From NCBI GenBank assembly GCA_028280945.1, contig JANQKV010000056.1, positions 16,969 through 80,968 of the forward strand: a stretch of DNA of 64,000 nucleotides, given 5' to 3'. Below are positions 1-64,000 of this stretch, one piece after another. How positions within the stretch are numbered: position 1 is the stretch's first letter; each line of letters starts with the position of its first letter. The stretch is from Opitutaceae bacterium (GTDB lineage Bacteria; Verrucomicrobiota; Verrucomicrobiia; Opitutales; Opitutaceae). The translations under genes were made by a program, and so were the position numbers. The notes beneath the pieces were generated by a model. That model was given only the letters and a program-made list of their open reading frames with translations. It was not told the origin of the DNA and made no database searches.

Positions 1-113
1 CCGGCCACGATCTGCGTGCCGTAGTCGAGTGAAAGACCGGCGTGTTTGCCGCCGAAGGCACCAGTGATGCCTTGGATCATGACTTTGGTATCTTTGGAAA
101 CGAGAATGGACAT
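1..113 (-). CDS. sucD: Succinate-CoA ligase subunit alpha, N-terminal fragment (runs off window start)
   Basis: Minus-strand translation MSILVSKDTKVMIQGITGAFGGKHAGLSLDYGTQIVAG, typical SucD N-terminus; adjacent to sucC. Confidence 0.9.
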   Translation of the reverse strand, partial: MSILVSKDTKVMIQGITGAFGGKHAGLSLDYGTQIVA

Positions 114-118
114 CGGAA

Positions 119-1300
119 TCAGGCGACGAGGTTGACAATTTTTTGGGCGGCATCGGCCATGCTGTCGCCCGAGACGAGAGGCAGTCCGGAGTCGGCCAAA
201 GTCTTTTTGCCCGCCTCGACATTGTTGCCTTCGAGGCGCACGACGAGGGGGAGTTCCAACCCGACTTCGCGGACGGCGTCCACGATACCCTCGGCGATCA
301 CGTTGCAGTCCATGATGCCACCAAAGATATTCACGAAGATCCCCTTCACGTTGGCGTCGCCGAGGATGATCTTGAAGGCGGCCACGACTTTCTCCTTCGA
401 GGCTCCGCCACCCACATCGAGGAAGTTGGCCGGGTTGCCGCCAAAGTGCTTGATGATGTCCATGGTGGACATGGCCAGCCCGGCGCCGTTGACGAGGCAG
501 GCGATGTTTCCATCGAGGGCGATGTAGGCGAGGTCGTATTTGGAAGCTTCAACCTCCTTCGGGTCCTCTTCGTTGAGATCGCGCAGCGCAACGATTTCGG
601 GATGGCGAAAGAGGGCATTGGAATCGAAAGAAACCTTGGCATCGAGAGCGAGCACCTCGCCGGTAGGCGTGGTAATCAGGGGATTGACCTCGATCATCGA
701 TGCATCGGTGTCCCAGAAGCACTCGTAGAGCTGGCGGATGAGTTTGGCTGCGTTCTTCGCTTCGGCCTTATCGAAACCGAGGCCAAAGATGAGTTCACGC
801 ACCTGATAGTCGGCGAGTCCGTAAGCGGGATCGATGAAGACCTTGGTGATTTTTTCCGGAGTTTCCTCAGCGACTTTTTCGATCTCCATGCCGCCCTCGG
901 TGGAGGCCACGATGACCGGCCACGAGGTGGCGCGGTCGAGCAGAACCGCAAGGTAATATTCCTTTTTGATGTCACTGGCGGCGGTGAAATAGATGGTCTG
1001 CACCTTGCGGCCAGCGGGGCCGGTTTGGAGCGTCACCAGTGTATTGTTGAGCATCTTGCCAGCGATCTCCTTGGCTTCGGCCTTGGTCGGGCAAAACTTC
1101 ACCCCGCCTTGGTAGCCATCGGTAAAGGTGCCCTTGCCGCGCCCCCCCGCATGGATCTGGGACTTCACCATCGTGGGCCCTTCCGGGAGGCTGGCGAGTG
1201 CGGTATCAAACTCGTCGGCGCTTTTCACGGCCACTCCGGGAGGGACGGGCACGCCATACTTTGCAAACAGGTCTTTCGCCTGATACTCGTGGATATTCAT
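119..1300 (-). CDS. sucC: Succinate-CoA ligase (ADP-forming) subunit beta
   Basis: [22 protein letters not shown]... and [19 protein letters not shown]-grasp SucC; start moved to internal ATG at 1300. Confidence 0.95.
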
Positions 1301-1398
1301 AAAGATGAAGTAATGGCATGGGGGAGCCGCGCGAGGCACGTCAAAAAGTGTTTTGTCGCGGGATTGCCACGCTGGTGGCGCCCCGACAGGTTCTGAAC

Positions 1399-1890
1399 AT
1401 GGAATCGCACGAACTGATGAAGGCCCTGCTCAAGGAAACGAGCGCGAAACAAGTCTGTGCCGACATGGGGCTTTCTCTGTCGCTGATCTACAAGTGGGCC
1501 GAGCCGCCGGCGGCTGACTCGGGCAGTGGTTCTTCCAACCCGCTGGACCGGGTGAGACAGCTTGTTGAAATCACCGGCGATCAACGCATTGCCCAGTGGG
1601 TGGCCGAACGCTCCGGCGGTTTTTTCATCAACAATCCCGCGGCGCTCCGCGAGTCGGAGGAACTCATCCCGGCGACCAATGACATTGTGCAGCAGTTTGC
1701 CGACATGTTGGGGGTCATTGCCGCTGCCGCGTCGGACCAGCAAATTACCGATAAGGAAGCGAAGCACATCCGCTCCCAGTGGGAGGGGCTCAAGAGCGTG
1801 ACCGAAGGTTTCGTCCAAGCGGCCGAGGCCGGCAACTTCGGCGGCCTGAAAGCCGACCTTGCGAGCCATCACGGCGAACCGGCGGCGTAG
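1399..1890 (+). CDS. Small putative HTH/phage CII-like regulator, hypothetical
   Basis: [37 protein letters not shown] resembles a helix-turn-helix; divergent from sucC; internal ATG selected. Confidence 0.6.
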
Positions 1891-1910
1891 AACCACTTTC
1901 CATTAGGCGG

Positions 1911-2657
1911 CTAATCGGTTGCAAGCTGCTCGCGAAGGGACTCGGCCTGCAGGCTGCCGATTTCCTTCAGCCCCTTTGAGGCCAGGCCCAGCAATTCGTT
2001 GAGTTGATCGGGCGAGAAGGTGGCTTCTTCACCGCTGCCTTGCACTTCCACGAACTGGCCACTGCCAGTCATCACGATGTTGGCATCGACTTCGGCATCG
2101 CGATCTTCGACGTAGCAAAGGTCCAGCAAGGCGGTGCCTTCGAGAATTCCCACGCTGATCGCGCCGATGGAATCCTTGAGCGGATTCTCATCGAGTTTGC
2201 CGTCATCAATCAGTCTTTGCACGGCAAGCTGCGTGGCCACGTAAGCGCCGGTGATCGAGGCGGTGCGGGTGCCGCCGTCGGCTTGCAGGACGTCGCAGTC
2301 GATCCACAACGTGCGCGGGCCCAGTTTGTCCAAGTCAACCACGGCGCGAAGTGCCCGTCCGATCAGGCGCTGGATCTCGACGGAACGTCCATCAACTTTG
2401 CCTTTGGAGCTGTCCCGGCGCTTCCGGTCGTGGGTGCTGTAGGGGAGCATGGCATATTCCGCGGTCAGCCAGCCGCCACTCACATTCTGAGCCCGCATCC
2501 AACCGGGAACGTTGTCCTCGATGGTGGCTCCGCAAATCACGCGCGTGTTGCCGAAGGCAGCGAGCACGGAACCCGTCGCGTGAGGCGCAATACCGGCTTC
2601 GAATGAAATAGGACGTAGTTGATCGACGGCCCGGCCGTCAGCTCGTTCAAATGACAT
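1911..2657 (-). CDS. rph: Ribonuclease PH
   Basis: RADGRAVDQLRPISFEAG...GSVLAAFGNTRVICGATIEDNVPGWM and DCDVLQADGGTRTASITGAYVA. Confidence 0.95.
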   Translation of the reverse strand: MSFERADGRAVDQLRPISFEAGIAPHATGSVLAAFGNTRVICGATIEDNVPGWMRAQNVSGGWLTAEYAMLPYSTHDRKRRDSSKGKVDGRSVEIQRLIGRALRAVVDLDKLGPRTLWIDCDVLQADGGTRTASITGAYVATQLAVQRLIDDGKLDENPLKDSIGAISVGILEGTALLDLCYVEDRDAEVDANIVMTGSGQFVEVQGSGEEATFSPDQLNELLGLASKGLKEIGSLQAESLREQLATD

Positions 2658-2739
2658 TCCGACAGGGGAAATCCTAATTCCTGATTTCTAAATCCTAAAA
2701 TGCGGTCGGGCAGGTGGATCGGGTCTCACGCCCCCAAGG

Positions 2740-3648
2740 TCAGTGCAACTTTGCGAAAGTAGCGGCCATGAGCTCCTTCGCATCAGCATTGCCTGCCTTG
2801 GCGGCGGCCTTGGCGTTGAGATCGGACTCCATGGCATTCTTGGTGGGGCGGATTACCTCGTAGTAGACGCCAAAACGTCCCGGCCAAGGTTCACTCGCCA
2901 AGGTCATCGCGGCGGTGAGATCGGTGCGATCATGCCCGTCTTCATCGATGGTCACGAATTCCCCACCTTTGCGGGGAATACTCGAATCAAAGGCTCCCGG
3001 GAAAAATTCGATGCATTCCGACAGGATCTCGACGACGGCAAAACCCGGATGCTCGGCGGCGCGCTTGATCATCTCCACCATGTGCTTCACTTGGGTGGCG
3101 TGGCTGCGGGCAACAAACGTGGCGCCGCTGTTGACCAGTTTGCGCATCGGGTTGATTGGCTGATCGATGGCGCCCCAAGGGTCGGTCTTGGACCGAAAAC
3201 CCTCCGGGGAAGTCGGGGAGGTTTGTTTCTTGGTCAAGCCGTAGACCTGATTGTCCATGATGACATAGGTCAGGTCGATATTCTTGCGGGCCACGTGGTC
3301 GAGGTGGTTGCCACCGATCGAGAAGCCATCCCCGTCGCCTCCGAACACAAACACCTTCAAATCAGGCCGGCTGAGTGAGATCCCGGCGGAGAACGGTACC
3401 GAGCGGCCATGAATGAAGTGTCCGCCGTGGGTGTTGACAAAGTAAGGGAAGCGGGAGGAACACCCGATACCCGCCATCGTCACGATGTTTTCGTGCGGGT
3501 AGTTGAGTTGTTCCAACGCGCGATAAAACGAGGCCAGGACCGCAAAGTCTCCGCAGCCGGGACACCAGGTGGGGTGGTCGGCGGTGAGGGCTTTTTTGGT
3601 AAGCTTGGGCTCGGCCGGGGCCGGAGCAGGGGCGGTTTCGGTGGGCAT
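2740..3648 (-). CDS. 2-oxoacid:ferredoxin oxidoreductase subunit beta
   Basis: HPTWCPGCGDFAVL, GIGCSSRFPYFVNTHG, GGDGDGFSIGGNH TPP-binding motifs. Confidence 0.9.
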   Translation of the reverse strand: MPTETAPAPAPAEPKLTKKALTADHPTWCPGCGDFAVLASFYRALEQLNYPHENIVTMAGIGCSSRFPYFVNTHGGHFIHGRSVPFSAGISLSRPDLKVFVFGGDGDGFSIGGNHLDHVARKNIDLTYVIMDNQVYGLTKKQTSPTSPEGFRSKTDPWGAIDQPINPMRKLVNSGATFVARSHATQVKHMVEMIKRAAEHPGFAVVEILSECIEFFPGAFDSSIPRKGGEFVTIDEDGHDRTDLTAAMTLASEPWPGRFGVYYEVIRPTKNAMESDLNAKAAAKAGNADAKELMAATFAKLH

Positions 3649-3663
3649 GGCGAAAGGGGCGGA

Positions 3664-5511
<1,848 letters not shown>

Positions 5512-5619
5512 GATAAGGGGGTCAGCGGGGGATGAAGGTGACTTGGACAGAGGCCGTCAACGGACTGTTGCATTCCGGTGACGATTTCTCGTCCAGCTCG
5601 CCAAGAACTCCCCATCAAT

Positions 5620-5660
5620 GCCCCGGGAGTGTCACGTATTAAGTGACACTCTCTGGGGGC
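5620..5660. repeat. Strong stem-loop between the secreted repeat protein gene and the oxidoreductase alpha gene
   Basis: gccccgg GAGTGTCAC gtattaa GTGACACTC tctgggggc: 9-bp perfect stem, 7-nt loop, plus outer GCCCC/GGGGC pairing. Confidence 0.6.
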
Positions 5661-5721
5661 AATGAGACCTTGGGGCGGGGCAGCGGGGCCGGGAGTTGCC
5701 GGGGGGGGGAGTGCCCGGGTG

Positions 5722-7194
5722 TCAGGGCATGATGTAGAGCTCGACGAGCGCGACACCGGTTGAGTCGCCCACGCCCGAGACCTGCGCGCTGTAAATCCCG
5801 GCCGGGAGCTCCACGAGCATCGCCGCGTCGGTGCTGTCAGGAGCGGTCAGATCAAAAGCCCCCACGGTGGGAAAGGCTGAGCTCAACGCAGCACCGCCGC
5901 CCCAATTGTCATTCGTTTCAATCGGGTCGGTTTCGCCTTGCCGGAACAGCTTCAACTCAGGGTCGGCGAGCACGCCGGTGAGGCCGTAGCTGGTGAGCGT
6001 TGGTCCGACTCCCCGGATGAGGACGCTGACCGGTTCATCTCCCGAGACCACCAAACCGACGATCAAAACACTCTCTCCCGTGCCCACCCCGGCCCGGGCG
6101 GAAACGTTGCTGAGATAACCGCCGGTTCCGAAGTCAGTGTCATAGATTTCAGCGAGTGCGACTCCCGCGCCACCGGATCCGGATTCGACGTGCACACTGT
6201 AGGCGCCCGGACCATTTGTCGAAAGCAGTGCGGCGTCGAGTGACGTTGCGTCGAGGGCAAACGCACCGACTGACCGGGCTGCGTCGGCGATTGCGGCATC
6301 GCCTCCCCAGTTGGTATTGCTGGCCAGTTGGGTTTGGGCTGAATCAAACATACGCAGGCGGGCATCGGTGACCGCCCCGTTCACATCGTAGTTCTCCAAC
6401 GTCGGGCCGATGCCACGCACCAGAATCGATTTGTTGCCGCCGGCGATGGCGTAACCGACCACCAGGGTGTTTTCGCCGGCTCCGGCGACGGACCGCACGG
6501 ACAGGTTGCTCATGGCTGAAACGGAATCGCTGCCGGAACCGCCGTCGTTGCCCCCGTCACCATTGCCATCGCCCGAGCCTCCGCCGTCACTGCCACCGGA
6601 GCCTTCGCCGGTGATCCGCACGGCATTCATGCCCACCCAGGAATGGCCCGAAAGCTCGGCGTTGATGTTGAGGCGGCCGTCGTCGCCAACGGTCACATTG
6701 GACCAGATCTGCCAGTCGAGAGGATTGCGACCGTCGGTGTTTTCCTTCCATACGGCTGGTGGAGTGAGACCGCGGAAGGTGGTATCGGCGGTCCGGGTGT
6801 TGACCGTAAAGATACCACCGTAGACGTCGAATTCACGGGAAGCCACCACTTCCACTCGATAGGTGCCTGCGGGCACGTTGCGCACGATGAGGCCGGCGCT
6901 GCCAAAATTGGTGCCCCCGTGGCTTGAGAGGGCGATGTCGTTCACCCAGTCTTCCACGACTGCACCTGTGCCCGTGGCGGATCCCACGCTGGGAAAAAGC
7001 CCGGCGACGGTGATGCCGGTGTCGGCCCCTGTCGCGAAGTCGATCGCCGGAAAGGTGTCCACGGAATTGATGATGTTGGTCCAATTTCCCTCAGGACCGG
7101 TCGTGCCGATGTTGATGCGGATATCAAGGGCAGCGGCGGACACCGCGGCTGCGATCCCGACGATGGCGGAAAGGAAGTTTCTGGCGTTAAACAT
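5722..7194 (-). CDS. Secreted repeat protein: signal peptide, malectin/galactose-binding-like N-terminal domain, Gly/Ser/Asp linker, two beta-rich repeats
   Basis: Hydrophobic N-terminus; linker GSGGSDGGGSGDGNGDGGNDGGSGSDS; repeated pattern (I)LVRGIGPTL...NWGG...VGAF...VALAEIY. Confidence 0.75.
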   Translation of the reverse strand: MFNARNFLSAIVGIAAAVSAAALDIRINIGTTGPEGNWTNIINSVDTFPAIDFATGADTGITVAGLFPSVGSATGTGAVVEDWVNDIALSSHGGTNFGSAGLIVRNVPAGTYRVEVVASREFDVYGGIFTVNTRTADTTFRGLTPPAVWKENTDGRNPLDWQIWSNVTVGDDGRLNINAELSGHSWVGMNAVRITGEGSGGSDGGGSGDGNGDGGNDGGSGSDSVSAMSNLSVRSVAGAGENTLVVGYAIAGGNKSILVRGIGPTLENYDVNGAVTDARLRMFDSAQTQLASNTNWGGDAAIADAARSVGAFALDATSLDAALLSTNGPGAYSVHVESGSGGAGVALAEIYDTDFGTGGYLSNVSARAGVGTGESVLIVGLVVSGDEPVSVLIRGVGPTLTSYGLTGVLADPELKLFRQGETDPIETNDNWGGGAALSSAFPTVGAFDLTAPDSTDAAMLVELPAGIYSAQVSGVGDSTGVALVELYIMP

Positions 7195-7540
7195 GAATCA
7201 AGGGGTCGATTTTGACAGGATGGGCAGGCTGATGCCTGATGGCGTCGGCATCCTAACGTTCGTCCGGCCAGACTCCCATACGCATACCTGCGTAAGGCTG
7301 ACTCTGGCACACGGGGTCCCGTCGGCCGTTTTCGCCGCCTGGCCTATTCACCGCTCAAGATCGCCGGGCTCGATCCGATGAAGGGAAAGTGCATCGGCCC
7401 GCCATCGATTCTGTCACCCGTTCTGCACTCCTCGGTCAAGATGCGCAGGGGGTGTGGCAAGCGGTGCGGAGTAGGGGCGTTTCTTCTCTGGCAGATTATG
7501 TCTGCCTATCGCTGACTTGTTCGGCGATTTCATTTTTACC

Positions 7541-9034
7541 ATGAACTATCCGTTTCCAACGCTATCTCCCGAAGAAGCTGCTGCCATGGTGCATGACAAG
7601 CAGACCATCGGCTTTGGTGGGTTCACCGCTGCCGGCGCCTGCAAGGTCATCCCCCTTGCCATCGCCGCCAAGGCCAAGGCTGAGCACGCTGCCGACCGAC
7701 CCTTCAAATTGGGAGTCATAACGGGTGCTTCCACCGGTGTGTCGCTCGACGGCGCCCTCGCGGAGGCCGAAGCCATTGCCTGGCGCACGCCCTACCAGTC
7801 CGACAAAACGCTGCGCAAATCGATCAATGAGGGTAAGACTCAGTTCTTCGACCTGCACCTCTCGGCGGTGCAGCCAACCGTGCGCAGCGGTGTGTTTGGC
7901 AATGTGGATTGGGCCATCATCGAAGCCAGCCATGTCACGGCGCAGGGTGAAATCGTCCTTACGGCGGGGGTCGGCGCGGCCAACACCTTTGCCCGCATGG
8001 CGGACAAGATCCTCATCGAGCTCAACGCCCATCATCCGGGCGACCTCATGGGCTTCCACGACCTTTACGAACCGGCTGACCCGCCTTTCCGTCGGGCGAT
8101 TCCGGTTTACTCCCCGACCGACCGGATCGGGGCCTCTTTCATCAAGGTAAACCCTGAAAAGATCGCGGGCGTCGTCATGACCGATTTGCCCGATGAGTCC
8201 GGTGCTTTCGGCGACTCCGATGATATCACGGCGCAGATCGGCGAGAATGTGGCCGGGTTCCTGGCCAACGAAATCAAGGTCGGCCGCCTGCCCAAGACGT
8301 TTCTGCCGCTGCAGTCGGGGGTGGGCAATATTGCCAACGCCGTGATCGGTGCCCTCGGCAGCAACGAAGGCATTCCCCCCTTCATGATGTATACCGAGGT
8401 GCTGCAGGATTCGGTCATCAACCTGCTGCAGTCGGGCAAGTGCTCCTTCGCCAGCAGTTGCTCCCTCACTCTCAGCCCCGAACGACTGGATCAGTTCTAC
8501 GAGGATTTGGAGTTCTTCCGGTCACGTGTTGTGCTGCGGCCGCAGGAGATTTCCAACAGTCCGGAGATTGTCCGCCGCCTGGGGCTGATCACAATCAACA
8601 CCGCGATCGAGGTCGACCTTTTCGGCAACGTGAACAGCACCCATGTCATGGGCCGCGACCTCATGAACGGCATCGGCGGATCCGGAGACTTCACCCGCAA
8701 CGCTCATATTTCGATCTACACCTGCCCCTCGATCGCGAAGCAGGGCAAGATCAGCACGATCGTGCCGTTTGTCACCCATCTGGACCACAGCGAGCACTCG
8801 GTGCAGGTGGTCGTCACTGAACACGGTGTGGCCGATTTGCGTGGCAAGTCCCCGCACGAACGGGCGGTCTTGATGATCGAAAACTGTGTGCATCCGGACT
8901 ACCGCGACGAACTGCGCGGTTACCTCAAGGCGTCCAGCCGGGGTCATGTCCAACAGACCTTGCACAACGCGTTTGGCATGCATCTCGCGTTTCTCGAAAA
9001 CGGCGACATGCACAACGTCGAGTGGAAGATGTAA
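7541..9034 (+). CDS. Acetyl-CoA hydrolase/transferase family protein (succinate/acetate CoA-transferase type)
   Basis: MNYPFPTLSPEEAAAMVHDKQTIGFGGFTAAG..., GIGGSGDFTRNAHISIYTCPS, VTEHGVADLRGKSPHERA. Confidence 0.85.
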   Translation: MNYPFPTLSPEEAAAMVHDKQTIGFGGFTAAGACKVIPLAIAAKAKAEHAADRPFKLGVITGASTGVSLDGALAEAEAIAWRTPYQSDKTLRKSINEGKTQFFDLHLSAVQPTVRSGVFGNVDWAIIEASHVTAQGEIVLTAGVGAANTFARMADKILIELNAHHPGDLMGFHDLYEPADPPFRRAIPVYSPTDRIGASFIKVNPEKIAGVVMTDLPDESGAFGDSDDITAQIGENVAGFLANEIKVGRLPKTFLPLQSGVGNIANAVIGALGSNEGIPPFMMYTEVLQDSVINLLQSGKCSFASSCSLTLSPERLDQFYEDLEFFRSRVVLRPQEISNSPEIVRRLGLITINTAIEVDLFGNVNSTHVMGRDLMNGIGGSGDFTRNAHISIYTCPSIAKQGKISTIVPFVTHLDHSEHSVQVVVTEHGVADLRGKSPHERAVLMIENCVHPDYRDELRGYLKASSRGHVQQTLHNAFGMHLAFLENGDMHNVEWKM

Positions 9035-9083
9035 GCCCGTCCCGTGCTCGGTGCGGGCACCTCATTCTCTTGGTGTGATTCAT

Positions 9084-9108
9084 GGACCGGCCCTTCCAAG
9101 GTCGGTCC
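9084..9108. terminator. Putative bidirectional stem-loop between convergent genes
   Basis: GGACCGGCC cttccaa GGTCGGTCC, 9-bp stem with one G-T pair, lying between convergent 7541..9034(+) and tdk(-); no clear T-tract. Confidence 0.4.
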
Positions 9109-9127
9109 GCTTCACGTGGAGGGAAGG

Positions 9128-9706
9128 CTAGTCGGCCAGAGCCGCGTAGTAGTGCTCACGGCACATGGCGACATAGCGTTCGTTGCCGCCGATCTCGATT
9201 TGTTCGCCTTCCTTGAGTCCCTTGCCGTCGGGACCGACCCGTAGGTTCATGGTGGCTTTACGGCCGCAGTGGCAGATGGTCTTGAGCTCGATCAGGTCAT
9301 CGGCGAGTGCGAGCAAGGCGGCGCTGCCTTCAAACAACTGGGCCTGAAAGTCCGTGCGCAGGCCGTAACACAATACCGGGATATCGAGGCCGTCGGCGAT
9401 GCGGCAAAGCTGCTCGACTTGTTTACGGGTAAGAAACTGCGCCTCGTCGATCAACACGCAGGCCAGTGGGTTCTCGGCATGTTCGGTCGACACCCGCTTG
9501 TAGAGATCGTCGGTCGAGCTGAAAGGATTGGCATCAGCCGACAGGCCAATGCGGGAGGCGATCCGACCGATGCCCGAACGCTGGTCCACCGTCGGAGCGA
9601 ACAACATCGTCTGCATGCCCCGCTCCTGGTAGTTGTAGCTCGCCTGCAGCAGCACCGTGCTTTTGCCGGCGTTCATGGCGGAGTAGTAAAAGTAGACCTT
9701 GGACAT
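9128..9706 (-). CDS. tdk: Thymidine kinase
   Basis: [31 protein letters not shown]-loop, [17 protein letters not shown] zinc site. Confidence 0.95.
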
Positions 9707-9709
9707 GTT

Positions 9710-9823
9710 CAGTAGCGAATAACGGGTGGTGAGTAGCGAGTAGAAGAAAACTCAAACTAAATGGGTCAGATTTTAACGGACCAATCGTTCGTGGGCGAGC
9801 TTCCTCGCTGCTCGCTACTCTTT
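9710..9823. repeat. Dispersed repeat family 2, copy 1 (GTAGCGAG-type)
   Basis: CAGTAGCGAataacgGGTGGTGAGTAGCGAGTAG with inverted CTCGCTACTC at 9811-9820; shares words with 23524-23602. Confidence 0.6.
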
Positions 9824-11530
9824 GGTAAACAGGATTTCGGCGCGGAGGATGTCGTGCAGGGTCATGATGCCGATCGGCACTTCGTCGAGTCCTCCAATGA
9901 TGACAACCATGTGGGCCGGAGATTCGATGATTTTGCTTTGCACTTCACGAATGGTGGAATCGCGCCGGCAGGTGGCCACCGGCGTAATGTTGGGTTCCTC
10001 GCCCAGCTTGATCACCCGCTCCATGTTCTCGCGGGTGATGACGCCGCGAAGCTTGAGGTCGATGACCACCGGGTAGCGCTCGTGGTTGGATCCATCCAAT
10101 ACTTCCTGCATCGACCCGTGGTCCAGGCTGCGCAGCAGCACCGGGCGAAAGTTTGCCGCCCGCCCCACCTGGGTTTCCTGCCACGACCGCAGGTCCCGCG
10201 GTGGCATGACCTGTTCCACCTCCTGATCGTCCTGGGCCAGGATCTCGTCGTAGAAATTCCGTTTGGTGAACTTCTTGGAGATCGCGATACTGACCAATCC
10301 TGCGACCATCAGGGCCGGCACCATCGAAAACTCGTGGGTCATTTCAAAAACGATGAGCAGACCGGTAACCGGTGCGCGCACCACCGCGCCCAGGCAGGCG
10401 CACATGCCCACCACCGCCAGGGTGAGGTGGCCGGCCGTGCTGAGCGGATAAAACAAGTCAATCAGGCCGGCCAGGGATGCGCCCGCCATGCCACCAAAAA
10501 ACAAGGTGGGAGCGAAGATGCCGCCGGCGGCACCCAGTCCGTAGCAGACTGCGGTGGCGATGAGTTTGGTCACCAAAAGCAGAGCGGCCGCACTCCAGAC
10601 CATCTGCCCGTTGAGCGCCGACGACAGGTCGTTGTAGCCGAGTCCAAACACGCCGGCATGGCCGGTATAGACAAACACCGTGCCGCCAATCAGCCATACG
10701 GCGACCCCTCCCATCGTGGTGCGAATCCAAGGGGACGGGCGATGGGGCCGTTTGTTCCAGGCACGCAGCGCAAGTGCCATTTTTTGAAACCAGATACCCG
10801 CCAACGCCGCGATCCCGGCAACGATGGGCGTGAAGAGGTAAACCTGCCACTCGGGTGAACCGGCGGCGGTCAGGGTAAAGGCGGGTTGCTCGCCGAGCAG
10901 CCCGTGAGCCACGAGCGCGCCGATGACCGCGGCCAGCAGGATCGAACCCAGCATGCGGCTGTTGAGGTCGCCGATGATTTCCTCCAGCACGAACGTCACC
11001 GCCGCGATGGGGGTGTTGAACGCGGCGGCCAAGCCGGCGGCCGCTCCGGCGGCACAGGCGACGCGCCGGCGGTGCTTGGGCAGGCCGAGTGCTCCGCCAA
11101 CCTGAGACGAGACCCCACTGGCCAATTGCACTGACGGTCCCTCCCGGCCGAGACTGGCGCCGCCGCCCACGCTAAGGACACCGGCGATGAATTTCACCCA
11201 GACAACCCGGAACGGGATGTCGCCCATGTCCTTCCAGAACGCCAACTTCACCTGGGGGATGCCTGATCCGGCAGCTTCCGGACAAAACCGCGTCAGCAGC
11301 CAACCGGAGATGGCGGAAGTGATCGTGATGACCAAGAAACTCCCCACCAGAAAGACTTCCACACTCTCTTGCGTGAGTCGCTCGATGCCGGCTTCAAAGA
11401 CCGCGTGGATGGCGAGGTGAAACAGGACTGCAATACCGCCCGCAGCCAAACCGAAGATCACCGTCTGCGCGATGCCCCGTGTCTGTTTGGGCAGACGGGC
11501 GATGGCGCGGGCAGGAAGATCGAGAATCAC
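9815..11530 (-). CDS. ClC family chloride channel/transporter with C-terminal CBS domains
   Basis: AAGSGIPQVK, GREGPSVQLAS, GIFAPTLFFGG, then CBS-like C-terminus. Confidence 0.9.
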   Translation of the reverse strand: MILDLPARAIARLPKQTRGIAQTVIFGLAAGGIAVLFHLAIHAVFEAGIERLTQESVEVFLVGSFLVITITSAISGWLLTRFCPEAAGSGIPQVKLAFWKDMGDIPFRVVWVKFIAGVLSVGGGASLGREGPSVQLASGVSSQVGGALGLPKHRRRVACAAGAAAGLAAAFNTPIAAVTFVLEEIIGDLNSRMLGSILLAAVIGALVAHGLLGEQPAFTLTAAGSPEWQVYLFTPIVAGIAALAGIWFQKMALALRAWNKRPHRPSPWIRTTMGGVAVWLIGGTVFVYTGHAGVFGLGYNDLSSALNGQMVWSAAALLLVTKLIATAVCYGLGAAGGIFAPTLFFGGMAGASLAGLIDLFYPLSTAGHLTLAVVGMCACLGAVVRAPVTGLLIVFEMTHEFSMVPALMVAGLVSIAISKKFTKRNFYDEILAQDDQEVEQVMPPRDLRSWQETQVGRAANFRPVLLRSLDHGSMQEVLDGSNHERYPVVIDLKLRGVITRENMERVIKLGEEPNITPVATCRRDSTIREVQSKIIESPAHMVVIIGGLDEVPIGIMTLHDILRAEILFTKE

Positions 11531-11585
11531 AGCCTTAACTCATGCGGGCACGGGTGCCGGGGACACAATGGCTTATTCCGACAAA

Positions 11586-12209
11586 TCATGAACGCTGCCA
11601 GTGATCGGCATGAATCAGGTGCTGACTGAACTCTCGACGCTCCCGCAGCCGGAAACCCGCTTCCCGCAACCAGGGACTTGGATCCACCCGGGCGCGGGCA
11701 TCCACCTCCGTCGTGCGGCGAAACACGCCGTACATGAGCGCATGGACAATCTTGGCCCGGGATCGTTGCCACCCTTGGGCGGGAATCGCGAAGTCCGTGA
11801 TCAACCAATCGGCTTGGTCGGTCAACCCAATGGCCAAGCGCGGCAGGATCTTTGCCAGCGTGTCCGCCTCGAAACAATCCAACACGCAGTGGCTTACCAA
11901 GGCATCCCATCGGGCAGCGGGAGGCTGCCACGATTTGAGGTCGGCCTGCACCCACTTGGTCGGACCGGGCGGGACACGCCGTTTTGCTTCCCGCAGCATG
12001 GCCTTGCTGGAATCGACCACGGTGACCGGCACGTTTGGTCGCCGTCTTCGCAATGCACTGAGAAACTGCCCGGGACCTTCACCCACGAGAAGGACGTTCT
12101 TCGCTTGATCAATCGCCCTCAGGTGGGCCACTCGCGCCCGCTGCAGTACGTCGCCCGCCAAGACGTGCTCCATCCAACGATAATGGGGGGCGAGGTGATC
12201 GAATGACAT
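11586..12209 (-). CDS. Class I SAM-dependent methyltransferase
   Basis: VLLVGEGPGQFLSAL...VTVVDSSKAMLREAKRR...DALVSHCVLDCF. Confidence 0.8.
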   Translation of the reverse strand: MSFDHLAPHYRWMEHVLAGDVLQRARVAHLRAIDQAKNVLLVGEGPGQFLSALRRRRPNVPVTVVDSSKAMLREAKRRVPPGPTKWVQADLKSWQPPAARWDALVSHCVLDCFEADTLAKILPRLAIGLTDQADWLITDFAIPAQGWQRSRAKIVHALMYGVFRRTTEVDARARVDPSPWLREAGFRLRERREFSQHLIHADHWQRS

Positions 12210-12272
12210 GAAAGGGAGGAAAATCCTGGCTGAGGTATGACAAAGGACACGGCACGTGCCTGAGGAGGTGAC

Positions 12273-12650
12273 CTAATGCCCGACAGTTTTCACCGAATGA
12301 TGCCACCAGAATCCGGCAAGCACGGCTCCGGCGCCGTAGGCAACAAGGTCCCGCCAATCGCCGGTGGCGTGATCGAAGAGGTAAGGACCTGTGATCTCGG
12401 CGATAAATCCCCAGACCATGAGATGGAGCGCAATTTCCCTGGCGTCGGGAACTCGATCGTGGTCGCGCCAACCGAGACGACGCTGCACCCAAAGCACGAG
12501 TGGCAGTGCGGCGGGTATGAGCAGGACATCGTTGAAATGGTTGTGCAAAAAACCCACCTCAAGACGCGGCTTCAGTCCCCATCGATTCAGCACGTAGAGC
12601 CCGATCGCGAGCAAACACAGGGGGTCACGTCCATAGGCAAACCGCCTCAC
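12273..12650 (-). CDS. Hypothetical integral membrane protein
   Basis: 125-aa hydrophobic ORF (LCLLAIGLYVLNRW, NDVLLIPAALPLVLWV), same strand as neighbouring genes. Confidence 0.6.
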   Translation of the reverse strand: MRRFAYGRDPLCLLAIGLYVLNRWGLKPRLEVGFLHNHFNDVLLIPAALPLVLWVQRRLGWRDHDRVPDAREIALHLMVWGFIAEITGPYLFDHATGDWRDLVAYGAGAVLAGFWWHHSVKTVGH

Positions 12651-12764
12651 AACAGCGCGAGGATGATCAATCCGGAAAGGGCCGCGAGTCCGAGTTTACC
12701 GAGGAAAATGAGCATGGCCGCGACGGTTGCGGAATCCCGGCGCGGCGCAAGCGCAGGTTTGGGG

Positions 12765-15389
12765 CTACTCGGCGCGGAGGGAGTCGATCGGATTTGCCGC
12801 CGCGGCCTTCCGGGCCGGCAGCCAACACGCGCTCGCGGTGACGATCGAGAGAGTCAGGACCGTGACACCGATGACCAGGGGATCGAACTTGTTGGTCTCC
12901 GGCAAAAGAGCACCCAGCCCAACGAGGCCGATGCTCGAAAGACCCACCCCCAGAACGAGCCCTCCGGCCAGCAGCCGGGCACCTCCGCCCAAAACCAGTT
13001 TTATCATGTCCGAGGCCGCTGCCCCCAAGGCCATGCGGATGGAAAGTTCCCGGCGGCGGTTGGCCACGGAATAGGACATGACCCCATAAAAACCGACGCA
13101 GGCGAGAGTGAGCGCCGTGAAGGCAAATGCGGCGATCAGGCGCAGAATCAATTTCTGGGGGCCGAGCGAGCTTTCCAGCCGCGAGGACAGGGTGTTCATC
13201 CTGTCGAGCGGCAGGTTGGGGTCGAATTGATGCACGGTGGCGGATACGATCTTGGCCAAGGCCATCGGGTCACTCTCCGTGCGAATGAGAAACTTGGAAT
13301 ACCAGGGGAATTCCTGGTGCGGCACAAAGAAGGTGGGGGCGGGAGGCTGGTGCAGTCCGTCTATGCGCATGTCGGCGACCACGCCAACAACTTTCCAGGG
13401 ATGGCCGTCGGCATGGATGAGTCGCCCGATGGGATCTTCGTTTTCTTTAAACAGAGTGCGGGCCAGGGCTTGGTTTATCACCATGACCTTGGCTGCTTCG
13501 GGGCGGTTGTCGTTGGTGTCAATGAACCGCCCCCGGATCAAGTGGGCTCCCAGGACGTCAAAATAGTTTTCGGAAACGTATTTGATACGCCCGTCCCGAT
13601 CCGTGCGGGTTTCGGGCTCCTCTTCGAGGCTATAGAAGTAGCTTTGGCCATCCGGGCCAAACGGCAGGTCGTCGGTCGTCGCCACCGCGGTTACGCCGGG
13701 CAGGGCGGACAGGGTGTTGCGCACATCCGCCAGGAATTCCATGCGAGCATTCGCTTCGTCATACCGGCCGCTGTAGGGCATGGTGAGATCAAAGAGCAGC
13801 ACGTTGTCGGGGTTGAACCCCGGCGGGGCGGTCACGGTGCGGACCATGTCGCGGACCAGGAAACCGGTCGCGATGAGAAGCACGGTTGTGAGCGCAACTT
13901 CGACGACGATGAGCAATGATTGGCTACGGTTGCGGCTCCCGTCGGTGGTCCCGCCAGTGTTGTTTTTCAGGGCCGTGTTGGGATCGGCGAACTGCGCTTT
14001 CCACGCCGGCACGACCCCAAAAAGCAATCCGGTCGCGCCACTTGCCAGCAGGGAAAAACCCAGCACGCGCAGGTCCAGTTGAGGGTTCATGGTGGCGGGC
14101 AGCATGCCGCTGCTGAGTTGCTCCAGCAGCTTTAGCGATACTTCCGCGACGACGATTCCCGCAACTCCGCCCAGCAAGGCCAGGAGGAGGCTTTCGGTGA
14201 TGACCTGGCGCATGATACGTCCGCTGCTGGCACCAAGGGCGGAGCGCAGCGCGATCTCGCGTTGGCGTACGCTGGTGCGAGCCAGGAGGAGGTTGGCCAC
14301 ATTGGCGCACGCGATCAGCAACACCAGCGACACCGCACCAAGCAGGATGAGGAGAAACGGGCGGGACTCTTCCGCAAGCAGCGACTGAAAGGGTGTGCCG
14401 CCCACGCTCCAGTCCTGTTTGAAGTCGGGATAAGTGTCCCGCAGCTCGGTCTTGACGGCATTAAGCTGTGCGAGGCCGGAGGTGGGGGACGCCGATGCCT
14501 TGAGGCGGCCGATGGCGTTGCTGCGATGCACTTGGTGGGATGCCTTGTAGGTGCCTACTTCAAGCACGTGGGGCAGGAAAATCTGCACGCCGCGTTCATG
14601 CCAAATTTGCTGGGGGTAGACGCCAATGATCTCGTGGGGGGTGCCGTCGATGATTAGCGATTGGCCCAGGGCCGAGTCTTTGCCGCCGAAGCGTGTTCGC
14701 CAAAAGGTTTCGGAGAGAATGGCCACAGTGTTTCGTCCGCCGACCACTTCGTCCCCCTCCCGGAAGTCGCGCCCTCGCAGCAGGGGCAGGCCAAAAACTT
14801 CGGCAAAACCGTGCGAAACGGAAAGGGCCCACAGTTTCTCCGGATCTCCCAGTCCCGTGAGGTCGTAGAGATCATTGGTGTAGATGGTCAGCGCCTCGAA
14901 TTCGGTCTGGTGCATCCGCCAGTCGCGGAAGGCGGCGCCCGAAACGGAATTGCGGTTCCCATTGGAATTCAGTTCGTGGATACTGATCAGGCGATCGGGT
15001 TCCGGGTAGGGCAGTGGTCGCAACAGGACGGCGTCGACCGCACTGAAGATGGCGGTGTTGGCTCCGATCCCGATGGCCAGGGTCGCGACAGCGACGACGG
15101 TGAATCCCGGTGATTTGACCATCATGCGTAAGGCGAAGCGCACGTCCTGGCCCATCCCGTCCCACCAAGCCCCCAGGCGGTTGTCCCGTACTTCTTCCGT
15201 GCGAGCGTCGACGGAGCCGAAGGTGGCGGCGGCAAGGCGCCGGGCGGTGGCGGGGGTTTCGCCGTTGGCGATGCGGCGCTCGGTTTCGGCTTCGATGTGG
15301 TGGCGCATTTCCTCCGCCATTTCCGTTTCGAAGCGGTTGCGGAACAAGCGGCGGCGAATTCTAACGATGAGGCGGTGCATGAAAATCAT
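12765..15389 (-). CDS. ADOP-type ABC transporter permease (MacB/FtsX domains with N-terminal prefix)
   Basis: FGSVDARTEEVRDNRLG prefix, RFALRMMVKSPGFTVVAVATLAIGIGANTAIFSAVDAVLLRPLPYPEPDRL, C-terminal ADPIDSLRAE-like end. Confidence 0.9.
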   Translation of the reverse strand: MIFMHRLIVRIRRRLFRNRFETEMAEEMRHHIEAETERRIANGETPATARRLAAATFGSVDARTEEVRDNRLGAWWDGMGQDVRFALRMMVKSPGFTVVAVATLAIGIGANTAIFSAVDAVLLRPLPYPEPDRLISIHELNSNGNRNSVSGAAFRDWRMHQTEFEALTIYTNDLYDLTGLGDPEKLWALSVSHGFAEVFGLPLLRGRDFREGDEVVGGRNTVAILSETFWRTRFGGKDSALGQSLIIDGTPHEIIGVYPQQIWHERGVQIFLPHVLEVGTYKASHQVHRSNAIGRLKASASPTSGLAQLNAVKTELRDTYPDFKQDWSVGGTPFQSLLAEESRPFLLILLGAVSLVLLIACANVANLLLARTSVRQREIALRSALGASSGRIMRQVITESLLLALLGGVAGIVVAEVSLKLLEQLSSGMLPATMNPQLDLRVLGFSLLASGATGLLFGVVPAWKAQFADPNTALKNNTGGTTDGSRNRSQSLLIVVEVALTTVLLIATGFLVRDMVRTVTAPPGFNPDNVLLFDLTMPYSGRYDEANARMEFLADVRNTLSALPGVTAVATTDDLPFGPDGQSYFYSLEEEPETRTDRDGRIKYVSENYFDVLGAHLIRGRFIDTNDNRPEAAKVMVINQALARTLFKENEDPIGRLIHADGHPWKVVGVVADMRIDGLHQPPAPTFFVPHQEFPWYSKFLIRTESDPMALAKIVSATVHQFDPNLPLDRMNTLSSRLESSLGPQKLILRLIAAFAFTALTLACVGFYGVMSYSVANRRRELSIRMALGAAASDMIKLVLGGGARLLAGGLVLGVGLSSIGLVGLGALLPETNKFDPLVIGVTVLTLSIVTASACWLPARKAAAANPIDSLRAE

Positions 15390-18091
15390 TCGCTGCGCAG
15401 GGCTTCGATGGGATCAGCTCGACCGGCGCGGCGGGCAGGGAGCCAGGCCGCGCTCAAACCTACCAGGACCAGCAGCAGGCCGACTCCCACCCAGGTTCCG
15501 GGGGAAAAGGGCGAGACTTCATAAAGCTGACTGCGGATTAGATGGCTGAGTCCAAAAACGACGGGGAGTCCCGCTCCCAGTCCGATCAGCACCAATCGCA
15601 AGGCATCACCCAGAATGGGCCGCACCACATCCCGGGCTTGAGCCCCCACGGCGACTCGAATGGCGAACTCCCGTGATCTGCGAGTGACCTCGAATGCGAT
15701 CAGACCATACAGCCCGATGCAGCAGAGCAGGAGGGCAACGGCTGCGAGAGCGGTCCCGAGGGTGGCGAGCAGCTTCTCACGTCCGATGTTGTGGTTCACG
15801 TTCGCCTGCATCGTGCTTACGTTCATCACTGGCACGGCGGGATCCACTGTCGCCACGGCTTTGATAATGGTTGAATTCAACCCGTCCGGCGGCAAAGGCG
15901 ACCTCACCACAAAAACGGCCGAATCCATCGAACTGTCGATAAAGCGTCCATAGAAACGCTGGCGCATGGGGAAGTAGCTGGTGGGCTGGAAGTCCTCCTT
16001 GATGTTTTGGTAGCGTGCATCGGCGACGACTCCGACAATGCGCCACTCGGCATCCCAAACCCGGATCACGTGGCCGAGAGGGTCTTCTTCCGGCAGGTAG
16101 CGATCCACGAAGCTTTGGTTTACGATGATCACCTTCGATGACTCGCCGTCATCGGCGGGATTGAAGTGGCGACCTTTGAGAAGAGGGATCTGCAGGGTTT
16201 CAAAAAACGACTCGTTCACCGTTTGACGAAACATGTAGCGGCGATCGGGACCGGTGAGGGTTTTGGTGGTGAAGTTTACCCCACCCGCCGATCGGGTGTC
16301 GGCCAATAGAGGAATCTGCATCAAGGCCGCATGGCTTATTCCGGGCACCGCCTCGAGGGAGGCCAGCACGCGGTCGTAGTAGTCCACCCGGGCTGCCCCC
16401 TGGTATCCCGAAGAGGCGGGGTTCAGCTGGAAAGTCACGAGGTCGGATGTCTTAAAACCGGTGTCGATTTGGCGAAGACTGTTCAGGCTGCGCAGCCCCA
16501 AAGTGGCTCCGGTCAGCAGGGCCAGTGACAGGCAGATTTGAGCGACGACCAAGACACGGCCGGTGCGCTGATGCGGACCCCCGGCGGATCCCCGGGATTT
16601 CAGACCCGCCAACGGATCAGCCCGGCCGGCTCGCAATGCCGGCAGCAGGCCCGCGAGAAGAATGGTGAGCAAACACGCGAGCACGCTGAAACCGAGAACC
16701 CTCTGATCCAACGCCGGATCGTAGTTTAGTCCGGCGGTGGAGCCGGCGAGAAGTCGGGAAATGGCGTGCCGTCCCCACGTTGCGATAAGGATGCCGCCGA
16801 TACCGCCCAGAAATGCGAGCACTGCGCTTTCCGTAAGGGACTGGCGGATAAGACGCCGGCGCCCGGCGCCAAGGGCAACACGCAGAGCAAATTCATGTTG
16901 GCGGGAAGCGCCTCGAGCGAGTGACAGTCCGGCGAGGTTGGCGCAGGCGACGAGCATGACCAATCCCGTCACAATCAACATGGTGACAAGAGGCTGACCG
17001 TAGGATCGGCGGTCGAATCCCAAACCTCCAGCCCCGGGCTTGAGCAGAATCTGCGGGTTGGTCATGCGTTCCCGCGCATGTTCACCAAACGCGGTGGACA
17101 GGGCGGCGGTGATCGGGGCATCGCTCTGCGAGCCCGGGATCCGAGCCATCAAGCGAATGAACCAGTGCCAGTCATTGGAGAATTCCGTGTAAAGGAAGGG
17201 CGAGCGGTCCGCCATGGGAATGTATATCCCCGGTGGATTGCTCGGGCGAATGCCGTGAAACCCAGCGGGCAGCACGCCAACTATGGTATAATCCAAGCCG
17301 CGTATGCGGAGGGACCTGCCCAGCACGCCCGGATCATGGGTGAAGTGCGAACGCCACAACTCGTGACTGATCACCGCCACATTGTCTCCGCTGGTGTCGT
17401 CGCCGGTTTGGAGCAGTCGGCCGATAAACGGGCGGACTTGGAGTCCGGAAAAAAAGTTGTCGCTCACCATTTGACCGGTCACCGCGAAAGATCGCTGGCC
17501 GGAGCGAGCCGTGATTTGATTCAGGGGGAAGTAACCGAAGAGTTCTCCTCGATCACCCAGCTGTTCGCGCAGACCCAGGAAGGTGGGATGGTTGAAGGAC
17601 GGACGAACGCGGTAGTTTCCGATGGTTTCGCCAAACTCATGATTGAGGGAAGGTACCCGGACGTCTTCGCCGCTCCAATGCACAATGCGAAGCTCACCGG
17701 GATGGGGAACGGGCAGCGTTTTCAGGAGAATCGCGTTGACCAACGAAAACACCGCTGTGCTCGCGCCGATGCCGATGGCGATGGTGGCGATTGCCACCAA
17801 GGTGAATCCAGGTGATTTTCGAAGTCCGCGGAGCGCATATCGGATGTTGTGCCACACCTCTTCGAGTGACCGCCCGAGTCGACCATCCCGCACCTCTTCG
17901 GTGCGGGCGTCGATGGAGCCAAATTCGGCCGCCGCGCGCCGGCGCGCCGTCTTGGGATCCTCGCCTCCCATCACGCGTCGCTCGGTTTCCGTCTCAATGT
18001 GGAGGCGCAGTTCCTCCGCCATTTCTGATTCGAACTTCCGCCGAAACATCGTGCGGTGGAGGCGGGTCAACAAGCCGGAAAGTCTGTTCAT
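15386..18091 (-). CDS. ADOP-type ABC transporter permease
   Basis: FGSIDARTEEVRDGRLG, IRYALRGLRKSPGFTLVAIATIAIGIGASTAVFSLVNAILL; 4-nt overlap with next gene. Confidence 0.9.
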   Translation of the reverse strand: MNRLSGLLTRLHRTMFRRKFESEMAEELRLHIETETERRVMGGEDPKTARRRAAAEFGSIDARTEEVRDGRLGRSLEEVWHNIRYALRGLRKSPGFTLVAIATIAIGIGASTAVFSLVNAILLKTLPVPHPGELRIVHWSGEDVRVPSLNHEFGETIGNYRVRPSFNHPTFLGLREQLGDRGELFGYFPLNQITARSGQRSFAVTGQMVSDNFFSGLQVRPFIGRLLQTGDDTSGDNVAVISHELWRSHFTHDPGVLGRSLRIRGLDYTIVGVLPAGFHGIRPSNPPGIYIPMADRSPFLYTEFSNDWHWFIRLMARIPGSQSDAPITAALSTAFGEHARERMTNPQILLKPGAGGLGFDRRSYGQPLVTMLIVTGLVMLVACANLAGLSLARGASRQHEFALRVALGAGRRRLIRQSLTESAVLAFLGGIGGILIATWGRHAISRLLAGSTAGLNYDPALDQRVLGFSVLACLLTILLAGLLPALRAGRADPLAGLKSRGSAGGPHQRTGRVLVVAQICLSLALLTGATLGLRSLNSLRQIDTGFKTSDLVTFQLNPASSGYQGAARVDYYDRVLASLEAVPGISHAALMQIPLLADTRSAGGVNFTTKTLTGPDRRYMFRQTVNESFFETLQIPLLKGRHFNPADDGESSKVIIVNQSFVDRYLPEEDPLGHVIRVWDAEWRIVGVVADARYQNIKEDFQPTSYFPMRQRFYGRFIDSSMDSAVFVVRSPLPPDGLNSTIIKAVATVDPAVPVMNVSTMQANVNHNIGREKLLATLGTALAAVALLLCCIGLYGLIAFEVTRRSREFAIRVAVGAQARDVVRPILGDALRLVLIGLGAGLPVVFGLSHLIRSQLYEVSPFSPGTWVGVGLLLVLVGLSAAWLPARRAGRADPIEALRSE

Positions 18092-18104
18092 GATGATGGT
18101 TGTT

Positions 18105-20810
18105 TTATTCGCTGCGCAGGGCGCTCAGGACGTCGATGTGGGCGGCGCGGCGAGCCGGCAGCCAGACCGCCACGGCGGAAGCCGAGGCCAGGGCCAGGAT
18201 GGTGCCGAGCAGGGCGAAGGGGTCGAATGGCGTCACGTCGAAGAATGCGGCCCGCGCCATGAAGCCGAGACCGATGGCGAGCGGCAGTCCCATCAGCAGC
18301 CCCCAGATGGTGAGAAGAAGAGACTCCGAGAGCACCTTGCGGGCGATTTCACCGGGAAGCGCTCCGAGAGCCATGCGGATGCCAATCTCGGCCCGCCGCT
18401 GGTTCGTGCTGTAAGTCATGAGCCCATAGAGGCCGATGCAGCTCAGCAGAACAGCCAACCCTCCCAGCGAGCCAAACAGCATGGCGAAGGAACGCTCAAT
18501 GGCGATCGAACTGTCAAACTGGGCCTCCAGGGTGGAGATGTTCGCCAGCGGAATCGACGGATCCAAGGCAGTGATTTCCTTGCGTGCCGCCGGAATGATC
18601 GCAGTCGCCGGCAGAGCGCTGCGGATGTAGAAGTCCATGGCGGGCGGTGTATTCTGGCGCGCCGAGGTGAACATGGTCATGGGGGGCTCGCTCTTGACGT
18701 CATCGTAAAGGGTTGTCCCGCACACCCCGATGATTCGGTAATTGGTTCCTCCCATCCGCAGGGTCTGGTCGATGGGGAGTTGACCCGGGAAATGACGCTC
18801 TGCGAGCAACGCATTTATCACGGTGACAGGCTCGGAATCCACGTGGTCCTGCGGTCCAAATGCACGGCCCCTTTGGAGTCCAATGTTGAGGGTCTCGAAA
18901 TAGTCGTCCGCCACCACCATGGTGTAGGCCTGCATGCGTTCGTCGGGTCGCGGCTCGCGACCGGGAATATGGAATCCACTGGAGGCCATGCTGCCGCTCA
19001 GCAGTCTGATGTTGGAAGCCGTCACGGAGGTCACGCCGGGTATGCGGGAGAGGTTTTCCTGAGCTTGATCAAAAAACTCCAGCCGCTGTTCGTCGGCATA
19101 ACCCTCCTGATCGGCATTGAGCCGGAAGATCAAAAGGTTCTGTGAATCGAAGCCCGTTTCGACCGCACGGAGATTGTCCAAGCTGCGCACGAACAGTCCG
19201 GCGCCCGTCATCAGCAATACGGAAAGGGCGATTTGGATAATGACCAGCGCACGGCCCAGGCGATGCCGGGTGATGTTGCAGGTTCGTCCCGTCTGCAGGT
19301 CGGTGACCAGGTCGGTCCGCGAAGCCCGGAACGCTGGCAGCAGGCCACAGAGCAGGGCGGTCGCCACGGTCACCGCCACGGCAAAGAGCATCACGTTGCC
19401 ATCGGTGGTGAGGTCCAATTCCAGTCCGGGATGGGTTGTCGGGAGGTATCTCAGCATGCCGTTTTTGAGGAGAGCACCAAACCAGAATCCACCCGCGCCG
19501 CCGCCCGCGGCCAACAGGAAGCTCTCGACCAACAGGCGACGCATCAGGCGAAGTCGTTGGGCGCCGATGGCTGCACATATCGCGAACTCCCGGCGCCGCA
19601 CCGTGGCCCGAGCCAGCAACAGCCCGGCCAGGTTGGCACATGCGATCAAGAGGATGACTCCAACGATACCCTGCAGGGCAAACAGCCGGGGGGCAATGGC
19701 TCCGCGGTTGGGCACGATGCCGGCCCGGCCATCCTGAATCAGGACGTCAGGTTTGTTGGCGCGAGTGCTGGATTGATCGAGGGTGTGCTCAAGGCGGGAC
19801 CGCAGCACGGTATGAAGCTGAGCGTTCGTCCGCTCCGGATGAAGACGCACCATCATCCTAATCCACCAATTGTCATAGGACTGCAGGGCCCGGTAGGGTT
19901 GAAGCAGGGGTTGCGCGGCCAGGGGAACGTAGACATCGATCGGTTCCCCGGGGAACGGAGCGGCATAATCGACCGGCATGACCCCGATGATGCTGAACTT
20001 GTGCCGGTTTATGCTGATGGTCGCACCCAGGATATCGGGATCGGCGGCATAGCGGGTTTGCCAAAGGCCATGCGTGATGACCGCGACGGGTGCCGCGTTG
20101 GCGAGATCATCCGCGGGCGCAAACACGCGACCAATTTGAGCGGAAACCTGCATGCCGTTGAAGTAGTTGCCGGATACCATCAGCACATCGGAGATTCCAA
20201 CTTCTCCCCCGGCCCCCGTGGCCTGGCCGCGGACGGGAAAGAAACCAAACACGTCGCCGAGGTCTGCGGCGCTATCCCGAAAATCCTCGAACGTGGCATG
20301 GGGAAAGGCGTTGGCCTCAAGTCGGCCGTTCACACTGAATCCGCTGCCGGTGAAGTTGTTGAGCGAGACGTCTTCTCCCGTCCATTTCAGGATGCGCAAC
20401 TGTTCAGGATTGGGCACGGGCAGGGAGCGCAAGAGCATGGCGTTCACCACACTGAAGATGGCCGTGTTCGCACCGATACCGAGGGTGAGGGTGAGAATGG
20501 CAACTCCGGTGAAAGCCCGTGACTTTCGCAATTGGCGGAACGCAAAAACAAAATCCTGCCAGAGCTGTTCGAGCCAAACGCTCAGGCGGGCGTCCCGGAC
20601 TTCCTCGGTGCGGGCATCCACGGAGCCGAACTCGGCCGCTGCACGACGACGGGCGGTGGCGGGACTCTCGCCGAGAGCGATCCGGCGTTCGGTTTCCAAC
20701 TCGATGTGCGCCTGCATCTCTGCAGCCATCTCATCCTCGAAACGACGCCGGCGAATCGAGCGGGTGAGACGAGTGAATAGTCCTTTTAACGCACTCATGT
20801 CCGGATCCAA
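18105..20810 (-). CDS. ADOP-type ABC transporter permease
   Basis: FGSVDARTEEVRDARLSVWLEQLWQDFVFAFRQLRKSRAFTGVAILTLTLGIGANTAIFSVVNAMLLRSLPVPNPEQL. Confidence 0.9.
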   Translation of the reverse strand: MDPDMSALKGLFTRLTRSIRRRRFEDEMAAEMQAHIELETERRIALGESPATARRRAAAEFGSVDARTEEVRDARLSVWLEQLWQDFVFAFRQLRKSRAFTGVAILTLTLGIGANTAIFSVVNAMLLRSLPVPNPEQLRILKWTGEDVSLNNFTGSGFSVNGRLEANAFPHATFEDFRDSAADLGDVFGFFPVRGQATGAGGEVGISDVLMVSGNYFNGMQVSAQIGRVFAPADDLANAAPVAVITHGLWQTRYAADPDILGATISINRHKFSIIGVMPVDYAAPFPGEPIDVYVPLAAQPLLQPYRALQSYDNWWIRMMVRLHPERTNAQLHTVLRSRLEHTLDQSSTRANKPDVLIQDGRAGIVPNRGAIAPRLFALQGIVGVILLIACANLAGLLLARATVRRREFAICAAIGAQRLRLMRRLLVESFLLAAGGGAGGFWFGALLKNGMLRYLPTTHPGLELDLTTDGNVMLFAVAVTVATALLCGLLPAFRASRTDLVTDLQTGRTCNITRHRLGRALVIIQIALSVLLMTGAGLFVRSLDNLRAVETGFDSQNLLIFRLNADQEGYADEQRLEFFDQAQENLSRIPGVTSVTASNIRLLSGSMASSGFHIPGREPRPDERMQAYTMVVADDYFETLNIGLQRGRAFGPQDHVDSEPVTVINALLAERHFPGQLPIDQTLRMGGTNYRIIGVCGTTLYDDVKSEPPMTMFTSARQNTPPAMDFYIRSALPATAIIPAARKEITALDPSIPLANISTLEAQFDSSIAIERSFAMLFGSLGGLAVLLSCIGLYGLMTYSTNQRRAEIGIRMALGALPGEIARKVLSESLLLTIWGLLMGLPLAIGLGFMARAAFFDVTPFDPFALLGTILALASASAVAVWLPARRAAHIDVLSALRSE

Positions 20811-20811
20811 G

Positions 20812-23505
20812 TTATTCGGCCCGCAATGCGGTCAGGACATCGATTCGGGCGGCTCGTCGGGCGGGGATCCAGACCGCTACCGTTGCGGCGAAGGCCAGGG
20901 CCAACACCGTTCCGATCAACGTGACAGGATCGTAGGGTGCTATATCGAAAAACGCCGCTCGGGCGGCAAATCCCAGTCCGATGGCCAGCGGTAATCCGAT
21001 CCCCAACCCCCAAGCTGCCAGTCTCAATGAATCGGAAAGCACTTTTCGAGAAATGTCCGCGGGCAAGGCGCCCAGGGCCATGCGGATGCCGATTTCCGCC
21101 CGGCGTTGTGCCATGCTATAAGCCATGAGCCCGTAGAGCCCGATGCAGCTGAGCAAAATCGCCAGTCCTGCCAACGACCCGAAGAGCATCATCATGGACC
21201 GTTCCGTGGAAATCGAGCCGTCGAATTGTGCCTCCAGCGTCGAAATATTGGCCAAGGGAATGGTTGGATCCAAATTAACGATCGTCTGACGGACTTCGTC
21301 CACAATCGCCGTCGCAGGAAGGGAGGTGCGAACGTAGAAATCCATCGACCTCAAGCTCTGTTGACGCGCTGATGTGAACAAAGTCATGGGAGGCGGTTGA
21401 CGGACCGCGTCGTAAAGCGTGGGACTGCATACTCCGATGATACGGAAATTCCTTCCGTCCATCCGTAGGATCTGGCCCACGGGATTCTGATTGGGGAAAC
21501 AGTACTCGGCAATCAGCGCGTTGATGACCATGACCGCCTCGGTCTCCCTGTTGTCCTGTGGACCGAAGGTGCGACCGTTTTGAACGCCAATGTTGAGGGT
21601 TTTGAAATACTCGTCCGCCACGACCATGGTGTGTGCCTGCCATCGCTCCCCATGCTGAAGTTCCTGCCCTGGGATGCTAAATCCGCTGCTGGACATCGAT
21701 CCTTGCAACAAGCGCACACTGGAGGCGGAAACGGACGCTACCGATGGCAGTTTGATCAGATTGCTGCGGACCTGGTCGAAAAAATCCAGGTGTTGTTCAT
21801 CCGTGTATCCTTCCTGATTGGCATTCAGTCGAAACACCAACGTGTTGGTCGCATCGAAGCCCGGATCAATGGCATTGAGGTTGCCAAAGCTGCGCATGAA
21901 AAGGCCGGCGCCAGTTACCAGCAAAACGGAGAGAGCGATTTGTATTGCTACCAGCGCACTCCCCCAGCGGTGTCGGATGAAGTTGCTGGAATTTCCCAAT
22001 TTGAGATCCGTGACGAGATCGGTTCGCGACGCCCGAAAGGCCGGCAGCAGTCCACACAAAACGGCGGTGGCGATCGTGATGCCGCCAGCGAACCACAAGA
22101 CGTTTCGGTCTATGCCCAAATCCAATTCAGGGCCTAATTGAGCTCCGTGAAAGTTTGCCATGAGCCCGTTTTTAATCAGCTCATCCAAGGCGAGGCCGCA
22201 GAGTCCTCCGGCTACGGCGAGCAAGAGGCTTTCCACCATCAAGCGGCGAATCAGGCGAGAGCGTTGGGCGCCGATCGCCGCGCAGATGGCAAACTCGTGT
22301 CGCCGCACGGTGGCTCGCGCCAACAACAGACCGGCGAGGTTGGCGCAGGCGATTAGCAGAATCACCGCGACCACCCCTTGGAGGGCGAGTAGTCTGGAAG
22401 TAAGGAACTCCCGAGCGGGCACGATGCCCGACCGCCCGTCTTTAATCAAAATATCGGAACTGTCGGCCCGAGATCGGGATTGCTCAAAGGCACTTGCCAA
22501 CAGGGGCTGCAGGACTTCGCCCAGCTGTTCATCGGTGTGCCCGGTGCGTAACCGCACCATCAAACGAACCCACCAATTGTCGTAGGAGCGCATGGTCCGG
22601 GAGGGCCGCAGAACGGACTTCGCCGCCAACGGCACGTAAACATCGAACCTGTTGCCGGGGAAAGGGGAGGCGTGTTCAGGTGGCAGCACCCCAACGATTA
22701 CAAATTTGTTTCGGTCGATGCTGATGGATTGACCGAGAATACCGTAATCGGAGTCGAAGCGGGTCTGCCAAAGACCGTGAGTGATTATGGCAACGGGTTC
22801 GGAATTGGGGAGATCGTCGGTTGGTTCAAATACACGCCCGATTTGCGCGGATTGCTGCATGCCGGTGAAATAATTATCCGACACCATCATGACATCGGAG
22901 AACCCCACTGTGCCTGCCGCCATGGTTGTTTGGTTGCCCAACGGAAAACAACCGAACACTTCGCCCAGCGATTCAGCTCCGGCGCGAAAGTCCTCGAATG
23001 TGGGGTGAGGGAAGGCGTCGGCCTGCCTTTGGCCATTCACCATGGAGGAGCTGCCGGTAAAGCTGGGTATGGAGACCTCTTGTCCGGTCCATTGCAGGAT
23101 GCGCAGTTGTTCAGGGTGGGGCACGGGCAAGGAGCGAAGCAGCATCGCGTTCACCACACTGAAGATCGCGGCGTTGGCGCCGATCCCGATGGCGAGGGTC
23201 AGCACGGCCACCGTGGTGAAGCCGGGGGATTTTCGGAGTTTCCGGGACGCAAACACGAAGTCCTGCCAGATCTGCTCCAGCCAAACCCCAAGGCGTGCGT
23301 CCCGCACCTCCTCGGTGCGGGCATCAATTGAACCAAATTCGGCGGCAGCTCGGCGGCGGGCGGTGGCGGGGTCTTCGCCCATGGCGATGCGGCGGGCGGT
23401 CTCGTGCTCGATGTGGTCGCGCATTTCCGCGGCCATGTCGCGATCGTGGGAGTGGCGTCGAAAGGCGCGGCAAATGCGGGTGAGGTAGCCGGAGATTCTG
23501 CTCAT
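20812..23505 (-). CDS. ADOP-type ABC transporter permease, close paralog of 18105..20810
   Basis: [78 protein letters not shown]. Confidence 0.9.
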   Translation of the reverse strand: [897 protein letters not shown]

Positions 23506-23523
23506 TTTAAAGTGGTGGATGGC

Positions 23524-23602
23524 TAGTAGAGGGTAGTGTGTAGTTAAATAAGGGATACGCAGGATTTGATGCTCGCTCGTCGCTACCCACCACTCGCTAC
23601 TG
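23524..23602. repeat. Dispersed repeat family 2, copy 2 (GTAGCGAG-type)
   Basis: AGTAGAGGGTAGTGTGTAG with imperfect inverted CGCTACCCACCACTCGCTACTG; between two ADOP genes. Confidence 0.55.
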
Positions 23603-23608
23603 ATCGAT

Positions 23609-26260
23609 TTATTCGCTGCGCAGCGCTTCGGTGGGGTTGATCTTGGTGGCTCGCCAGGCGGGCAGGCCGAGGGCGATCGAAGCGGCGGTGATCAGCACCA
23701 CGCCCGCGCCGAGATATACCACGGGGGCGAATGCATCGACGTCGTAGAGCAGATTTGAGATGATCCGGGTGCCAGACCAGGCCACGAAAATTCCCAGGGC
23801 GATCCCGGCCAATACAATCCTAGCCCCCTGCTGGTAGACGAGGGCGGCGATCTGGCCGCGCTGAGCTCCCACGGCTACTCGGATACCCAGCTCCCGGCGT
23901 CGCTGCCGCATGAGGTAGGAAACGACGCCATAGAGTCCGACTGCGGTGATCAGCACGGTTACCCCGGAGAAGAACAGCAGCAGTTGCAGGATGGAGTGCT
24001 CCAGGGCGACCGCTTCCCTGACCCAATCACTGATCAAGGCCACCTCCGCCAACGGGAGCCCCGGGTCGATGCCGGCCACGATGGAGCTGATCGATGAAAC
24101 CAGGGACGTCGGGGAACCGGTTCCTCGCACTACAAAACTCATGACCGCCACGTCGGCGGTCTGGAGCTGGCCGGCCGGCACGTAGATCATCGCCTTGATT
24201 TCGTTACGCAGGCTGAAGTGCTGCACGTTGTGCACGATGCCGATCACTTCCATCGGTTTTTCCTGCCAGCCGAATTGGATGCTGCGACCGATGGCATCCT
24301 CCTCGCCGAAATGGTTGTGGGCCAGGCGTTCGTTAATGATCACGACGGGAGACGCGTCGGCGTGATCCCGGCGGTCGAAGAACCGGCCCCTGATCAAGTC
24401 AATGCCCATTGTCGCGTGGTAGTCGTCCAGCACCACCCGGGCCTGCACGGGCTTTGGCTCCGGCTCTCCGCGGCCGTCGATGAACCACCAACCCCAACCC
24501 TCCGAGTGGCCACTGAGGGGCGGTGCGTGACTGCCGGTGACGGCGGTCACGCCGGGCAGGGCGGCGGTCTGCCCGCGGATGCGATCAAACATCTGCACGC
24601 GGGTCTCGTGATCGGTGTAGTCGGTATCCGGAAGAGTGATACGAAAGCTCAGGCGGTCCTCCGTTTGGAATCCCGGGTCAACTGATGTCAGACGCACGAA
24701 ACTCACCAGCATCAATCCCGCGGCGACTAGCACAGCGGTGGCGATGGCAAACTGGGCGGTCATCAGTCCATTCAACAATCGGTTCTGATTCTGTCCGGCC
24801 GTGGTGCTGCGGTTGGCGGTGTCAATGGCCTGGTCCGCGGACCGCACCCGGCAAAGGCTGGCCGCGGTGATCGCGAAGGTGGTCAACGCGCATACGACCA
24901 AGGCGAACAGAATCGCATCGCGGTCGAATCCGAAACGGGCAATTGCAGTGAGAGCGGGAGGGCCGACCCGCGCCAGCAGGTTGACACCCCATGAAGCGAG
25001 CAATACTCCGCCGATGCTCCCCAGCACAGCCAACAGTCCCGTCTCCGCCAACAATTGCCGCGTGAGGCGACCGCGGCTGGCGCCCAAGGCCGAGCGCACG
25101 GAAAATTCACCTTCCCGGGAAATGGTGCGCACCAGGGTGAGTTTGACACCGTTGACCACCGTGCTGATGAGCAGCAGGGCAACGAGCGTGACGGTTGCCC
25201 ACAGCGCCGGTCGGACGAGTCGGTTGCGATCTTCCTGCAGACTGACGACCCGGGTGAGGGATTCTTCGCTGAGCTCCGGGCGTTCCGTTTGGATGCGCTC
25301 GGCGACGGCAAGCATTTCGGCATGGGCGGAGTCGACCGTGACGCCGGGTTTCAACTTGGCGACCACGTTGTAATACCATTCCCCGCGATTGAGTCGTTCA
25401 ATTGGTTCCAGAAACGGCAGCAGAAAGTCAGTGTTTTCGGGACGAGGTAGAATGGTTAAAAACGCTTCCGGAGACAGCACGCCAATCACCCGGTGAGACT
25501 GGGCGTCGAGTGTGATGTGCCGGTCGAGTACGGAAGGGTCACGATTGAAATCGGTCACCCATGTCTCGTGGGAAAGCACGGCCACGGCTTCCGCTCCGGG
25601 CGACGCGTCTTCCGCCGTAAGTCGGCGACCCAGCTGCATTGGCAACCCCACGATATCGTAGAGACTGGGGCTGGCGACTAGAGCCCTAGCCTGCCGGGGC
25701 GAACGGTTGTTGTGATTAAATACCGTGGTGCGCTGGGAGAAGATCGCAAAGTATTCAAAGGAGGAGGTGCGTTCCCGCCAGGCATGAATCAACGGACCGC
25801 TGGTGGTTTGATTGGCGGAGTGACCGTCCTCTTTGCGGGTGGCGGCCACCCGCACCACGCGATCGGAGTCGGCGAAAGGCAGATCGCGCCACAACACCTC
25901 ATTGACGATGCTAAAAATGGTCGCAGCCGAACCAATGCCCAGCGTGAGAATCAAGACAGTGACCACGGAAAAGGTCGGTGACTTGCGCAGGCCGCGCAGA
26001 GCGTAGCGCAGATCGATCCGGAGGTCATCAAACCACGCCCCCATCCGAGCGTCGCGCACCTCTTCGGTGCGGGCATCGACCGAGCCGAACTCAGCCGCGG
26101 CTCGGCGGCGCGCGGTGGCGGGGTGCTCGCCGGTGGCGATGCGACGGGCGGTTTCCTGTTCGAGGTGGGATTGCATTTCCGCGGCCAGTCCGCCGTCGGA
26201 TTCGCGACGGAAAAACATGCGGCGCAGACGCACCCAGAACCCTCGCAGTCGATCGATCAT
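23609..26260 (-). CDS. ADOP-type ABC transporter permease
   Basis: [63 protein letters not shown]; overlaps padR-like gene by 4 nt. Confidence 0.9.
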   Translation of the reverse strand: [883 protein letters not shown]

Positions 26261-26604
26261 CCCAGGTCCTTCAGTTTCGCACCGAGCACTTGGTTGACCG
26301 CGAGAGACAGGCGCTCCCAGTTGGCGGTTTCATTGGCGAGCTGTTTACGACCGAGCTTCGTGATTTCGTAGAACTTGGCCTTTCGATTGTTCTCCGAGAT
26401 TCCCCAGTCCGAGGTGATCCAGCCCTGTTCCTCGAGCCGGTAGAGCGCGGGATAGAGTGAGCCCTGTTCAACGCGCAGCACGTCTTCGGAAATTTGGCGG
26501 ATGCGCACGCTGATGCCGAACCCGTGCATGGGCTGCAGCTGCAGGGCCTTGAGGATCAGCATGTCGAGGGTGCCTTGGAGGAGGTCGGTCTTGTCTTTGG
26601 CCAT
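26257..26604 (-). CDS. PadR family transcriptional regulator
   Basis: DLLQGTLDMLILKALQLQPMHGFGISVRIRQISEDVLRVEQGSLYPALYRLEEQGWITSDWGISENNRKAKFYEIT. Confidence 0.95.
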   Translation of the reverse strand: MAKDKTDLLQGTLDMLILKALQLQPMHGFGISVRIRQISEDVLRVEQGSLYPALYRLEEQGWITSDWGISENNRKAKFYEITKLGRKQLANETANWERLSLAVNQVLGAKLKDLG

Positions 26605-26655
26605 GGTGAAAAAGGGTTGGGAGGGTGAAATGGAATACTCGTGTGCGCCGGGAGG

Positions 26656-29298
26656 TTATTCATCCCGCAAGGCGACGATGGGATCGACGGCGGTTGCTCG
26701 TCGGGCGGGCAGCCAACAGGCGATCAAAGTCGTGGCGAGCAATAGCCCGGTAATGGCTCCGGCAATGATGGGTTCAGCGGGTGGTAATGCCGGGAGCAGC
26801 GATTGAAGGATCCGGGCTACAGTCCACGCCCCGACTGAACCGATGGCGGTGCCGACCAGCGTGAGTTGCAGTCCCTGACTCAGTATGAGAACGAGAACGT
26901 CCCGCCATTGGGCGCCGAGGGCCATGCGAATGCCGATCTCATTGGTGCGTTGGGCAACGTGTCCTGAGACCACACCGTAGAGACCGATGGCGGCAAGGGT
27001 GAGCCCCAGCAGGGCAAATCCAATCAGGACCTTGCCGATCAACGCGAAATTTGCCGTATTGTTGCGCACGATCCGCGATGCTGGATTGATCTCCGCGACG
27101 GGAAGTTCCGGATCGAGCTCGGCAATGATTTGACGGACGCTTTCCACCAATGTTGCGGGTGGCACAGCACACTTCATGGCGATGGAGAAAGACCGGGGTG
27201 GATTGGAAGCCAAGGGTCGGTAGGTCTGAAATCGCTCGCCCGAGCTGTCTAGATTGGACGCGAACTTCACGTCCTGGACGATTCCCACGATTTCTTGCCA
27301 CTTGTCGGGTTGCCGGGGATGGGCGATTCGTTTGCCTATGGCCGATTCACCCGGCCAAAGACTGTGGGCCATGGATGCACTGATGATGGTCGGGGTGGGT
27401 CCCTCTGCGTCCGCAGGCTGGAAGGGGCGTCCTTCGACGATCGCTATTCCCATGGTTGAGAAGTAGTCTGGAGTCACGAGATTGACATCCCGCATCGGTT
27501 CGGTGCCGGCTTTAAGTGGGGGATGGCCCTCGACAATGTAGTATTGTCCCCAGCCAAAACCATAGAACGGCAATGTGCGGGAAAGTGAAACCCCCTCCAC
27601 CCCGGGCAGGGCGGCAAGACGGGATTCCAATCGATCGTAGAACACCTGTATGGCAGCGTTGTCGGGATACTTGGTTTCCGGCAGGCTCAAACGGGCCGTG
27701 AGCAGGTCGTCGGTTTGCCAACCGACATCACGATCAACAAATCGATCCAACCCCCGCATGAAAAACCCGGCGCCCGTCAGGAGAATCAAGGCGAGCGCAA
27801 CCTCGGCGATGATCAAGCCGTGCCGAAGCCGGGCATGCGCCACCGACGTCGTGCCCCGGCCGGACTGTTTCAGTGCTCCGTTGACGTCGGTGCGTGAAGA
27901 CAGCACCGCCGGCAACAAACCGAAGATCACCGCTGCCAACAGCGCCGCGGCGAAAGCAAAACCGGCGATCCGCCAATCAATGGCCAACGCCGAAGGCTGG
28001 TCCCCCCAGAACGAGTGGGAGCTCAAGGCGGCGTTCACCCATGCGGCGATCAACAGCCCCAATCCACCTCCGCCGAGTGCGAGGACCAATGACTCTGCCA
28101 ACGAATGCCAGATCAACCTGATACGGGAGGCCCCGAGAGCGGCCCGGATGGCGTGTTCGCGGGTGCGCAAAACGTTTCGGGCAAAGAAAAGGTTGGCCAA
28201 GTTGACGCAGGCGATCAGGAGCACGCAGGTCGCCAAGCCCATCGCAAACAAGGTGAGGAGACGGACCATCTTATCCTGAGTGGAGCGCACGAACGGGATG
28301 AGGTTCATCCCCGTTTCCGAGTTGGTGGCGGGATGAACCAATGCCAGCGCGGCACAGTGCGAGTTCATTTCCGCATGAGCCATGGCAACCGTGGCTTCCG
28401 GGCTGAGTCGCCCGAGCATCGAGAGCCAGTTGCTTCCCCGTGCTTCCAAGTCGTCCGCCGCAAACGAGAGGGGTTTCCAGCCCGAGATCGAACCCCACAA
28501 CATCGGATCTTCAAATCCCGCCGGCATGATCCCCACGATGTGGATCAGCTCACCGTCGAGACGTATGGACTGACCCAGAATACTGGGATCGGCAGCGAAT
28601 CTCTGCTGCCAGAATGCATGCGTGATCACGACAACATCATCATTGTCCGGTTGATCATCCTCCGGGGTAAGGGAACGTCCCAGTTCCGGAGACACACCCA
28701 GGGCCGCGAAGAAGTTTCCGGAAACGGCCAACATCTGCAATTGTTCGGCGGGTTGCCCGGGTTCGGCATGATTGACGCTGGTTCGAGCATACGCGGCGAG
28801 GTGGCTGAACGACTTGGTCCGGTCTCGCAGATCGACGTAGTTGGCCGGCGAATGCGGTGCATCCTGCATGGTTGGAGTTGTCCGAAAAACGCGGATCAAT
28901 TGGTCCGATTCCGGATAGGGCGCCCGGTGAAACAGCAAGGCATCAAGTATGCTGAACATCGACGTATTCACCCCGACGCCGAGGGCGAGGGTAAGGAGGG
29001 CAATTGAAGTGAAGGCTGGGGCTTTCATGAGAGAGCGCACTCCGAATCGCAGATCGCGACCGAGCACGGTCAGGTTTGCTCCCAACCTTGCATCCCTGAC
29101 TTCTTCGGTGCGGGCGTCGATGGAGCCGAACATGGCCTTGGCTCGGCGATGGGCGGTTGCGGGACTTTCGCCATGAGCAATTAGGCGTTCGGTTTCCGCT
29201 TCTACATGAAACTGCATCTCTTCCGCCATTTCGCGCTCAAAGCTGCGCCGGCCAATCACACGTCTGAGCCGGGTGAATACGCTTTTGATTTTTGGCAT
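26656..29298 (-). CDS. ADOP-type ABC transporter permease
   Basis: [58 protein letters not shown]; start chosen at internal Met ([13 protein letters not shown]). Confidence 0.88.
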   Translation of the reverse strand: [880 protein letters not shown]

Positions 29299-29582
29299 AG
29301 CGGAGGGCGAGCGTGACGATTGAGGATGGGGGGGAGATAGGCTCTTTCCTAGATTGTCGACATGAGAGACAGGCACTCCTGTCGATTGTCAAGGAGAACG
29401 CTCTCTTGGTGGATAAGTTACGGGAAAAGTGCCTCGAATCGGTTGACCGCGGCGCTGCCTTCTGGTCGACGTTCCCTGATTCTTCAGCCATCTGCGGGGA
29501 GGGAATCATGGCATCCGGTTTCTTTCCGACCTTCCCCACACAAGGTTTGTAACCGCCGTTGATTCCATGCGTCTTGATTTTG

Positions 29583-31061
29583 ATGCGAAGAATCCCCCTC
29601 CGGCTGGCGGTGGCATTTACTTTCGGGATAGGTTTGGCCGGTGTTTTGCCGGCCCAACAAAATCCGGGGCAGTCGCGTCGCCAGACGTCGGGCGATGATT
29701 GGTCCATCTCGGAATACAGCGGATCTCGTTCGGTGCAGGACGTGCGGGTGGCGATGGCTTCCAAGGGCTTCGCCTGGCTGAGCGGTTCTCCGGCGGACAA
29801 CGAAAAACTGTCCATTGGCAAGAACGCCCAGTTCTTTGGATTTGTGGCGCTCCGTCTCGAAAGTGGTCGGGCGGCGAATCGTGGAGCATTGGGCAGAGCG
29901 TTCTTCGATTTGGCCACTTCGGATCAGCGGGAGATATTAACCGAGGCGGTTAGGCGGGAAACCCCATTGCTTGAAGCCTGGTGGGAAAGCCGTGCCCGGC
30001 TGCTGCGGCTTTATGAGAATCACCTTTACATGGGGGAAGAATTGGATCGCGACCGTTTGGAAGCGGCCGGGATCGAATTCTCCCGATTGGGCGTTTCCGT
30101 GGCTGTCATCGAGGCGAAGGCTTTTGCGCGATTGGAGGATTCCCTGAGTGAAGCCCAGCTCGAAAAGCTCCACGCTTGGCGCGAAGACCCTGAGAAAACC
30201 AAGTCGTTGGCCGCGGAAATCCGAGTGGAGGCAACGGGTTTCGACCGGCGGGAGAACAAACAATTGGAGGATTTGTTTGCCAAGGCGTTCTCTTGGCTGA
30301 CGGGAACTCCCGAGGACAACGAAATCATCCCCTTGGGCCAGCCCGCGCAGTTTTTCGGTTTTGTGTCCATCCGCCACAAGAGCGGGCACGCGGCTAGCCG
30401 GGGGCGAATCTCCAAGTCGTTCCAGGCCATCCTCTCTCACCGGCAGCGATCAGAGATCAAAAGGGCTGCTCGCGATCAGGAGTCGGTAGTCCGCCATTTT
30501 CTGAAGCAACGGCATCTCCTGCTGGGACAGTTGGCATTGCTACGATATGCTGCCGAAGACTTCGACGAAGCGCGGGTGCGGGAACTGGCTGCAGAAATGG
30601 GAAGGGCCGAGACAGAGGCCGGACGTATCGAGGCGGAGGCGTATCGCCGAATCCGCAACAGCATGACCGATGAGCAGGTGGAGGCGATGATGCGATTGCG
30701 CGGCGACTACATCGTGGATCCATCCGAGGTGGAGCTGTTGACTGATCGGGAACGCGGAGCGCGTTTGGCCGTGCTGTGCGCGGGATGCCACGGTCCGGCG
30801 GGGCAATACCAGAAGGGCATGTTGGCCCCGAATCTGGATGGCATGTTTGATCGGCCCATCGCCTCGGCGGCTGACTTTGAATTTTCCCATTCCCTGATCG
30901 AACTCCGGGAAGAGCGGGGACCGGACTGGTCGGACGAGCTGCTCGAACACTACATCGCAAATCCCAAGGGTCTGGTGCCGGGCACCAAGATGGAATTTCA
31001 GGGATTACTGAATGCCAAAGACCGCGCGGTCCTGATTGATCATTTGAGACGAACTCGTTAA
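29583..31061 (+). CDS. Secreted c-type cytochrome with two copies of an N-terminal module
   Basis: Signal peptide MRRIPLRLAVAFTFGIGLAGVLPAQ; repeated (A/S)WL(S/T)G(S/T)PxDNE...AQFFGFV; heme motif CAGCH and distal PGTKMEF. Confidence 0.8.
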   Translation: MRRIPLRLAVAFTFGIGLAGVLPAQQNPGQSRRQTSGDDWSISEYSGSRSVQDVRVAMASKGFAWLSGSPADNEKLSIGKNAQFFGFVALRLESGRAANRGALGRAFFDLATSDQREILTEAVRRETPLLEAWWESRARLLRLYENHLYMGEELDRDRLEAAGIEFSRLGVSVAVIEAKAFARLEDSLSEAQLEKLHAWREDPEKTKSLAAEIRVEATGFDRRENKQLEDLFAKAFSWLTGTPEDNEIIPLGQPAQFFGFVSIRHKSGHAASRGRISKSFQAILSHRQRSEIKRAARDQESVVRHFLKQRHLLLGQLALLRYAAEDFDEARVRELAAEMGRAETEAGRIEAEAYRRIRNSMTDEQVEAMMRLRGDYIVDPSEVELLTDRERGARLAVLCAGCHGPAGQYQKGMLAPNLDGMFDRPIASAADFEFSHSLIELREERGPDWSDELLEHYIANPKGLVPGTKMEFQGLLNAKDRAVLIDHLRRTR

Positions 31062-31135
31062 CGAGTCCCGCTCACGGTAACGGATTTATTCTGATTGCTT
31101 TGACTGCCCGGATTCCGAACCGATGACGGGCAAGC

Positions 31136-32104
31136 ATGCCGCTGATTGAATCCACCTATCGAGCCCCTTGGGGGTTGGCCAATGGGCATGTCCAGTCGAT
31201 CTGGCCGGCGGTGGGGCGGCGGGTGTCAGCGGTGCCCTGGGAGCGGGAGCGGATTGCAACGCCGGATAATGATTTTCTGGACTTGGATGTTTGGGCTTCG
31301 GGCCGGAATCGCGTGGCGGTTCTCTCACACGGCCTCGAAGGCAACAGCAACCAACCCTACATTCGCGGTATGGCCCATGCCCTGCACCGGCGGGGGTGGG
31401 ATGTGGTGGCGTGGAATTGCCGGGGCTGCAGCGGCGAGCCCAATCGGCAACTGCGCTTCTACCACAGCGGCTCGTCCGATGACTTGGGCACGGTGGTGGA
31501 TTACCTGCTGGCGGCGAGACCTTGGGCTGTGGTGGCTCTGGTCGGCTTCAGCTTGGGAGGGAACCAGACCCTCAAGTATTTGGGCGAGCGGGGCGACGCG
31601 GTGGATCCACGGATCATGGGAGCAGTGACGTTTTCCGTGCCCTGCGACCTGGCGGCGAGCTCAGTGCGACTGGGGGAGTGGCAAAACCGGATCTACATGG
31701 CGCGTTTCATGCGCACCCTGCGCGAAAAGGTGCGATGGAAGGCTGAACGATTCCCGGATCGACTCGACCTCAACGGATTGGACGCGGTGCGCACCTTTCG
31801 TGAGTTCGATGATCGCTACACCGCCCCGCTGCACGGGTTCACCGATGCGTCGGACTATTGGGACCGGTGCGGGAGTATCCGCTTCGTGGAAGATATTGGG
31901 GTGCCGACACTGTTGGTAAACGCGGCCAACGATCCGTTTCTGGCGGGACGGTGTTATCCCCGAGATTTGGCGGCCGATCATAGGTTCCTTCACTTGGAAG
32001 TGCCGGCATCCGGCGGGCATGTGGGGTTCATTACCCGGGGAGAGGAATACTGGTCGGAAAGTCGGGCGGGGGAGTTTCTGGAGGATTTGGCAAGTAGTGC
32101 ATAG
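31136..32104 (+). CDS. Alpha/beta hydrolase, YheT-like
   Basis: ANGHVQSIWP, VLSHGLEGNSNQPYIRGMA, WNCRGCSGEPNR, LVGFSLGGNQTLKYLGE. Confidence 0.88.
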   Translation: MPLIESTYRAPWGLANGHVQSIWPAVGRRVSAVPWERERIATPDNDFLDLDVWASGRNRVAVLSHGLEGNSNQPYIRGMAHALHRRGWDVVAWNCRGCSGEPNRQLRFYHSGSSDDLGTVVDYLLAARPWAVVALVGFSLGGNQTLKYLGERGDAVDPRIMGAVTFSVPCDLAASSVRLGEWQNRIYMARFMRTLREKVRWKAERFPDRLDLNGLDAVRTFREFDDRYTAPLHGFTDASDYWDRCGSIRFVEDIGVPTLLVNAANDPFLAGRCYPRDLAADHRFLHLEVPASGGHVGFITRGEEYWSESRAGEFLEDLASSA

Positions 32105-32122
32105 TTTGATGCACGATTCAGC

Positions 32123-32373
32123 TTTTACAGAAGGCAACGAAGGGAACGAAGGCTTGGGAGCGGGGAGGCCCAGCTTGGTTTCCTTCGTTGGCTCCTATAA
32201 CAAAGACCCAATTTTTACAGAAAGGAGCGGAAGATTGTGCTGCGGTGGGGCAGAGAGGTTTTCTACAGGAGTTAACCGAGAAAAGCAGAGGAGTGGCTTC
32301 CTTGACTTCGTTTCCTTCTGTAAAACTCAGCGTTGGAGTGGCTCTTTTTTGCTCCGTTTCCTCCTGTGAAAGA
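32123..32373. repeat. Composite dispersed repeat family 1, copy A
   Basis: Arm I TTTTACAGAAGGCAACGAAGGGAACGAAGG at 32123; degenerate inverted arm I ~32176; second arm I ~32213; arm II CTACAGGAGTTAACCGAGAAAAGCAGAG ~32264; inverted arm I CTTCGTTTCCTTCTGTAAAA ~32305; inverted arm II GCTCCGTTTCCTCCTGTGAAA ~32351. Confidence 0.75.
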
Positions 32374-32501
32374 GAGGCGCCGGAGTTTGTGCGGTTGCTG
32401 GCGCAGAGCCCTGCTTCTCTTGGGGTAACAACCGGGATTAAACCCACTGCTTGCGTGCTCTCAGCAGAACCTGTCCAATCCTGCGCTCCCGTCTTCCTGC
32501 T

Positions 32502-32918
32502 ATGAACAAATTCCTTCGTCTTTCTTTCCTCCCTCAAAGCCGGGATCTCGCGCTGTTGCTGCTGCGTATTGGATTTGGCGGTTACATGCTGATTTTCCAC
32601 GGCTGGGGTAAACTCATGGGTTGGTCCAAACTCAGCGGCGGTTTTCCCGATCCGCTGGGGGTGAGCTCACCGGTGAGTCTGGGATTGACGATTTTTGCCG
32701 AGGTCCTGATGGCGGCGCTGCTGATGATCGGACTCTACACCCGGTTGTCTGCGCTCATCCTTACCTTCACCATGGGCGTGGCGTTCTTCATGGTGCACGG
32801 CGGCCAGCTTGCCGGCGAGGGCAACGGTGAATTAGCGGCGATCTATGGTATCGCTTACCTCGCGCTCATCTTCACCGGTGGCGGCAAGTTTTCGGTCGAC
32901 CAAAAAATGGGCGGCTGA
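32502..32918 (+). CDS. DoxX family membrane protein
   Basis: ALLLLRIGFGGYMLIFHGWGKLMGW...FAEVLMAALLMIGLYTRLSALILTFTMGVAFFMVHGG. Confidence 0.85.
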   Translation: MNKFLRLSFLPQSRDLALLLLRIGFGGYMLIFHGWGKLMGWSKLSGGFPDPLGVSSPVSLGLTIFAEVLMAALLMIGLYTRLSALILTFTMGVAFFMVHGGQLAGEGNGELAAIYGIAYLALIFTGGGKFSVDQKMGG

Positions 32919-32924
32919 TCGGCG

Positions 32925-35408
32925 TCAGTCGGCACGGAGAGCTTTGACTGGGTCCGCCCGGGCAGCCCGCCAGGCGGGGACCAACGCCGCGCTCAGGCAA
33001 GCGAGGGTGGTCAGCAGCAGCACTCCCGAGTAGGCCGGCAGGCCTTGAGGCAATTCGTCGAAATTAAGCGCAGACGGAAGATAAACCGTCACAAAGGCGT
33101 AGCCGACGGCCAATCCGATCAGCGTCCCGGGAACGACCTGCCAAGCGATGGGTTTGAGCACGTGGCTGATGATGTGACCCAATTGAGCACCCAAGGCGAC
33201 TCTGACGCCGAACTCGCGGGTGCGCATGCGGGTGCTGAAACTCACCACCGAATACAATCCGGCGAAGGCGAGCAGCAGGGCACTGACCCCAAAAATCGTA
33301 AAAATATTGGTCAGCAGGGTGAGCATGCGCAGTTGGATCAACAGAACGTCCCCCACGGTGTGGACCGGCGTCTTGGGTGAATTGTGTGGGTCGAGTTCCC
33401 GCAACAAAGCCTCGATGGCGGGAATGTGCCGATGCAGGTCACCGCTGCCGCGCATCATGAGTTGTTGGTTGCGATCCAGAATCTGGGTCGAGGGAAGAAA
33501 CAACTCGCCGCGTGAAGGCTCCTCACCGAGCACCGGGGCGGGGGCGATATCGGGCACCACACCCACCACGGTCATCCACGTGGTGTTTTCTTCAAACACG
33601 CCCCGCCAACGCTGGGGGACCGCCTGGGGGTCGGGAGATTGCAGTTGCTGGCCAATGGGATTTTCACGCGGCCAGTAGTGCTGGGCAAACCGCTGGCTCA
33701 CCAGGCAGACCGGCATTCCCTCCTCGACATCGTGTTCGCTGAAGACCCGGCCTTGCAGGGGCTGGATGCGCAGCACGTCAAAATAATCCGGCGAAACAAT
33801 CTGAGTATCGACGCGCTCAGGTGGAGCCTCTGGATCGCGCTCCAGGCTGGCAAAGCGAACCTCGCGCCGCGGTATGCCAAGAAAGTTGAAGCTGTTGGTG
33901 GTGGCCACCAAGTCGATGCCGTTGATCGCTTCCGCCCGGTCTTTGAACCGGCGCACGAAGGCATCCACATCCGCCTTGGTTTCGTAGTTGAAGGAAGTAT
34001 TGGTCCGCAGATGCACGGTGAGCACCGCATCGGGATCGTAGGACCGCTCCCGGGTCTGGAGCTCCCGGAGGGTGAAGATCATCATGGTTGCCGTGACCAG
34101 CAGTGCCCCGGAAAGAGCGATCTGCAGGGTGGTCAGAGTTCGCGCCAATCGCCCGACATAGATGCCCGAAGACGTGCGCATGTCGTCCTTGAGCACGGTT
34201 ATGGTATCGACCCGGGAAGCCCGCAGGGCGGGGATGAGGCTCGATCCAAACGTCGCCACGATCATGAAGCCGGCCGCACTTATCCACATGCGCCAGTCGA
34301 TGTCCATGTGCCACCAGTAAGGGCGGAAGGAGTTGGCAGCGTAGAAATCCCAAATCAAGCCCGCTCCCCAGTAGGCCAACCCCAGCCCAACCACGATGCC
34401 GCCCAGGCAAATGACCAGTCCCTCGACCAGCACATGCCCCACCAGAGCTCCCCGACTGGCGCCCAACGCGCTGCGGACGGCGAGCTCCCCGGAGCGCCGG
34501 GCGGTGCGGGCCATGACGAGGTTGGAAACGTTGGCGCAGGAGATCGCCAACACCATCAGGGCGAACCCCAGCATCAGCCAAAGCAGACGATTTTGCGTGG
34601 TCGAAACAAACGCGTCGTTGAACGCCTCCAAGTCGGAGGCGACGCGACGTTCGCCGATTTCAGGGTGGGTTTCGGCGAAGCGCGCGATGATGCCGTTGAT
34701 CTCGGTTTCGGCTGATTGATTGGACACCCCGGGTTTCAATCGACCGATAACCCGAACCTGGGGCTGGGCATTCCATGGCCGGCCTTGCCACTGCGCCCAT
34801 GGGGCGGGGAGCCACAGGTCGTGGGTCGATGGAAATCGGAATCCCTCGGGCATCACCCCAATGATGGTGAAGGGGCGGCCGTTGAGGATCACATCCTGGC
34901 CGAGAGCCGAAGCTTCCCCACCGTAGTGACGTTGCCACATGTCGTGTGAAATGATGGCCTTGGTATCAGCTCCGGGGACCTGATCGTCCGGTGTAAACAT
35001 CGAGCCCAGCAAAGGACGGACGCCACAAAGTCCAAACAGCGATGAATCCACCCGTGCTGCGACAACGCGCTGGGCCAGCTCAGTCCCGTTGGGATTGCTG
35101 AATGCGGGAAACCAGTCCTGGAAAATGGCGATGCCGTCGAAGCTTTGGACCTCTGCGGCCAAGGTTTGGGCCTCGAGCAATGTATAGGGCAGGCGCGAGG
35201 TGGGCCCCCTTTCCAGATCACGCTGCAGCAGGACCTGCAGGTCGGAGCCGGCGGCGGCGGGTTTGCTCCACAACACGCCGTTGATCTGGGTGAGCATGGT
35301 GAGCGAAAGCCCCAGGCCAATGCCCATCACGATCACGGCCATGAGGGAGTTGGACCAGTCCTTGGTCAGAGTTCGAAAACTGAGGCGGAGATTCGCGAGC
35401 AAAGACAT
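32925..35408 (-). CDS. MacB/FtsX-type ABC transporter permease lacking the ADOP N-terminal prefix
   Basis: NLRLSFRTLTKDWSNSLMAVIVMGIGLGLSLTM..., ALRSALGASRGALVGHVLVEGLVI, C-terminal ADPVKALRAD. Confidence 0.88.
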   Translation of the reverse strand: MSLLANLRLSFRTLTKDWSNSLMAVIVMGIGLGLSLTMLTQINGVLWSKPAAAGSDLQVLLQRDLERGPTSRLPYTLLEAQTLAAEVQSFDGIAIFQDWFPAFSNPNGTELAQRVVAARVDSSLFGLCGVRPLLGSMFTPDDQVPGADTKAIISHDMWQRHYGGEASALGQDVILNGRPFTIIGVMPEGFRFPSTHDLWLPAPWAQWQGRPWNAQPQVRVIGRLKPGVSNQSAETEINGIIARFAETHPEIGERRVASDLEAFNDAFVSTTQNRLLWLMLGFALMVLAISCANVSNLVMARTARRSGELAVRSALGASRGALVGHVLVEGLVICLGGIVVGLGLAYWGAGLIWDFYAANSFRPYWWHMDIDWRMWISAAGFMIVATFGSSLIPALRASRVDTITVLKDDMRTSSGIYVGRLARTLTTLQIALSGALLVTATMMIFTLRELQTRERSYDPDAVLTVHLRTNTSFNYETKADVDAFVRRFKDRAEAINGIDLVATTNSFNFLGIPRREVRFASLERDPEAPPERVDTQIVSPDYFDVLRIQPLQGRVFSEHDVEEGMPVCLVSQRFAQHYWPRENPIGQQLQSPDPQAVPQRWRGVFEENTTWMTVVGVVPDIAPAPVLGEEPSRGELFLPSTQILDRNQQLMMRGSGDLHRHIPAIEALLRELDPHNSPKTPVHTVGDVLLIQLRMLTLLTNIFTIFGVSALLLAFAGLYSVVSFSTRMRTREFGVRVALGAQLGHIISHVLKPIAWQVVPGTLIGLAVGYAFVTVYLPSALNFDELPQGLPAYSGVLLLTTLACLSAALVPAWRAARADPVKALRAD

Positions 35409-35539
35409 GGCGGAGGGAATTGCGGGTGGGGCAGGAAGGAGCCCGCATCATGCCTTTTTTCACGTTCCCACAACAGGCTCCGCCGGGCGGACCGTTAGGT
35501 GGAGCCGCACGCGTGCGAGCGATGACAAAATCAGCCGGT

Positions 35540-37417
35540 TTATTCGTCCGATATTTCCACCGTTGGCCGGTCCCGTCCGATTTCCACAGCGAACGGACCT
35601 TCGCTGAAGACCGGCAGGTGTTGGGGGCCGACCGACGTCCGTCGCACGTAGAGCAATTCACCCGAAGACTTGTCGGTCACCGCGATGACCGGGCGTTCGC
35701 CGAAGTCATCCGGCACGTCGACGCGGAGCAGGCCGGTGGCCTGGCGGCCGTCGTTGTCAGCCACGTTAAGCCGGATCGGCCAGCCCGGCACCTGATTGGC
35801 GGGTGAGCCGGGTTTGGAGAGGCGCGGCCAGAACTCAAAGGCGATGTCGCCGGTTGACTTCACAAAGCGGGCAATCCCGAAACCGTCGGCTTTGCCGTTA
35901 TCGCCCTCGCCGGGATTGGTGTAGCTCAGCATGGTGATCTTATTGCCCAGGCCGTCCTCATAGTCGCCGGTCCACGGCAAAGCCGAATCAGGATCATGGT
36001 TGGCCCCAGCGGTCCCCTCGAGCGGTTGCCAGCGGCGGATGTAGTAGTTGTTCACGATGGCGGGACCAGTCAGGGCAAAGGGACCGTCGCGCCATGACTC
36101 GATGCCGTGCTGGATGGCCACCGTGAGGTGCTGGTCGCCGGCGAGATGAGCGGCGCGGGCTTGGCGCAAGCGTCGCAAAGCGGCATCGCGTCCGGCCTGG
36201 GGCCACGCATTGGAGTCGAGGTCGGCCAGCAGGCGGTTGCCCCTGCGACCATGCAGATGGACTGCCCCGGCGAAAGCGGTCTGTGACAGGGCGGCTTTGA
36301 TCTTTGCGCCTTCCCAGTCCCGCACCCACTCATCGAGGAAGGCGAGCTGCCGGTCGCCCAATAACTTAAGGCCGGGAAGGTTAACCGCGCTGCGATCATA
36401 ATCGGGGTCATTGATGTGGTCGGGCCGGGGTCCCATGGGGGGGATCGTGCCGGCGGGGCCGGTCTTGAATTTGCGGTCCTCGAGGATGGCGAAGTCCACC
36501 TCGCCAACTCGCAACCGGGTGTAGTAGACGCCGATGCCGCGCAGGATCGGGGTGGGGTCGAAGGCATCCGGCAGATGCCACGTCTGGCAACGCTCCACCA
36601 TGTTCACATATTCGACGGGATAGTAGTAGCCACCATCGCTGCCGGCGGGGCTGGAGGCCTTTTTGCCACCCGCACCCCAGATGTTCCCTTGGCCGACGTC
36701 GTGGTCGTCCGGAATGGTAATGGTTGGGCGGTCCCGGATGATGTTGCGGAACTGCCACCCCCACGCGAGCCAAGCGGCCGTGTGATGCCGGTGGTCGTAA
36801 CTTTGATCGCCGGCAAAAAACAACAAGTCGGGGTCGTGATGCAGCAGGTGGCGCACGATGTTGGCCCGATCGCCGCGGTCCCCGTTGGAGTTGCAGGACA
36901 GCACCGCCACGACGATCTCGTCCTGATCAACCGGGTCCGGCCGGATATGTCCGGAAAAACTGGATACGTCGCCCAGGCTCACCCGGTAGTCGGCCGACCG
37001 CTCACTGTCCCAATCGTCGACGCGGAAATGAGCGGACCAACCCGGGTAGAGCACGGGGGATGTCCCCACGGTCTCCCAGGCGCCGTTGGCATCGCGCAGC
37101 TCGAGAATCACCTCCCGCGGTTCATCCGGCAGCAGTGGGGCCAGCTGGGCGGTGAGCTTCAGCACGCCGGCATCGTGCGTATAGAGGGCAAAGGCGACCG
37201 CGTCGCGGCGATCCCGGTCATGGATGTGTTGCAACTGCCAGGCTTGCCGGTCGGTTGGCCGGGGTTTCTCCCACCATTTGCCAGTGGCGGTGCCGTCCAA
37301 GTCAGAAAACTCCGGACCAAAGGGTTGGGCCGGGGGCAGTGCGGGGACGGTGATGGGGAATTCACCGGCGGACGCGAACAGGGCGGCCGCCAACAGGGGA
37401 GCGAGGTATCGTTTCAT
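35540..37417 (-). CDS. Alkaline phosphatase D-like metallophosphatase, secreted
   Basis: Signal peptide; LSCNSNGDRGDRANIVRHLLHHDPDLLFFAGDQSYDHRH, PDDHDVGQGNIWGAGGK, HLAGDQHLTVAIQHG. Confidence 0.8.
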   Translation of the reverse strand: MKRYLAPLLAAALFASAGEFPITVPALPPAQPFGPEFSDLDGTATGKWWEKPRPTDRQAWQLQHIHDRDRRDAVAFALYTHDAGVLKLTAQLAPLLPDEPREVILELRDANGAWETVGTSPVLYPGWSAHFRVDDWDSERSADYRVSLGDVSSFSGHIRPDPVDQDEIVVAVLSCNSNGDRGDRANIVRHLLHHDPDLLFFAGDQSYDHRHHTAAWLAWGWQFRNIIRDRPTITIPDDHDVGQGNIWGAGGKKASSPAGSDGGYYYPVEYVNMVERCQTWHLPDAFDPTPILRGIGVYYTRLRVGEVDFAILEDRKFKTGPAGTIPPMGPRPDHINDPDYDRSAVNLPGLKLLGDRQLAFLDEWVRDWEGAKIKAALSQTAFAGAVHLHGRRGNRLLADLDSNAWPQAGRDAALRRLRQARAAHLAGDQHLTVAIQHGIESWRDGPFALTGPAIVNNYYIRRWQPLEGTAGANHDPDSALPWTGDYEDGLGNKITMLSYTNPGEGDNGKADGFGIARFVKSTGDIAFEFWPRLSKPGSPANQVPGWPIRLNVADNDGRQATGLLRVDVPDDFGERPVIAVTDKSSGELLYVRRTSVGPQHLPVFSEGPFAVEIGRDRPTVEISDE

Positions 37418-37438
37418 GGATGCCCCACTCGTGACAGA

Positions 37439-38374
37439 TCAGCCGCGAACCGTAAACAACCAACCGGTGTAAAGCAGATAAGCGAGGAACAGGGCCGCGC
37501 CTTCGCGACGGTCGATTTTGTGCCCGGTTTGAACGAGCGGAAACAGCGCCAGGGTCAAGACCACCAACATCACGATGTCACCGGTCTGCAGGGCGATGAA
37601 GATGCCTCCGGCGGCAATGCCCGTGGCTCCCAGGATGCCCAGCAGGTTGAAGAGGCTGGAGCCCACCACATTACCGATGGCGACGTCGGTTTCGCCGTTT
37701 TTCACCGCGACGACGCTGATCGCGAGCTCCGGCAAGCTGGTGCCGATCGCCACGATCGTCAGGCCGATCAAGGTTTCACTCCACCCGAGCAGGCGCGCCA
37801 TGGCCACCGCGCCTTCGACGAACATGTCCGAACCGTAGAGCAAAAATACCAAACCGCCGATGGTAAACACCAGGGCGAGCGACAGGGGCAAGGGTTTGGG
37901 TTCGTCGCTGCCGAGGGATTGGTTGGGTTCTTTCCTGGCGCGAATCAGCGTTACGACGGTGTAGACGATCAAACCCAGCACAAGGAGTGCGCCCTCGATT
38001 TGGCCGAGGAAGGAGTTCACCAAAACCACCGCGGCAATGAGGGTCACGCCGATGAGAATCGGCACCTCGCGCCAGATCACCGAACGATCCGTGGTCAGGG
38101 GGCGGATCATGGCGCAGAAGCCGAGAATCAGTGCGAGGTTGCAGAGGTTGGAGCCGATGACATTACCGACCGCGATTTCGGCCGCATCGCGTTTGGCGGC
38201 CTGCAGGCTCACCACCAGTTCCGGCGCGCTCGTGCCGAAGGCAACCACGGTAAGGCCGATCACCAGGGGAGTGAGTCCCAACCTTAGAGCCAGGGCCGCG
38301 GATCCGCGCACCAGGACTTCCGCCCCGATGGTGAGGACGATCAAACCGATGATGAGCAGAAGAAACGGCGGCAT
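37439..38374 (-). CDS. Calcium/sodium (CaCA family) antiporter
   Basis: Two inverted alpha repeats: VIGLTVVAFGTSAPELVVSLQAA...GNVIGSNLCNLALILG and LIGLTIVAIGTSLPELAISVVAV...GNVVGSSLFNLLGILG. Confidence 0.95.
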   Translation of the reverse strand: MPPFLLLIIGLIVLTIGAEVLVRGSAALALRLGLTPLVIGLTVVAFGTSAPELVVSLQAAKRDAAEIAVGNVIGSNLCNLALILGFCAMIRPLTTDRSVIWREVPILIGVTLIAAVVLVNSFLGQIEGALLVLGLIVYTVVTLIRARKEPNQSLGSDEPKPLPLSLALVFTIGGLVFLLYGSDMFVEGAVAMARLLGWSETLIGLTIVAIGTSLPELAISVVAVKNGETDVAIGNVVGSSLFNLLGILGATGIAAGGIFIALQTGDIVMLVVLTLALFPLVQTGHKIDRREGAALFLAYLLYTGWLFTVRG

Positions 38375-38537
38375 GCTGAAGAGGACGCGCCAAAACGGGG
38401 CCTGGCGCGGCCAGTTGTCAAACTTCGGTTGCGGGATCAAAAAGCCGGAGGACCGCCATTCGGCGGGCTGGCGGCCAGTAATTCAGACTGGCATTGCCGT
38501 GGTCTCGCCTGCCACGTTGACCGGCTCGTTCCACCAC

Positions 38538-40364
38538 ATGCCGCTGCTCACCATCAATGATCTGTCCCATGCCTTTGGCGGGCCACGCGTGCTGGACGGG
38601 GTGAATCTGCAAATCGAGGCCGGGGACCGGGTCTGCCTGGTGGGGCGCAACGGCAGCGGCAAATCGACCTTCATGCGGCTGCTGGCTGGTGAGATGAAAC
38701 CGGATGCCGGCACGCTCGTGCGAGCGCCGGGGGCCCGCGTGGCGCGGTTGCCGCAGGAGATTCCCGCGGATGTCGCGGGCGCGGTGCGCGAGGTGGTTGG
38801 GTCCGGTCTGGTGCCGGTTTCCGAACATGAGGAAGAGTGGGAGCAGGAGGTGCGGGTCGACCATCTGTTGGAGCGCATGGCGCTGGCGCCGGATGCCGAG
38901 TTTGCCGCTCTCTCCGGCGGCATGAAGCGCCGGGTGTTGCTGGCCCGGGCGCTGGCCGGTGAACCGGAGTTGCTCCTGCTCGACGAGCCGACCAACCATC
39001 TGGATATTGCCAGCATCGAATGGTTGGAGACGTTTTTGGCGGAATCGAAACTCGCCCTGTTTTTTGTCAGCCACGACCGCACGTTCCTCAAAAAACTGGC
39101 CACTCGCATTGTGGAGTTGGACCGCGGCCGGCTCACCGATTGGAATTGTGACTACGACACCTTCGTGGTGCGTCGGGCGGAGAGGCTCGAAGCCGAGGAA
39201 CGCGAACGGGCGCAGAAAGACAAGCGCCTGGCCCAGGAGGAAGCGTGGATTCGTCGCGGCATCAAGGCACGGCGCACCCGCGACCAAGGCCGGGTTGCCC
39301 GGCTGAAGGAAATGCGGGCGGAACGCCGGGCGCGGCGGGATCTCGCCGGCACCGCCACCATCAGGCTCAGCGAAACCGAACGCAGTGGCCGCCGCGTGGT
39401 GGAAACGAAGGGGCTCTCGTTCACCTACCCAGACGGACCGGTGATTGTGCGTGATCTCGACCTGTTGGTGACCCGGGGCGACAAGATCGGCCTGCTTGGT
39501 CCCAATGGCTCGGGCAAGACCACCTTGGTTAAACTCCTGCTCGGCCAGCTGGCTCCAACTTCGGGTGAGGTGCGCGAAGGCACCAAACGCGAGGTCGTTT
39601 ATCTCGACCAGCTGCGCGACCAGATCGACGACAACAAGTCAGTCGCCGACAATGTGTCCGATGGCAACAGCCACGTCACGGTCGAAGGGCAGAAGAAACA
39701 CGTCATCAGCTATCTGGAGGATTTTCTGTTTGAGCCGGACAGGTCACGCACCCCGGCCCGCGTGCTGAGTGGTGGCGAACGCAACCGGCTGCTGCTGGCG
39801 CGACTTTTCACCAAGCCTGCCAATGTGTTGGTACTCGACGAGCCGACCAACGACCTCGACAACGAGACGCTGGACCTGCTCGAGAATCTGTTGGTCGAGT
39901 TCACCGGCACTCTGCTGCTGGTGAGCCATGATCGCGACTTTTTGGACAACGTGGTCACGAGCACACTCGTAGCGGAAGGAGAGGGCCGATGGACCGAATA
40001 CGTCGGCGGCTACAGCGATTATGTCGCGGATCGGGAGAGAAATCGCCAACCCTCCTTCGCCAAGGCGATGGCAGGCGGGTCGGGAAAGCCCCGGAAAACC
40101 AAACCACCGCGCGCGCCAAAGCCGCGCAAGCTCAACTCCAAGGAGAAGCAGGAATTGGAGGCGCTGCCGACGAAGATCGAGACTCTCGAATCCGAGCAGG
40201 CTGAGCTTACGGAGAAATTGGCCGATCCTGATTTCTACGCCGCAAAAGCGGCCGAAGTCCCGGCCGTCAAGGCGCGGCTCGATGAGATTGAAACCGAAAC
40301 CCTCGAGGTCTTTGCGAGATGGGAAGAACTCGAAGCCATCAAAACCGCCAGCGAGGCAGGTTAG
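38538..40364 (+). CDS. ABC-F family ATP-binding protein (Uup-like)
   Basis: Two ABC domains: GRNGSGKSTFMRLL/LSGGMKRRVLLARALAGEPELLLLDEPTNHLD and GPNGSGKTTLVKLL/LSGGERNRLLLARLFTKPANVLVLDEPTNDLD; charged C-terminus. Confidence 0.93.
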   Translation: MPLLTINDLSHAFGGPRVLDGVNLQIEAGDRVCLVGRNGSGKSTFMRLLAGEMKPDAGTLVRAPGARVARLPQEIPADVAGAVREVVGSGLVPVSEHEEEWEQEVRVDHLLERMALAPDAEFAALSGGMKRRVLLARALAGEPELLLLDEPTNHLDIASIEWLETFLAESKLALFFVSHDRTFLKKLATRIVELDRGRLTDWNCDYDTFVVRRAERLEAEERERAQKDKRLAQEEAWIRRGIKARRTRDQGRVARLKEMRAERRARRDLAGTATIRLSETERSGRRVVETKGLSFTYPDGPVIVRDLDLLVTRGDKIGLLGPNGSGKTTLVKLLLGQLAPTSGEVREGTKREVVYLDQLRDQIDDNKSVADNVSDGNSHVTVEGQKKHVISYLEDFLFEPDRSRTPARVLSGGERNRLLLARLFTKPANVLVLDEPTNDLDNETLDLLENLLVEFTGTLLLVSHDRDFLDNVVTSTLVAEGEGRWTEYVGGYSDYVADRERNRQPSFAKAMAGGSGKPRKTKPPRAPKPRKLNSKEKQELEALPTKIETLESEQAELTEKLADPDFYAAKAAEVPAVKARLDEIETETLEVFARWEELEAIKTASEAG

Positions 40365-40553
40365 TTTTACAGAAGGCAACAAAGGAAACGAGGTGGGACA
40401 GGACTATCCAAGAGGCAGTGTCATTATTATACAAGGAAGCAGAGAAAAACGGAGCGGGGAGTGGTGGCTTGGAGTCTTTGTTCTCTTTGTTTCGTTCTGT
40501 AAAATGATCGATGGAGTGGCTCTGCTGTTCTCTGCGAACTCCTGTGAAATTTT
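40365..40553. repeat. Composite dispersed repeat family 1, copy B
   Basis: Arm I TTTTACAGAAGGCAACAAAGGAAACGAGG at 40365; degenerate arm II ACAAGGAAGCAGAGAAAAACGGAG ~40431; inverted arm I CTTTGTTTCGTTCTGTAAAA ~40485; inverted arm II GGAGTGGCTCTGCTGTTCTCTGCGAACTCCTGTGAAA ~40516. Confidence 0.75.
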
Positions 40554-40556
40554 TCG

Positions 40557-42344
40557 ATGTTTGCCAATATCTCCTGCTACAAGTTTGCCCCGTTGAGTGA
40601 TTTAAAACCGCTCAAGGTTGAGCTGTTGGCAGCGTGTAAACAGCGGGGGTTAAAAGGCACGATTCTCCTGGCCTCCGAGGGCATCAATCTGTTCCTGGCC
40701 GGACCCCGGGCGGCCGTTGATGAGGTTGTGGCCATCATTCGTGCCATTCCCGGCCTGGAGGATCTGGCGCCCAAATACAGCGACAGCGATCACCAACCCT
40801 TCAACCGCATGCTTGTGCGGATCAAAAAGGAAATCATCGCGTTTGGGGTGGAGGGCATCAACCCCGCGATGCGTCCGTCGCCAAAGCTGAAAGCGGCGGA
40901 GCTCAAGCAGTGGCTCGATGAGGGCAGACCCGTCACCCTGTTCGATACCCGCAACGATTACGAAGTGAAGTTGGGGACCTTCAAAAACGCCGTGCCGGCG
41001 AAGATTGATTCGTTCCGGGAGTTTCCGCGCGCGGTGGCGGGTTTGCCGGAAAAATTGAAGAACGAGCCCGTCGTCATGTTCTGCACGGGTGGCATTCGTT
41101 GCGAGAAAGCAGGGCCGTTCATGGAGCAGCAAGGATTCAAGCAGGTCTATCAGCTTGATGGCGGCATCCTGAAATACTTCGAGGAGGTCGGGAGCGATCA
41201 CTACGACGGCGAGTGTTTTGTGTTCGACCAACGTGTCGGGGTGGATCCGGCGCTGCGCGAATCCGCTTCCGCCCAGTGCTTTCATTGCCAGACGCCGTTG
41301 ACGGCGGAAGAGCAGGAGCATCCGCATTACCAGCCGCCGGATTGGTGTCCGCATTGTTATGTGCCGGACGTCGAGCGCGAACGGCGGCAACTGGTCGCCC
41401 GCCAGGCCAGGTGGGATGTGTTGATCGACCCGTTGCCGGGAAGCGTGCCTCACGATAACCGGCGACCCTTTACCGTGCCGGGCGGTCATGATGGTGCGAC
41501 GCTCGGCTCGGCGTTGGCGGGGGCGTTTCCCCATCTTCCGGTTTTGCACTGGGAGAATTTGGTCGCCGCGGGGCGCTTGGTGGACAGCCGCGACCAACCC
41601 ACGGCCCTCGACCGCATCGTGCGGGCGGGGGAGTATTTTGTGCAACTGCAGCCCGCTCAGATCGAACCGGCGGTCAACGCGCGGGCGCGGATTTTGCACG
41701 AGGACGAGGCCGTGGTGGTTTTGTCCAAACCCGCGCCCCTGCCGATGCACCGGGGCGGTCGGTTCCGGCGCAACACCTTGGAGTATCTGCTGCAGCAGGT
41801 CTACGCCCCCCATCAACCGCGGTCCGTGCATCGCCTCGATGCCAATACGAGCGGACTGGTGGTCTGCGCGCGAACGCGCCGAATTGCCCGCCGGCTGCAG
41901 CCGCAGTTTGAGCAGGGCGGGGTGGAAAAAACCTACCTCGTAAAGGTGCACGGCCGGCCGGCCGAAAAGTGTTTCACCTGCAATGCCCCCATCGGTGGCG
42001 TTGTCGGCCCGGCGGGCAATCGGTCGATCGATTTCGACAATGGCTGCCCCGCCCGGACCGAGTTCGTGGTGCGCTCGTATTCAGCAACTGATGACACCAC
42101 GGTTTTGGAGGCGAAGCCCGTGACCGGCCGCACCCACCAAATCCGCCTGCATTTGGCGCACCACGGCCTACCCGTGGTCGGCGACCCGATATATGGTCGC
42201 GAGCCGGTCCGGCCCGGTGATCCCGGGACGTTGTCCATCGAGGCCGCGCCGCTGTGTTTGCACAGCTGGAAACTGAGCTTCGATCACCCGTTGACCGGGC
42301 GGCGTGTCACTTTCGAAGATGTTGGGCCCGACTGGCCGGGTTGA
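40557..42344 (+). CDS. Fused TrhO-type rhodanese (tRNA U34 hydroxylase-like) and RluA-family pseudouridine synthase
   Basis: N-term MFANISCYKFAPL...KGTILLASEGINLFLAG, VVMFCTGGIRCEKA; C-term VVVLSKPAPLPMHRGGRFRRNTLEYLL...SVHRLDANTSGLVV...PVTGRTHQIRLHLAHHGLPVVGDPIYG; one uninterrupted ORF. Confidence 0.9.
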   Translation: MFANISCYKFAPLSDLKPLKVELLAACKQRGLKGTILLASEGINLFLAGPRAAVDEVVAIIRAIPGLEDLAPKYSDSDHQPFNRMLVRIKKEIIAFGVEGINPAMRPSPKLKAAELKQWLDEGRPVTLFDTRNDYEVKLGTFKNAVPAKIDSFREFPRAVAGLPEKLKNEPVVMFCTGGIRCEKAGPFMEQQGFKQVYQLDGGILKYFEEVGSDHYDGECFVFDQRVGVDPALRESASAQCFHCQTPLTAEEQEHPHYQPPDWCPHCYVPDVERERRQLVARQARWDVLIDPLPGSVPHDNRRPFTVPGGHDGATLGSALAGAFPHLPVLHWENLVAAGRLVDSRDQPTALDRIVRAGEYFVQLQPAQIEPAVNARARILHEDEAVVVLSKPAPLPMHRGGRFRRNTLEYLLQQVYAPHQPRSVHRLDANTSGLVVCARTRRIARRLQPQFEQGGVEKTYLVKVHGRPAEKCFTCNAPIGGVVGPAGNRSIDFDNGCPARTEFVVRSYSATDDTTVLEAKPVTGRTHQIRLHLAHHGLPVVGDPIYGREPVRPGDPGTLSIEAAPLCLHSWKLSFDHPLTGRRVTFEDVGPDWPG

Positions 42345-42373
42345 GAGCCGGCCAGCTGGCGGGCGACCCCGCC

Positions 42374-44215
42374 TTACACCTGTTCGAGCAGCTTATACAT
42401 CCGCTGGACCATGGCGCTGGGGTCTTCCAACAGCCCGGCGGCAAGCATGGCGTTGTCGTAGAGCTGTTCCGCAATGAGGCCGGCTTTGGTGGCGTCGGTG
42501 TCCTTGGTCTCGGCCAGCTTTTTGACGATGGCGTGGCGGGGGTTGAGGTCGAGGTGCACCTTGACCGGGGGCAGTTCGGCTCCCTCTTCGCCGTCCTTTT
42601 TCATGGCGGCCATCATGCGGCGCATGTGGGGCGTCATGAACTGGTCGGCGTTGAGCACCGCGGCGGGGGAGTCCACCAGGCGGTCGGATGCTTTCACTTC
42701 CTCGACTTTCTCGCCCAGGGTTTCCTTCAGCCACTTGATGAGGGCGTCCTGCTGGTCCTTGCTCAGGGCTTCGCCTTCGACCTCGTGTTCGTCGAGTTTG
42801 AGGTCGGCCGAGTCGGCGGCGGTGAGGGTCTTGCCGTCGAACTCCCGCAGGTTGCGCATCACGTAGTCGTCGACCGTTTCGAAGCAGTAGAGAACCTCGA
42901 GGCTGCGCGCTTTGAGCCCCTCGACATACGGACCGCGTTCGATCGCGTCGCGGCTGGGGCCGATGAGGAAGTAGATGTCCTTTTGCTCTTCTCCCATCCG
43001 CGACACGTAGTCGGCCAGCGACGTGGTTTTACCCTTGTCGGTGCGGGAGGATTCGAAGCGCAGGAGTTTGGCCAGAGCATCCTTGTGGGTGAAGTCCGTG
43101 GCGGCGCCTTCCTTGAGGAAGATGCCGAATTCATCGTAAAACTTGTCGAAGTCGTCAGGCCGGTTCTTGGCTTCGTCGGCCAGAAACTTCAGGAAGCGGG
43201 TGGTGATGACCTTGCCGAGTTTTTCGATCAGGGCACGGTCCTGCATCGTTTCCCGGGAAATGTTCAGGGGCAGGTCCTCGCTGTCCACCACCCCTTTCAG
43301 GAACCGTCCCCATTCGGGCAGCAGGTCCTTGGGCGACGGGTCGATGAGCACCTTGCGGCAGTAGAGCGAGACGGCCGGCTCGGCGCGCGTCATGCCGAAC
43401 TTCTCGGTATTGGACTGCGGCACAAACAGGATCGAGTTGATCGCTAGCGGCGCATCAGCGGAGAAGTGCAGCTTCATCCGGGGCTCGTCGAAGGCATGGG
43501 CCTGGAACTTGTAGAACTCGGTGTATTCCTCGTCCTTGATTTCGCTCTTCGAGCGCAGCCAGAGGGCCGAGACGGTGTTGATGTGGGTGCCGTTGAGGTT
43601 GACCGGGAAGGAGACAAACGCGCTGTAGCGTTCAAGAATGGACTTGATGCGGGTCTCGGTTGCGAAGTCTTCGCAGTCGTCCTTGAGTTCCAGGACGATT
43701 TTGGTGCCGCGACGCTGGCCCTCGGCCTCCTCGACAGTGTAGGAACCGGAACCGTCGCTGGTCCAGACATGGCCGGGCTCATCGGCTTTCCAGGAGTGGG
43801 AGTAGACTTTGACGGTCTTGGCGACCATGAAGGCGGAGTAAAAACCCACGCCGAACTGGCCGATGAGGTTGTCGTTCTTCGCGCCGCCTTCCTTGATGGC
43901 GTTGAGGAACGCCTTGGAGCCGGAATGGGCGATGGTGCCGAGGTTCTGCACCAACTCGTCACGCGTCATGCCGACGCCAAAGTCCTGAATGGTCAGGGTC
44001 TTGGCCTTGTCGTCGGTGGTCAGGTTGATCTCGAGGTCGAGCTTGTCGTCGAAGATCTCTTTTTCGGTCAGCTGGGTGTGGCGCAGTTTTTCCAGAGCGT
44101 CGGAGGCATTGGAGACCAGTTCGCGCACGAAGATCTCCTTTTCCGTGTAAAGAGAGTGCACGACGATATCGAGCAGCTGCTTAATTTCGGCTTGGAACTC
44201 GTGGGTTTCAGGCAT
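42374..44215 (-). CDS. htpG: Molecular chaperone HtpG (Hsp90)
   Basis: ETHEFQAEIKQLLDIVVHSLYTEKEIFVRELVSNASDALEKLR, GQFGVGFYSAFMVA, SEDLPLNISRETMQ. Confidence 0.97.
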   Translation of the reverse strand: MPETHEFQAEIKQLLDIVVHSLYTEKEIFVRELVSNASDALEKLRHTQLTEKEIFDDKLDLEINLTTDDKAKTLTIQDFGVGMTRDELVQNLGTIAHSGSKAFLNAIKEGGAKNDNLIGQFGVGFYSAFMVAKTVKVYSHSWKADEPGHVWTSDGSGSYTVEEAEGQRRGTKIVLELKDDCEDFATETRIKSILERYSAFVSFPVNLNGTHINTVSALWLRSKSEIKDEEYTEFYKFQAHAFDEPRMKLHFSADAPLAINSILFVPQSNTEKFGMTRAEPAVSLYCRKVLIDPSPKDLLPEWGRFLKGVVDSEDLPLNISRETMQDRALIEKLGKVITTRFLKFLADEAKNRPDDFDKFYDEFGIFLKEGAATDFTHKDALAKLLRFESSRTDKGKTTSLADYVSRMGEEQKDIYFLIGPSRDAIERGPYVEGLKARSLEVLYCFETVDDYVMRNLREFDGKTLTAADSADLKLDEHEVEGEALSKDQQDALIKWLKETLGEKVEEVKASDRLVDSPAAVLNADQFMTPHMRRMMAAMKKDGEEGAELPPVKVHLDLNPRHAIVKKLAETKDTDATKAGLIAEQLYDNAMLAAGLLEDPSAMVQRMYKLLEQV

Positions 44216-44443
44216 GGCGGTGTTGGATTTTCGAATTATGGGTTCTTGAATTTGGAAGATGGCCGCGAGCGGAAGCCGGCGCGGGAAATTGAAGGCCGGG
44301 AAGTTTTGGATGCTTTGGCGGAAAATCAAGTGTGGGAATAGCGGGATATTGGTGGCTTGGATTCCGCGCGCGATTGTGCCTTTTTCGGGGGCTTTTGTGT
44401 CCCCGGCCCCAACTTGGCCTGAAATCTGTTTGCCCGTCCGCTT

Positions 44444-45964
44444 ATGACCACCCGTCGTTTTCCGTTTTTATTGCTCGTGGTATTTTTGCTCCTGACTCTG
44501 TCATCGAGCCTGATCGCTCAGGCCGATGCCGCGGTTGCGGCCGAGGTGGCTGAACCCAGCCTTGATGCGAAGATCGACGCCGTCTTTGGCAAGTTGGCGG
44601 ACCTCGTGTTCGCGGTCATTTTCTTCAAAATCCTCGGATTCCCGATTGTCCTGGCGTGGCTGATCGTGGCGGCCACGACGTTCACGATCTACTTCAAGTT
44701 TATCAACCTCCGGCGATTCGGTTTGGCGGTGGACATCGTGCGCGGGCGCTACGCCAAGCCGAAGGAGGAAGGAGAGGTCTCGCACTTTCAGGCACTCACG
44801 GCGGCCCTTTCCGGCACCGTCGGGTTGGGCAACATCGCGGGGGTGGCGGTGGCCGTGTCACTGGGCGGACCGGGGGCGACGTTTTGGATGATTGTGGCGG
44901 GACTGCTGGGTATGTCCTCCAAGTTCGTCGAATGCACCCTGGGCGTGAAGTATCGGGAAATTGGTGACGATGGCCGGGTTTACGGCGGGCCGATGTATTA
45001 TCTTTCGAAGAGCGGCTTGGGGGCGATGGGCAAAGTCCTGGCCGTTGTTTTTGCCGTGTTCTGCATCGGCGGCTCCTTTGGCGGAGGCAACATGTTCCAG
45101 GTCAACCAGGCCTTCAACCAGTTGAACAATGTGACGGACGGCCGCTTGGATGGGTTCGGTTGGTTGTTTGGCATGGTCATCGCGGCGATCGTGGGCGTGG
45201 TCATTATCGGCGGCATTCGCAGCATCGCGCGGGCGACCTCACGCATCGTGCCCGTCATGTGCGGCATCTATGTGCTGGCCGCGATTTGTGTTCTGGTAGC
45301 CAACATCGGTGCGGTGCCCGGCGCGGTCTTGTCGATCTTCACCAACGCGTTCTCCACCGAAGCGGCGGCCGGCGGGGCGGTCGGCGCCCTGATCATCGGC
45401 TTCCAGCGGGCGGCCTTTTCGAACGAAGCCGGCATCGGGTCCGCTTCGATCGCTCATTCAGCGGTGCGGACCAAGAACCCGGCCTCGGAGGGGCTGGTTT
45501 CGTTGCTCGAACCGTTTATCGATACCGTCGTGGTTTGCACCATGACGGCCCTGGCCATTCTGGTTTCGGGGCAGCATCTGGTGGGCGGGGCCGACGGTGT
45601 GGCCCTCACCTCCAACGCGTTTCAGACGGTCATTCCCTGGTTCGACAAGGTCCTCGTGGTTGTCGTCACCTTGTTTGCGTTTTCGACCATGATCTCGTGG
45701 AGCTACTACGGAGAGCAGGCGTGGTGTTATCTTTTCGGCCAGACCGAAACCGCCAAAACGATCTTCAAGGTTATTTTTTGCCTCTTTGTGGTCGTGGGGG
45801 CGGCATCGTCACTCAACGGCGTGTTGAACTTCTCCGATGCCATGATTCTCGCCATGGCCTTCCCCAACATTGTGGGACTCTACTATCTGATGCCCCGGGT
45901 CCGGGCTGAGTTGAACGATTATGTCGCGAAAATCGAAAGCGGCGAGATCCCCCGGCACAAATAG
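44444..45964 (+). CDS. Alanine/sodium:cation symporter (AGCS family)
   Basis: [82 protein letters not shown]. Confidence 0.95.
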
Positions 45965-46060
45965 ACCAAATATCCATCGCTCTCGCTGTTCCCCGTGAAA
46001 ATCGCGTCACGGTGGAACTCCCCGGGGATTGCCCTCGTCAATAGGGGAGCCACCCGCAAC

Positions 46061-48148
46061 ATGGTGAACCGTATGCAGCCTTTTTTTGATCCGTCTTTCC
46101 GTCTCGCGCTGGTCGGGTTGCTCTTGGCGGCGATCGGATTCCAAACCGGTTGCCAAACCATGGCGGTCGAAGGGAAAGAAAAGGGAGCAACGACGGCGGA
46201 CACCGGCGGTGTCGACCTTGACGTGGATGTATCGGTCGATGAACAGGTTTCGAAGGCTGAGGAGCAGGCCCGGGAAGCCAATCGTCAGCTCGAACGCGAT
46301 CGCCAGGTGCTGCAACTGGCCGCCTGGAATCAGGTCAAGGCGATCTCCGGGATGTGGGACAGCATTCCGCCGGAGTATTTTCCGGGACTCACCACCCTGA
46401 AGGCCCAGGTCGAGGAGTTGCGCGAAGAAATCGAGCAGGAGGGAACGATCAAGGTTGGCATGATAGACCCGATTGCGCTCACCACCAAAAACCCGGCGTT
46501 TTGGCGGGCGGCCATTGAAACCAACCCGGAGGACCCGGTAGTGGACCTTTTCGAACAGATGCTGTGGGCGGCCCGGGGCAATTTTGACCGCGCACTCTGG
46601 CTCATTGAGATCAACCGCTACGGGCCGGCCCTGCCCGAAAATGTGCACCACGTCCTGTATTCTATCGCCGATGAAATGCAGCGCGTGCGCGCCCGGCAGT
46701 TGGAGCGGCGCAATCGCCTCCTGGAGAATGTGCCGGGTGACCAAGTGGGCCAGGTTATTGCCACGGCCCGGTCGTTTCGTCCGGGCGATCCGGACTGGGC
46801 CATGATAGCGGTACTGGTGCGGCTGGGACAGGCCGGGGTGGATCTCGACAACATCGAAGCCCATGCCGACGACATGGATCAACTGATGGATGAAATGATC
46901 GTCGATTGGCGCATGATCGCGATGGGCAATCCGATGACGGGAGCGCAGATCGCGCCGGATCGGAAAGTGCGGCAAGCCGCCCGGCGGTTGACCGATCTTT
47001 TGGGCGACCTGAGCGAAAGCCGGGGAGCGTTTGGCGGACGCGACCTGGAGCGACTGAGCGAGGCACTGGCCGATGTCGGTTTTTGGGGGGAGGCGCTGAT
47101 GGCCCAACAGCGGGCGACCGCCTTGCGGGGATTCAGTGTCCCCTCGGATTTACAGATTTGGTGGAAATGGTTGCCCCACCTGATTGGGGATGAAGCCACG
47201 GCCGAGATTCGGGCGGACTCAGATGCCGGCAAAATTTGGCCGGTCACGTTTTTCGAAACCGAAACTGCGCCCGAAGGCGTGACACTCTTGCCCCTTCACC
47301 CGATTCTGATCGATCGCAACCTGCGCCGATTGCAGGAGGTGCAGCGTCAGTTGGATCAGCCGGTTTTGCCTGATCCTGAAAAAGCCGGGGCGCTCATCAC
47401 CTTGGCGGAAACCTTGGGGCACTTGGGCCGTTGGGACGAGGCCCGGGCGGCGCTGGATCGCATCCCGGATGACTTTAAGTCGGCCGGAGCGCCGATGCGA
47501 GTGTGGGTTTCGCTCTGGAGCGGGGACGTGGAAAACATAGCCGCGGAAATGGCGGCGGTGGATCCGAAGATGATCGCCCGGTCTCCCTCTTTGCCCGCCT
47601 TGTCCAACGCCGCCCAAGGCAAATGGAAGCAAGGGGCGCAGGACTTTATCGAAGCGGCGGCGACCGATCAGATTTCATCGGAGTATCGCACCTATTATAC
47701 GTTGATGGCGGCCGCATTCCTGCGGATTGCGGGCGATGACAAAGGCGCTGATGAGTTGATTGAGAATGCGCGCGAATTGGGCGAAGGCCATGACTGGGTC
47801 TCGACCCTGGTTCAGGGCATGGCGGGAGAGGTGGGGGCAACTCCGGTGGGTGAGAACATCACCGAAATCACCGAAGCGGGCCGGGTGTGTGAACAGCGTT
47901 TTTATCGTGCGTTCCAACGGGATCTCGATCCGGCGCGGAAGCGGGCGCTGCTGGAGAGCTGCGTCGCGACCGGCGTGGTGGATTTTGTGGAATACACGGC
48001 CTCATTGTTGCGATTGCGCGAGATCGATCCGCAGCGGTGGGATCCCGGGGTTGTTCTGGATGAGGAAACGGAATCGAGTCCAGAGCCGGCGGAGAAAGAC
48101 GAGGACTGGACCCAGGGCGCCGAGCCCAGCTGGAGCATTCCATCGTGA
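46061..48148 (+). CDS. Predicted lipoprotein, hypothetical (paralog of next gene)
   Basis: Lipobox-like LLAAIGFQTGC; shared TKNPxxWxA/xxNPxDP and IWxxxLPxxIGxEAT-type motifs with the downstream ORF. Confidence 0.7.
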   Translation: MVNRMQPFFDPSFRLALVGLLLAAIGFQTGCQTMAVEGKEKGATTADTGGVDLDVDVSVDEQVSKAEEQAREANRQLERDRQVLQLAAWNQVKAISGMWDSIPPEYFPGLTTLKAQVEELREEIEQEGTIKVGMIDPIALTTKNPAFWRAAIETNPEDPVVDLFEQMLWAARGNFDRALWLIEINRYGPALPENVHHVLYSIADEMQRVRARQLERRNRLLENVPGDQVGQVIATARSFRPGDPDWAMIAVLVRLGQAGVDLDNIEAHADDMDQLMDEMIVDWRMIAMGNPMTGAQIAPDRKVRQAARRLTDLLGDLSESRGAFGGRDLERLSEALADVGFWGEALMAQQRATALRGFSVPSDLQIWWKWLPHLIGDEATAEIRADSDAGKIWPVTFFETETAPEGVTLLPLHPILIDRNLRRLQEVQRQLDQPVLPDPEKAGALITLAETLGHLGRWDEARAALDRIPDDFKSAGAPMRVWVSLWSGDVENIAAEMAAVDPKMIARSPSLPALSNAAQGKWKQGAQDFIEAAATDQISSEYRTYYTLMAAAFLRIAGDDKGADELIENARELGEGHDWVSTLVQGMAGEVGATPVGENITEITEAGRVCEQRFYRAFQRDLDPARKRALLESCVATGVVDFVEYTASLLRLREIDPQRWDPGVVLDEETESSPEPAEKDEDWTQGAEPSWSIPS

Positions 48149-50001
48149 GCACTCACCAAAAAATGGCGGCTGGTCTGGCGTGGATCGCCTTGATGCTGAT
48201 GGGGGCGGGCTGTGCGACGATGTCCGTGGACTCCGAGGTGCAGGCGGCCACCTTGCAGGATGTGCAGGCCCAGGCGTGGGGTGAGGTGAAGGATTTGTCG
48301 GCCACGCTCAGTCGTCTCGATGCCGACTCCCATCCGGGGGTGAACGCTTTGGTGGAGGAACTGAATCGAGTGATTGCGGAAGTCGAAGATCTTGGTGGTC
48401 CACATTACGACCGCATCGACGTCGAGGCGCTGCTGACCAAGAACCCGGTGTATTGGCAGGCCATGACGGAGCTCGATCCGGCCGACCCGACGCTCTTGGT
48501 GCTCGAGGCGATGGTGGTGGCGGCGAACGGCAAAGCGGAGGGGGCCTCGGACCTGCTTGAGCTGGTGCGGGCCGGGCCGCTCACCGAGGAACAGCTTGAT
48601 TTAAAATTGGTGCTGCAACGGCGAACGATTGCCAAATGGCGATGGAGCCCTCCCGGGGTGGACCTTGCCGTCGTCGAGAGCCTGCCCGCAGAAAAGCGCT
48701 GGGAACCGGTCAAGCGTGCGCAGCAGACTTATCCTGATTCGGCGACCGCGGCAGCGGCGGTTCTCCGCATGCGGGCGGACCTCGCCGGGGTCGAGCTGCT
48801 GGCCGAAGGTGAGGATCAACGCATGCGCGACAAGATTCTCGAGGCTGAACCGGCTGCGATGGATGTTCTGTGGCGCAAACAGCCGCTGCAAGCGGCGTTG
48901 ATTTCCGCGACGGGTGAGGCCAGCGATGCAGCGCAGCGTGTCGCAAAAATGCTGGCTCCGGATGGGCTGGGCCTGGTGAATCTCAGCGAGGAGGATTTTG
49001 AACGGTTGGTTGCCGATTTTGTGCGGATGGACCTGCCGGAATGGGCCTTGCGGGCCTCGCGACTGCAGATGGCCCAACGGGGTCAAGCCACGCCGGCCGA
49101 CATCGAAATCTGGCGGCAGCTTTTGCCTACAGTCATCGGCGAGGAGGCGGCGACCGAACTGATCACGGCCTGGGAAAATGGCGACGTCCCGGCCACGCAG
49201 GTTTACGCGACGCTACCCGAGCCCACGGGCACGGCGGAGCGGCCGATGGATCCGGTGGTGGGCGGCCTTTATGAACGTTTGTTGCGCGACTCGGCCCTGA
49301 TTCTCGACCATACGTTGCCGACGGAATCCGAGCACGAAGCCGTGTTGCACAACCAGGTCGTCGGTGCCCGGGCGCTGGGGCGGGAGGATGAGGCGGAGCG
49401 GGCTCTGGCTGAACTCGCCATGGTTTCGGACGATCAAGTCATGCTCACACGGCAACGGCTCCATTTGGCGACCCTACGAAGCGACGTGGCGGGGGCGCAG
49501 CAGGCTGTGGCCGACATACGCAAACTGGACCGCCGATTGCTGCAATCGAGCTTTGAGGTGGGCAACGCGGAGATCCTGGCCGGAAACTGGCTGGCCGCGG
49601 CAGACGCATTTGAGCGAGGCTTCAAAAACCAAAACGCCGATTTCGTCCGCCGGGGTTTTGCCGCCCTCCACGCCTACGGTGCGGCTCAGTTGGCCGGGCA
49701 GGATCGCACGGCTTTGGTTGAGGAGGCCTTGGCGATCCTCCCGGAGGAGGAGTGGATTCACTCCCTGCTCCTGGGGATATTGGGACGGGTGGAGCGGGAG
49801 CAATTGCTTTCCATGGCGGATGAAGGCCGGACCTATCTGGTGACCGGCCAGCGGTGCGAAGCATTTTTCGCGTTGGCATTTGCACCGGGCAGAACGACTC
49901 GCGAACGGCGAACCGACCTCGCGGCCTGTCTGGAGACGGGCATGGTGGGCTACATCGAATACGAGTTTGCGCGGCACTACCTGAACCACTCCGGGGTTTA
50001 G
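48145..50001 (+). CDS. Predicted lipoprotein, hypothetical (paralog of previous gene)
   Basis: Lipobox-like LMLMGAGC; GTG start overlapping upstream stop (GTGA); paralogous motifs. Confidence 0.7.
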   Translation: MSTHQKMAAGLAWIALMLMGAGCATMSVDSEVQAATLQDVQAQAWGEVKDLSATLSRLDADSHPGVNALVEELNRVIAEVEDLGGPHYDRIDVEALLTKNPVYWQAMTELDPADPTLLVLEAMVVAANGKAEGASDLLELVRAGPLTEEQLDLKLVLQRRTIAKWRWSPPGVDLAVVESLPAEKRWEPVKRAQQTYPDSATAAAAVLRMRADLAGVELLAEGEDQRMRDKILEAEPAAMDVLWRKQPLQAALISATGEASDAAQRVAKMLAPDGLGLVNLSEEDFERLVADFVRMDLPEWALRASRLQMAQRGQATPADIEIWRQLLPTVIGEEAATELITAWENGDVPATQVYATLPEPTGTAERPMDPVVGGLYERLLRDSALILDHTLPTESEHEAVLHNQVVGARALGREDEAERALAELAMVSDDQVMLTRQRLHLATLRSDVAGAQQAVADIRKLDRRLLQSSFEVGNAEILAGNWLAAADAFERGFKNQNADFVRRGFAALHAYGAAQLAGQDRTALVEEALAILPEEEWIHSLLLGILGRVEREQLLSMADEGRTYLVTGQRCEAFFALAFAPGRTTRERRTDLAACLETGMVGYIEYEFARHYLNHSGV

Positions 50002-50054
50002 CCGCCGGTAGTTCGGGCTTCTGTCCGTTGACGTTTGTCGTCTAACTGGCCGCG

Positions 50055-51569
50055 TTGCCGTCGCCGACCGCCAGTTCGACCCCTGTTCGCCGACCTACGC
50101 TGGGCGAAGCGTTGGTGCCGGTGGGAGCCTTGATGCTCTTCCTGACCGCGGCTGTGATCAATCGACACGACCTGCCCGACATCGCCCTGGTATCCCCGTT
50201 GCTGGTGATATTGGCGCGAATCCCGGTGCTGGGCGGTGTATTGGAAGTTTCGATACCGGTGCAGGTGCCCCTTGTCGCCGCCACGGTGGTGGCCGGGGCG
50301 ATGGCCTGGCGGTTGGGGGCGAGGTGGCCGGAAATCCAGTCGGGGATGGTGAACGGCATTCGGCAGGCGCTGGCCTCGATTCTGATTTTGTTGGTTGTGG
50401 GCATGCTGATTGGCGTGTGGGTCGCCGGCGGGGTGGTGCCGCTGCTGATAGCGTGGGGATTGGAGCTGCTCTCACCGGGTTGGTTTCTGGCGGCCGCCTG
50501 CTTGATCTGTGCCGTGGTTTCCTTGGTGACGGGAAGTTCCTGGACGACGGCGGGAACCGTCGGAGTGGCCCTGATTGGGGTGGCACAGGGACTTGGCGTG
50601 CCCTTGTCGATGGCCGCGGGAGCGATCATCTCGGGAGCCTATTTTGGGGACAAGATGTCACCGTTGTCGGAAACCACAAATCTTGCCCCCGGGGTGGTGG
50701 GCGTGGATCTGTTTGAGCACATCCGGCACATGGTTTTCACCACCGCGCCGAGTATCATCATCGCCTTGATTTTGTTTGCCGGGCTGGGCCTCGGTTATCG
50801 CGGCGAAACGACGATGGTAGAATCTGAATTGGCCCCCTACCTGCAGGGGTTACGCGAAGCCATGCACCTTTCGGCTTGGTTGTTGCTGCCGCCGCTCCTG
50901 GTGCTCGGACTGGTAATGGCACGGGTCCCGGCCCTGCCGGCCCTGGTGGTCGGGGTGGGGGCAGGGATTGTCGCGGCGATTGTCATGCAGGGACTCAGTT
51001 TGGGGCAGGTGCTCATCATCGCCTACGAGGGTTTTGTGGCCACGACCGACAATGCTGCGGTCAACGACCTGCTCTCCCGTGGCGGCATGAGCAGCATGTA
51101 TGGCACGGTGGGCATTGTAGTCTGTGCGATGAGTTTTGGCGGCATCATGGAACGGTCGGGCATGCTGGGACGTCTGGCCGAAACGATCCTTTCGTTCGCC
51201 AAGCGGCCGGGAAGCCTGGTCTCGGCCACGGTGGGCACGAGCCTGGGCATCAATCTGGTCGCTGCGGACCAGTATCTCTCGATCATCGTGCCCGGCCGGA
51301 TGTATCGACCTGCTTACGAACGCATGGGGTTGGCGACCAGGAATCTTTCCCGGTGCATGGAAGACGGGGGCACAATCACCTCGCCGTTGATTCCCTGGAA
51401 CTCCTGCGGGGCCTACATGTTCGCGACGCTGGGTGTCTTCCCTTTGGCCTATCTGCCGTTCGCCTTTTTCAACCTGATCAATCCACTGGTTTCGGTACTA
51501 TACGGTTTCACCGGATGGACTCTGACTCCCGCGGAAAAGAAGGCCGCCGAAAAACGCGATGCAAATTAG
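50055..51569 (+). CDS. Na+/H+ antiporter NhaC family
   Basis: VSLVTGSSWTTAGTVGVALIGVAQGLGVPLSMAAGAIISGAYFGDKMSPLSETTNLAPGVVG, GTSLGINLVAADQYLSIIVPGRM. Confidence 0.93.
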   Translation: MPSPTASSTPVRRPTLGEALVPVGALMLFLTAAVINRHDLPDIALVSPLLVILARIPVLGGVLEVSIPVQVPLVAATVVAGAMAWRLGARWPEIQSGMVNGIRQALASILILLVVGMLIGVWVAGGVVPLLIAWGLELLSPGWFLAAACLICAVVSLVTGSSWTTAGTVGVALIGVAQGLGVPLSMAAGAIISGAYFGDKMSPLSETTNLAPGVVGVDLFEHIRHMVFTTAPSIIIALILFAGLGLGYRGETTMVESELAPYLQGLREAMHLSAWLLLPPLLVLGLVMARVPALPALVVGVGAGIVAAIVMQGLSLGQVLIIAYEGFVATTDNAAVNDLLSRGGMSSMYGTVGIVVCAMSFGGIMERSGMLGRLAETILSFAKRPGSLVSATVGTSLGINLVAADQYLSIIVPGRMYRPAYERMGLATRNLSRCMEDGGTITSPLIPWNSCGAYMFATLGVFPLAYLPFAFFNLINPLVSVLYGFTGWTLTPAEKKAAEKRDAN

Positions 51570-51593
51570 ACGCACCAGCAGCGATGTGGTTGC

Positions 51594-52976
51594 TCAAGTG
51601 CGGACAGCGGCAGCAATCTTGGCGTCACACAATTCCCGCAATTCCTTCAACACGTCGGCGTGGCCGGGGTCGGTGGCGAGATTGTGTTTCTCGTGCGGAT
51701 CTGCGGTCAGGTCATAGAGCTCTTCGTGCTCCGGGTGATCAAGATAGCGGAAGTATTTGTAGCGTTCCGTCCGCACTCCCTCGCTTCGTGGAATGCGGGG
51801 ATGATCAAACAGGTGTTCACAAAGAAAACTCTTTCGCAGCCCTTGATCCGGATCACGCATCACAGTCTGGAGGGGGAGCCCCTGCATCGCAGTCGGCACG
51901 GCAATGCCGGCGTAGGTGAGGATGGTGGGAGCGATGTCGATATTAAGAGAAAGGTGAGGCAATACGAGCGGTGCCGACGCCCGCGGATCGTAAATGACCA
52001 GGGGCACGCGAATGCTGTTTTCATACATCAACCATTTGCCCGCGAATTGGCGTTCGTTGAGGAAGTAGCCGTTGTCGCTGGTGAAGATGATGATCGTATT
52101 GTCCGCCAAGCCCATTTCGTGCAATTGGTCCCGAATCCTCCCCACCTGGCGATCCACCCCACTGATCATGCGGTAGTAACCTTTAACCATGCGCTGATAC
52201 TTTTGGGCATCGTCAAAGCGCCAATGCCAACGGACCCGATTCAGTCCGGTGCGAACCCATTCAGGCTGGGCTTCAAAGAACCTGATATCGCTCAACGGTG
52301 CGGGCGGAATAGTGACATCCTCGTAGAGTGATGCCAGGCCCTGCGGGTAGATGTATTGATTGGGGTCGAGGTCCTCGGCGTGCGGTGCGTTGAAACTGAT
52401 CGACAAACAGAACGGGCGCGGGTCTTCGACGGCCTCATCGATGAACGCGAGACTGCGGTCCCCAATCACTTCGGTGACGTGTTGATGCCCGGTGTGGTCG
52501 GAGGTCAGTCGATAATAGGCGATGCCGTAGAATCCGCGGCTGGGACGATCATAGAAATCGAAGTGCTCTTTTTCGCTGTCGTCGGCGTAAGTCATGCCGA
52601 ACTTCCCGATGAAACCGGTGCGATATCCGGCATCGCGCAGCAGCTTGGGGTAAGCGATATCGGCGAATTCCCGCCGAAGCGGAGGGGTGCCAAACGTGAA
52701 GCCATGCGTGCGTTCCAGCGTGCCGGTCATGATGCTCGCGCGGCTTGCCGCACAAATGGGGGTTGTGACAAAGGCGTTCGAAAACGTGCTGCCTTCCGCG
52801 CTCAGGGTATCCAGTGCCGGTGTCTCGATGATGGGGTTGCCGGCGCTGCCCAACGCATCCCAGCGTTGGTCATCCGTGAGGATGAAAATGATATTGGGTC
52901 GAGTCGTGTCCGCCTGCGATGTTGGAACCATCGCGGTGAAGCTGACCAGAAGGAGGAGCATGAACCTGTTGATCAT
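51594..52976 (-). CDS. Sulfatase family protein
   Basis: RPNIIFILTDDQRWDALGS, CAASRASIMTG, TGFIGKFGM, IFTSDNGYF; signal peptide from internal Met. Confidence 0.92.
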   Translation of the reverse strand: MINRFMLLLLVSFTAMVPTSQADTTRPNIIFILTDDQRWDALGSAGNPIIETPALDTLSAEGSTFSNAFVTTPICAASRASIMTGTLERTHGFTFGTPPLRREFADIAYPKLLRDAGYRTGFIGKFGMTYADDSEKEHFDFYDRPSRGFYGIAYYRLTSDHTGHQHVTEVIGDRSLAFIDEAVEDPRPFCLSISFNAPHAEDLDPNQYIYPQGLASLYEDVTIPPAPLSDIRFFEAQPEWVRTGLNRVRWHWRFDDAQKYQRMVKGYYRMISGVDRQVGRIRDQLHEMGLADNTIIIFTSDNGYFLNERQFAGKWLMYENSIRVPLVIYDPRASAPLVLPHLSLNIDIAPTILTYAGIAVPTAMQGLPLQTVMRDPDQGLRKSFLCEHLFDHPRIPRSEGVRTERYKYFRYLDHPEHEELYDLTADPHEKHNLATDPGHADVLKELRELCDAKIAAAVRT

Positions 52977-53147
52977 GGAGAAGGGGCGGGAGGGAGTTTG
53001 GAAAGGTTCCGGGGCCGCACCGGGCTCGTCAAGGAGGTGGCCTACTGGCCGTTGAGCCGAGAGTCGACGGAATCGGACCGGCTGCGAACCCCGGCGTTTC
53101 GGGTCTTCCGTTGAACCCGGAATTCGAACACGGTTGCGAGAAGTCTC

Positions 53148-54260
53148 ATGACATTGATTGATCGATACATCCTGCGGGAGTGGTTGGGCGCGCTCGGCCT
53201 GGTGCTGGGCGCGACGGTCGGCATGCTGGTGATGCAGTCGATGTATGATGACCTGGACGATTTGCTCGAGGTGGGAGCGGGCACCGTCGACATCGTGTTC
53301 TATTACGCCGTCAAACTGCCGAGTTTTTTGTCGGTGGTACTGACTTTGTCGCTGTTGTTGTCGCTCTTGTTCACACTGGGCAGGCTGCACCGAAACCTGG
53401 AAATTGCCGCGATGCGGGCGGCGGGACTAAGCCTTTGGCGAATCACGCGGGTCATCTGGGTGGCGGGAGTTTTGTTGTGCGGACTCACCTGGTATCTGAA
53501 TGGCACCGTGATTCCGTGGTCGGTAGAGGCATCCCGGGATGTGCTGCAGGATTTGCGCATTCGGGGGCAGGGAAAGGTTGAGCGGGTGGATCGCGTCGAG
53601 GCAGTCGAGTCGGTGGCGTTCGATAATCGGCCCGAGCGGCGCATGTGGTTCATGAATCGCTACAGTCGCTACACGTCCCGGGGCTACGGCGTTACCGTGA
53701 CCGAGCTGGACGCGGATCGCCGCGAACGAACCCGACTGCAGGCCCGGGAGGCGTGGTTCGATGAGGAGCAGTTGGGATGGAAATTCCGGGAAGGGCGGGA
53801 GACGTGGATTGATCCGGTCACGGGTGAGGTGCAGCGCACAGTGCCGTTCGAAGAGAAATTTGTCGGGCACTATCGGGAAGACCCCGCCCTCATGCTGGTG
53901 TTCGACCAACGTCCCCAGGACCTTTCGTTCTTCGAACTCGAACGCATCATCGCGTTTCACAAAGCCGACGACGATCCGAAGGTACAGCGCTACGCCGTGC
54001 GCTATTATGGCGTCCTGGCCGAAACGTTGGGCCCTTTGATTGTCATCGCGCTGGCGATCCCGTTTGCCGTGGCGGGGGTGCGCGTCAATCCCGCGGTCGG
54101 GGTCTCGAAATCAATCGGCCTTTTCCTGATCTACTTTGTTCTGTTCAAAGCCAGCACCGCGTTGGGCGCACGGGGCAGTGTCGATCCTTTGTGGGCGGCG
54201 TTGGCACCCAACCTGGCGATGTTGGCGATCGGTGTCGTGCTGATGCTCCGGGTGCGCTAG
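53148..54260 (+). CDS. LptF/LptG family permease (YjgP/YjgQ)
   Basis: MTLIDRYILREWLGALGLVLGATVGMLVMQSMYDDL..., six predicted TM segments, four in C-terminal region/pair ends. Confidence 0.85.
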   Translation: MTLIDRYILREWLGALGLVLGATVGMLVMQSMYDDLDDLLEVGAGTVDIVFYYAVKLPSFLSVVLTLSLLLSLLFTLGRLHRNLEIAAMRAAGLSLWRITRVIWVAGVLLCGLTWYLNGTVIPWSVEASRDVLQDLRIRGQGKVERVDRVEAVESVAFDNRPERRMWFMNRYSRYTSRGYGVTVTELDADRRERTRLQAREAWFDEEQLGWKFREGRETWIDPVTGEVQRTVPFEEKFVGHYREDPALMLVFDQRPQDLSFFELERIIAFHKADDDPKVQRYAVRYYGVLAETLGPLIVIALAIPFAVAGVRVNPAVGVSKSIGLFLIYFVLFKASTALGARGSVDPLWAALAPNLAMLAIGVVLMLRVR

Positions 54261-54721
54261 CTGACAAACCAATCGCTCAGCCGTTCCCAGACCGTGTTGG
54301 ATGGCCAGAGCAAGATCACCCAAACAATGATCGCGTTGATGTAGGACAGGAAGACGGCGGCACTTCCCATGTCCTTGATGCGCTTGGCCAGGGGATGCTG
54401 CTCGGGCCGCAGATAATCGATGGTCCACTCGATCGAAGAGTTGAGCAATTCCACGATCATGATGAGGAGCAGCGAAGCAATCATGACGGCGGTCGACACC
54501 GCGTTGACCGGCAGAATCACCGCGAAGGGCACCAGCAGGATGACGAACAGGAAGTCTTCGCGAAACGAGGGTTCGTGCTTAAGCGCCGCAAAAAAACCCT
54601 CCACTGAATACCGAATGGATGCGAAGAAATTGCGCAGATTACGGCGTTTCAGTTCATCCTCGCCCGCAGCGGCGGTAGTCGTGGCAGGTAGTTTTTCCAC
54701 GCGGCGAGGGTGAGCCCGCAA
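54257..54721 (-). CDS. Diacylglycerol kinase (prokaryotic DgkA family)
   Basis: FFASIRYSVEGFFAALKHEPSFREDFLF, LLLIMIVELLNSSIEWTIDYL, KDMGSAAVFLSYINAIIVWVILLW. Confidence 0.92.
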   Translation of the reverse strand: MRAHPRRVEKLPATTTAAAGEDELKRRNLRNFFASIRYSVEGFFAALKHEPSFREDFLFVILLVPFAVILPVNAVSTAVMIASLLLIMIVELLNSSIEWTIDYLRPEQHPLAKRIKDMGSAAVFLSYINAIIVWVILLWPSNTVWERLSDWFVS

Positions 54722-54766
54722 GGGGGGATACGAAAGATCTAATTCCGTGTCTTCAGCGTGCTGGAA

Positions 54767-55267
54767 TCAGCGCTGTAGAAACGCAAAGCGGCTGGTGGGG
54801 CGGCGCATGCCAATCGCGTTGCAGGTGTGTTCGATCATCTCGTCTTCGTAACCACAAAAATCCAATACGCGGGTGAGAAAGCGCCGCTTGGTGGGTGTAT
54901 CAATGTTCATGATTGCCCAATAGGGCGTGCCCGGAATCTGACGCGCCTGATTGTGGCGGCTCTGCTCCAAAATCTCCTCGCGCGACATCGAAAGGTGGCG
55001 ACGCCCCCGGGTGATGGAGAGGATGTATTCGCGAAAGTCGGCCGGATGCTGGTTCGCCACCCACCTCAGGATGGCCAGATACTTGTCGGCGTCTTTGTGC
55101 AGGCTACGAAAGTCGGATGAGCCAAGATAGGCCAGGAGGGGATGATCGATTGATGAAGGACTTACATTGAGCAGTCGCGCCAACACATCGTTGGGCTGCT
55201 GATTGAAGTCGGTGGTCAGTTTTTTAAGTGCCGCGTAGACGTCATCGGAAACTTCAATCTTCTTCAT
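54767..55267 (-). CDS. SeqA-like protein (N-terminal oligomerisation-like and C-terminal hemimethylated-GATC-binding-like domains)
   Basis: [37 protein letters not shown] resembles E. coli SeqA [78 protein letters not shown] resembles SeqA VPGTPYWVITNTNTGRKCSMIEHIMQSMQFPAELIEKVCGTI; compared from memory. Confidence 0.82.
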   Translation of the reverse strand: [166 protein letters not shown]

Positions 55268-55271
55268 TTTG

Positions 55272-55295
55272 ACAGTTTGAACCGGTTCAAACTGT
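55272..55295. promoter_or_regulatory. Perfect 24-bp palindrome just upstream of the SeqA-like start codon; candidate operator or mRNA hairpin
   Basis: ACAGTTTGAACCGGTTCAAACTGT equals its own reverse complement; ends 4 nt before the ATG at 55267. Confidence 0.75.
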
Positions 55296-55355
55296 ATGGA
55301 AAGGTTTAAATTTAAGGCTCGAACTGGACAACAAACCACGTGCCTGTCCGCCGGT

Positions 55356-55565
55356 TTATCTGACCGGCGCCGCGGTGTCGGTTTCCCCGATCTTAAAGTC
55401 GGTAAAATCGTTACAAACGCCTTCGTAACGGCGGTCCTGTTTGTAGATCTGCAGGATCCGCGCGTGCTCAACATCGTCCGTCGGAAAGATCCGGGGAGAT
55501 TCCCCGGGAAGATAGATGGCGGTATAGGAGCGCCGCCGATCAACGAGACGCCGAATGATGAGCAT
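55356..55565 (-). CDS. Small hypothetical protein (69 aa) upstream of the SeqA-like gene
   Basis: ATG-started ORF MLIIRRLVDRRRSYTAIYLPGESPRIFPTDDVEHARILQIYKQDRRYEGVCNDFTDFKIGETDTAAPVR in a 376-bp gap, same strand; GGAG upstream. Confidence 0.5.
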   Translation of the reverse strand: MLIIRRLVDRRRSYTAIYLPGESPRIFPTDDVEHARILQIYKQDRRYEGVCNDFTDFKIGETDTAAPVR

Positions 55566-55643
55566 GCCGCAGGCTAAATCTCCGAGTTCAATTCACAAAT
55601 CGCTGCACCAGAAAACGCCGTAGGTGGAGTCTGTTTCACGGAA

Positions 55644-56261
55644 TCACCGCCAGCCGTAATTGAAACTGATGGAGATGCGCTCTTCGTTGCTTTGATTGGC
55701 CGGCACTTCGTGGCGCAGCCAGCTTTCGAAAAGCACTACGTTTCCGGCGACCGCCGGATAGGTCACAAACGTTTCGTTGATCGCCTGCACTTTGGATTTC
55801 CGCGGTGGTGCGGCCATAAACCGATCGAGCCGGGGATCTTCAAACTTGATCCCCGGGCACCCCTCCGGCGTGCGCACGTAGTAGGTGCCGCTGATGAAGG
55901 AGAGTGGATGCAGGTGCAGTCCGTGGGTGGTGTAGGGCGGCATCACGTTCACCCAGCAATCCGTCATGAACACCTCACGGCCCCGCAGATCAAAGTCCAG
56001 CGCCTTGGCGTAGGCCTTGACGTGGCGTGCGATTTTTTTCTCCAACTTTTCGAAGGTGGAGGAGAAGCGGTGCAACTCGTTCATCGAGGCGTAGCTGGTG
56101 TAGCCGCCCGGGTAGTTGGCCTCCGACCACTTGCGACCCGGCGCATCGAACGCTTCGAGTTGATCGCACTCCACCGCGAGTTCGTCGTTGATCCGTTCCA
56201 AGCCCTTGGCCTGCAGGGGCGCACAATAAACCGACGTGGCAAAGTGGACTTTGGTAGCCAT
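55644..56261 (-). CDS. 2OG-Fe(II) oxygenase (TIGR02466-like)
   Basis: DCWVNVMPPYTTHGLHLHPLSFISGTYYVRTPEGCPGIKFEDPR, VLFESWLRHEVPANQSNEERISISFNY. Confidence 0.85.
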   Translation of the reverse strand: MATKVHFATSVYCAPLQAKGLERINDELAVECDQLEAFDAPGRKWSEANYPGGYTSYASMNELHRFSSTFEKLEKKIARHVKAYAKALDFDLRGREVFMTDCWVNVMPPYTTHGLHLHPLSFISGTYYVRTPEGCPGIKFEDPRLDRFMAAPPRKSKVQAINETFVTYPAVAGNVVLFESWLRHEVPANQSNEERISISFNYGWR

Positions 56262-56266
56262 CGCGC

Positions 56267-57505
56267 TCAGTGCGAAGTTTCAACGGTGGCACCGCGCGGT
56301 TGACCGAGATTGGCCAGAAGGTCGGTGAACCACGGAGTGGTGGGATCGAATGGTTTGCCACCCTTGATGCGGGGAAACTCGATCGCACGGAGTTCGCCCC
56401 CCTGATCCTCGTCGTGACCGATCACCCCGCTCTCGCGACGCAACGCGCAATCCACGGCAAGGTGTACGCAGTCCTTGATGAGGTCGAGGTCGGCCTGATT
56501 CGCCGGGGCGGCGCGGGAGAAGTAACCGCTCTTTTGCACCAATACCTTTTCCGCCCCTATCATGCTGGCGAATTGCTCGCCGAACCACTTGCCGGGATTG
56601 ACCGCGTCGAGTTTCACGTGGCCAAAGGCATCCCGCGGCACGTCCTGACCGGCGGCCTCCATTTCGGCGACGATGGCGTCAACCCCGGCTCCCTCGCTGA
56701 TGAAGAGGTTGATGTTGTCGGTGTGGTCCATCAAGGCGCTCAAACGGGCGGCTTCGGCTTCGAGGTCGAGCGCCATTTCCGGAATGTAGATGCCGTGAAT
56801 CGACAGGTTGTCAGGAGAAAGCCCGAGCCCGGGAACATAATCCTCCGACTCGATGAGGCTTTGGTAAGCCTGGGCGGTGGCGGCGGTCAGCCAGCCGCAG
56901 TTTCGCCCCATGACTTCATGGATGATGAGCATGCGCGGGTTGGCATTGTGCTCTGCCACGACGTTACGGAAGTAGCGGGCGCCCTGCTCGGCGGCGGTCC
57001 ATGCGCCGAGTGATTGGCGGATGGGGTAGACGTCGTTGTCGATCGTCTTGGGCAGACCAATCACGGTCAGGCCGTAGTCATTGTTGGCCAAGTAGGCCGC
57101 CAGGTCGGCGGCGGCGGTGTTGGTATCGTCGCCCCCGATGGTGTGCAGCACATCAACCCCGTCTTTCACGAGTTGGTCGGCCGCAACTTTCTGCGGGTCC
57201 TCACCGGGTTGGACCAGGCCACGTTTTTCGCAGTCAGCCCGATTAGTGAGTTTTACGCGGCTGTTGCCGATGGGGCTGCCGCCGTGGCGGTGAAGAATAC
57301 CGGCACCCTCGCGTTCGGCGGGACCCACCTCGTAGCTCTCTCCCTTGAGCAGGCCCTTGTAGCCACCGCGATAGGCGATGATCTCAATTTCCGAGGCGAG
57401 TTCCGTGTAACGTTCGATCAGTCCACCGACGGCGGAGCTGAGGCAGGGGGCGAGGCCGCCGGCAGTGAGCAAGGCGACTTTTCGAGGTGCAGTAGGGTCA
57501 GGCAT
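56267..57505 (-). CDS. 6-phosphofructokinase family (probably PPi-dependent type)
   Basis: LLTAGGLAPCLSSAVGGLIERY, IGGDDTNTAAADLAAYL, GLPKTIDNDVYPIRQSLGAWTAAEQGA, HEVMGRNCGWLTAATAQAY; internal Met chosen. Confidence 0.88.
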   Translation of the reverse strand: MPDPTAPRKVALLTAGGLAPCLSSAVGGLIERYTELASEIEIIAYRGGYKGLLKGESYEVGPAEREGAGILHRHGGSPIGNSRVKLTNRADCEKRGLVQPGEDPQKVAADQLVKDGVDVLHTIGGDDTNTAAADLAAYLANNDYGLTVIGLPKTIDNDVYPIRQSLGAWTAAEQGARYFRNVVAEHNANPRMLIIHEVMGRNCGWLTAATAQAYQSLIESEDYVPGLGLSPDNLSIHGIYIPEMALDLEAEAARLSALMDHTDNINLFISEGAGVDAIVAEMEAAGQDVPRDAFGHVKLDAVNPGKWFGEQFASMIGAEKVLVQKSGYFSRAAPANQADLDLIKDCVHLAVDCALRRESGVIGHDEDQGGELRAIEFPRIKGGKPFDPTTPWFTDLLANLGQPRGATVETSH

Positions 57506-57582
57506 CTTGATTTGCGATTGGAGACGGACGTCGGAGAAAGCGACCACCGCAGCAAATCACTGACGCCAGCACAAGACTGGTC

Positions 57583-59370
57583 CTAGTCAATTTCGGCGCC
57601 AATCCAGCGATTAAGGCAGTTCTCGAGATCGGTCCGGCGGAGTGGCTTGGCGAGGACGGCCGAAAAACCGCTTTTCAGATAACGTTCCTGCTCCTCAGCC
57701 ATGATACTTGCGGTGACAGCAATGATGGGGAGGCGGTTGGTGGGCGGGTCTGCCCGCAGGATGCGTGTGGCTTCGATCCCATCCATGATGGGCATTTGCA
57801 CGTCCATCAGAATCAAATCCCAGCCACCCTCGCGGGCGCGCTCCACCGCATCGGCCCCGTTGCTCACGGCGACTGATTCATGGCCGAGCAGCTTGATCAT
57901 TTGCCTAAAGACAGCGTGGTTCACCCGGTCGTCGTCGGCGATGAGGATCCGACCCTTTTGTCCGGACCCGGAAGCAGCGGGTATGGTTGTGGGATCGACG
58001 GGAGGGTTGGAAAAAGAGCGAGTCGGGGTCTCGACCAGGTTGAGATCGACGATGAAGGAGAACTCCGATCCTTGGCCCGGGGAGCTCCTGACCTCTATCT
58101 CTCCGCCCATCGCCCGGACCAGATGCCGGGTAATGGCGAGGCCAAGGCCGGTGCCGCCGTAGCGGCGGGTGGTGGAGCTGTCGGCTTGAGAGAAGCGCTG
58201 AAACAGTCGTTCAACCGTCTCCTTGTCCATGCCGATACCGGTGTCCTTGATGGAAATCCCAATCGCCCGCTTCTTTGGATTCACCGAGGGTTCGTTGGTC
58301 AGGCGCAGAGAGACTTCACCCGTTTCGGTAAACTTGATCGCGTTGCCCAGCAGGTTGAGCACGCATTGGCGGAGTCGGAGAGGGTCGCCCATGAGGTATT
58401 CGGGGATGTCCTCCGCCACTTCGCTGCGGAGTTTGATTTTTTTGGCCTCGGCGGTGGGACCCAGCAACGCGGTGACCTCGTCGGCGATGGCGCGGGGAGC
58501 GAACTGCGTATGTTCAAACTTCAGTTTGCCGCTTTCAATTTTGGACAGATCGAGGATATCGTTGAGCAGGCGCAGGAGCACCTCGGCGGAACTGGAGGCA
58601 GTCTCAATCTGTTCGCGTTGCGTGGCTGTCAGCTTCGTGTTGCGCACGAGATCCAGCATGCCAATCACCCCGTTCATCGGAGTGCGGATTTCATGGCTCA
58701 TGACGGCGAGAAACTCACTTTTGGCCAAGTTGGCGGATTCGGCCTTTTCCTTGGACTCCTGCAAGGTGACGACCATGTCGTCGTTCTCGAAGTTCAGTCG
58801 GTAAAGCCGTTCCAGGTCACCATGGTGCTCCCGGGCCGTGTTGATGAGAAACACCGCGTAGAGCAGCGAACAGAAGGTCAGCGTGCCGCTTCCAACTTCA
58901 TCGAACGTCATGAAGCGTGCCAATGTCGGCCCGAGCGAACAGATGACATAAAGAACGTAACAGGGAAGAACCGAAGCGAGGGAGCGCGCGGCGCCGGCAT
59001 TCAGGCCGGCAATGACCAAAACACCCAAAACCCGGGGCAGCAGGTCGTCCGTGTCCAAAAACATCCACCCGGCGGCGCCCCAGCAGGCAGCGGACAGGCT
59101 TGAACCGACAATAAAAACTCCCCGCCAGAGGCCAATTTCTCCATGATCAGGATCGGACTTTTTGAAGGCAACCTGCAGGCCAACCCGGGCGAGGGTAACC
59201 CCGAAGACCGTGGCCATCCACGTCAGTAGCAGCGAGTGGTTTGTGTAATTCCAGATTCCAAAAGCAAACAGTCCGGCCAAAGCGAAATTCGAAAACAACC
59301 CGAAGCCGGCCGAGCGGTAAAGCAGGCGCGTCATCTCCGATTCGATTCGGGTGCGGATTCTCAGATGCAT
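57583..59370 (-). CDS. Membrane hybrid sensor histidine kinase with C-terminal receiver domain
   Basis: Multi-TM N-terminus; [74 protein letters not shown]...[14 protein letters not shown]. Confidence 0.95.
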
Positions 59371-59570
59371 TTGATATTCAGGATTTTGCTCGAAGCTTGG
59401 GGAGAAATCGGAGGGTTGCCAGCTTGAGATAGAGGATAAGGGGATTCGCTACGAGCTTGCAAACCGATGGCATCCTTCCTGCTCCTTGCAAACTATGCAT
59501 CTTTCTCATTCAACCGATAACAAAGCGGCTCAGTTGGCGGAGAGCTTTTTGAGGAGTCGGGAGGGTAACC

Positions 59571-60782
59571 ATGCGGATTGAGTCTCCCCGAGAGTTTGAG
59601 CGGCTGGGTGCTCTGCGGGTTTATGGATTGCAAAAAGTATACGAGTTGGATGCGGGGCCGGAGACGCCGGAGAACGCATCTGATCGCGACGTGGTTCGCG
59701 TCGTGCCCACGGAGGCCTTGCATGCCATCGAAAGCGAAATGGCCATCGTCGTCCCTGTTCGCAATGAGCGGCTGAAGCTCATCGAGGGTGTCCTCGTGGG
59801 AATTCCCCACAACTGTCTCGTGATTGTTGTGTCCAACAGCCCGCGGGAGCCGATTGACAAGTTCTATCTGGAGGAGGAGGCGATCTCCAACTACGCACGC
59901 TTTACCCAGAAGAAGATTCTCGTCGTTCACCAAAAGGATCCGCACATCGCGGCGGCCTTCGCCGAAGCCGGCTACACCGATATCCTCGGTTCCGATGAAC
60001 TCGTGCGCAATGGCAAGGCCGAGGGCATGATCATGGGATCGCTGCTCGCCAAACTGATGGGCCGCAAATACGTCGGCTTTGTCGACAGCGACAATTACTT
60101 CCCGGGAGCGGTAAATGAATACGTCAAGGAATACGCCGCGGGATTCCACATCAACGGCGGCGATTTTTCCATGGTGCGCATCTCCTGGCACTCGAAGCCG
60201 AAGGTGGTGGAAAATTCCCTCTACTTCGCCAAATGGGGCCGCAGTTCCCGGCAGACCAATCAGGTGCTCAACCGGTTGCTGGGGCACCATTCGGGCTTCG
60301 AAACCGAAATCGTCAAAACCGGCAACGCGGGCGAACACGCCCTCTCCGTCGACCTGGCCATGGCGATCGATTATGCCACCGGCTACGCGGTCGAAACTTT
60401 CCACTACGTGCACATGCTGGAGAAGTATGGCGGACTGCTCGAAGGCGGCGAGTCGGCCAACGACATGCATCGGTTGGTCAAAATCAGCCAGATCGAATCC
60501 CGGAATCCCCACCTGCACGAGGTCAAAGGCGATGAACATGTCGACGACATGATCGCTGCCTCCCTCAGCACGATTTACCACTCCCGCCTTTGTCCGGAGT
60601 CGTTGCGGGCCGAGATCGAGGACGAGCTGAACCGCCGCAACTACCTCAAGGATGGCGAGCAGTTGGCACCGATGCGCATCTACAAGAGCCTCGATCGGAT
60701 GGACTTTGATGTCTTCACCGATCGGGCGGCCCCGGCTCTCAAGGTGGTAGGCGAGAAGTCGAAGAAGCCTGCGACGGTTTAA
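59571..60782 (+). CDS. mpgS: Mannosyl-3-phosphoglycerate synthase
   Basis: MAIVVPVRNERLKLIEGVLVGIPHNCLVIVVSNSPREPIDKFYLE, KYVGFVDSDNYFPGAVNEYVKEYAAGF, HHSGFETEIVKTGNAGEHAL. Confidence 0.92.
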   Translation: MRIESPREFERLGALRVYGLQKVYELDAGPETPENASDRDVVRVVPTEALHAIESEMAIVVPVRNERLKLIEGVLVGIPHNCLVIVVSNSPREPIDKFYLEEEAISNYARFTQKKILVVHQKDPHIAAAFAEAGYTDILGSDELVRNGKAEGMIMGSLLAKLMGRKYVGFVDSDNYFPGAVNEYVKEYAAGFHINGGDFSMVRISWHSKPKVVENSLYFAKWGRSSRQTNQVLNRLLGHHSGFETEIVKTGNAGEHALSVDLAMAIDYATGYAVETFHYVHMLEKYGGLLEGGESANDMHRLVKISQIESRNPHLHEVKGDEHVDDMIAASLSTIYHSRLCPESLRAEIEDELNRRNYLKDGEQLAPMRIYKSLDRMDFDVFTDRAAPALKVVGEKSKKPATV

Positions 60783-60796
60783 GGAAACCAGAACGG

Positions 60797-61666
60797 ATGA
60801 GCCTGCCGTTTGATTTGGCTTCTCCCTGGTTGGTTTTCTCCGACCTGGATGGCACGTTGCTCGATTGGCAAACCTACTCGCCCGTCGTGGCGCGTCCCGC
60901 CCTGGCGCGATTGCGGGAACTGGGTGTGCCGGTGATTTTTTGTTCGTCCAAAACAGCGACAGAACAACGGGCCCTGCGCGAAAGCCTGCGCATCCGCTCG
61001 ATTCCCAGCATCGTGGAAAACGGGGCGGCGATCATCGTGCCCGATGCCGCCGGTTTGCCCACGGGAGATTGGGAACCGGCGCCGGGTGAACCAGGCAGGC
61101 GGGTGAAGGTTCTCGGCATGACGGTTGGGGAAGTGCGCCTGCGTCTTGATCGCGTGCGCGAGCGCACGGACCTACCGCTGCGGGGTTACCAGGAGATCGA
61201 CAACAAAACCCTTGCCGATTTGACGGGCTTGGAGCTGGCCGCCGCCGGTCGTGCGCGAACCCGTGATTACAGTGAAACGCTGGTGGATCAGCTTTCGCAT
61301 GAGGAATGGCAGCGTCTTGATGCCGAGTTTGCGCGCGAAGGCTTGGAGTGCCGCCATGGCGGCCGGTTTCGCACCGTGACGGGGGCCGGCACCGACAAAG
61401 GCCGCGCCGTGCGCGCCATCAGCGACCTCTATCGCCAGGCCTATGGGCGCGACGTGCACTCTGTGGGATTGGGCGACAGCGCCAACGACCTGCCCATGCT
61501 GGCGGCGGTGGATCGACCGTTTCTGGTCGCCCGCGAAGATGGCACCTGGGCCGATTTTGAACTGCCGCACCTGGAACGCATGCCGGGACGCGGCCCTCAC
61601 GGTTGGATCGAGGCGACCAACCACCTCCTGCACGAGGCGCATCGCGATGGTGTGCCGGTCGGTTAG
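60797..61666 (+). CDS. mpgP: Mannosyl-3-phosphoglycerate phosphatase (HAD family)
   Basis: LVFSDLDGTLLDWQTYS, IFCSSKTATEQRALRESL, GLGDSANDLPMLAAVDRPFLV; immediately downstream of mpgS. Confidence 0.9.
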   Translation: MSLPFDLASPWLVFSDLDGTLLDWQTYSPVVARPALARLRELGVPVIFCSSKTATEQRALRESLRIRSIPSIVENGAAIIVPDAAGLPTGDWEPAPGEPGRRVKVLGMTVGEVRLRLDRVRERTDLPLRGYQEIDNKTLADLTGLELAAAGRARTRDYSETLVDQLSHEEWQRLDAEFAREGLECRHGGRFRTVTGAGTDKGRAVRAISDLYRQAYGRDVHSVGLGDSANDLPMLAAVDRPFLVAREDGTWADFELPHLERMPGRGPHGWIEATNHLLHEAHRDGVPVG

Positions 61667-64000
61667 CTTCGTTGACGCCGGGCGCGACTTCGACCGCCTC
61701 GCCAAGCGATCAACCATAGGCCGGTGATCATGAGTGCCCAAGTGGAAGGCTCCGGAATCGGGGTGAATTCGAAGTTGGAGAATACCACGCTGTTAGGATC
61801 AAAGATACTCCCGCTGCCGTAGTTCACCACAAAGGAGCGCTGCATGTCCCCCGTATAGACGCGGCCGCCATTGGCGACGTTAAGGAACGAACCGGTCAGG
61901 TTGCCGGCCGAGTAGAGGGTGAAGGTGTCGGTTTTAATCGGGTCGAGAGAGGCCAGGAGGTCCCAGGAAAGATTGCCGTTGAGTGTCAGTGTGCCGCTGA
62001 CCGAGACCAAGTCCGCGCTGGCCGGGTCGGTTGACGCATTGACCTCAAAGAATGAGGTGGAAGTCGATAGCAGGGTGAGGTCTCCGGTGATGTTGAGTGA
62101 TCCAATGCTGTTGCCGGGAGAGACGTTGCCACCGACTTGGAAATTGCCCACCAAGCTGCCATTGCCGCGGAGCGTGGCGGAGGTGGGAAGCTGCAGGGTG
62201 TGGGCAAAAGAGATCCTGCCTCCGTCGGGATCGAGGGAGCCGCTCGTGAAAGTGAAGGTGTCGGCGAAGTGAAGGGTGCCGGTGTTGGCGAAGACGCGGC
62301 CTTGGTTGGTGAACGGCACACTGATGGTGGTTGTGCCCGTTCCTGCGGTTTTGCCAAAACTGCCGCTGTTGGTGACCGAAAAGTCGGACGTGGGAGAGCT
62401 GAAGGATCCGTCGGTTGCGGCGTTGAACGTTCCACTGTTGATCAGGGAGTTTCCGCCGCTCCCGGTCATTTCGCTGTTGGTCCACTCCATCTGGCCGTCG
62501 TTGGTGAAAGTCCGATTGAGCGGATTGTCCTCCACATGGGAGAACTTGATCGCTGCTCCGCTGCCGATGGTGGTCGAACCACTGCTGTCGAAAACGCCGC
62601 CGTTTACCTCGATGTTCCCGCTGAGGGTATGGGTTCCCGTGACGGTGCCGCCGCTGATTAAGGCGTGTTGGCCGAGGCTTACGTTGTCGTTGAGAGCAAA
62701 CGTTCCTCCGGAAAGCACGATATCACCACCGTTTGGTGCAGTCGTGTTGTTGTTGAAGGTGAAGCCATTGGTGAAGGTGATGCTGGTTCCGCTCCAAGCG
62801 TCGAAGAGGCCGGCATTGGATGTTCCTCCCGCGGTCAATAGGACACTGCCGGTGTGGGTTTCGAATCGTCCGGAAACAGTCACCGGGAGATCAAACGTGC
62901 TCGTGCCGGTGCCGCTGGTTTTGCGGAAGCTGCCGGAAACATCCAGAAATCCGTTGCCGGTGAGATCCTGATTCATTTCCCCGTCAAAGGTGGTGGTCAT
63001 TAGACCCTTGACGGTCAGTCCCGCGCCATTCCCGGTGCGGATGGTGCCGCTGCGCCACTCCAAGCTGGCGTTGGTATCGACAGACAGATTGGAAGCGTCC
63101 AAGTCCAGGAAGCTCGTGGCGGCGATGACCCCAACCGAGGTGTTTTGAAGGTTGATGTTGCGGCCGGAGGCAACCGTGCCCGAGCGATAAGTCCAGCCGC
63201 TGTCGAAGTTAAAGGAGCCGTCGACCATTGCTCCATTTTGCTCGAAGTTGGACTGGAAGGTGGTTTCCCCGGTAAGCGTGCCGCCATCACCATAGAAGGT
63301 GCCGGAGCCAGTGATCGAGGAACCGGAAACGAAGTTGGTCGCTCCCGTGGATTGCACGTAGCCCCCATTGGTGAGGGTGAGGGTGGACGTGGCGGCAAAG
63401 CTGGCGCCACCGTCAAGTTTCAAGTTGCCGGCGTTTATATTAACCGTGCCAGAGTTGTTGAAGGTGGAGTCAAACTCGGTAGTGCCCGGATTGATTTTGT
63501 TGTAGGTGCCGGTGGAGGTGTTGGTGAAGACCGGGGCAGTGCCGCCGCTGAAGTTGTAGAAGCGGGCGTCGGCCGAATCATTAAAGATGCCGTTGTTCGT
63601 AATGGTGGAGCCCGTGCCGCCAGTGAGGGCTCCGGTGGTCCAGTTCATGGTGCCGTTGTTGACGAAGGCGCGCGAGGAGAAGTGGTTGTTGTCAGAGTTG
63701 CTGATGTTGAAGACGGAGCCGCTGTCATTGGTGGTGGTGCCCGAGCTCGCGAACGAACCATCCGTCCAAGTGGCACCATTGGTGAAGGTGTGGGTGCCGG
63801 CGACGACACCGCCCTGGATCAGGAAGTTGTTTACGCCGATGGTACCGTCCAGGGTAACCGTGCCGCCGGTGACTTGGAACTGCCCCAGACCAGTCAATCG
63901 GCTGGCATCGGCGATTGCGTAGGTATTATCGAACTGGAGTGTGGCTCCGGAAGCGACCGCGAAGGATCCGGTGGCTGAGGTGGTGCCGCCGCCGTCGAGT
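61663..64000 (-). CDS. PEP-CTERM repeat protein, autotransporter-like beta repeats; 5' end lies beyond the window
   Basis: C-terminus PIPEPSTWALMITGLWLIAWRGGRSRARRQRS; Gly/Thr/Asn-rich repeats (VTGTHTLSGNIEVNGGVFDSSGSTT); frame stays open to 64000. Confidence 0.85.
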   Translation of the reverse strand, partial: LDGGGTTSATGSFAVASGATLQFDNTYAIADASRLTGLGQFQVTGGTVTLDGTIGVNNFLIQGGVVAGTHTFTNGATWTDGSFASSGTTTNDSGSVFNISNSDNNHFSSRAFVNNGTMNWTTGALTGGTGSTITNNGIFNDSADARFYNFSGGTAPVFTNTSTGTYNKINPGTTEFDSTFNNSGTVNINAGNLKLDGGASFAATSTLTLTNGGYVQSTGATNFVSGSSITGSGTFYGDGGTLTGETTFQSNFEQNGAMVDGSFNFDSGWTYRSGTVASGRNINLQNTSVGVIAATSFLDLDASNLSVDTNASLEWRSGTIRTGNGAGLTVKGLMTTTFDGEMNQDLTGNGFLDVSGSFRKTSGTGTSTFDLPVTVSGRFETHTGSVLLTAGGTSNAGLFDAWSGTSITFTNGFTFNNNTTAPNGGDIVLSGGTFALNDNVSLGQHALISGGTVTGTHTLSGNIEVNGGVFDSSGSTTIGSGAAIKFSHVEDNPLNRTFTNDGQMEWTNSEMTGSGGNSLINSGTFNAATDGSFSSPTSDFSVTNSGSFGKTAGTGTTTISVPFTNQGRVFANTGTLHFADTFTFTSGSLDPDGGRISFAHTLQLPTSATLRGNGSLVGNFQVGGNVSPGNSIGSLNITGDLTLLSTSTSFFEVNASTDPASADLVSVSGTLTLNGNLSWDLLASLDPIKTDTFTLYSAGNLTGSFLNVANGGRVYTGDMQRSFVVNYGSGSIFDPNSVVFSNFEFTPIPEPSTWALMITGLWLIAWRGGRSRARRQRS

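Follow-up and report, generated by a model that had tools for sequence, protein, structure and literature searches.

Composite inverted repeats in an Opitutaceae genome suggest a seemingly undescribed selfish-DNA family served by GxxExxY proteins

Two composite inverted repeats, copies A and B, lie in the 64,000-nucleotide stretch of an Opitutaceae genome analysed here (the window), and sequence comparisons indicate that they are copies of a mobile, non-coding element. We consider it probable that both are non-autonomous members of a mobile inverted-repeat family whose coding members carry one GxxExxY gene and which would spread by a cognate-nuclease mechanism. The mosaic of two arm types described for these copies in an earlier note was confirmed, the building blocks being two related 30-nt arms arranged as follows (scores are PWM bits):

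32123-32371, no strand: copy A as a whole, a composite inverted-repeat element bounded by outer arm I and outer inverted arm II
32123-32152, plus: copy A arm I (TTTTACAGAAGGCAACGAAGGGAACGAAGG), 48.5 bits
32173-32202, minus: copy A degenerate inverted arm I, 31.7 bits, from the inverted-pair search
32213-32242, plus: copy A degenerate arm remnant (beginning TTTTACAGAAAGGAGCGG), 11.2 bits, weak
32261-32290, plus: copy A arm II (TTCTACAGGAGTTAACCGAGAAAAGCAGAG), 37.3 bits
32290-32297, plus: copy A linker GGAGTGGC ahead of inverted arm I, from sequence, found in other copies too
32296-32325, minus: copy A inverted arm I, 44.3 bits
32335-32342, plus: copy A linker GGAGTGGC ahead of inverted arm II, from sequence
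32342-32371, minus: copy A inverted arm II, 34.6 bits
40365-40549, no strand: copy B, composite element, order I+ II+ I- II-
40365-40394, plus: copy B arm I, 40.8 bits
40425-40454, plus: copy B arm II, degenerate, 30.8 bits
40475-40504, minus: copy B inverted arm I, 43.2 bits
40520-40549, minus: copy B inverted arm II, 34.0 bits

The extra degenerate arm I pair that had been noticed within copy A corresponds to the minus-strand arm at 32173-32202 and the plus-strand remnant at 32213-32242. The order of arm I, arm II, inverted arm I and inverted arm II does recur in copy B, but it is not a fixed architecture, being exact in only 3/49 clusters of what are otherwise mosaics. Likewise, the inner sequences had been called very different, which is true of the loops but not of the linker GGAGTGGC (reverse complement GCCACTCC), which stands ahead of the inverted arms and was also seen in further copies and in the genome of a relative. 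Copy B begins directly past the stop codon of an ABC-F-like ATPase gene (38037-40364), and neither copy contains an ORF of the GxxExxY family. Allowing at most one mismatch, TTTTACAGRAGG occurs six times in the window, always within copies A and B, compared with a mean of 0.24 and a maximum of 2 in 100 shuffles. Elsewhere in the window, the minus strand of 12765-29376 holds six consecutive ORFs of 874–906 aa. The first and the last each have two matches to MacB_PCD/FtsX permease domains, so that the row is apparently an expanded series of MacB-like permease paralogues.

The arms are a family of the whole genome and not a local duplication of two copies. With 2 mismatches allowed at most, a 20-nt arm pattern matched the 5.44-Mb draft assembly 94 times, as against once for the reversed pattern, and the arm matches fall into about 49 clusters. 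Across the 49 clusters in the fetched stretches of the genome the order of arms varies, and 42/44 of those that could be classified are intergenic. Iterated weight matrices yielded TTTTACAGAAGGaAACgAAGggAACgAAGg as the arm I consensus and TTTTACAGGAGgnAGCaGAGgaAAgCaGAG as that of arm II, each arm consisting of three units of about 9 nt (TTTTACAGRAGG-NAACRAAG-NNAACRAAG) in which the last two positions of a unit are variable. The 112 stretches of foreign DNA fetched by the arm I pattern mostly hold a simple hairpin (arm I, a loop of 5–191 nt and inverted arm I), with loops mostly unrelated in sequence. The conserved part of the family is the arms, neither the structure nor the loop. One tandem array of this genome (C42:57738-58515) alternates arm I and arm II hairpins of about 100 bp each, with 16 arms.

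As the arms are able to pair, we considered whether the elements are a conserved structured RNA or a cis-regulator (an attenuator or 3'-UTR hairpin) acting through arm pairing. If arms were kept by base pairing, those of one element would be expected to be more alike than those of different elements. With tandem arrays excluded, arm I likeness was 21.65/30 within an element and 21.16/30 between elements (p 0.14), and arm II likeness was 20.25/30 and 20.40/30, respectively (p 0.42), so this comparison supports no compensatory changes between paired arms. Of 200 shuffles, only 1 folds at least as well as the minus strand of copy A (z -2.7), but the remaining copy folds tested gave z-scores of -0.9 to -1.5, and no match in the window reached the Rfam gathering score. 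A terminator was rejected, as no U-run follows the stem on either strand (each begins TTTT and ends AAAA), and a cis-regulator was rejected because the orientations of neighbouring genes resemble the background, with no preference. Since the loops differ in both sequence and length, the paired arms lack covariation and the folding is unremarkable, the structured RNA proposed in the earlier note is not supported, and we judge an RNA or regulatory role acting through arm pairing to be improbable.

Mobility is indicated by two kinds of comparison. First, when the elements of this genome were compared all against all, dispersed copies emerged. C41:39341-39522 matches C57:148351-148532 with 87% identity along 180 bp, arm to arm, and three copies on C65 (near 5643, 21489 and 30072) are 83–88% alike from arm I through to the closing arm, the flanks being unrelated in both sets. 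Second, in relatives G003, G004, G005 and G007 the YheT-DoxX gene pair is separated by a short intergenic stretch, and the copy A site is empty. Homology running exactly from arm to arm between unrelated flanks, together with the empty sites, argues that the element is mobile. In relative G002, the same YheT gene is followed by an element with different arms. At the copy B site, other arm families directly follow the same gene in G001, G002 and G005, G003 has a degenerate arm of the present family, and no arms were seen in G004 and G007. As different arm families stand at orthologous places in relatives, the same intergenic sites appear to receive different elements. Those found in G002 (L209) and G001 (L318-L319) have the arm families ACGCAAAG, ACCACAGAT and ACCACGGAT and a shared linker, CCACTCCACCGC or ATCAGCCTGCTG; it looks as though arms had been swapped around it. 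The exact junctions of copies A and B are not readable because the relatives are too diverged (flanks about 72% identical), and the age and divergence of the element copies count against our preferred explanation. None of 102 elements is flanked by direct repeats of at least 4 bases that would mark a target duplication.

A candidate partner gene emerged from the DNA pattern itself. GxxExxY genes were present in 10 of the 112 foreign stretches (761 kb), which had been fetched solely by the arm I pattern, 9 of these 10 genes being no more than 150 bp away from an arm of the present family. Gene-sized gaps (250–800 bp) between neighbouring arms hold GxxExxY in 7/10 cases, and inspection of the translated ORFs in such gaps showed no recurring transposase. 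This genome has 11 S23 genes and 5–6 GxxExxY genes, most of them bordered by inverted short-period arms of assorted sequences; one GxxExxY gene (C4:9515-9898) is flanked by arm II of the present family, with arms at -51 and +3. The GxxExxY proteins match Pfam PDDEXK_3 and TIGR04256, of the PD-(D/E)XK superfamily, and D72, E82 and K84 are invariant among them. A sequence search found no related solved structure. Some observations count against a partnership. The AlphaFold model has a pLDDT of 47, too low for use. In addition, the genome's sole cognate GxxExxY gene has arms of type II, while those of type I are no less frequent. The C4 element occupies the same place in the sister species G001, and the coding element is therefore inherited rather than actively moving there.

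The gene-sized gaps between arms also bear on whether the copies could be MITEs of a DDE transposase whose autonomous copy is unseen. As in MITEs, the elements are short and non-coding, have inverted ends, exist in many copies and are dispersed arm to arm. However, they lack target duplications and a conserved inner sequence, no transposase sharing their ends was found in the gaps where GxxExxY recurs, and arms of three 9-nt units are unlike the usual terminal inverted repeat. We regard a MITE origin as unlikely, to about the same degree as the RNA reading.

Were each protein to read its own arms, arm families would be expected to follow protein clades, and they do. The 8 GxxExxY proteins that have ACAGAAGG-type arms all group in a single clade (support 99/94) that spans Planctomycetota and Verrucomicrobiota (Akkermansiaceae and this genome), and this genome's other GxxExxY proteins, which have other arms, fall outside it. 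Arm type changes once on the protein tree, as against a mean of 7.5 in shuffled assignments, and 0/500 shuffles were as low. For the reverse test, a profile of the 8-protein clade was searched in 388 genomes (the C4 locus, itself in the profile, was counted too). Arms of the present family were found by the gene in 13/20 loci scoring at least 164 bits, compared with 1/10 loci at 143–153 bits. The other 7/20 loci, without arms above threshold, count against the association; in several of them the arms keep this design but have diverged, ACACAAAG being one example.

The agreement between protein and arm separates the proposed partnership from two further readings. One is that the arms are chromosomal protein-binding sites, for example for nucleoid or repair proteins, in which GxxExxY genes merely lodge. 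It would account for arms that are conserved singly while loops are not, and the phasing of the units fits binding along one helix face. It would not predict a match between protein clade and arm sequence for a host-factor site, and it sits poorly with different arm families at the same site in relatives and with copies dispersed loops included; we think it unlikely, if a little less so than the MITE reading. The other is a REP/BIME-type element, in which palindromic repeats are moved by a RAYT (Y1 REP-associated tyrosine transposase). The family shares with REP/BIME elements its intergenic, high-copy, non-autonomous mosaics of inverted units and the absence of target duplication, and this genome encodes six Y1_Tnp genes. 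A REP, however, is defined as a 20–40 bp palindrome with a GTAG or CGTC tag (PMC3733652), whereas the present arms are 30-nt units with a 9-nt inner period, carry neither an unpaired tag nor a GTAG/CGTC in their consensus, and track clades of a nuclease-family protein. The earlier note had pointed to RAYT or other transposases, but none of the six RAYT loci has an arm within 1.5 kb on either side, and RAYT was rejected as the mobiliser. We consider the REP/BIME reading the least probable of these alternatives. The RAYT, MITE and structured-RNA readings each fail at least one tested feature. What did hold from the earlier note is its other suggestion, a non-autonomous repeat larger than a simple REP, which agrees with the many copies, the arm-to-arm dispersal, the empty sites and the missing RAYT linkage.

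The association of protein family and arms extends beyond this arm family. Phylum-wide, 21/27 GxxExxY genes and 19/29 S23 genes lie between inverted arms, as against 0/112 shifted control places, the samples being the best-scoring loci of each search and not random draws. The arm period is 7 nt for S23 (22/25 elements) and centred on about 9 nt for GxxExxY. In this genome, most of the 11 S23 genes (L031-L041) have inverted arms with a period of about 7 nt and words such as GTAGCGA, AAGTCAG and CTTATC, and none has arms of the present family; these S23 loci are a parallel element class. Outside the phylum, in Sphingomonas parapaucimobilis (NZ_CP155749, 482837-483265; L329), a GxxExxY gene with inverted arms TTCACGCGAAGGCGCGAGGACGCGA lies between fabD and fabG, as if it were an intervening sequence in the mRNA of the fatty-acid synthesis operon. 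GxxExxY genes of Gemmatirosa and Bernardetia have the same arm-bounded design, and those of Fusobacteria, Treponema, Prevotella and Persicobacter fell below the same arm threshold. In Fusobacteria bacterium ZRK30 (L332) and Prevotella nigrescens (L333), similar stretches stand on both sides of GxxExxY in direct rather than inverted orientation.

We infer that the GxxExxY protein recognises the arms and drives movement of the element, and that RNA is processed at the arms. In the mechanism that we favour, a cognate GxxExxY protein would read its own phased arms and cut or nick at them, on the element or on the target, and host repair would then copy the arm-bounded segment into intergenic DNA with no target duplication. 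Once transcribed, the inverted arms would fold into an RNase III-type stem like that of 23S rRNA intervening sequences, and an insertion within an operon could then be tolerated. More tentatively, and with rather less confidence than for copies A and B themselves, we propose that GxxExxY proteins may be the arm-specific mobilising nucleases of a large, multi-phylum class of selfish elements, each clade with its own arm word at a phase of about 9 nt, in parallel to S23p and the 7-nt arms of the rRNA intervening-sequence class; arm-only hairpins, including copies A and B, would then be non-autonomous descendants.

Homing endonuclease elements are similar in that a small nuclease-family gene lies in the propagated segment and there is no transposase. 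The present family differs from them in being multi-copy and arm-bounded, with no intron or intein and no tie to one homologous target. Among described elements, the nearest to the present family are the 23S rRNA intervening sequences that carry S23p in Coxiella and Leptospira, in which one small ORF lies between terminal inverted repeats (PMC4990558), as in the coding members of the present family. They are excised by RNase III and regarded as selfish, their mobility is suspected, and their origin is stated to be unclear (PMC4990558). That of Coxiella has a 28-bp stem and three tandem heptamers, GACAGAT, before the ORF (PMC4990558). As these heptamers fit the 7-nt period around S23 genes, the rRNA intervening sequences can be assigned to the S23/period-7 class, of which the present family is the GxxExxY/period-9 counterpart. 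It differs in lying between protein genes, in its arm period of about 9, in mostly having no ORF and in being linked to GxxExxY (PDDEXK_3) rather than S23p (TIGR02436). In a search of openly available journal papers, we found no description of the association between GxxExxY and arms and only two passing mentions of GxxExxY itself. The GxxExxY/period-9 class is thus seemingly undescribed, and the S23 class is the known type of 23S rRNA intervening sequence.

Neither GxxExxY nor S23 (a four-helix bundle), both common families in bacteria, has a known role. The correspondence of protein family with arm period, and of protein clade with arm sequence, gives both a testable one, recognition of their own flanking repeats. 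The same rule would account for intergenic repeats of the CACAGAG/CACGAAG type in Verrucomicrobiota and other phyla, and under it the rRNA intervening sequences would be a single branch within a broader class of selfish DNA. Overall, the analysis suggests that the GxxExxY family serves a widespread and seemingly undescribed family of selfish DNA.
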